From positions 1 through 28,082 of IMG/VR virus record IMGVR_UViG_3300022539_000614: DNA of 28,082 nucleotides; one strand, 5' to 3'. The position numbers and the translations under genes are program-made. Within the stretch, counting starts at the first letter, position 1, and every line of letters begins with the position of its first letter. Source of the DNA: a virus. The notes beneath the pieces are model-generated. The model had not been told where the DNA came from and searched no databases. It saw nothing but the letters and a program-made list of their open reading frames with translations. Of this stretch, positions 1-28,082 are shown piece after piece.

Positions 1-1
1 T

Positions 2-1462
2 GAGAATGTAACAATTAGTGCTACTATTGATGGTGATGCTGTGATTGATACTGCTAATGTTAGTTTCTATACACTAATACAAGGTGAAGCTGTTACTAAT
101 GCATATGAATATTTTGGTAATCTTATGGTTATTGAAAATGCATCTGAATTTGAAATGAAAGAAACTAGTATTCTATTTACTAATGAATCAGATTCAAAAT
201 TAAAGTTCATTTCAAGAAATCCAGGTTCATGGGCAAGTGATATTGAAATAGCTATAGCTAATCCATCTGCATTCGGAGTTAATTCATTTGCATTTGAAGA
301 TATTATATTAGATGATTTATTTGAATATATACCATTAGGAACTGAAGTAGGTATAATCATTAAAATAGGTGATAATATTGTTGAAACATGGACTGTAGAT
401 TTTGATGAAACTGCAAAAGATCATAATAATAAATCAACTTATGTCGAAACTCTTATTAATAATGGTTCTAATTATATATTCGTAATAGATAATACTTCAG
501 TTTCTGATGTAAAAAATTATTGTTATTCGGTAAATAGTGTTTCTGGAAATACAATAGAATTGTTTTTTGGGTCTGATTCTAGTATTCAATCAGATGATTT
601 AGAAAATGCATTTGAAATTTTTGAAAATAAAGAAGAATTAGATATTGATATTGTTATTGCTAATGAACTTGATGGTGGTGTAAGTGCTAAAAATCTTGTG
701 GATACTAGAAAAGATTGTATATCATTCATTGGTGCTAATTATAGTGATATTGTTGGTAAGAAATCTTCTATAATAATATCTAATCTAATAGATTGGAGAT
801 TAATAGGTGTTATTAATTACAATAACATGTTTGTTGTTGCATGTGGTAATTACAAATACCAATATGATAGATATAATGATAAATATCGTTGGATAAATAT
901 TGCAGGCGATATTGCTGGATTAAGAGCTGAAACTTCAATGAATAGAGCTTCTTGGTGGGCATCTGCTGGACTTGAAAGGGGACAGATTAAAAATGTCACT
1001 AAGTTAGCATTTAATCCTTCGCAGGGACAGAGAGATATTTTATATAAAAATAGTATTAATCCAATAGTTTCCTTTCCTAGTCAAGGTACGGTTATGTGGG
1101 GACAGAAAACATTACTTGCTAAGCCATCAAGTTTTGATAGGGTTAATGTTCGTGGTTTATTTAACACATTAGAAAGATCATTATCTAGGATGGCTAAATT
1201 TCAGATTATGGAATTCAACGATAATTTTACTAGAAATAGAATTATAAGTATGATTAAACCTTACTTATCATCTGTTCAAGCTGGACGTGGGATTCAAGAT
1301 TTTCTCGTAATTTGTGATGAAAGTAATAATACTCCCGATGTTATTTCTAAAAATCAGTTAATCGTTGATATTTACATTAAACCAACTTATGTAGCAGAAT
1401 TTATTCAGCTAAGATTTACGAATGCTGGTACTGATTCATTCTCAGAAGTCATAGGTGGGTAA
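2..1462 (+). CDS. gp18: Tail sheath protein (gp18-like), 3' part
   Basis: This is the C-terminal 486 residues of the contractile tail sheath subunit, which polymerises around the tail tube and contracts on infection. The reading frame is open to the left edge, so the start lies outside the window; a GTG at 41 is internal. Visible family signatures are RNPGSWASDIEIAI near residue 72 and, in the highly conserved C-terminal third, AFNPSQGQRDILYKN, VSFPSQGTVMWGQKTL, KPSSFDRVNVRGLF, SVQAGRGIQDF and CDESNNTPDV, ending in VIGG. T4 gp18 is 659 aa, so roughly 170 residues are missing. In T4 the next gene is the tail tube; here it is an endonuclease array, and the tube gene is about 17 kb away on the other strand. 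A hairpin terminator follows the stop. The family assignment is very secure. Confidence 0.96.
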   Translation, partial: ENVTISATIDGDAVIDTANVSFYTLIQGEAVTNAYEYFGNLMVIENASEFEMKETSILFTNESDSKLKFISRNPGSWASDIEIAIANPSAFGVNSFAFEDIILDDLFEYIPLGTEVGIIIKIGDNIVETWTVDFDETAKDHNNKSTYVETLINNGSNYIFVIDNTSVSDVKNYCYSVNSVSGNTIELFFGSDSSIQSDDLENAFEIFENKEELDIDIVIANELDGGVSAKNLVDTRKDCISFIGANYSDIVGKKSSIIISNLIDWRLIGVINYNNMFVVACGNYKYQYDRYNDKYRWINIAGDIAGLRAETSMNRASWWASAGLERGQIKNVTKLAFNPSQGQRDILYKNSINPIVSFPSQGTVMWGQKTLLAKPSSFDRVNVRGLFNTLERSLSRMAKFQIMEFNDNFTRNRIISMIKPYLSSVQAGRGIQDFLVICDESNNTPDVISKNQLIVDIYIKPTYVAEFIQLRFTNAGTDSFSEVIGG

Positions 1463-1484
1463 ATTTATTCTGTAAAATAAGTTT

Positions 1485-1507
1485 TAAGGAGTTCTTAGAA
1501 CTCCTTA
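1485..1507 (+). terminator. Hairpin terminator after tail sheath gene
   Basis: A perfect 10-bp inverted repeat (TAAGGAGTTC, 3-base loop, GAACTCCTTA) lies 22 bases after the sheath stop codon. The T-run that follows is weak (TTATTATA), so termination efficiency is uncertain. It would separate sheath transcription from the endonuclease genes. Confidence 0.65.
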
Positions 1508-1532
1508 TTATACTAAGTTCCGATTTTGAAAA

Positions 1533-1664
1533 TTAGTGATATGTTTTAAAATGCTTATTTAATAGTTTCTTTATTTTAGGTATCCTGCTTAACATAATCA
1601 TTATTAAAATTTCCAGTAAAATTACCTTTACAATAATCAATCCAATTCCGTTAGTGTAATTCAT
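1533..1664 (-). CDS. Possible 43-aa hydrophobic small protein (or frameshifted remnant)
   Basis: An ATG at 1664 (minus strand) has an AGGAAG Shine-Dalgarno-like sequence a few bases upstream and opens a 43-codon frame. The product is hydrophobic in its middle (IGLIIVKVILLEILIMIML) with a basic end (RIPKIKKLLNKHFK), so it could be a single-pass membrane peptide. The neighbouring frame over the same bases reads as a more protein-like, soluble sequence (NWIDYCKGNFTGNFNNDY, then VKQDT and stop) and would join the same ATG after a one-base shift. The stretch may therefore be the decayed remnant of a small gene. No family is recognised. Apart from this frame, the terminator and the late promoter, I see nothing in the 1463-1796 gap. 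Confidence 0.3.
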   Translation of the reverse strand: MNYTNGIGLIIVKVILLEILIMIMLSRIPKIKKLLNKHFKTYH

Positions 1665-1761
1665 ATAAACTTCCTAATAATATAAAATTTTATTTGTCTT
1701 TGACCTTTTTATCAAAAAAGTGTTGCGTGACGGGTTGTCCAACCAATAGATAATTATGGGT

Positions 1762-1769
1762 TATAAATA
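1762..1769 (+). promoter_or_regulatory. T4-type late promoter (TATAAATA)
   Basis: An exact TATAAATA octamer, the T4 late-promoter consensus, ends 27 bases upstream of the ATG of the first endonuclease-like gene. That gene has no evident Shine-Dalgarno. The octamer is common by chance in such AT-rich DNA, so the call rests on its position and strand. Confidence 0.55.
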
Positions 1770-1796
1770 TAATTATTTCAGCAACATCATTAGCCC

Positions 1797-3485
1797 ATGA
1801 ATTTAGAACTTTTTATAGATAATAATTTATTAAATAAGAATAAAAAATTAGAAGGTCAACGATTGACTGAAAACTGGTTCTATAAAAAAAATTTTACTAA
1901 AGAATTTGAATATTTTCAAAAACATAACATATTAAATTCTAAAAATCTCTACACGTATTTATATGACATTAACGATTTGTGTGAATGTGGGAATATGAAG
2001 AGATTTATTGGTTTTAGAGATGGATTTAAGAAGTATTGTAATAATTGTTCTAGAACAAAGTATAATTATATGAAAAGGCAAGGAACGAAAGAAAAACAAT
2101 TAAACAATATTATTAATTTCGTAAAAGACAAAAAAAATAATTATAGTATAAGCAAAATTAAAAAATTATCAGATAAAACTATTAAATTGGTAGAAAATAG
2201 AACTAAGTATTTAGATATTGCAAAAATATCAGAACGATTATATCATATAGAGCATAATCTTTATAAATTACCAAATTGTCGATTGTGTGGTAAAGAACAT
2301 AATAATTTTAAATATTCAAATCATGGTTACTTTAATTACTGTAAATTTAAATGTTCATACAAATATAATAGTGATGTTAGGCGAGAATCTATTCGTAGAA
2401 ATCATTATGAAAAATATAAGGAAAAATATAAATCTACTAATGATTACGACATTAGATTATTCACACTTGATGAATATCTAAATAGTAGTAATTGTTTTGT
2501 TGATTTTACACATAATAAATGCAATCACAAATATACCCTACCTCTTAAATATCAAGGACATTTGAAATGTCCAAAATGTTATCCGATAAGATCAAAAATC
2601 CAATATGAAATTTTTGAATGGTTATCGGAATTTAAAAAATCAAAATTTAATGATAGACAATTTATTAAACCGTTAGAATTAGATATTTTAACAGATACAT
2701 TTGCTATAGAATATGACAGTCTAATGTTTCATAGTACTGGTAAATCTAAACTTGGTATGTTTAATAATTTAATTGAGAATAGAAACTACCACATGAATAA
2801 AACTGAATTGTGTGAAGAACATAATTTACAATTATTCCGAATTTTTAGTAATGAGTGGATTAATAAACAATATATATGGAAAAGTGTAATTAAATCAAAA
2901 CTCGGTATTACCAAAAAGATTTTTGCTAGAAAATGTAGTATAGAAGAAATTAGTGCGGCTAAATCAAAAGAATTCCTAGTGAAAAATCATTTACAGGGAA
3001 GTATAAATTCTAAAGTTAAGATTGGATTATTCTATAATAGTGAAATTGTTTCTGTAATGACATTTGGAAAAAGTAGACGTTCTAAATGGAAAGGAGAAAA
3101 TAAATATGAATTATATAGATTTTGTACTAAATTGAATTATACTGTAGTTGGTGGTGCATCTAAACTACTAAAATACTTCGAGAGAAAATATAAACCCAGA
3201 TGTATAATTAGTTATGCTAATAGAAGATGGAGTACTGGTAATTTGTATAATAAAATTGGTTTTAAATTCATTGAAAATACAACTCCTAACTATTTCTATT
3301 TTAAAGGTGGTGATAATTCTATTTTATTATCGCGTGAAAGTTTTCAAAAACATAAACTAAAAGATAAACTAAAAATATTTGATCCAGATTTAACTGAAAC
3401 AGATAATATGTTTAATAATAACTATAGAAAAATATTTGATTGTGGCAATATGGTATATGTTAAACATTATGATACTTATATTTAG
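1797..3485 (+). CDS. Homing endonuclease-like protein, Zn-finger + EDxHD/Vsr-like nuclease, copy 1
   Basis: This 562-aa free-standing mobile-type endonuclease probably cuts phage genomes lacking it and spreads by recombination. Cys pairs (CECG about residue 62, CNNC about 80, CRLC about 161, CPKC about 258) form likely zinc-binding DNA-contact modules. The nuclease core lies around residues 270-355: LELDILTDTFAIEYD, with E305 and H312 in EYDSLMFHS, then YHMNKTELCEEHNLQLFRIF. This resembles the EDxHD (Vsr-fold) homing endonuclease group. The C-terminal domain (about 375-555; FARKCSIEEI, FYNSEIVSVMTFG, VVGGASKLLKYF, SYANRRWSTGN, YRKIFDCGN) is conserved in such phage proteins and recalls a GNAT-like fold; that last point is inference. 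It shares near-identical 3' DNA with the next gene. It lies between structural genes, typical of homing genes. Whether it is active cannot be judged. Confidence 0.8.
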   Translation: MNLELFIDNNLLNKNKKLEGQRLTENWFYKKNFTKEFEYFQKHNILNSKNLYTYLYDINDLCECGNMKRFIGFRDGFKKYCNNCSRTKYNYMKRQGTKEKQLNNIINFVKDKKNNYSISKIKKLSDKTIKLVENRTKYLDIAKISERLYHIEHNLYKLPNCRLCGKEHNNFKYSNHGYFNYCKFKCSYKYNSDVRRESIRRNHYEKYKEKYKSTNDYDIRLFTLDEYLNSSNCFVDFTHNKCNHKYTLPLKYQGHLKCPKCYPIRSKIQYEIFEWLSEFKKSKFNDRQFIKPLELDILTDTFAIEYDSLMFHSTGKSKLGMFNNLIENRNYHMNKTELCEEHNLQLFRIFSNEWINKQYIWKSVIKSKLGITKKIFARKCSIEEISAAKSKEFLVKNHLQGSINSKVKIGLFYNSEIVSVMTFGKSRRSKWKGENKYELYRFCTKLNYTVVGGASKLLKYFERKYKPRCIISYANRRWSTGNLYNKIGFKFIENTTPNYFYFKGGDNSILLSRESFQKHKLKDKLKIFDPDLTETDNMFNNNYRKIFDCGNMVYVKHYDTYI

Positions 3486-3524
3486 AAGTAGTAATAATCC
3501 CATTATATATTAATTAAATTTGTA
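3425..3524 (+). repeat. Direct repeat, copy 1: endonuclease 3' end plus downstream flank
   Basis: One hundred bases covering the end of the first endonuclease gene and 39 bases past its stop recur at 5259-5358 with about two mismatches. The non-coding flank is as well conserved as the coding part, which indicates recent segmental duplication or gene conversion. Confidence 0.9.
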
Positions 3525-3531
3525 ATATAAT

Positions 3532-5319
3532 ATGTGTAATATATGCAGTAAAGAATCTATAAATGATAATTGTTCAATTGAACATGGTATGGCATTTAGA
3601 TATTTGAAAAAATTCAAATTAAACAAAAGTTCAATACAAGAAATTGTTAATATTAAAACAAATTATACAATCAAAACTAAATATAAAATATGGCAAATGG
3701 GATTATCTATAGAACCAAGATGTTTAATTTGTGATTCTAAACTAACTTTTAAAAAAATAAATAATGAAGTTTTTCTATGTTCAAAAGAATGCAAAAATAA
3801 ATATAAAGAGAGTAATCAACACAAATGTGTATTATGCAATTTAATAAAATGCTATAGTAATTGTAGTTCAAAAAAAAGAGAACTTAAAAAATTCTCAATG
3901 AATGTTGATGAATATATTATTTTTCTACAAGAAAAATATAAAAATTATAATATTGAAGAAATATTACATTTAAATCGTTTATATATTAATAATTTAAATT
4001 CAGATCCAAAATGCAAATTCTGCGGAGCAATTCATCGAAAAAGTAGACATCAGAAATTTTCTCTATGTTGTTCAAAAGAATGTAGCAATGTTTATCAATC
4101 CAAAAAAGTATCATATAAAGAAATTTGTAAATATTACATAAATAAAGGTATATGTGAAAAATTTGTTCATAGTATTAATATTTATGAATTATCTAAAATA
4201 TATAATACTAAAAGAATAGATATCCATAAATGTGATTGTGGAAATTATAATATTGGTCTTAATCCATGTTGCATATTGAAAAAGAGATTTAATAATATAG
4301 AATATTTAAATAAAGATTATTTTAGATCATTCATTAAAAATAAATTATTCAATATTAAAAAAGCTATGAAATTCTATAATTGTTCAGAATCATCAATAAG
4401 ACGATTAAAAGCTAAATATAATATAGATGAAAGATGTAAAAATACTATTGAAGATGAATTGTATAATAAATTTAGTAAATACACAAAAATCAAAAGAAAT
4501 GACCGCATATTAATTAAACCAAAAGAGATAGACTTTTTATTTAATAATTTTGCTATTGAGTATAATGGATTAATGTGGCATAGTGATGGTAATTCAAAAA
4601 GTGCAAAATTTAATCATAAAAATAATAAAAATAAACACTTGAATAAAACTGAATTAGTTGAAGAAACAGGATATCAATTATTCCATATATTCGAGAATGA
4701 ATGGATTAATAATAAAGAAAAATGGATTTCTGTAATAAATAATAAATTAAATAATTCAAAGAAACTTTTTGCTAGAAAATGTACTATAGAAGAAATTGGT
4801 GCAACGAAATGTTCTGCATTCGAGGAAGCTAATCATCTTCAAGGTAAAGGTCTTAGTTCTATTAGAATTGGTCTATTCTACAATAGTGAAATTGTTTCTG
4901 TTATGACATTTGGTAAAAGTAGATTCAATAAGAAATATCAATTCGAATTAATTAGGTTCTGCACTAAGTTAAATACTACCGTTGTTGGTGGTGCATCTAA
5001 ACTACTAAAATACTTCGAGAGAAAATATAAACCCAGATCTATTATTAGTTACGCTAATAGAAGATGGAGTACAGGTAATCTATATGATAAATTGAATTTT
5101 ACATTTAGTCATAATAGTGGACCAAACTATTTCTATTTTAGAGTTGGTGAAAATATTCTTTATAGTAGAAATATGTTTCAAAAACATAAACTTAAAGATA
5201 AATTAAAATTATTTAATTCTGAGTTAACTGAGACAGAGAATATGTTCAATAATAGTTTTAGAAAAATATTTGATTGTGGCAATAAAGTATATGTTAAACA
5301 TTATGATACTTATATTTAG
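3532..5319 (+). CDS. Homing endonuclease-like protein, Zn-finger + HTH + EDxHD/Vsr-like nuclease, copy 2
   Basis: This 595-aa paralog of the preceding gene has more zinc-type Cys clusters in its N-terminal half (CNIC, CLIC, CSKEC, CVLC, CKFC, CSKEC, CDCG). They are followed by a helix-turn-helix-like segment near residue 282 (MKFYNCSESSIRRLKAKYNI) that would bind DNA. The nuclease core is KPKEIDFLFNNFAIEYNGLMWHS (split here: KPKEIDF, then E343 and H350 in EYNGLMWHS), followed by HLNKTELVEETGYQLFHIF. The C-terminal domain matches copy 1 closely, including a 55-bp stretch identical in DNA (4984-5038 versus 3147-3201). The N-terminal halves differ, so target recognition probably differs. The ATG at 3532 has no clear Shine-Dalgarno. 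It lies 46 bases after copy 1. The family is convincing; the specificity is unknown. Confidence 0.8.
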   Translation: MCNICSKESINDNCSIEHGMAFRYLKKFKLNKSSIQEIVNIKTNYTIKTKYKIWQMGLSIEPRCLICDSKLTFKKINNEVFLCSKECKNKYKESNQHKCVLCNLIKCYSNCSSKKRELKKFSMNVDEYIIFLQEKYKNYNIEEILHLNRLYINNLNSDPKCKFCGAIHRKSRHQKFSLCCSKECSNVYQSKKVSYKEICKYYINKGICEKFVHSINIYELSKIYNTKRIDIHKCDCGNYNIGLNPCCILKKRFNNIEYLNKDYFRSFIKNKLFNIKKAMKFYNCSESSIRRLKAKYNIDERCKNTIEDELYNKFSKYTKIKRNDRILIKPKEIDFLFNNFAIEYNGLMWHSDGNSKSAKFNHKNNKNKHLNKTELVEETGYQLFHIFENEWINNKEKWISVINNKLNNSKKLFARKCTIEEIGATKCSAFEEANHLQGKGLSSIRIGLFYNSEIVSVMTFGKSRFNKKYQFELIRFCTKLNTTVVGGASKLLKYFERKYKPRSIISYANRRWSTGNLYDKLNFTFSHNSGPNYFYFRVGENILYSRNMFQKHKLKDKLKLFNSELTETENMFNNSFRKIFDCGNKVYVKHYDTYI

Positions 5320-5358
5320 AAGTAGTAATAATCCCATTATATATTAATTAAATTTGTA
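5259..5358 (+). repeat. Direct repeat, copy 2: endonuclease 3' end plus downstream flank
   Basis: Second copy of the 100-base segment at 3425-3524. It spans the end of the second endonuclease gene and its flank, and leads into the remnant of a third gene in the same way that copy 1 leads into the second gene. Confidence 0.9.
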
Positions 5359-5472
5359 GTGTAATATATACAATAAAGAATCTAATAAATACTATTAAAT
5401 TCTATAATTGTTCAAAATCATCATTAAGACGATTAAAAGCTAAATATCATATTGATAACAACCAATATTAAT
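5359..5472 (+). pseudogene. Internally deleted remnant of a third endonuclease copy
   Basis: Directly after the repeat the sequence resembles the start of copy 2 (TGTAATATATRCARTAAAGAATCT region). It then jumps to a stretch matching the helix-turn-helix part of copy 2 near 4358-4430: in frame it reads KFYNCSKSSLRRLKAKYHID and then soon stops. The zinc-finger region between these two segments, and the whole nuclease and C-terminal domains, are missing. This is a dead third member of the array. The rest of the gap to 5506 shows nothing else. Confidence 0.8.
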
Positions 5473-5506
5473 TATTGTATAATTATTTTTCCTCAATGTT
5501 TAATAA

Positions 5507-5525
5507 TATAAATAAAATATAAATA
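5507..5525 (+). promoter_or_regulatory. Tandem T4-type late promoters for the tail-fibre module
   Basis: Two exact TATAAATA octamers (5507-5514 and 5518-5525) stand 11 bases apart, immediately upstream of the AGGA Shine-Dalgarno and ATG at 5544. Their position, strand and spacing fit late promoters driving the fibre operon. Doubling may raise expression, or one copy may be fortuitous in this AT-rich leader. Confidence 0.65.
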
Positions 5526-5543
5526 AAATAAGGAATTAATAAT

Positions 5544-5984
5544 ATGTCATTTTATCAATACTATAAATTTAAAGAAACTGGGGCTGCTCTTACAAGTGTT
5601 TCTGATTTTACAAATGCTTCGGTAGGTACCGAATTTGTACATAATAATGGCACAACTATTATTAAAGATTCAAGTGGTATTTACAATAGAGTTGGTATTC
5701 AGGACACAAGTTTTGGAGTAGCTGGCCAAGAACTTTCAATTTTTAATCCTGTTTTAGATGAAACTTACACAAATGAAACTCCTAATGCTATTCAATTATT
5801 TATTAATCTGGGTATATATCATAATAATTATTTTTTAACCATTGATGAGGTTGAGGTTGGTAGGTTCATAACCGATGTTGCTACTGATGGATATATAATA
5901 ACGTCATATATAATACCAAGTGGAGTAACATTTATATTTACTGGGTCTTCGATTGCTGGATCAACTTTTATGAGATATATGTAA
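5544..5984 (+). CDS. Probable tail fibre/adhesin-associated structural protein
   Basis: A 146-aa protein with a good Shine-Dalgarno (AGGA, 9 bases before ATG). It is rich in Thr, Ser, Gly, Asn, Ile and Val and looks like a beta-rich virion protein, with no Cys, signal peptide or membrane segment. I recognise no domain. It is the first gene of the late-promoted fibre module and is followed by a probable fibre-assembly chaperone. A short fibre, fibre tip or decoration role is likely from context only. Confidence 0.6.
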   Translation: MSFYQYYKFKETGAALTSVSDFTNASVGTEFVHNNGTTIIKDSSGIYNRVGIQDTSFGVAGQELSIFNPVLDETYTNETPNAIQLFINLGIYHNNYFLTIDEVEVGRFITDVATDGYIITSYIIPSGVTFIFTGSSIAGSTFMRYM

Positions 5985-5998
5985 AAAGGAATAAAATT

Positions 5999-6418
5999 AT
6001 GAAATACTACAAAAATAAAAATAATAAAGTTTATGCTTATGAAACTGAAGAATCATATGAGAAATTTGGTAAAGACTTAAATTTAACAAAAATATCCAAT
6101 GAGGAAAGACATAAGATTTTAAATCCTCCAAAAACCCAAGAAGAAAAAGTCAACGAGATAGCAAATTTAATCATATCTATTCATAATACAGAAACAAAAA
6201 ATACAAAATATTATTTTGGGTGGGGTTTTAAGAACGGTATAGAAAGTCTAGCAAGACATCCAAATCACCCAGATGCTTTAAAATTAAATAATTGGATAGA
6301 TGAATCGTGGAATCAAGCATCTATTTGGTTTAAGAAAATTACAAACAATGAGGTATCAATTGACTATTTTACAGAAGATAAAATCAGGGAAATTTTACCC
6401 AATGTTAATGATTTTTAA
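5999..6418 (+). CDS. Probable tail fibre assembly chaperone
   Basis: A 139-aa soluble, charged protein. The N-terminus (MKYYKNKNNKVYAYETEESY) resembles phage tail-fibre assembly chaperones, which often start with a short strand describing 'K-N-G-x-V-Y-A-Y' and then an acidic segment with a Pro/Glu stretch (ILNPPKTQEEKVNEI). The C-terminal half is a distinct region (residues about 60-139, YYFGWGFKNGIESLARHPNHPDA) that I cannot assign. It has an AGGAA ribosome site and lies 14 bases after the preceding gene and before the main fibre. Such chaperones help trimerise fibres and are not usually part of the virion. The assignment is moderately supported by sequence and context. Confidence 0.5.
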   Translation: MKYYKNKNNKVYAYETEESYEKFGKDLNLTKISNEERHKILNPPKTQEEKVNEIANLIISIHNTETKNTKYYFGWGFKNGIESLARHPNHPDALKLNNWIDESWNQASIWFKKITNNEVSIDYFTEDKIREILPNVNDF

Positions 6419-6433
6419 AATAGGGAATGAATA

Positions 6434-6661
6434 ATGATAGACGTTTTACTACAAGAAGATTGGAATGAGGTTTTAACTGGTGCTGGGTTCATTACTGTAA
6501 ATATGCCTTGCTTGTTCACATTTAAAGAAAGTCCTACACTTACTGATATTCACTTTACAACAAATGCACAAATATATGGTAAAGAAGGTCTTACATTATA
6601 TATCAAAAATCCAAATATTAGTCCTGAGAATAAATTATTGACTTACGCAAAGGAGCCTTAA
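6434..6661 (+). CDS. Small fibre-module protein of unknown function
   Basis: A 75-aa protein with an AGGGA ribosome site, ending one base before the ATG of the large fibre gene, so it is probably translationally linked to it. The sequence (ITVNMPCLFTFKESPTLTDI, then YGKEGLTLYIKNP) suggests a small beta protein. I recognise no family. Its place directly before the fibre suggests a fibre-associated or structural role. Confidence 0.55.
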   Translation: MIDVLLQEDWNEVLTGAGFITVNMPCLFTFKESPTLTDIHFTTNAQIYGKEGLTLYIKNPNISPENKLLTYAKEP

Positions 6662-6662
6662 A

Positions 6663-9260
6663 ATGGCAGGATATGACAGAATTGATGATGGTAGTACTTA
6701 TACACCAGAACAAGAACAAATAAATCTAAGCGCTGCAGGCACACACATTATTGAATGTCCAGCAGATACAGATATAATCGGTATAGACCCCAATGATCTC
6801 ACTAAAATAATAACAATAGCACCGTTTAAGTTGCGAACTATAATAACTAACAATGGTATTTCCTCTGTAAAATCTATCATATTAATACCTGTCGGGACAG
6901 ATGTGGCGAATACAATCCCTGCTTTTTCAGGGGGTTGGTTAGGCGTTCGTGATGTAGATGGGGGGTATGAGTTCTTTTCAAAAGATAAAAGAGATGATTT
7001 TTATTTAGCGACAGAATGTCCTATTGGTAGGGCGGACAGAACAGAAACTGATATTTCAGCAATTGTTAGTCTACCAGAGTTAGGCTTTGGTTATGGACAA
7101 GATTTATACAATCTAATCGCCGCCACAGGTTCTAGCAAGCACTTATCGGGTGGAGACTTGCAAGCGATTCCAGGGGGTTTAACACTTAAACGTCTAGAGG
7201 GTAGATGGTGGAGAACTTTTGCAAATAGAGATGAAAATCAACGTCATAAAATGACAAATACTGAGCATAATCCCATCGCTTCCTATGAAATTCATTCTGC
7301 CTCTGGTAATGTAGATATACCCACACAGATGGAAGTGGGATTCATAGACAATGGAACAGGTGGAAAAATAGCCATTAACGATAATGAATGGTCATTTTAC
7401 TTGTGTTATCACTGGCCTCGTCACACAGGCGTTGGCTATGAGGGATTTCAAAGAAGCACAAGAAGTTTTGGTAGTTTACATGATGCCAAGTCTTCAATGG
7501 GTCAGGGAATACCTGAAATGCACCCAGCGTTAGACGCCGCAGTATTAACGCACATCATATATATCAAGGGTAATGCTACTGATTTAAATAATCCTGAGCA
7601 ATGTGATGTTCAATGGGTTCGTAAAGATAACATTGGCTCATCTGGCGACCCATTAGTGGGTGGATTGCAACAATCAGGTGTTATTGATTGGGTTGGTGAT
7701 GAACTATTAACAATCAATGCTGATGCAAGTAAATTCGACAGAGCCCAATTTAGAATTGGGTCAGTCAATAGAGCCACAGGGCTAGTTAAATTTGTAAGGA
7801 CAGTCGCTGCTCAGATTGAGATTCCAGTTACTAATCTGACAACTGAGCCCTACACTTATTACGGTTACAATATAGGGACTGATTCCTTTGTTCAGCAACC
7901 TACACCTATGGCTAGACCAGACTTAGACAATATAATTCCCATTGGGAGGTTATGGCATCGTGATAAAGCAAAAATTGATGATGCTCAAACAATGCCTTTA
8001 GTTATTGAAACAAGTCATGATTATGCAGGTCAATTATTGGCATTTGGTGCCTTAAAACAAAGCGGGCTTAATCTATCAGCGAATGGGGCAAATAAAAAAG
8101 TCAACTTATCAACAGGCGTTTTAGAAGTTTTGGGCGGTACATCTACATCGAGAGAAAATATCAGCAATGCTCAACCTGCTAATAAAACACCTTTAACATT
8201 TACCCCTGTTCATAGGGCAATCACAACACATAAAGTTGTTTTTGAGCCTTTTTCTGAGAATCCTGATTATGATAAGTATGATAATGGTTCAGGAACGCTG
8301 GCAATATTGGCCCAAAATAATTTTGGTATACATTATTTTTATATTTTTGCTTTCAGAGACACAGTTGATGTTTTTCTAATTAGAGGTGATGAATCTTACG
8401 CTACTTTAATTGATGCTCAAACTGGCTTACAGCAAAATCCAATACCCATACCCAGCGACTTTAAAAGTGGATTTCCCCTTTCTGCCGTCATTGCTAAAAG
8501 AGGAACAGCTGATCTAGAAACTGCTATTGCTGATGGTGATGCAGTTATTTCATCTGCCAATAGATTTGGCTCATTTGGAGCAGGAGGTGGTGGAGGTATA
8601 GGTGGTGATAATGTTGAAGCTGGTACTGACACAGGGCAAATGACTTACTGGGATAATGTATCAGGGCAATGGAAAGCAATAGCAGTTGATGCTTTGTCTT
8701 GGGATAATATCAATAAGAGATTAGGTATTGGAACAGCAAGCCCAGCCACTAATGCACATTTACATGAACCAAGCGGTGGGCAAGCTTATATTTTCTTCAC
8801 AAATACAGGCTCAACCGCAGGAAAAGGTATTGAATTTGGACTGTTTAGCAATAAATCAGGAGGGATTTGGAATCGTGAGAATGCACCTGTACGCTTTGCA
8901 ACAAATAATGTAGAAGGGGCTTCGTTGGGGGCAGATGGTAATTGGAAGGCTGATAATTACACAAAGTCTGGTAGTGATGCACCAGCAATCAAACACAAAC
9001 TATTAACAGGAACAACAGCGTCTGCTGAAGGTGGTACTGAATCTGTTACACATGGACTTACTGGCTCTAAGATTATTAGCTGGTGCAGCAAGGTTAAACA
9101 CATTGAGAATGAGGGTATTGGGCATCACAATACAAGTTCAGAGGGCTATCATTTTGATGATTGGCACACTGACGAGGAATTCAAAATTCATAATGTTCCA
9201 TTAGAAAGTTATGGTATTTTGACAAAGTCTTTTACTATTTTTGTCACTTACCAAGAATAA
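6663..9260 (+). CDS. Large tail fibre / receptor-binding protein
   Basis: An 865-aa beta-rich protein, probably the distal host-binding fibre. It has a strong Shine-Dalgarno (AAAGGAG) just before its ATG. Visible landmarks are a Gly-rich hinge (FGAGGGGGIGGD, about residue 640) that separates the long shaft or attachment part from a C-terminal module. That module contains a WDNINKRLGIGTASP motif, common in phage tail fibres and spikes, and ends in a domain starting near TTASAEGGTESVTHGLTGSK and finishing SFTIFVTYQE, like other fibre C-termini. No intramolecular chaperone (S74) catalytic pattern is evident. By eye its base composition is clearly more GC-rich (about 40%) than the flanking genes, and codon use differs, so the gene or module was probably acquired by recombination. 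The function is inferred from architecture and context. Confidence 0.8.
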   Translation: MAGYDRIDDGSTYTPEQEQINLSAAGTHIIECPADTDIIGIDPNDLTKIITIAPFKLRTIITNNGISSVKSIILIPVGTDVANTIPAFSGGWLGVRDVDGGYEFFSKDKRDDFYLATECPIGRADRTETDISAIVSLPELGFGYGQDLYNLIAATGSSKHLSGGDLQAIPGGLTLKRLEGRWWRTFANRDENQRHKMTNTEHNPIASYEIHSASGNVDIPTQMEVGFIDNGTGGKIAINDNEWSFYLCYHWPRHTGVGYEGFQRSTRSFGSLHDAKSSMGQGIPEMHPALDAAVLTHIIYIKGNATDLNNPEQCDVQWVRKDNIGSSGDPLVGGLQQSGVIDWVGDELLTINADASKFDRAQFRIGSVNRATGLVKFVRTVAAQIEIPVTNLTTEPYTYYGYNIGTDSFVQQPTPMARPDLDNIIPIGRLWHRDKAKIDDAQTMPLVIETSHDYAGQLLAFGALKQSGLNLSANGANKKVNLSTGVLEVLGGTSTSRENISNAQPANKTPLTFTPVHRAITTHKVVFEPFSENPDYDKYDNGSGTLAILAQNNFGIHYFYIFAFRDTVDVFLIRGDESYATLIDAQTGLQQNPIPIPSDFKSGFPLSAVIAKRGTADLETAIADGDAVISSANRFGSFGAGGGGGIGGDNVEAGTDTGQMTYWDNVSGQWKAIAVDALSWDNINKRLGIGTASPATNAHLHEPSGGQAYIFFTNTGSTAGKGIEFGLFSNKSGGIWNRENAPVRFATNNVEGASLGADGNWKADNYTKSGSDAPAIKHKLLTGTTASAEGGTESVTHGLTGSKIISWCSKVKHIENEGIGHHNTSSEGYHFDDWHTDEEFKIHNVPLESYGILTKSFTIFVTYQE

Positions 9261-9358
9261 TGAAAACAATGAAATTTAAAGTTATAAACGCTAAATTTAT
9301 CGAATTTCCGATTCGTAGGAGAATTGCAGGGGGAAAGCAATTTATCACTAATAAATAG
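9260..9358 (+). CDS. Tiny coupled ORF after the fibre gene
   Basis: A 32-aa basic frame starts with an ATG that shares its A with the fibre stop codon (TAATG), an arrangement typical of re-initiation. The product (MKTMKFKVINAKFIEFPIRR, continuing with RIAGGKQFITNK) has no recognised family or membrane segment. It overlaps the end of the convergent minus-strand gene by 11 bases and stops just before the terminator hairpin, which supports its being the last gene of the fibre unit. It could also be a chance frame. Confidence 0.45.
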   Translation: MKTMKFKVINAKFIEFPIRRRIAGGKQFITNK

Positions 9359-9674
9359 CAACCAAGCCATAATGGCTTGTGTTTTTCGCATCGGATAAGA
9401 CAAGACGTAGAGTTGTTATAATTGATTTTTCATAACTTTTATAATTTCCTTTCCGATGAATTTCAATATTAACTCTATCATTGTCATAATCAAGTATGAA
9501 CTCCATTGCATCAATAGATTCTTGAGTATTGTAAACTTTTATTCGTAAATCAACATATTTGTAATATATCTTTAGTTTCCATTCGCTACCCATTATTTCT
9601 ATGAAATTCTTGCAAATTAGATCATGTTGTCTTCTAGTTTCATTATAAAGATTTATAATATTCATTTTATTCAC
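9348..9674 (-). CDS. Hypothetical early protein, 108 aa
   Basis: A 108-aa soluble protein with its own extended -10 promoter 27 bases upstream and an AGGAG ribosome site (minus-strand leader AAAAGGAGTGAATAAAATG). The sequence is mixed alpha/beta (IYYKYVDLRIKVYNTQESID, then MEFILDYDNDRVNIEIHRKG). It lacks obvious motifs, signal peptide or membrane segment, and I recognise no family. It is the last gene of the early minus-strand cluster and convergent with the fibre operon. It is likely expressed early and could be a host-takeover protein, which is a guess from position only. Confidence 0.7.
   Translation of the reverse strand: MNKMNIINLYNETRRQHDLICKNFIEIMGSEWKLKIYYKYVDLRIKVYNTQESIDAMEFILDYDNDRVNIEIHRKGNYKSYEKSIITTLRLVLSDAKNTSHYGLVAIY
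9362..9386 (+). terminator. Rho-independent terminator of the fibre operon
   Basis: A perfect stem (CAAGCCA, loop TAA, TGGCTTG) is followed by TGTTTTT on the plus strand. It lies four bases after the tiny coupled ORF and inside the 3' end of the convergent gene, whose last codons form the stem. It should stop late read-through into the early cluster. Confidence 0.75.
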
Positions 9675-9700
9675 TCCTTTTATTATTCAATAATAGTTCT

Positions 9701-9709
9701 ATTATAACA
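9701..9709 (-). promoter_or_regulatory. Early-type extended -10 promoter
   Basis: On the minus strand this reads TGTTATAAT, an exact TGnTATAAT extended -10, followed by AGAACTAT. The same block recurs upstream of four other minus-strand transcription units. It lies 27 bases before the ATG at 9674. No good -35 is seen, as is usual for extended -10 promoters. Confidence 0.75.
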
Positions 9710-9734
9710 TAATTTTACTACAGAATTAGTTATT

Positions 9735-9953
9735 TCAAATAAAATTCTCTGGATATTTATCTTTGAGAATATCTTGTATTTTATTTACTGGAATACCACC
9801 AAAATATTTATTAATAAGTTTTAACAACACTTTCTCATTATAATTATCAGCAATTTCTTGTTTTTTGATGTTTATTTTATTTTCTTTCATATTATTATTA
9901 TAAGTAGTAAATACCTTTAATAATTTTTTTATCTGACTATTTTTATCATTCAT
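9735..9953 (-). CDS. Hypothetical early protein, 72 aa
   Basis: A 72-aa highly charged, Lys/Asn-rich, probably helical protein with an AGGAAG ribosome site and its own extended -10 promoter at 10001. The C-terminal part (LINKYFGGIPVNKIQDILKD) has a compact look resembling a small helical domain. I recognise no family and see no membrane segment. Its stop is close to the promoter region of the next gene, so each of these small genes forms its own transcription unit. Confidence 0.65.
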   Translation of the reverse strand: MNDKNSQIKKLLKVFTTYNNNMKENKINIKKQEIADNYNEKVLLKLINKYFGGIPVNKIQDILKDKYPENFI

Positions 9954-10000
9954 TATTATCTTCCTTAATTATTAATAGTATTGTTGTTTTTGATAGTTCT

Positions 10001-10009
10001 ATTATAACA
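10001..10009 (-). promoter_or_regulatory. Early-type extended -10 promoter
   Basis: The minus strand reads TGTTATAAT followed by AGAACTATCAAAA. It lies 48 bases before the ATG at 9953. The sequence downstream of the -10 is nearly the same as at the 12210 promoter for about 35 bases, so the conserved block includes the start of the transcript. Confidence 0.75.
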
Positions 10010-10035
10010 TAGAGTTTATTTTTATTTACTCTTTG

Positions 10036-10503
10036 TTAACTAATCCATTTTTCAATATGTAGTGTTTTATGTGGTATTACTACTTTACTGAACCTCTGTT
10101 CAATTACATCACATGGTAAGAATGAATCACAATCCCAATTACCTTCAATCCTAGACACATATAATTCATCAATTTCTCTTATAAGGGTTTTAATTAATTG
10201 TGCACCACCTATAATCCAAACACTGTTTAATTTCCTAAGCTTATAAATAAATTTAAATGGTGGATTATCAATAGATAATGTACTGCAACCTTTAATCTTA
10301 TCAATTGAAGTAACTACTATATTTTCTCTATTTGGGAGTGGTTTAATAGGTAATGACTCCCATGTTTTTCTACCCATAACTATAGTATGGTATTGAGTCA
10401 TTTCTTTAAACCATTTTTGATCATCTTCATTATGTGGCCATGGAAGTGAATTATTTTTACCAATTCCCCATTCAGAATCAGCTGCTAAAATTGCTCTAAT
10501 CAT
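10036..10503 (-). CDS. frd: Dihydrofolate reductase
   Basis: A 155-aa NADPH-dependent enzyme that reduces dihydrofolate to tetrahydrofolate, replenishing the cofactor spent in thymidylate synthesis during phage DNA replication. Family hallmarks are ILAADSEWGIGKNNSLPWP at residues 5-23, the acidic substrate-binding position (D28, equivalent to E. coli Asp27, in EDDQKWFK), VMGRKTWESLP at 42-52 (NADPH-binding), VVTS at 63-66 and the IIGG turn at 97-100. The length is normal for a bacterial or phage enzyme. It has its own early-type promoter at 10530 and only a weak ribosome site (AAGAAA). No thymidylate synthase is in the window, although phages often encode both. The identification is firm. Confidence 0.95.
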   Translation of the reverse strand: MIRAILAADSEWGIGKNNSLPWPHNEDDQKWFKEMTQYHTIVMGRKTWESLPIKPLPNRENIVVTSIDKIKGCSTLSIDNPPFKFIYKLRKLNSVWIIGGAQLIKTLIREIDELYVSRIEGNWDCDSFLPCDVIEQRFSKVVIPHKTLHIEKWIS

Positions 10504-10529
10504 TTAATTTTCTTAATTAATAAAATAAT

Positions 10530-10538
10530 ATTATAACA
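10530..10538 (-). promoter_or_regulatory. Early-type extended -10 promoter for dihydrofolate reductase
   Basis: The minus strand reads TGTTATAAT, the same extended -10 as the other early units, though the downstream sequence (ATTATTTTAT) differs from the common AGAACTAT. It lies 27 bases upstream of the ATG at 10503. Confidence 0.7.
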
Positions 10539-10940
10539 TTTAGTTTATTAAATAAATTAGAATTAAATATCAATAATATATTTATTATTAAAGATGTTAA
10601 TTGAATAATTAGAATTAATTAACATATCTATTACTATAACAAATAACCTGTCAATTAAATAATTGACTTAATTTTAATTTGTCTGAAATAATAATTGCTT
10701 AATTAATTGACTTAATTTTAAACAAATAACCTATCTATTATATTATAAAAAATAACATGTCAATAAATAAGTAGAAAAAAATTTTATTTATTATCTATCT
10801 CAAAATAACTATGTTATTTCAATTGAACTAAGATTTTATACATTGGTTTTTTATGAATATGAAGTAGAATTATCAGAAATTAAATATATAAATAAATATA
10901 CAAGAATTATTTAAAGTACTTTAAAAAAATTTTATACCAA

Positions 10941-10948
10941 TATAAATA
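10941..10948 (+). promoter_or_regulatory. Possible late promoter (TATAAATA)
   Basis: An exact late-promoter octamer, with another at 10887-10894, lies upstream of the plus-strand membrane protein gene at 11138. It is about 190 bases from the ATG, far longer than the 19-46 bases seen for the other late genes, and lies in extremely AT-rich DNA. It may be fortuitous. Confidence 0.3.
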
Positions 10949-11137
10949 ATTACAAAGAATAAAGTTTTGCTAAAAATAAATATAGGGATATATTAAACAA
11001 CTATCAAAAATTTTTGTTATATTAAAGATTTATATCCATAATATTTTATTTAATGAAAAATATGGACTTGGGCAATTAGTTAAGTTTTAAAATAAATAAT
11101 ATATTGAAGTAAAAAAATAATAGAATTTTATAAGATC

Positions 11138-11458
11138 ATGGAAAAAAAAATTATGTCATGGGAAATAAATAAAAACATATCAATCACTCATATTACTACT
11201 ATTCTAGTTCTTGTAGCAACGATAATTTTTTTCCTGTCTGATATTAATCATGAAACTCAAATAAATACAATTCAAATTGATAACAATAGAGGAATAATCC
11301 AAAAAAATTATAAATCTAATAAAGAATTAATTGAAAAAAATTATAAAAGTAATAAAGATTTGATTGCTACAACAAATAAAAATTTGAATGTCATCGTTAG
11401 TCGTATTGATAAACGCTTAGATATAATCACTAATATTTTACTAAAACGAAATAAATAA
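11138..11458 (+). CDS. Small inner-membrane protein with coiled-coil tail
   Basis: A 106-aa protein with one N-terminal membrane helix (about residues 17-36, ITTILVLVATIIFFL) followed by a charged, helical tail. The tail carries two consecutive 11-residue units of the form KNYKSNK(E/D)LI, encoded by 33-bp tandem copies at 11300-11332 and 11333-11365. The start MSWEINKNISITHI (an alternative ATG at 11153) resembles small phage membrane proteins found near lysis genes. It is the only plus-strand gene inside the early minus-strand cluster and sits next to the repeat block. No clear Shine-Dalgarno is present for either start. A spanin-like, holin-modulating or superinfection role is conceivable but not shown. 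Confidence 0.6.
   Translation: MEKKIMSWEINKNISITHITTILVLVATIIFFLSDINHETQINTIQIDNNRGIIQKNYKSNKELIEKNYKSNKDLIATTNKNLNVIVSRIDKRLDIITNILLKRNK
11300..11365 (+). repeat. 33-bp tandem duplication inside the membrane/coiled-coil gene
   Basis: Two adjacent 33-base units encode QKNYKSNKELI and EKNYKSNKDLI. Units of eleven residues preserve a hendecad coiled-coil register, so the tail has been lengthened without disrupting packing. Confidence 0.8.
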
Positions 11459-11495
11459 ATATGTTACAGATGGATATTAATAATAAAGACTTAAC

Positions 11496-11699
11496 TTAAA
11501 TAACATACTGCTCTAAAAAAGCAGACTTTGACATTTTTATAAAAATATTCTCACCTTGAAAAACACTTTTCATTTTAACGATTGGCTCACGCTTGGCATT
11601 GGCAGGCGTATGAACTTGCCAAAATTTTAAGACCTTACCTGTTGCCTTTTGGTAAACAGTATCACCCAATACCAAATTTTTAAATTCTTTATTAGTCAT
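11496..11699 (-). CDS. Hypothetical early protein, 67 aa
   Basis: A 67-aa basic soluble protein with a GGAG ribosome site 7 bases before ATG. The sequence starts MTNKEFKNLVLGDTVYQKAT and continues GKVLKFWQVHTPANAK, suggesting a small beta-barrel-like or SH3-like fold (inference only). No family is recognised. It is the last gene of a three-gene unit (12161 to 11496) of small proteins transcribed from the promoter at 12210. Confidence 0.65.
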   Translation of the reverse strand: MTNKEFKNLVLGDTVYQKATGKVLKFWQVHTPANAKREPIVKMKSVFQGENIFIKMSKSAFLEQYVI

Positions 11700-11717
11700 T
11701 TTTCTATCTCCAACACA

Positions 11718-11945
11718 TTATTTAATGTTTTTTTTTTCAAAAAGCATAAATTCATTAAAATCATCTATATGTAAATATTCAATATACTTGCTAACACAAG
11801 AACTCATATCATTAATTGCCACAATCTCAACCAACAAATAACCTTTATCATTGACCGCCGAATTTCTTATTTCATAAGAATTACTATCATGAATTATTGT
11901 TTTAACAACTTCATGCTTTGTTCCATCTTGATCTGTTATGTACAT
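11718..11945 (-). CDS. Hypothetical early protein, 75 aa
   Basis: A 75-aa acidic soluble protein with a GGGG-type ribosome site 7 bases before ATG. It has alternating strands (HEVVKTIIHDSNSYEIRNSA, then YLLVEIVAIND) and an acidic helix near the end. I recognise no family. It is the middle gene of the three-gene early unit and separated from its neighbours by 12 and 18 bases, so it is almost certainly co-transcribed with the zinc-ribbon protein upstream. Confidence 0.65.
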   Translation of the reverse strand: MYITDQDGTKHEVVKTIIHDSNSYEIRNSAVNDKGYLLVEIVAINDMSSCVSKYIEYLHIDDFNEFMLFEKKNIK

Positions 11946-11957
11946 TTTTATTCCCCT

Positions 11958-12161
11958 TTAAATATCGTCAATGATAGATTGACAAATTTTACAATTTTGT
12001 TTAGGTGTTTGGAGGTGTTTTTTCCAGTCGTTAATCATAGGAGTAGCCTCTTTGATAGCCTCGTCTTTAATACTTGAAATGACTTTGACAGTTTTTTGTC
12101 TCATTAAAGGAAAACCGCAAGTATCACAAAAAATCTTAACTTTAAATTTTAACTTATTCAT
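11958..12161 (-). CDS. Small zinc-ribbon-type early protein
   Basis: A 67-aa protein with two Cys pairs, CDTC at about residues 12-15 and CKIC at about 57-60, separated by a helical segment. This spacing suggests one treble-clef or ribbon-type zinc site. The basic N-terminus (MNKLKFKVKIF) could contact nucleic acid or a host protein. No named family is recognised. It has a GAGAG ribosome site and a leader of about 40 bases after the early-type promoter at 12210. Small zinc proteins in early regions are often host-takeover or regulatory factors, but that role is not demonstrated here. Confidence 0.65.
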   Translation of the reverse strand: MNKLKFKVKIFCDTCGFPLMRQKTVKVISSIKDEAIKEATPMINDWKKHLQTPKQNCKICQSIIDDI

Positions 12162-12176
12162 AATTTTTTCTCTCTT

Positions 12177-12246
12177 TTATTCAATAGCATTATTGCTTTT
12201 GATAGTTCTATTATAACATATTTTTTGTACATAAATTAGTTGATTC
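12177..12246 (-). repeat. Duplicated early-promoter cassette, copy A
   Basis: About 70 bases including the extended -10, its upstream flank (to AAATTAGTTGATTCA on the plus strand) and the downstream leader. They recur almost unchanged at 13655-13730. The leader part contains the short inverted repeat AGCATTATTGCT. A whole promoter module seems to have been copied between two transcription units. Confidence 0.8.
12210..12218 (-). promoter_or_regulatory. Early-type extended -10 promoter of the three-gene unit
   Basis: The minus strand reads TGTTATAAT then AGAACTATCAAAA. It lies 48 bases upstream of the ATG at 12161. The upstream part is shared with the promoter at 13693. Confidence 0.75.
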
Positions 12247-12426
12247 ATATAAAATTCAATAATCATAGTTGCCATGAAAATATTTCATCAAATTTAAAAA
12301 GACCATTTATTTGGTTTTAAATTCAATAAAATAGAAGTCGTATCATTAATTTGTACGACTAAATCTATACTGAAATATTAAATAAATTAACATAAATGAG
12401 AGTACAATAAAACGTCTGAAACCATA

Positions 12427-12837
12427 TTATCTCTTAACAATGCTTGAACCAAAATAGAACCCTACAATTGCTAAAATTGCATGTGGTAAGTATTCAGGAA
12501 CTATCATACCTTCTAATGTGACATATTTAGTATATTTTTCACCAAAGTCAAAGAAGAATAATCTAAAAACATTATCAACTTCAATAGGTACAACAGTTGG
12601 TAAATTAAAAATAGGTGCTAAAAGAATAATATAAGACATACCTATAAATGCTATAACAATAAATCTACGCATCCAAGCAGCATGAGGTGTGTTTATAGCT
12701 CTAGCAGACTCAATATTTTTTCTACGATGATCTCTTTCATTTGCTAAATCTGCATTACTATCTGCTTTTAAGCGAAAATATGCTGAGCCAACAGTACTTA
12801 ATAACATTGTAATAACTTCAAGAGGTAGTCCAAACAT
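12427..12837 (-). CDS. Holin-like membrane protein (3-TM type)
   Basis: A 136-aa protein with three hydrophobic segments: residues about 4-20 (LPLEVITMLLSTVGSAYF), about 58-80 (FIVIAFIGMSYIILLAPIF) and about 115-134 (LPHAILAIVGFYFGSSIVKR). Between the first two is a charged loop (KADSNADLANERDHRRKNIE). This layout fits the 3-TM holin family associated with phage and gene-transfer-agent release. It would form lesions in the inner membrane that let a lytic enzyme out. Directly upstream in the same unit are a tiny membrane protein and a permuted papain-fold hydrolase, which fits a lysis cassette. The ribosome site is weak. The family is likely; the lysis role is inferred. Confidence 0.65.
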   Translation of the reverse strand: MFGLPLEVITMLLSTVGSAYFRLKADSNADLANERDHRRKNIESARAINTPHAAWMRRFIVIAFIGMSYIILLAPIFNLPTVVPIEVDNVFRLFFFDFGEKYTKYVTLEGMIVPEYLPHAILAIVGFYFGSSIVKR

Positions 12838-12869
12838 TATTAGAGACCTAAATTTTTAGTATCATTATT

Positions 12870-12983
12870 TTATAAAACCTCATTTGATTTTAGAAGATTA
12901 GTTGAATCCCAAATGATAGTTACACCCCCATATAATATAAAAATAGATAATAAAATTACTAAATATTTATTTAGATTTTTCAT
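12870..12983 (-). CDS. Tiny single-pass membrane protein, 37 aa
   Basis: The ATG at 12983 lies inside the last codons of the upstream hydrolase gene (17-base overlap) and opens a 37-aa frame: MKNLNKYLVILLSIFILYGG, then VTIIWDSTNLLKSNEVL. It has a basic N-terminus and one clear membrane helix at about residues 8-25, with no lipobox Cys. The overlap implies translational coupling, and it is followed 32 bases later by the holin-like gene. It could be a small holin partner, antiholin or signal-anchored peptide. No family is recognised. Confidence 0.5.
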   Translation of the reverse strand: MKNLNKYLVILLSIFILYGGVTIIWDSTNLLKSNEVL

Positions 12984-13653
12984 GTTTTAATAATTTAGCA
13001 CATCTTGTTGCTTCTAAAGTTTGCAAAACTAAGTTCAAATCTCTGGGACTGATTTTTGATGATTGAAATTTTACTTGATGATTAAAACATTCAGATTTTT
13101 CTAGAACATCAAAAGCAAACTCTGAACATATTGAAGCTGTATTTTCAAAAACAGGAATCTTAAATATAAAACCAAATATAGCCCATAAATCATATTTTCT
13201 ACCAATTTGTTCAGAAACCCAATTTATAGTCTCTTGTGATACCTCAATCTCATAACGTTTTATTTTAGAAAAAGCATTTTCTGTAAATTTTGTTTTTTTA
13301 ATGCCACCAAAAATATGAGCACCAATTAAAATATTTGGTGCATTTGATAGAATTATATCTACATGCCCAAATTTACCTCTAATGACCCATCTAGTAACAC
13401 GACTGATGATACTATTGCTAGCAGATAATTGTATCGTTAATGTAAGATTTAGTGTATTTCCAGTAGTGTATTTATTATCCCGTTGACGCCTATCTGGTCT
13501 CAAAGTTGATTCAGCAATTCTTTTTGGGCCTGGTTTAATTCTCAAAGTTGTATCATCATGCAAGAATTCAGTAAAAAGAACAACAGAGGAAAGAGACTTA
13601 CAATAAACCCTTTCACCCTCTTTTAAATCTTTAAGTTTTTCAAATTTAATCAT
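12967..13653 (-). CDS. Permuted papain-fold (NlpC/P60-like, YiiX-type) cysteine hydrolase
   Basis: A 228-aa protein. I chose the ATG at 13653 (MIKFEKLKDLKEG), preceded by GGAA, because the open frame further upstream runs through the promoter cassette. Residues about 75-185 carry a circularly permuted papain-like pattern: the His comes first (H97 in RGKFGHVDIIL), followed by IGRKYDLWAIFGF and then the putative nucleophile C176 in SICSEFAFDVL. Such enzymes act as peptidases, amidases or acyl-transferring hydrolases. With a tiny membrane protein and a holin-like protein downstream in the same unit, a peptidoglycan-cleaving lysis role is plausible, though a host-modifying or virion role is not excluded. 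There is no signal peptide. The catalytic reading is by motif only. Confidence 0.6.
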   Translation of the reverse strand: MIKFEKLKDLKEGERVYCKSLSSVVLFTEFLHDDTTLRIKPGPKRIAESTLRPDRRQRDNKYTTGNTLNLTLTIQLSASNSIISRVTRWVIRGKFGHVDIILSNAPNILIGAHIFGGIKKTKFTENAFSKIKRYEIEVSQETINWVSEQIGRKYDLWAIFGFIFKIPVFENTASICSEFAFDVLEKSECFNHQVKFQSSKISPRDLNLVLQTLEATRCAKLLKHEKSK

Positions 13654-13654
13654 T

Positions 13655-13730
13655 TTTTTATTCCATAGCATTATTGCTATAATTATAGTTCTATTATAAC
13701 ATATTTTTTGTACATAAATTAGTTGATTCG
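13655..13730 (-). repeat. Duplicated early-promoter cassette, copy B
   Basis: This is nearly identical to 12177-12246, covering leader, -10 and upstream flank. The two copies diverge just beyond GTTGATTC, where this copy continues into a fragment of the hydrolase gene. Confidence 0.8.
13693..13701 (-). promoter_or_regulatory. Early-type extended -10 promoter of the hydrolase/holin unit
   Basis: The minus strand reads TGTTATAAT then AGAACTATAATTA. It lies 39 bases before the chosen start at 13653. Its presence inside the longer open frame argues against starts further upstream. Confidence 0.75.
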
Positions 13731-13766
13731 GCAATTCTTTTTGGACCTGGTTTAATTCCCACAGTT
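13722..13766 (-). pseudogene. 45-base fragment of the hydrolase gene upstream of its own promoter
   Basis: This matches 13505-13549 of the adjacent hydrolase gene at 41 of 45 bases and on the minus strand encodes TVGIKPGPKRIAEST. The intact gene there reads TLRIKPGPKRIAEST. It ends at the junction with the promoter cassette. It is therefore the leftover of a second copy of this gene, or the scar of the recombination that brought the promoter here. The rest of 13798-14020 shows no gene. Confidence 0.75.
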
Positions 13767-14020
13767 TTCTCCAGTTGTAGTTAATAATAGTTTTCACAAC
13801 TTAATATATGGTTAAAATCTGTGAGACCTTTGCGTAACTCACAACTCAACCTTTTAATTTTTTTGTTGTTTAATGGTCATATTATATATTAAATTACTTT
13901 ATATAACTACATTCAATGTAAATTATTCAACATTTTAATTCATTCATTAAATTTAGATTTGACACTAACGATCCAAAACTTATCAGCAGATAAAATATGT
14001 CAGTTAAATATAAGATTAGT

Positions 14021-14046
14021 TCTAATCCCTCTGCAGAGGGATTAGA
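14021..14046 (-). terminator. Perfect 26-bp palindrome after the capsid gene
   Basis: TCTAATCCCTCTG pairs with CAGAGGGATTAGA without a mismatch, giving a strong hairpin 9 bases past the capsid gene stop on the minus strand. No U-run follows in that direction, so it may terminate, stabilise the abundant capsid mRNA 3' end, or bind a dimeric protein. Being a palindrome, it can act on either strand. Confidence 0.6.
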
Positions 14047-14054
14047 CTAAACAG

Positions 14055-15452
14055 TTATGACAAAACTGTATTATTAAAATTAATACCAAATGAACGAGCA
14101 TATGTTTGTGCACGATCGTTAGAATTTGCATCACTAATACCTGGTATAGTATCTAGAGCATATCTAGTTTTTGCGATTATTGCTGGTTGACCAGAGTCTA
14201 CATTAGTAACTTTTACAAAACTCATAGGTATATATGGGGCAAAGAATCCCATTGCATCACGTCTATCAGCACCCTTATAAAGTACAGTGCAGTAGTCAGA
14301 TATTGCATATTGATCAATTATAACTTTATAACGACTATCAAATATACCAGCTATACCACCTGAAATTGGTGACCTAATTCCTGAAGAAACTTCAGCAACT
14401 TTGAATGTGCCTATTTGTTCTAACATTGTAGCAACCTTTGGAGATACGATTAATATATTACCCTGTCCACGCTTAGTATCTATACCAATTTGTGCGGCTT
14501 CTTTAGAAATTCTAATAGATTGTGCTCTATATTTTTCAATTTCCCAACGACCAGTACCATCAGTTGAATCTGCAGTAAAAGTAACATCACTTAGTTGAGT
14601 AGCATTATCATTAACAAAATCAACAATTTCACGGTCGATTTCAGATTGCATTTCATAAGACATTAGACTCATTATTTCTTCATCTGCAAGTATTCCATGT
14701 TGTGCTTTAAGATCTTGATACATCTCAACAGTGTATTGACCTTTTAATGCTCTTGATTTAGCCTCAACAGATTTTTTACTTATAGTGAATCCAATCTCTT
14801 TCATATCTTTAGCCAATGCTTCAGCAGCTACTGTAGCATATGTACCAGTATAATTCTTTAAGATTCTACCAAATGCTGCTTCATTAGAGTAAGTAGCATC
14901 AACAGTAACAATATCATCACTCTGAGCAGTAAATCCTTCTATTGTTTCGCCTGTAGTTATAGAACCATTCGTACCAATTAAGATTTTTGCTGTTATATCT
15001 GTAATAACTTCAACATAAAGAACCACACCAGTCGCACCACCAGAAGCAGTAACTGAATCACCTTCAATAGGAGCAACTTCAGGAATAGTATTAGCACCAG
15101 GACCATAAGTAACATCAACAATAACAGCATTATCATTAGGATTAGCTAAATTATTACCAGTTCCAGTATATTGATTTGTTAAAGCGTAAACAAAACCAGT
15201 TGGCATTCCCATTGGTTGTATTCCTAGAATTTCGTTTGCGATTAGATTTGGAAATACACGTCTTACAATTGGCATTAATATTGGTGTAAATGTAGCAACA
15301 TCGCCAGTCAAAGTACCCTCTGATAATAGGCGGTCATGTTCTATTTGAGTGTTTTGAAGCATTAAAGACATAGCTGCAGATTGAGATGAAGACAATTTTG
15401 GATACTTAGAACTTTCAATTAAACCTTCAATATTAAAATTTTTATTATTCAT
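14055..15452 (-). CDS. gp23: Major capsid protein (gp23-like)
   Basis: A 465-aa T4-type HK97-fold capsid subunit, somewhat shorter than T4 gp23 (521 aa). Conserved features are PILMPIVRRVFPNLIANEIL at about residues 57-76, followed by GIQPMGMPTGFVYAL, then EIGFTISKKSVEAKSRALKG and a C-terminal half with IGIDTKRGQGNILIVSPKVA and GADRRDAMGFFAPYIPM. The N-terminal 45 or so residues look like the removed prohead segment: L43-S44-E45 before G46 fits the protease consensus (L/I-x-E), as does L11-I12-E13. A late promoter lies 32 bases upstream. The AGGAG ribosome site is separated from the ATG by 15 bases including an 11-A run, which is unusually long. It follows scaffold and protease, as in T4. Confidence 0.97.
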   Translation of the reverse strand: MNNKNFNIEGLIESSKYPKLSSSQSAAMSLMLQNTQIEHDRLLSEGTLTGDVATFTPILMPIVRRVFPNLIANEILGIQPMGMPTGFVYALTNQYTGTGNNLANPNDNAVIVDVTYGPGANTIPEVAPIEGDSVTASGGATGVVLYVEVITDITAKILIGTNGSITTGETIEGFTAQSDDIVTVDATYSNEAAFGRILKNYTGTYATVAAEALAKDMKEIGFTISKKSVEAKSRALKGQYTVEMYQDLKAQHGILADEEIMSLMSYEMQSEIDREIVDFVNDNATQLSDVTFTADSTDGTGRWEIEKYRAQSIRISKEAAQIGIDTKRGQGNILIVSPKVATMLEQIGTFKVAEVSSGIRSPISGGIAGIFDSRYKVIIDQYAISDYCTVLYKGADRRDAMGFFAPYIPMSFVKVTNVDSGQPAIIAKTRYALDTIPGISDANSNDRAQTYARSFGINFNNTVLS

Positions 15453-15483
15453 TTTATTTTTTTTTTTCTCCTTTAAGTTATTT

Positions 15484-15491
15484 TATTTATA
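15484..15491 (-). promoter_or_regulatory. T4-type late promoter of the capsid gene
   Basis: An exact TATAAATA on the minus strand, 31 bases upstream of the capsid ATG, in the short gap after the scaffold gene. A separate promoter makes sense for the most abundant virion protein. Confidence 0.75.
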
Positions 15492-15499
15492 TTTTTAAT

Positions 15500-16306
15500 T
15501 TAGATTAAGTGAGCCCAAACTGGTTTTTCAACTTTTTCATCAATTCTTTGTTTTATTTTTTTGCTAGATTCAACACTACCTTCAACCATATCTTTAATTC
15601 TCTCTAGTTTATTTACAAAAGTCTCATCTTTTGTAAATTCAACCATACTAGCCATTCTTTCGAATTTCTCAGCTTTAACGATTGATAAATCTTCCTTCAT
15701 TTCAGTAATAACACCCATTTTAATAAGTGTATTATTCTCCTCATTAATTGTATCGTTTTGGTCATTAAGTGCAATATTTTTTTCAATTAAACTATCATAT
15801 TTTTCAATAGATTTTTCTAATTGATTTTCTGCTGTACCATCATCCTTAGCTTCAACGATTTTAGCAACTTCTACACCAGTAGCAACTAACATTGAATCAA
15901 ATGCTTCTATAATCATACTTGCTTTTTCGGATTTAAGTGATTGATTAAGTGCATCATCTGCATAATCTGCAAATTCATCAATAATTCTATCTAAATAATT
16001 ATCTACTGATTCAAGCATATCTACTTGTTTTGTATCTGCATATTCTTCTACTTTTTCATCTAGCATGCGGATATATTCCTCTGATTTTTCATCTAACATC
16101 TGAATATATTCCTCTGATTTTTCATCTAGCATCTGGATATGTTCCTCTGATTTTTCATTCAAAAAATCAATTTTTTCTTCAATAATATCATCAGCAATAA
16201 CTGAAGATTTAAGTTCTACTGCTTCATTGATTTGAGCTTCTAATGACTCTTTCAATTCTGGAGTAAAAACTTTTTGATCTAGTGATTCGAAAATTTTTTC
16301 TAACAT
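15500..16306 (-). CDS. gp22: Prohead scaffold/core protein (gp22-like)
   Basis: A 268-aa, very acidic, almost wholly helical protein. It forms the internal core on which the prohead shell assembles and is later degraded by the prohead protease. Position (between protease and capsid genes), size (T4 gp22 is 269 aa) and composition support this more than residue identity. Residues 49-92 are four tandem 11-residue units (type LDEKSEEYIQM), indicating a hendecad coiled coil. The end (KPVWAHLI) is non-acidic and may anchor to the shell, as scaffold C-termini do. It has an AGGAG ribosome site and its own late promoter 22 bases upstream. Confidence 0.85.
   Translation of the reverse strand: MLEKIFESLDQKVFTPELKESLEAQINEAVELKSSVIADDIIEEKIDFLNEKSEEHIQMLDEKSEEYIQMLDEKSEEYIRMLDEKVEEYADTKQVDMLESVDNYLDRIIDEFADYADDALNQSLKSEKASMIIEAFDSMLVATGVEVAKIVEAKDDGTAENQLEKSIEKYDSLIEKNIALNDQNDTINEENNTLIKMGVITEMKEDLSIVKAEKFERMASMVEFTKDETFVNKLERIKDMVEGSVESSKKIKQRIDEKVEKPVWAHLI
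16031..16162 (-). repeat. Four 33-bp tandem repeats in the scaffold gene
   Basis: Units encode LNEKSEEHIQM, LDEKSEEYIQM, LDEKSEEYIRM and LDEKVEEYADT. The middle two are closest, which suggests stepwise duplication. The eleven-residue period keeps a coiled-coil register. Confidence 0.9.
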
Positions 16307-16328
16307 TATTTATCTCCTTTTTATTAAA

Positions 16329-16336
16329 TATTTATA
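16329..16336 (-). promoter_or_regulatory. T4-type late promoter of the scaffold gene
   Basis: An exact TATAAATA on the minus strand, 22 bases upstream of the scaffold ATG and close to the stop of the protease gene. Confidence 0.75.
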
Positions 16337-16364
16337 CAAAAATATATTTTTTTTAAACCCTTAT

Positions 16365-17054
16365 CTATTTTATTATATCTTTTAAAATCTGAGTAAATTT
16401 TTCTTTAAAAGCATTATTAATATCTTCTTTTTCAAAAAGATCACAAATACCACAAATACCATTACATTCAGACAAAGGAACTATATTACTAAATTTATCT
16501 GTTGTAAATAATAAATCTTTAATAATACCCTCATTCAACTTATACGATTCTATGACTCCATTCATAGTGGCATTAAAATCACTTGGATCAGCTACCATAT
16601 CATAAGTAACTAGTTTAAAATTTTCTACAACTCCATTTTTAACAGAACCAACACCTCGACTAGAAACTGAAATCTTAACACCATTTTCAATTAATGATTT
16701 AATTTGATTTGCTTTTGGGTTATCAAGAAGAGTAGCTTCCCCCATTACATAATTTCCTTTTATATTAAGACTTGTAACTTTAGCAACAGCTTCCATAGGA
16801 TTTACATTAGTTCTGGCTGGATGTTCCCACTCCATTAGCGTATTAATAGATCCTGAATCAAAATTATTCTGATATTTTTGAATTTCCCCTTCCCAAAGAC
16901 TTCTTGGGTAAATTCGTCCATTTCTATTACGTTCTCCGATGGTACTAAAGATACCTTTTATTTTATATTTTTTTAATGATTTACCAGTAGTTTCATTGAC
17001 TTCTTCTTCAATTAATATCTCTGTGCTAGCATCATTATCGTATATTAGATTCAT
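16365..17054 (-). CDS. gp21: Prohead core protease (gp21-like)
   Basis: A 229-aa serine protease of the T4 gp21 family (MEROPS U9), which cleaves scaffold, capsid N-terminus and internal proteins during head maturation. Signatures are GIFSTIGERNRNGRIYP at about residues 34-50, the catalytic His in EWEHP (H78), the catalytic Ser in SVSSRGVGSV (around S131-132) and YDMVADPSDF at 151-160. The length is close to T4 gp21 (212 aa). A CNGICGIC cluster in the C-terminal tail is notable and may be removed on autocleavage. The ribosome site is GGAA. It is preceded by a tiny coupled ORF and a probable core protein. The identification is strong. Confidence 0.93.
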   Translation of the reverse strand: MNLIYDNDASTEILIEEEVNETTGKSLKKYKIKGIFSTIGERNRNGRIYPRSLWEGEIQKYQNNFDSGSINTLMEWEHPARTNVNPMEAVAKVTSLNIKGNYVMGEATLLDNPKANQIKSLIENGVKISVSSRGVGSVKNGVVENFKLVTYDMVADPSDFNATMNGVIESYKLNEGIIKDLLFTTDKFSNIVPLSECNGICGICDLFEKEDINNAFKEKFTQILKDIIK

Positions 17055-17167
17055 TATTTATTCCATTTTTCATTAATTTATATGCATTCTATGTATCTTT
17101 GGATTCATCTATAATTTTAATTTATAACTTTATGATACATATTTTTAATTTCTTTTCTAGTAATCAT
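17055..17167 (-). pseudogene. Possible decayed small gene before the protease
   Basis: The minus strand reads MITRKEIKNMYHKVIN then stop from an ATG at 17167. The adjacent frame continues with KIIDESKDT, a TAG, and NAYKLMKNGINNES up to the protease start. Together they look like one small protein broken by a frameshift and a nonsense codon. This may be chance in AT-rich DNA or sequencing error. No family is recognised. Confidence 0.25.
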
Positions 17168-17177
17168 TAGCAAGCAA

Positions 17178-17300
17178 CTATTTAAGAACCATAGATTTAT
17201 CCTTTATTATCTGTACCTCATTATCACCTTTATGTTTCAATATATGCTTTTTAATTATTTCAGCAATATCTTCAGATTGAATAAATACTATTACCTTCAT
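17178..17300 (-). CDS. Small coupled protein, 40 aa
   Basis: The ATG at 17300 overlaps the TGA of the upstream gene (ATGA), a classic coupling arrangement. It opens a 40-aa frame: MKVIVFIQSEDIAEIIKKHI, then LKHKGDNEVQIIKDKSMVLK. A beta strand followed by helix and strand gives it a folded look. No membrane segment is present. T4 has small prohead core genes in this position (67, 68), but I see no clear likeness. The overlap and protein-like composition support it being real. Confidence 0.5.
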   Translation of the reverse strand: MKVIVFIQSEDIAEIIKKHILKHKGDNEVQIIKDKSMVLK

Positions 17301-17920
17301 TCATAATATCTAGGTCTCTTAGTGGCCAACTTAATATCCTTTTTATTATAACCCTTGGAATCCATCCAATCTAAAAGTATATCCTGATCATCTAAATCAT
17401 ATAAATCTACATTCACTATGTCACTATCAGAAGAAACTGCTCTTGCTTTAAGACCCACTCTTCCCAATTGATTAACTATAAGTATAGCATCATAATAAGC
17501 TGGTATTGATATAACTTTAGGTTTTTTAGCTTCATTGAATTTCATTATAGATTTATAAAATTTATCAACATCTTTTTCATTATATTCATAAGCTAATAAT
17601 TCCTGAATTATATCATCTTCATCCATAGATTTTAAATCAAGAAGTTCAGGGTAATTAATTCTTCTAGCATAACCTTGTAGAGCTATTTTACTCAATCCAG
17701 ATATTTTATTATAAGTATCTTTAATAGAATTGTCTTCATTCATACTATCATTTATATCAGCATATGCAATTTTCATACTTTGAATTTTATCAAATTCCGA
17801 TGCATATTTTTTAAAAACATAATGATTAGCTAATTTTTTATGTAATTCTTCTTGAATTGAATCAGAAAATTCAGTAAATTTTTTGTTTATAGCACTACTT
17901 AGAATTGTTTTATCTATCAT
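17297..17920 (-). CDS. Probable prohead core-associated protein
   Basis: A 207-aa mostly helical, charged protein. The N-terminal segment (about residues 8-60: SAINKKFTEFSDSIQEELHK, then VFKKYASEFDKIQSMKIAYA) is of a kind seen in T4-like phages near the prohead protease, where prohead core proteins are encoded. The C-terminal segment from about residue 136 (VISIPAYYDAILIVNQLGRV, then VDLYDLDDQDILLDWMDSKG) looks like a separate small alpha/beta domain. The ribosome site is AGGAG, overlapping the upstream gene's end. An internal head or core role is inferred from position; the exact T4 counterpart is not clear. Confidence 0.5.
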   Translation of the reverse strand: MIDKTILSSAINKKFTEFSDSIQEELHKKLANHYVFKKYASEFDKIQSMKIAYADINDSMNEDNSIKDTYNKISGLSKIALQGYARRINYPELLDLKSMDEDDIIQELLAYEYNEKDVDKFYKSIMKFNEAKKPKVISIPAYYDAILIVNQLGRVGLKARAVSSDSDIVNVDLYDLDDQDILLDWMDSKGYNKKDIKLATKRPRYYE

Positions 17921-17936
17921 TTTTTTACTTCTCCTT

Positions 17937-18146
17937 TTATGTATATTTTCTTATTTTAAAATCGTCCCATTTAAATATATTAACATTATTAAGTTCTTTA
18001 TGACTATACTTCAAAAAATACAATATCCATTCATTAAGAGTGGCCAACTTACCAGATAATAAATTTCCATTTTTATATAAAAAATTTGCTAAATATTCTG
18101 CTTTTTTTTCTTTTAGATAAAAACTTTCTTTTGAATCTAGCTTCAT
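17937..18146 (-). CDS. Hypothetical late protein, 69 aa
   Basis: A 69-aa basic, aromatic-rich soluble protein (LKEKKAEYLANFLYKNGNLL, then NEWILYFLKYSHKELN). Its stop overlaps the ribosome site of the next gene, so the two are co-translated. A TATAAATA octamer lies 46 bases upstream of its ATG, making it the first gene of a head-protein unit. No family is recognised; a small head or core component is possible from context. Confidence 0.55.
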   Translation of the reverse strand: MKLDSKESFYLKEKKAEYLANFLYKNGNLLSGKLATLNEWILYFLKYSHKELNNVNIFKWDDFKIRKYT

Positions 18147-18191
18147 TTAAAAAATTCTTGAAACTCATTTTTTTATTTTTATTAGTTATTT

Positions 18192-18199
18192 TATTTATA
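18192..18199 (-). promoter_or_regulatory. T4-type late promoter of the core/protease unit
   Basis: An exact TATAAATA on the minus strand, 45 bases before the ATG at 18146 and just before the end of the upstream basic-protein gene. Confidence 0.6.
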
Positions 18200-18203
18200 C
18201 AAT

Positions 18204-18767
18204 TTATTTTTTTCTAGAATTCCTTCGCTTCCCTGCATTCTTAGCCATCTGAAATAATTGAGCAGCTGAATACCTACCCTTTGTAAATGTTTCGGTTTTT
18301 AAACGAGCAACTTCCATAAGTCTCTCAGGAGGAATAATAACACCAGTAATGCTCATTCTTTTATTTATATATAATCTTATACATGGTGCGTAACCAAGTG
18401 ATTTTAGCATCGGTTTTAATTGTTTATAACTAAATTGAAGTGGTCTATCGTTTTTAATATTATTCTTATTCATTAGAATAATATCTTTAATTAGTCTTAA
18501 CCTCATAGATAATGGAATCCAATGGAAATTCAAGCCTAACAAATGTGTTCCGTTATTATACCTTAAAATTAAAATAAGTGGAGTCCTATCATAAGTCTGT
18601 GACTTATCTTTTGCATTATAATATGTGAATATGAGATTACCTGGTACTTTATCAGCTGTGCGCATTTTTTTCTTTTCTTTTAGCAATGCCCTTACTTTTT
18701 TATGCGATTCTGCTGGAGTAAGTTCTTTTATTTTCTTAGAAAATGCATATTTCTTTCTTCTAGGCAT
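18204..18767 (-). CDS. Conserved basic T4-like phage protein, probably virion- or DNA-associated
   Basis: A 187-aa strongly basic protein with Lys/Arg-rich ends (MPRRKKYAFSKKIK at the start, KNAGKRRNSRKK at the end). The central domain, about residues 42-120, starts GNLIFTYYNAKDKSQTYDRT and continues PLILILRYNNGTHLLGLNFH and WIPLSMRLRLIKDIILMN. I recall a similar layout in proteins of marine and other T4-like phages, where they are labelled structural or unknown. The basic tails suggest DNA contact, for example at the packaged genome end or inside the head, but that is inference. It lies downstream of the tail tube gene on the same strand. There is no strong ribosome site. Confidence 0.55.
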   Translation of the reverse strand: MPRRKKYAFSKKIKELTPAESHKKVRALLKEKKKMRTADKVPGNLIFTYYNAKDKSQTYDRTPLILILRYNNGTHLLGLNFHWIPLSMRLRLIKDIILMNKNNIKNDRPLQFSYKQLKPMLKSLGYAPCIRLYINKRMSITGVIIPPERLMEVARLKTETFTKGRYSAAQLFQMAKNAGKRRNSRKK

Positions 18768-18773
18768 TATCTT

Positions 18774-18885
18774 TTAGTCGCTCTGGATAATTGTACCAGT
18801 AAATTCATTGTATTTTTCTGCGCTGCACTTTTATACCAACTTCTTTTGAAATTTGCTTATACTTATTCTTAAATGTATTGAGAAC
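18774..18885 (-). pseudogene. Frameshifted remnant of a small gene
   Basis: In the gap between the tail tube gene and the basic protein, one minus-strand frame reads VLNTFKNKYKQISKEVGIKV (then stops). The adjacent frame takes over at the same place with KCSAEKYNEFTGTIIQSD and a stop. Joined by a small shift they would give the end of one protein. No start codon is apparent. This looks like a decayed gene end, though not a recognised one. Confidence 0.4.
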
Positions 18886-18910
18886 CTAGTAAATGTAATG
18901 GTATTTTAAT

Positions 18911-19465
18911 TTATTCTGCTACATCATTTAATGTAGGAGCATTTGTCTCACCAACTACCCAATCCGTAAAACTTAATGTGCAATCAAATTCTTGTAGCGT
19001 ATCTACTTGATCATCTGAAATAGATATTTCCCCAATTTCCTGTACAAACACATTATGAAATGTATACTTTATTGTACTATTCCCAGCAGAATCTAATTGT
19101 TCAACTGACATTTCTCCCATTAAAGCAGTTGGATTTCCACTATGTTGATTATTCTGAAAGTGATCTGTCGCTTTCATCCAAGATATTAGATCTTTTCTTA
19201 AACTATGATCTTCTGTATTGTAGAAAGATAATGTCCATGCATTTGTATAAGTTGTATCTCCTGGAATAATTAATTTTCTACCCTGGTTAAATACTTCAAT
19301 TTGTCCAATAGTAACAGAAGGAAAATTACTAGCTTTACACAAAGCATCTGCATTTTGTAGATTTGATGATATTGGAACTGCTGCTGGTATAGAGAAATTT
19401 ACTCGATATTTATTTGCTCTGGCACCTACACCAAGAGCATTCTTTAATTCTGCTATTTTATTCAT
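18911..19465 (-). CDS. gp19: Tail tube protein (gp19-like)
   Basis: A 184-aa main tail tube subunit, which stacks in hexameric rings inside the sheath. The pattern GVGARANKYRVNFSIPAAVP (near 12-31), CKASNFPSVTIGQIEVFNQG, then RKLIIPGDTTYTNAWTLSFY and DHSLRKDLISWM, and late YTFHNVFVQEIG is typical of T4-type tube proteins (T4 gp19 is 163 aa). The leader has no Shine-Dalgarno: an uninterrupted 12-A run lies right before the ATG, with the late promoter 21 bases upstream. Two longer tube-fold paralogs lie directly upstream. The sheath gene is elsewhere on the opposite strand. The identification is strong. Confidence 0.92.
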   Translation of the reverse strand: MNKIAELKNALGVGARANKYRVNFSIPAAVPISSNLQNADALCKASNFPSVTIGQIEVFNQGRKLIIPGDTTYTNAWTLSFYNTEDHSLRKDLISWMKATDHFQNNQHSGNPTALMGEMSVEQLDSAGNSTIKYTFHNVFVQEIGEISISDDQVDTLQEFDCTLSFTDWVVGETNAPTLNDVAE

Positions 19466-19486
19466 TTTTTTTTTTTATAATTTATT

Positions 19487-19494
19487 TATTTATA
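19487..19494 (-). promoter_or_regulatory. T4-type late promoter of the tail tube gene
   Basis: An exact TATAAATA on the minus strand, 21 bases upstream of the tube ATG. The predicted leader is very short and consists mostly of A residues. Confidence 0.75.
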
Positions 19495-19519
19495 CTAACC
19501 AAAGAGTGATTCTACACCA

Positions 19520-20377
19520 TCAAAAAATTTCTCCAATATCATCCCCTGCTAATGCTCTACCTAATTGTTCTCCTTTCCGTATATTTTCTAATGGAATAAA
19601 TTCACTAAATGTGAATACAACACTAAATTCTGATAAGGCATTTTCTTCAGCATCACCAAGTGTTACAATACCTATTGAACTTGGGAATGCATTTTGTAAC
19701 TTATAACCATAGAGTTTTTCATCTCCTTTCTCCTGGCCTCCAGAAGATATATTACTTGTAGTAATAGCAGTAGTAATATCAGTAATATCAGTAGTAGTAG
19801 TAGGATTAGAAGTAGTAATAGCAGTAGTAATAGCAGTAGTAGTAGGATTAGAAGTAGCAAGTTGCCAAATGTTAATATCAGTTTGATATTTAGCGACTGA
19901 TGTTGCTTGACCTTTATCTAACATACCAAGAAAAAATCCACCAATAGCATCACCAGGTTCTTCCATAGCGTTTTTAATTTGATTTGCTAAACCTACCCCT
20001 GATTTTACAACACCTAAAGCTGCACCTACACCTTCTTCATATGATGCTCCACTAAATATACCAGCATTTAGTGGTTTTGAATTATCAACTTTTTTTAACC
20101 ACTTATCAAATATCTGCCTAATACTCATATCTGAATCATCCATAATTGTAACTTCAAAAGTTCCTATATAATCCGTTTCTCCACGAATATTATATTTACG
20201 ACCTTTATGAAAAATGGTAGTTGTAGAAATATTACGTTCTGGTAAACCAGCACTTCTACATAGAACATTAAGTTTTTCGCCTTCGATGCCTGGGACGGGT
20301 ATCTCCAATAAATATTGATTCTTCCGAAGGCCTAGACCAGGTCCTAGATGTTTTTTGAGATCACTAATTGTAAACAT
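19520..20377 (-). CDS. Tail tube-fold paralog with inserted low-complexity region
   Basis: A 285-aa protein. The N-terminal half is clearly of the tube family (LKKHLGPGLGLRKNQYLLEI, then LCRSAGLPERNISTTTIFHKG, RKYNIRGETDYIGTFEVTIM, IRQIFDKWLKKVD; the last strands recur at the C-terminus as YKLQNAFPSSIGIVTLG and SEFSVVFTFSEFIP). Between them, at residues about 110-225, sits a large insertion. It has a Gly/Ala-rich helix and a Thr/Ile/Ala/Ser low-complexity run (19752-19858) made of repeating ATT/ACT-type codons. The ribosome site is strong (AGGAG) and overlaps the upstream gene's stop. Candidate roles are a tube-end, terminator or specialised ring subunit. The fold is confident, the role unknown. 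Confidence 0.75.
   Translation of the reverse strand: MFTISDLKKHLGPGLGLRKNQYLLEIPVPGIEGEKLNVLCRSAGLPERNISTTTIFHKGRKYNIRGETDYIGTFEVTIMDDSDMSIRQIFDKWLKKVDNSKPLNAGIFSGASYEEGVGAALGVVKSGVGLANQIKNAMEEPGDAIGGFFLGMLDKGQATSVAKYQTDINIWQLATSNPTTTAITTAITTSNPTTTTDITDITTAITTSNISSGGQEKGDEKLYGYKLQNAFPSSIGIVTLGDAEENALSEFSVVFTFSEFIPLENIRKGEQLGRALAGDDIGEIF
19752..19858 (-). repeat. Microsatellite-like block in the tube-fold paralog
   Basis: A run built from GTA/ATA/GCA-type triplets on the plus strand, with larger repeats inside it: GTAGTAGTAGGATTAGAAGT at 19794 and 19836, and GTAGTAATAGCAGTAGTAAT at 19758 and 19812. All units are multiples of three, so length changes keep the frame. It encodes Thr/Ile/Ala/Ser/Asn repeats. 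Confidence 0.9.
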
Positions 20378-20387
20378 TTACCATCTC

Positions 20388-21236
20388 CTAAGTTTTAGAA
20401 TTAATTCTATCTGAAATTGTTTCTACCATAGAATCTGCACCCAATCCCCCAGAAACTAAATCAGTATTAATTTTACTTGAGGTTCTTGGTATTACATTAT
20501 TTGATAATCCACTACCCCAATCACTTAATTCATTTGTAGCATTTCCAGAAGCATCTTTAATAAATGAATTAACTGAATTGCCTAGTGTATTTAATGATCC
20601 AGAAATCATACTTTGTCCAGTTTTTGAAATTCTATCAATAAATTCATCAATGAAATTACCTGCTTTACCTTTATTTACCTTCATCGTAAAATGACTATAG
20701 GCAAAGATAACAGTAAATTCCTGTACTTGTCCAATGGACTCATAGCTAGTTTGTATAGCTGATACTTCAGTTGGAAAAGCATTATGTAATGTATACTCAG
20801 CTGTTATAGAACTGTCATCAAAATTCTTCTGGTGTATTTTAATTTCTCTCACGTAATTATTCTTTGAATGAATAATTTGTGTATTTGATACATTAGCAGT
20901 ATCGGCTACATTATAGTAATTATGTTTTTGATCAAGTGCTTCAATCCATATTTCAAATGCATTTTTAAGTTTATGATCTTCAGTAAGATAGAATGTACAT
21001 TCCCATATTTGTGTATATTTCACCTGTCCTTTTAAAGGAATTGATCTACCTTTATATTTAAAATCGATACTTGTATGTGCCTTAGATGGGAAACTAGCTG
21101 CTTTTGCCATCGCTAACATTGAGTCTTTATCAAAACCAGTCTTGATATTCGTAAATTCAAAAATTACATCAAATTTGGTCGGTCTCGCTCCGTCTCCAAG
21201 TGTTCTTTCAAGTATATTTTGTATTGCTGAAGACAT
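20388..21236 (-). CDS. Tail tube-fold paralog with C-terminal extension
   Basis: A 282-aa protein. Residues about 1-190 follow the tube pattern (LGDGARPTKFDVIFEFTNIK, MAKAASFPSKAHTSIDFKYKG, RSIPLKGQVKYTQIWECTFY, DHKLKNAFEIWIEALD, AEYTLHNAFPTEVSAI, VQEFTVIFAYSHFTM). Residues about 195-282 are a Gly/Ser/Asn-rich extension absent from the main tube protein. The late promoter lies 24 bases before the ATG, and no Shine-Dalgarno is evident. As first gene of the unit it is probably made together with the next paralog. It might form a special ring at the baseplate or neck end, or an alternative tube; which is not determinable here. Confidence 0.75.
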   Translation of the reverse strand: MSSAIQNILERTLGDGARPTKFDVIFEFTNIKTGFDKDSMLAMAKAASFPSKAHTSIDFKYKGRSIPLKGQVKYTQIWECTFYLTEDHKLKNAFEIWIEALDQKHNYYNVADTANVSNTQIIHSKNNYVREIKIHQKNFDDSSITAEYTLHNAFPTEVSAIQTSYESIGQVQEFTVIFAYSHFTMKVNKGKAGNFIDEFIDRISKTGQSMISGSLNTLGNSVNSFIKDASGNATNELSDWGSGLSNNVIPRTSSKINTDLVSGGLGADSMVETISDRINSKT

Positions 21237-21260
21237 TATTCTATGTTGTATTTATTAAAT

Positions 21261-21268
21261 TATTTATA
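21261..21268 (-). promoter_or_regulatory. T4-type late promoter, minus-strand tube unit
   Basis: An exact TATAAATA on the minus strand, 24 bases upstream of the ATG at 21236. It diverges from the plus-strand late promoter 27 bases away at 21296. Confidence 0.75.
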
Positions 21269-21295
21269 CTATTATACAATATTTGTTAAATATGG

Positions 21296-21303
21296 TATAA
21301 ATA
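21296..21303 (+). promoter_or_regulatory. T4-type late promoter, plus-strand baseplate operon
   Basis: An exact TATAAATA, 23 bases upstream of the GTG start at 21327, followed by an AGGAG ribosome site. It is the only evident promoter for the long baseplate/hub/spike operon. Confidence 0.75.
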
Positions 21304-21326
21304 ATATATTTAACAGGAGTTATTCC

Positions 21327-21854
21327 GTGGATTTTGCTAAAGGATTAACAAGAGCATATGAAACTAAATGGGCATATGTTAATACATTTACGGTAGATAT
21401 TTCATTTGCAGATAATATTGCGAGTGCTATTGGGTGGACTACTGAATATAAACGTAATATTAATTTAAATATAATTAGTATTGATACACCACAATTTTCA
21501 AACCAACCAATTGAAGTTTATGTAGGAGATAGGTGGAAGATGCATAATGGACGAGATGAATTATATCGTTTTAGTATTACATTTAGGGATCAAGATCAAT
21601 TAACACTTTACAGAAAATTTGTAAAGGCCTATCTTATGCAGAGAACTGAATATTTCGATCATACAAAAGCACAAATTCTCTTAATAAAAGATAACGATTA
21701 TATAATTTCTGAAACTGGTGGCCAAAACCTTTTTGATTTTCAAGATGTTTTAATCGATAATGTTTCACAGATTCAATTTAATAATACAACCGAAACACAA
21801 ATTGCAGAGTTTACAGTTCAATTCAAATGTGCGTTGCCGATTCTAGAAGTATAA
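21327..21854 (+). CDS. Probable tail tube/baseplate-type protein, 175 aa
   Basis: A 175-aa protein. I chose the GTG at 21327 because AGGAG lies at 21315-21319 and the late promoter just before; the open frame upstream overlaps the promoter. The sequence (FAKGLTRAYETKWAYVNTFT, then INLNIISIDTPQFSNQPIEV, LYRFSITFRDQDQLTLYRKF, then LIDNVSQIQFNNTTETQIAE, FTVQFKC) is beta-rich and follows the same order of elements as tube-fold proteins: strand, PQF/P turn, YVGD-type strand and C-terminal paired strands. It is the first gene of the baseplate operon. It could be a tube-initiating ring or another baseplate component. The family assignment is tentative. Confidence 0.6.
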   Translation: MDFAKGLTRAYETKWAYVNTFTVDISFADNIASAIGWTTEYKRNINLNIISIDTPQFSNQPIEVYVGDRWKMHNGRDELYRFSITFRDQDQLTLYRKFVKAYLMQRTEYFDHTKAQILLIKDNDYIISETGGQNLFDFQDVLIDNVSQIQFNNTTETQIAEFTVQFKCALPILEV

Positions 21855-21919
21855 TCAAAGGAGTACACTGATTCTTTGGGTAAGTTCATTAGAATCAAAA
21901 TAATTTAACGAGGTATAAA

Positions 21920-22600
21920 ATGAATAATGATGTTTATAATTTAACAACAAAAATACGTGATAAAAATATAAAATATAGAAAATGGAAAGTAAAAGACAAA
22001 AAGAAATTTATCACAAACTTAAAAAATCAAGTTCTTATTAAAGAAGCTTTAGTTTTTGATTGTATAGAAGATAAAAAGATTGGATTATCAGATGATGAAT
22101 ACAAATATATTCTAGTTAAAATTAGAGAATCTTCAATATCAGATTCAGTAAAATTTACCTTTATTTGCGATGAATGTCTTGGAGATTTTGAGTATATCGC
22201 AGACTTAAATAAGATTATGTCTACGGATTTTGAACCTTATGGTGATATTGTTTTTAAAGATCATATATTTACGATGGGTGAAATACTAAACAGGGATTTC
22301 TATGAAAGTGCCATCTCTATTGTTCCTCAAAACGAAGAAAAATATTTAGTAGATTTCATTTTACATATTAAGGCATATAATGATAATGATGCTTTTAATT
22401 TTGAAGAAATTAATAATATTGTTAATGATTTAGATGTTGATGCTTTTGAAGAAATATTTAAAAAATGGGAAAGTATGAGATTCAAAATGTGTAATGTTCA
22501 TGATGTTGAATGCGAGCATTGTCAAAATATAATGAAATTTGAATTTGATGATTTACCTGGTTTCTTTCCTGATTCATGGGATTTAAGTGCTAAAAATTAA
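21920..22600 (+). CDS. Baseplate hub assembly protein, gp26/gp51-like, with zinc site
   Basis: A 226-aa mostly helical protein of the T4 gp26/gp51 baseplate-hub type. It contains two Cys pairs, CDEC (83-86) and CEHC (198-201), that probably form one zinc ribbon linking the ends of the chain, with a helical middle. The C-terminus FEFDDLPGFFPDSWDLSAKN is typical of this group. In T4 such proteins belong to the hub or catalyse its assembly. The ribosome site is GAGG. The next gene is a paralog with the same Cys arrangement and overlaps it by 14 bases. Which of gp26 or gp51 it corresponds to is not clear. Confidence 0.7.
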   Translation: MNNDVYNLTTKIRDKNIKYRKWKVKDKKKFITNLKNQVLIKEALVFDCIEDKKIGLSDDEYKYILVKIRESSISDSVKFTFICDECLGDFEYIADLNKIMSTDFEPYGDIVFKDHIFTMGEILNRDFYESAISIVPQNEEKYLVDFILHIKAYNDNDAFNFEEINNIVNDLDVDAFEEIFKKWESMRFKMCNVHDVECEHCQNIMKFEFDDLPGFFPDSWDLSAKN

Positions 22601-23276
22601 TTATCAATATAGTGGGAAGAAATTTATTATAACCCCCTATGTCACATCACAAGAAAAAGATCTGCTTCTCCTAAGTACTGTTGGTGAAGCAGATTTGAGT
22701 AATGCACTCTCTATATGTGGTATAAAAGATAGTGTAATTGATAGTTTAACAAATGATGAAAAAGTAGCGATGCTATTCAAATTAAGAGAAATATCAGTTG
22801 GAGAAGATGTTCATCTTAAATTCAAATGTAAGTATTGTTCACAGGGAAATGAGAATAATTTAAAAATTTCTGAATTGATTAAAAGTTCAGATATCAATAA
22901 CGTTAAAATAAAAGATAAATTCATTGAAATTTCAGAGGATAATGTTCAGGATTTTATTGATTTAGATACTGATAACCTTGATATTGAAGATTACGAATCT
23001 ATCGCTAGAGAAGCATTAAATACTGTGACAAAGTTTAATTTTAAAAAACCAATCACATGTCAAAAATGCAACAAAGATAATTATATAAGAATTAATAATC
23101 CAGAATTTGTTATTGATAATCTTAGTGAAGATTCATTAATTAGTTTATATCAAACTTATAATGATTTATCATTTTTTGGAAAATACACAAAACAGGATAT
23201 TGATACATTATATCCATTCGAGAGAACTATTTTAATGAGTCTTTTAAATAAGACAAGAGAGAGCATGAATAAATGA
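22587..23276 (+). CDS. Baseplate hub assembly protein, second gp26/gp51-like paralog
   Basis: A 229-aa protein starting at a GTG (22587) inside the previous gene, with a GGGA ribosome site; no ATG fits. Like its neighbour it has two Cys pairs, CKYC (81-84) and CQKC (158-161), around a mainly helical body, plus LFKLREISVGEDVHLKFKCK leading into the first pair. The shared arrangement shows the two genes derive from a duplication, now diverged. A role in baseplate hub formation is inferred from the T4 family and from the hub genes downstream. The stop overlaps the next start (ATGA), so translation is coupled. Confidence 0.65.
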   Translation: MLKINYQYSGKKFIITPYVTSQEKDLLLLSTVGEADLSNALSICGIKDSVIDSLTNDEKVAMLFKLREISVGEDVHLKFKCKYCSQGNENNLKISELIKSSDINNVKIKDKFIEISEDNVQDFIDLDTDNLDIEDYESIAREALNTVTKFNFKKPITCQKCNKDNYIRINNPEFVIDNLSEDSLISLYQTYNDLSFFGKYTKQDIDTLYPFERTILMSLLNKTRESMNK

Positions 23277-24916
23277 AACCGCTAGTAAAGTTTAATGAAA
23301 AATTAAACATGGACATTGCTACGGAAGAGAGAATTAGCAAAACTAATGAAAAATTAGTCGAATACTTAAAAGATTCTGGAGAGGAAATAGCTGTAGAACA
23401 AGTAGAGTATTTGATTAAAAACCAAAAGAAAGAAAAGAATGCAGATATTAATGAAAATCCTGTATATGAAAAACTTCTTATAACAAATAAGAAAATTTTA
23501 GGTGTACTAAGTAATATTCATCGTGATATGATAGATGAGCAAGACACATCTATTAAATCAACTAGTACTATTGAGAATGAAGGACAAACAAATTTATTAA
23601 ATATGTTAATGTCTAGTGGTGGATTTGGATTTGATATTCCTGAGATTGGTTTTAAATCACGAAAACGCGGTAAATCTAAAGTTAAAAAACCACGTAGTAA
23701 ATCTAAAGTTAAAAAACCACGTAGTAAATCTAAGGTTGAAAAAACTTCAAGAGCTAATAAAAAAATTAGTGGAGGCAGTGCAATTAATAAAACTTCTTCT
23801 AGGGTTAAAGGTATTGGTAAAGTTGCTAAGAATTTAGTAAGATTTGCTAAAGTCGTTCCTGGTTTGGGACTTATTGTTACTGCAGGTATGGCTATATATG
23901 ATGGTGTTGAAGGTTATGATAACGCATCAGAAATTCTTGGTATACCAGAGGATGAATTAACACTGGGCAATAAAATTACAGCTACTGCTAGTTCTATTAT
24001 TTCTGGGTTGACATTTGGTTTAGTTAATTCTAGTAATCTTGCTAAAGGAATACAAAATATATCAGGTAGTAATGAAGTTATTAATGCCGTAACTAAAGCA
24101 GGTATTATAGACCACGATTTAATTGGTAAATCTGAAATTGAAGATTGGGATAGGTTTGCACAATTGCCTTCTAATCAAATACAAGACATTATTGATATTG
24201 ACGATTGGTCAGATGTAGATTTAAATCATATGAAAGAGTTGTTTGAAGCATCAAAATTAAGAGAAGAAGTTCTTCCTTCGACTCTTGGTAAAAGTGTTGA
24301 TTCGAAAATCGCAGTTAAATTTATAGAAAAACTTTCTGATTTTAAAGTACAGAAAAATAAAGATGCTAAATGGTTAAATAATAAACAAGCAGCAATAAAT
24401 GCAGCTAAACAAATCCCTGAGATTCAAAAAACTATCAAATCTTTAGAATCGCAAATTATTATTCTTAAAAGGCGCAAGGCTGAAGCATTAACTCCCGATG
24501 ATAAAATTCAACTTCAGAATACTATCAAACAGACAACTAAAACAAAAGATTCATTATCTAAACAATTAGATATGATTAAAAATAATTCCAGTAAATATAT
24601 TAAAACTCAAAGTTCTCCAAACATTGGTAGTGGTTTACAAATTGATGAACCTAAGAAAACTTCAGATATACCAACAAAGAAAACATCAAAAGATATTATT
24701 CCAGAAGCGACAGTGATTGAAACAAGTAGGATTAATAAAGAAAATATTATTGATGATTCCCATAAAAATTTAACAAAACAAGTAGTTATATATGAAAGTG
24801 CAAAACGTTCAAATACATCACCAATTCAAGATATGCAAGCAGTAATAAAAACCAATATAAATAATATGATGACTCAGAATGTTGGGCAAGAAAAAATACT
24901 AAATATTTTTTCGTAA
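23273..24916 (+). CDS. Probable tape measure / hub protein (gp29-like)
   Basis: A 547-aa protein starting in an ATGA overlap with the previous gene. The order (hub assembly proteins, this gene, tube cap) and size match T4 gp29 (590 aa), the tail length determinator that also belongs to the hub. Features in order: a charged helical N-terminus; a very basic segment with tandem KSKVKKPRS units (about residues 134-158); a hydrophobic Gly/Ala-rich stretch (about 180-265, VPGLGLIVTAGMAIYDGVEG, then ITATASSIISGLTFGLV) typical of tape measure proteins that insert into the membrane; a coiled-coil region (about 370-440); and a polar C-terminus. Sequence identity to gp29 is not obvious, so the name rests on context and features. 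Confidence 0.6.
   Translation: MKPLVKFNEKLNMDIATEERISKTNEKLVEYLKDSGEEIAVEQVEYLIKNQKKEKNADINENPVYEKLLITNKKILGVLSNIHRDMIDEQDTSIKSTSTIENEGQTNLLNMLMSSGGFGFDIPEIGFKSRKRGKSKVKKPRSKSKVKKPRSKSKVEKTSRANKKISGGSAINKTSSRVKGIGKVAKNLVRFAKVVPGLGLIVTAGMAIYDGVEGYDNASEILGIPEDELTLGNKITATASSIISGLTFGLVNSSNLAKGIQNISGSNEVINAVTKAGIIDHDLIGKSEIEDWDRFAQLPSNQIQDIIDIDDWSDVDLNHMKELFEASKLREEVLPSTLGKSVDSKIAVKFIEKLSDFKVQKNKDAKWLNNKQAAINAAKQIPEIQKTIKSLESQIIILKRRKAEALTPDDKIQLQNTIKQTTKTKDSLSKQLDMIKNNSSKYIKTQSSPNIGSGLQIDEPKKTSDIPTKKTSKDIIPEATVIETSRINKENIIDDSHKNLTKQVVIYESAKRSNTSPIQDMQAVIKTNINNMMTQNVGQEKILNIFS
23672..23745 (+). repeat. 27-bp tandem repeat in the tape-measure-like gene
   Basis: Two identical 27-base units (23672-23698, 23699-23725) and a partial third encode KSKVKKPRS repeats, giving a run of basic residues. 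Confidence 0.9.
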
Positions 24917-24926
24917 ATAAATTAAA

Positions 24927-25757
24927 ATGACAATTAACACATATGAAAATCAAGTAAGCTTTTATCCAAGTGATATTGGTACAGATAAATACTCACATAG
25001 AAAAATGACTATTAGTGTTAAAGAAAACAATATTACAGAAAATTCAATCGAAGCTAAAAAATTTGCACTAGAAAAAATAAAACAATCTCAGGATCTAATT
25101 AAAGTAGCTGTGAATACAGTTGGTTCATTAGTGGGTATTACAAAATTGAATGATGGTACTAAAGAAGGTAATACAATTCATACTATTGTTTTACCATTAC
25201 CAAATTCACTTTCCGATTCACAGAATCATACTTGGTCAATGGATACTGGTATAATAAGTACTGCTAGTAAAGCAATAACTGATAAAGATATTAAAGGTAT
25301 AGGTGTTGATAAAATCCTAGGTGCTACAACATCAATAATGGGACTTAGAAAACCATTAATTGATCCTGGATTTTTCCAAAATTATTCTGGTTCTGAACCA
25401 AGAGAATTGTCGATGCAATTTGATTTAGTACCAAATAACCCAATAGAAGCAGAATCTATTATGATGATTATTTTAAGATTGAAACAATATTCCGCACCAC
25501 TTTCAACAATTACTGGTGTTTCATTACTTGCGCCTAGATGGTTTGATGTTGAATTTAGTAATAAAGAAATATCATCAATGTTGCAACTAGGTAGAGTTGT
25601 TTTAAAAAATATAAATGTTGATTATAGTGGTGATGGATTTATGCAACAAACATCGGATGGTATGCCAAAGCATATTGTATTATCATTACAATTCTCTGAG
25701 GTAGATATGAAAGTTGCACAGGATTTTGATCATAAACCAATAGGTATATCTAAATAA
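24927..25757 (+). CDS. Baseplate tail-tube cap/initiator (gp48/gp54-like)
   Basis: A 276-aa protein of the T4 gp48/gp54 type, which caps the hub and starts tube polymerisation. Characteristic stretches are TIVLPLPNSLSDSQNHTWSM (about residue 90), LIDPGFFQNYSGSEPRELSM at about 146, QFDLVPNNPIEAESIMMIIL, RLKQYSAP, and SLLAPRWFDVEFSN at about 205, which look like a tube-domain fold. It directly follows the tape-measure-like gene, as gene 48 follows 29 in T4. T4 has both 48 and 54; only one such gene is seen here, so this one may serve both roles, or the other lies outside the window. There is no Shine-Dalgarno; coupling is likely. Confidence 0.75.
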   Translation: MTINTYENQVSFYPSDIGTDKYSHRKMTISVKENNITENSIEAKKFALEKIKQSQDLIKVAVNTVGSLVGITKLNDGTKEGNTIHTIVLPLPNSLSDSQNHTWSMDTGIISTASKAITDKDIKGIGVDKILGATTSIMGLRKPLIDPGFFQNYSGSEPRELSMQFDLVPNNPIEAESIMMIILRLKQYSAPLSTITGVSLLAPRWFDVEFSNKEISSMLQLGRVVLKNINVDYSGDGFMQQTSDGMPKHIVLSLQFSEVDMKVAQDFDHKPIGISK

Positions 25758-25758
25758 T

Positions 25759-26295
25759 ATGGCCAAGTTAGAAAATACTATTATGACATATGAAAGACGT
25801 GATATTGATATAGGTCATGGTGTCCACACAAAGGATATAGATATAAAACATCATAGGCGTAATGTTGATATATATAGTATTACGGATTATACATCTATAG
25901 ATATTTCAAATATATTATCCTATGTTAAAAATTCCGATCAAACTATGTTTGATTGGTATCAGATTGAAGATAATGATAAAATAGAAAGAATATCACTTGA
26001 ATTGTATGGGAATATTAATTACTGGGATATTTTAATGATTATTAATCAACGTAATCCATTATTCGAAATGCCATTTGATTTTGATACATTATCAAATCTT
26101 GCACTTGATCAAGTAGAGGAATTTATTGATGAAGTATATAAAAAACCCCTTGGTGAATTAGAACATGCTAAAATGTATTCTAAATGGGAAACTAAATATA
26201 TTGCTAATAATGAAATATTTAGAATTATTAAAATAATTAGACCAACTAGGATGAGTGAATTTTTACAGAATGGGTATGACCAAGGGGTTTTTTAA
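25759..26295 (+). CDS. gp53: Baseplate wedge protein (gp53-like)
   Basis: A 178-aa protein. A beta-strand-like N-terminus, with the D-I-D repeated pattern in ERRDIDIGHGVHTKDIDIKH, precedes a LysM-like segment at about residues 70-105 (DKIERISLELYGNINYWDIL, then MIINQRNPLFEMPFDFD). That segment is the hallmark of T4 gp53 and related contractile-system wedge proteins. gp53 completes the wedge and helps join wedges around the hub. The start lies one base after the previous stop, with no Shine-Dalgarno. The following hub gene starts immediately after its stop. T4 gp53 is 196 aa. The assignment is good. Confidence 0.8.
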   Translation: MAKLENTIMTYERRDIDIGHGVHTKDIDIKHHRRNVDIYSITDYTSIDISNILSYVKNSDQTMFDWYQIEDNDKIERISLELYGNINYWDILMIINQRNPLFEMPFDFDTLSNLALDQVEEFIDEVYKKPLGELEHAKMYSKWETKYIANNEIFRIIKIIRPTRMSEFLQNGYDQGVF

Positions 26296-27435
26296 ATGGG
26301 TTTAGAAAAGATATTAAATGATATTACGATATTACAATATCTTAAAATAACTATTGATGGTTATGAGATTGTGCAAGATGATATTATATCAATAGAAATT
26401 AAACAAAGTCTTAAAATCTTCGGTATTCATGGAAAGTTAAAAATAAAAGATTCTTTTGATATTAGAAATAATACTGAAATAACATTCAATGGTAAAAATA
26501 AATTAATTATCTCAATGATAGATTTCTTAGGTGATATATCAATTCGTTCATTTAAAATTGTTACAATAGAATCTATTCCATATAATGAAAGATTTAAAAT
26601 ATATGATTTTACATTTATAGATGAAATAACATATCAATTACAGAATGCATTTATTAGTAAAAGTTTTACGGATACACCAATTAATGCATTTAAAATGTAT
26701 ATAACTCATCTTGAAATTGATAAACTTTTAGAATCTGATAAATTAGAAAAAGATATTTATGATAGTGGAACTTCACAATCATTCGTAGTTCCACAAGATA
26801 GAAGTGTACTTAATTATTTTCAATATTTATTTAAACAAGAAAATATTCGCATGTGGCAAGATAGGAATTCATTTCATGTAAAAGAAATTATACCATCTTC
26901 TTTAGAGGTATTAAATGATTCAAATGGTGAACCTATTGAATATACAAATAGTACATTAAACAATACATATATGTTTAAAATTCATGATACTAATGAAACT
27001 AATAATATATATAAAACTAATAAACAAATAGAGCGAATATTTAGCTTCGATAAAGGTAAAATTGTTTCAGATGAAACACTAAATCTTACTGATATTTATG
27101 ATGATATGAAATTAAATTTAGTTGATATGTCAAGCATTCAGCAAACCATAGGTGAAAGATTTAATATTGATAGTTTTCCAAATCAAGGAAACCAAAAGTT
27201 TGATATTTTTGATAATTATATAATAAATAATGAATTAGAAATAGCAATTCCTGGGTCATTAAAATATTCAAATATTTGCAATATTATTAATGTTACCTTA
27301 AAAGGAAACCCATTATATAATGATGCAAATTCACTTAATGATATGGCATCTAGTGGCAAATATTTTGTTTCTAGTGTAATTGATAAAATCATAGGTGATA
27401 AATTTATTCAAAAAATGATATTAAATAGGGTATAG
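26296..27435 (+). CDS. gp27: Baseplate central hub protein (gp27-like)
   Basis: A 379-aa protein, close to T4 gp27 (391 aa). It forms the trimeric ring that joins the tube to the spike. The N-terminal half is beta-barrel-like (ILQYLKITIDGYEIVQDDII, then SIEIKQSLKIFGIHGKLKIK and TFIDEITYQLQNAFISKSF). It is followed by a VgrG-type stretch SVLNYFQYLFKQENIRMWQD near residue 172. The start follows the preceding stop directly, with AAGGGG as ribosome site. The next gene is the gp5-like spike that binds this hub, which supports the call. Confidence 0.8.
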   Translation: MGLEKILNDITILQYLKITIDGYEIVQDDIISIEIKQSLKIFGIHGKLKIKDSFDIRNNTEITFNGKNKLIISMIDFLGDISIRSFKIVTIESIPYNERFKIYDFTFIDEITYQLQNAFISKSFTDTPINAFKMYITHLEIDKLLESDKLEKDIYDSGTSQSFVVPQDRSVLNYFQYLFKQENIRMWQDRNSFHVKEIIPSSLEVLNDSNGEPIEYTNSTLNNTYMFKIHDTNETNNIYKTNKQIERIFSFDKGKIVSDETLNLTDIYDDMKLNLVDMSSIQQTIGERFNIDSFPNQGNQKFDIFDNYIINNELEIAIPGSLKYSNICNIINVTLKGNPLYNDANSLNDMASSGKYFVSSVIDKIIGDKFIQKMILNRV

Positions 27436-27476
27436 ATAACTAATGGAACCAAAAATAGAAAGAAAATGATAATATT

Positions 27477-28082
27477 ATGAAATTAATGCGTGGTGTTGTA
27501 GAAGATAATAAAGACCCTGATAAAATTGGACGTGTGAGGGTAAGAATTTTTGGTATTCATACTAAAAATAATGAAAACTCAACTAAAGACTTTAACTTTA
27601 TTAAAACAGAAGATCTACCATGGGCTGAAGTGATGGGTGGAAATCAATTTGGATTAATTGGTGGTGTTGGAATATCATCAATATTGAAACAAGGTACTTG
27701 GGTTTGGGTAATTCTAGATCATAATAATCCAAATAAACCGATTGTTCTTGGTACAGTAATTGGTAAAAATACTGAAGCCCCAAAAGATAAATATAATAAT
27801 GGAATTGGGTTTTACGATCCAGATGGTGATTTTCCTAAAGAAGATAGAGTTGATGATAGTGATATACATCCATTATTATTAGAAGATGAAGATAAATATA
27901 GATATCTTACTGTATTAGAAACAGAATCAGGTCATTTATTCGAAATTGATGATACACCAGATGAAGAAAAAATTAAACTTACTCACATAACAGGAACATC
28001 ATTTACCATAGATAAAGATGGTATTAAATTAGAAACAGAATCAGGTCATTTATTCGAAATTGATGATACACCAGATGAAGAA
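27477..28082 (+). CDS. gp5: Baseplate central spike (gp5/VgrG-like), 5' part
   Basis: The first 202 residues of a protein cut by the window's right edge. The N-terminal OB-fold is typical of gp5/VgrG spikes: MKLMRGVVEDNKDPDKIGRV, then RVRIFGIHT, LPWAEVMGG, GTWVWVILDHNNPNKPIVLG and TVIG. It binds the gp27-type hub. Next comes an acidic linker (about 110-142). A repeated segment, LETESGHLFEIDDTPDEE, then recurs after 38 residues (54 bases identical), the probable start of the beta-helical needle. No lysozyme domain is seen so far, unlike T4 gp5, although it could follow. The ATG at 27477 has only a weak AGAAAG ribosome site. Confidence 0.85.
   Translation, partial: MKLMRGVVEDNKDPDKIGRVRVRIFGIHTKNNENSTKDFNFIKTEDLPWAEVMGGNQFGLIGGVGISSILKQGTWVWVILDHNNPNKPIVLGTVIGKNTEAPKDKYNNGIGFYDPDGDFPKEDRVDDSDIHPLLLEDEDKYRYLTVLETESGHLFEIDDTPDEEKIKLTHITGTSFTIDKDGIKLETESGHLFEIDDTPDEE
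27915..28082 (+). repeat. Identical 54-bp direct repeat in the spike gene
   Basis: Bases 27915-27968 recur exactly at 28029-28082, a 114-base period encoding a 38-residue unit. The second copy reaches the end of the window, so more units may follow. Confidence 0.95.

What the first reader, a model, noticed from the sequence alone, without database searches (positions are those of the whole stretch)
12427..13653. Possible unusual lysis cassette built on a permuted papain-fold enzyme
One early-type unit encodes a hydrolase with His before Cys (H97, C176), a 37-aa single-pass membrane peptide overlapping its end, and a 3-TM holin-like protein. No classical T4-type lysozyme or amidase appears in the window. 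If this is the lysis module, it uses an atypical enzyme and early promoters.
Basis: inference. Interest (0 to 1): 0.5.

Follow-up and report, generated by a model that had tools for sequence, protein, structure and literature searches.

The report
Phage membrane-lipid enzyme beside holin-like gene
A T4-like virus of bacteria carries a real but known-type papain-like enzyme next to a holin-like membrane gene; it resembles enzymes that work on fats in membranes, and the virus probably keeps its ordinary cell-wall-cutting enzyme elsewhere in its genome.

Summary
The genes are real. The 228-aa product has a permuted NlpC/P60 (YaeF/YiiX-like) fold: phrog_1128 E 2.9e-16, confident model of residues 68-228 (pLDDT 84), best solved matches YiiX (Z 11.8) and BcPPNE (Z 11.6). 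His97, Tyr154 and Cys176 match BcPPNE's catalytic residues; its Glu64 is Gly111 here. The endolysin reading is disfavoured: in 10 of 22 family neighbourhoods read, a separate ordinary peptidoglycan hydrolase is present, and three relatives of this phage (191, 205 and 45 kb) encode a GH19-type endolysin 31-37 kb from the capsid gene, beyond the window's reach. Permuted relatives are linked to lipids (PMC3142127, PMC12994826). The 136-aa protein has one clear TM helix and partly lysis-like company elsewhere, but no holin-family match. The 37-aa peptide may be chance. The unit follows an early-type promoter-like element, duplicated 1.5 kb away, though a plain sigma-70 scan did not list it. Best reading: an accessory enzyme acting on lipids or lipidated proteins at the membrane. 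New member of a known kind; modest interest.

The parts
12967..13653 (-). Permuted NlpC/P60 (YaeF/YiiX-like) enzyme, 228 aa; catalytic domain about residues 68-228 (His97, Tyr154, Cys176); residues 1-67 are an extension absent from the closest relative
   Evidence: relative P0010 (58%) aligns from residue 72 of this protein
12870..12983 (-). 37-aa ORF with one hydrophobic segment, overlapping the enzyme gene by 17 nt; gene status unproven
   Evidence: no relative among loci held; chance frequency
12427..12837 (-). 136-aa holin-like membrane protein (one clear TM helix plus two weaker hydrophobic segments); family also in pelagiphages and roseophages
   Evidence: (phrog_38283 E 3.1e-7, function unknown)
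13693..13715 (-). Early-type (extended -10, TGTTATAAT) promoter-like element before the enzyme gene; not listed by the plain sigma-70 scan
12210..12232 (-). Second copy of the same element, before the next unit (ORF 11958-12161)
   Evidence: 45 nt identical: 12202-12246 and 13685-13729
13504..13554 (-). 51-nt stretch inside the 5' part of the enzyme gene, repeated at 88% at 13721-13771 upstream of the promoter-like element

Best explanation
The unit encodes a phage-borne YaeF/YiiX-type permuted NlpC/P60 enzyme together with one, perhaps two, small membrane proteins. The enzyme is most likely not the endolysin. It most likely forms an acyl-thioester on Cys176 (helped by His97 and Tyr154) and cuts or transfers acyl groups of membrane phospholipids or lipidated proteins from the cytoplasmic face of the inner membrane, where its probably co-transcribed partner (the 136-aa holin-like protein) sits. 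Because it is behind an early-type element without a late motif, it probably acts during takeover or primes the membrane, while a GH19-type endolysin encoded elsewhere does the cell-wall cutting. Shown here: fold, catalytic His/Tyr/Cys, family, gene order, repeated promoter-like element, endolysin in relatives. Inferred: chemistry, substrate, place of action, partnership, timing, and the lysin of this very phage.
For: phrog_1128 E 2.9e-16; family profile finds BcPPNE 3kw0 (E 4.3e-11) and YiiX 2if6 (E 1.5e-5); model pLDDT 84.1, pTM 0.80; VIA Z 11.8 YiiX, 11.6 BcPPNE, 9.4 TseH, 6.6 PLAAT4, 6.5 HRASLS3; Foldseek best PDB hits are the same two proteins at E 3.4e-3 and 1.7e-2, and phage proteins labelled YaeF/YiiX C92 are among 13 viral models at E 0.001 or better. 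Passages: YiiX holds a putative fatty acid and permuted enzymes have a hydrophobic S1 pocket (PMC3142127); Tox-Act1 is a phospholipase and TseH showed such activity in one assay (PMC12994826); the YiiX-like LnsA is needed for lipoprotein N-acylation (PMC7387801). Separate cell-wall hydrolase in 10 of 22 neighbourhoods read. GH19 endolysin in pv27 and, as relatives, in a 205-kb and a 45-kb contig (3 of 17 records, window included). No 19-residue window above 1.43 in the enzyme, so no sign of a signal peptide or SAR anchor.
Against: In the passages I read no phrog_1128 protein was assayed. BcPPNE and YiiX were proposed to be amidases on lipid-amino-acid bonds, and TseH had earlier been proposed to be an endopeptidase; in PMC12994826 TseH was inactive in the mass-spectrometry assay and Tox-Act1 in the liposome assay, so the lipid evidence is assay-dependent. 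The acidic catalytic position (Glu64 in BcPPNE) is Gly111 here and Gly in the closest relative, so activity is not certain. Foldseek E-values to the PDB are weak, and Z below 8 (PLAAT) may be only a common arrangement. The endolysin of this very phage has not been seen (0 in the window). The plain promoter scan did not list the early element.
Confidence: 0.45

Rival explanations
1. One reading: the enzyme is the phage's endolysin (a peptidoglycan amidase/endopeptidase), released by the 136-aa holin, with the 37-aa peptide as a helper.
For: NlpC/P60 superfamily contains peptidoglycan peptidases; holin-like neighbour; P0002-family genes share one base with a Hydrolase_2 cell-wall hydrolase gene in roseophage CRP-603 and with an SLT-domain gene in CRP-5 (PHROGs place the latter nearer to unknown and baseplate-hub families); no other lysin seen in the window.
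Against: GH19 endolysin in three relatives, 31-37 kb from the capsid gene, beyond the reach of the window; family members found near ordinary peptidoglycan hydrolases (10 of 22 neighbourhoods); the permuted branch is lipid-linked in the papers; early-type element, no late motif in the unit.
Confidence: 0.12
2. Tail- or virion-associated enzyme: it rides with or helps assemble the tail fibre and acts on the envelope at entry.
For: In several relatives the gene follows tail or structural genes: Alteromonas V22, ctfzr933, Vibrio sm033, Pasteurella Pmp12, and within a few genes in Goe3, MaeS and Geobacillus E3; by eye also L044, L101, L103, L105-L108. PMC9703825 counts such a gene among tail genes and says such enzymes act early in infection (passages).
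Against: In the window the gene is not in the tail cluster and has no T4-type late motif, unlike the capsid (15484) and scaffold (16329) genes.
Confidence: 0.18
3. Late lysis accessory: the enzyme works at host exit with the holin-like protein, attacking membrane lipids or envelope lipoproteins (the part that spanins play in other phages), with the endolysin elsewhere.
For: Holin genes lie close to family members in L045, L101, L107, L108 and, by annotation, in Geobacillus E3 and Exiguobacterium phage EalM-132; a holin-like gene here; lipid-linked relatives. Read-through from the capsid gene on the same strand is possible (401 nt gap).
Against: The unit's own element is early-type; the holin assignment rests on hydropathy and company only (no holin family).
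Confidence: 0.2
4. Inactive or decaying gene captured by promoter-cassette recombination.
For: Acidic catalytic position is Gly; repeats at the 5' end of the gene; N-terminal 67 aa resemble the product of the neighbouring ORF 11496-11699 (3 of 500 shuffles reach the score, best of 8 comparisons, uncorrected).
Against: Open frame of 228 codons; His, Tyr, Cys and fold core intact; closest relative shares the Gly and is also open.
Confidence: 0.05

Closest known systems
PHROG 1128 phage proteins ('enoyl-CoA hydratase/carnithine racemase-like', elsewhere annotated 'permuted papain-like amidase', YaeF/YiiX, C92)
   Same: Sequence family (E 2.9e-16), His/Tyr/Cys, size of the core domain
   Different: 67-aa N-terminal extension against the closest relative; acidic position is Gly; not in a tail cluster; early-type element
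BcPPNE (PDB 3kw0, Bacillus cereus) and YiiX (PDB 2if6, E. coli)
   Same: Permuted NlpC/P60 fold, catalytic His/Tyr/Cys
   Different: BcPPNE has Glu64 where this protein has Gly111; about 17% identity; bacterial, not phage, proteins
Tox-Act1 / TseH permuted NlpC/P60 effectors
   Same: Permuted fold; TseH Z 9.4
   Different: Secreted antibacterial effectors (PMC12994826); no such context seen here
Pelagiphage/roseophage membrane protein family (phrog_38283; CRP-603, CRP-5, HTVC024P)
   Same: The 136-aa protein is a member (27-33% to cultured phages, up to 64% to viral contigs)
   Different: There it lies near tail, terminase or cell-wall hydrolase genes; the window enzyme has no relative in those 31 viral loci

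Membership tests
Permuted NlpC/P60 (YaeF/YiiX-like, PPNE) | His before Cys on a papain-like core | tested here: met
   H97, C176 invariant in 13 of 13 rows; model matches YiiX and BcPPNE
Permuted NlpC/P60 (YaeF/YiiX-like, PPNE) | Conserved active-site Tyr | tested here: met
   Y154 aligns with Tyr127 of BcPPNE (residue mapping by hand)
Permuted NlpC/P60 (YaeF/YiiX-like, PPNE) | Third polar catalytic residue (Glu64 in BcPPNE); not strictly defining, since it was suggested to be dispensable in LRAT and is Phe in PPPDE1 (PMC3142127) | tested here: not met
   Gly111 in that column, Gly also in P0010
Permuted NlpC/P60 (YaeF/YiiX-like, PPNE) | Hydrophobic S1 pocket, lipid-directed activity | not testable with these tools
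   needs coordinates and assay
Phage endolysin | Peptidoglycan-cleaving domain of a known family or PG-binding domain | tested here: inconclusive
   no Pfam family listed at E 10 or below and PF01471 not in the window record; but Pfam listed no family at all, so its silence is weak
Phage endolysin | Muralytic activity, sole lysin of the phage | not testable with these tools
   the record is a fragment; three relatives carry a GH19-type lysin
Holin (136-aa protein) | Match to a named holin family | tested here: inconclusive
   none in Pfam for 14 members at E 0.1; P0002 hits only unknown-function PHROGs
Holin (136-aa protein) | Small membrane protein with 1-3 TM segments beside lysis genes | tested here: inconclusive
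   one clear TM; beside Hydrolase_2 in CRP-603; the gene before it hits hemolysin (E 4e-6) and holin (E 0.0066) PHROGs in L032 and hemolysin in L014; but beside tail or terminase genes too
Spanin / pinholin (37-aa peptide) | Conserved small TM gene in the cassette | tested here: inconclusive
   no relatives among loci held; 31-34 aa TM ORFs directly precede the P0002 homologue in 4 of 23 distinct loci, not matched by the 37-aa peptide in blastp

The most novel reading that the evidence does not exclude
A phage membrane-remodelling module: an early-made permuted NlpC/P60 acyl hydrolase/acyltransferase works with a holin-like partner on the inner membrane or on envelope lipoproteins, a lipid-directed step added to holin-endolysin-spanin lysis or to takeover. 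The recurrent place of this enzyme family between tail and holin/endolysin genes in different phages would then mark a general, unrecognised lipid step in phage infection or exit.
Probability: 0.15. Interest if true: 0.7.

Novelty: new member of a known kind. Interest (0 to 1): 0.3.

Why it matters
PHROG 1128 is named after enoyl-CoA hydratase, although the members looked at here carry the His/Tyr/Cys of permuted papain-like enzymes. In the papers found (searches; passages of six read, the rest seen as listings) I saw no assay of a phage member. The recurrent position of the gene near tail and lysis genes, combined with lipid activity reported for cellular relatives, gives a simple testable idea: a lipid- or lipoprotein-directed step in phage infection. 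For the finding itself the practical point is that the gene should not be listed as the phage's endolysin.

Tried and rejected
Single-sequence structure prediction of the full protein failed (pLDDT 32); replaced by residues 68-228 with 13 rows. The N-terminal 67 aa were therefore not modelled with confidence. Searches with the window enzyme alone found nothing close: no confirmed relative from its own viral scan, none in the phage records at E 0.01, only weak hits at E 10, no PDB sequence by phmmer. Bacterial genome contigs gave none with the A3 alignment or with P0011. phrog_1128 was not found in 10 P0002-bearing records or in 16 capsid-related records; P0002 was not found in 17 records, without a positive control. 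A viral scan with a Vibrio-type alignment returned no confirmed locus.

Canonical (non-permuted) NlpC/P60 peptidoglycan hydrolases did not appear among the PDB rows shown; this does not exclude distant likeness.

Counting neighbourhoods: 22 distinct loci were read (L039, L044-L049, L051-L053, L055-L057, L101-L103, L105-L109, L112). Dropped first: L100 (=L045), L104 (=L103), L110 and L111 (copies or near copies of L109), L113 (=L057), L054 (near copy of L053), L050 (=L044), and L040 (Vibrio ValKK3) as too weak a match. Of the phage records matched only 13 were opened, so this is a sample. A separate peptidoglycan hydrolase was recognised in 10 (L045, L101, L102, L103, L106, L107, L108, L112 by Pfam; L052, L057 by annotation). 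The other 12 were judged from annotation or translation only, so 10 is a lower bound. All 10 look like phages of Gram-positive hosts (L052, L057 from the record names; the rest my judgement from gene types). Among the others, tail or structural genes lie within a few genes upstream in eight (L044, L047-L049, L051, L053, L055, L105; partly by eye), L109 lies in a ribonucleotide reductase cluster (by eye), and L039, L046, L056 have only hypothetical proteins around.

The T4-type late motif TATAAATA as a whole is not enriched in the window (15 found, 13.0 expected); only its positions just upstream of structural genes suggest function. Paper searches gave nothing used here.

Full report
Observation. 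The enzyme gene is 12967-13653, the 37-aa frame overlaps its end by 17 nt, and the 136-aa frame follows after 32 nt. In 200 mononucleotide shuffles of the region no open stretch exceeded 121 codons. His97 and Cys176 are present. The 136-aa protein has one clear TM helix and two weaker hydrophobic segments, so '3-TM' is a fair guess but not shown. The 37-aa frame may be chance: random sequence of this make-up yields on average 1.85 such hydrophobic short frames per 28 kb, the window has 3, and no relative turned up in the loci held.

What the enzyme is. PHROG 1128 matches residues 80-212 (E 2.9e-16). Depositors call members either enoyl-CoA hydratase-like or permuted papain-like amidase. The closest relative found is 58% identical over residues 72-216 in a viral contig (L044). 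An alignment of 13 members keeps His97, Tyr154, Asp155 and Cys176 in all rows. Its profile finds the solved permuted NlpC/P60 enzymes BcPPNE (3kw0, E 4.3e-11) and YiiX (2if6, E 1.5e-5). The domain model (pLDDT 84.1, pTM 0.80) matches YiiX at Z 11.8, BcPPNE at 11.6, TseH at 9.4 and human PLAAT/HRASLS proteins at about 6.5. Foldseek alone is weaker: best PDB E 3.4e-3, none at 0.001; in the viral library 13 models reach 0.001, two of them named YaeF/YiiX C92 amidase. By residue mapping through, His97, Tyr154 and Cys176 stand for His49, Tyr127 and Cys154 of BcPPNE; Glu64 is replaced by Gly111, and by Gly in the closest relative as well. Vibrio phage pir03's member is likewise annotated yiiX (PMC7765460, passage).

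What such enzymes do. From passages read: YiiX was crystallised with a putative fatty acid and the permuted enzymes studied share a hydrophobic S1 pocket; the authors propose amidases on lipid-amino-acid bonds (PMC3142127). Tox-Act1 cleaves phosphatidylglycerol and phosphatidylethanolamine in a mass-spectrometry assay but was inactive in a liposome assay; TseH, once proposed to be an endopeptidase, was active only in the liposome assay at pH 8.9 (PMC12994826). The YiiX-like LnsA is needed for lipoprotein N-acylation (PMC7387801). Peptidoglycan hydrolysis is assigned there to the canonical, non-permuted families. In phage papers the gene is filed under protein catabolism (PMC7289586, one passage) or host cell wall degradation at the start of infection (PMC9703825, passages); the passages seen show no assay of it.

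Neighbourhoods of the family. Of 22 distinct loci read, 10 have a separate, ordinary peptidoglycan hydrolase in the stretch read: Amidase_2 in L045, L101, L106, L108; Amidase_3 in L103; Peptidase_M15_4 in L102, L107; GH25 and M15_4 in L112 (Pfam; positions); annotated endolysin or amidase in Geobacillus virus E3 and Exiguobacterium phage EalM-132. Holin-family genes are near in L045, L101, L107 and L108. In eight others tail or structural genes lie within a few genes upstream (partly by eye). So the family keeps company with tail and lysis genes but, where a lysin is recognised, does not stand in for it. All ten lysin-bearing loci look Gram-positive, so this does not transfer automatically to the window's phage.

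The phage and its lysin. The window is the whole 28,082-bp record. Its capsid protein is 65.6% identical to Vibrio phages pv27 and phiKT1024 and related to 38 viral-contig loci. pv27 (191 kb) has a dedicated endolysin gene with GH19 and PG-binding domains, besides an 878-aa baseplate-region gene also labelled endolysin and a tail lysozyme gene. The dedicated lysin has relatives in the 205-kb contig (64%) and a 45-kb contig (54%): 3 of 17 records including pv27 itself, none in the window; the other records are short fragments. From the coordinates I compute distances of 30.9, 36.8 and 31.5 kb from the capsid gene. The window reaches 14 kb and 12.6 kb either side of its capsid gene, so the missing lysin is expected. 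None of 16 capsid-related records (mostly fragments) had phrog_1128, so the enzyme looks like an accessory gene.

The membrane protein. The 136-aa protein has relatives in 31 viral loci (23 distinct arrangements) and 24 phage records, chiefly pelagiphages and roseophages. In CRP-603 its gene shares one base with a cell-wall hydrolase gene (Hydrolase_2 E 1.4e-23). The gene before it hits hemolysin and holin PHROGs in L032 and hemolysin in L014. Elsewhere its neighbours are tail or terminase genes; one downstream gene (L017) hits both a PHROG labelled lysis/amidase and a head-closure PHROG. In 4 of 23 distinct loci a 31-34 aa hydrophobic frame lies directly before it, and in 13 a longer frame with a segment scoring 1.6 or more ends within 160 nt upstream. 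No holin family matches. Holin is thus plausible by company, not proven. None of the 31 viral loci carries a relative of the window enzyme.

Expression. The unit starts behind TGTACA-N5-TATGTTATAAT, identical over 45 nt to the copy before ORF 11958-12161; the plain sigma-70 scan did not list it. TATAAATA lies about 20-35 nt upstream of the capsid, scaffold and 18911-19465 genes and not in the unit. A 51-nt stretch of the enzyme's 5' part is repeated at 88% upstream of the promoter-like element, and the N-terminal 67 residues, missing from the closest relative, weakly resemble the product of ORF 11496-11699. This suggests that a promoter and gene front end were joined to a permuted papain domain by recombination; it is an inference.

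Verdict. A genuine, modestly unusual accessory unit. I file the enzyme as a new member of the permuted NlpC/P60 (YaeF/YiiX-like) kind. A lipid or lipidated-protein substrate at the membrane is my best reading (0.45); lysis accessory, tail-borne enzyme and endolysin follow (0.2, 0.18, 0.12).

Noticed in passing
window 1797-3485 and 3532-5319: Two similar large ORFs side by side, probably the two members that hit homing/HNH endonuclease PHROGs in the window-wide scan (one search does not name the members; assignment by eye). Similar large ORFs follow the capsid gene in several relatives (L061, L067, L068, L070, by eye).
   Followed up: no
window 23273-24916 and pv27 28681-31317 (L096): The window ORF (547 aa) looks like a shorter version of the pv27 baseplate-region protein labelled endolysin (878 aa) and seems to lack its C-terminal peptidase-like part (by eye; only phrog_26249 hits).
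   Followed up: no
L045 2884-5369 (IMGVR_UViG_2929886851_000001): A reverse transcriptase-like ORF follows a putative variable tail protein, which looks like a diversity-generating retroelement, shortly before the permuted papain gene and the lysis genes (by eye).
   Followed up: no
L064 13311-14148, L078 6864-8005, L092 12707-13835: Relatives of this phage carry other small membrane-type genes near DHFR/thymidylate synthase; possibly their holin-like genes at an equivalent place (only a weak unknown-function PHROG for one of the two tested).
   Followed up: partly
L044 2401-2802: In the closest enzyme relative the gene overlaps by four bases a 133-aa putative lipoprotein (by eye) with a C-terminal TM segment, another membrane partner; no Pfam match.
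   Followed up: partly
L072 7122-7946 and L074 14095-14919: A flagellin-like ORF lies near DHFR/thymidylate synthase in two capsid-related contigs, odd for a phage (by eye).
   Followed up: no
window 14022-14045: A perfect 24-nt palindrome (CTAATCCCTCTGCAGAGGGATTAG) lies just after the capsid gene stop, a possible terminator between the capsid gene and the unit; not flagged by the terminator scan.
   Followed up: no
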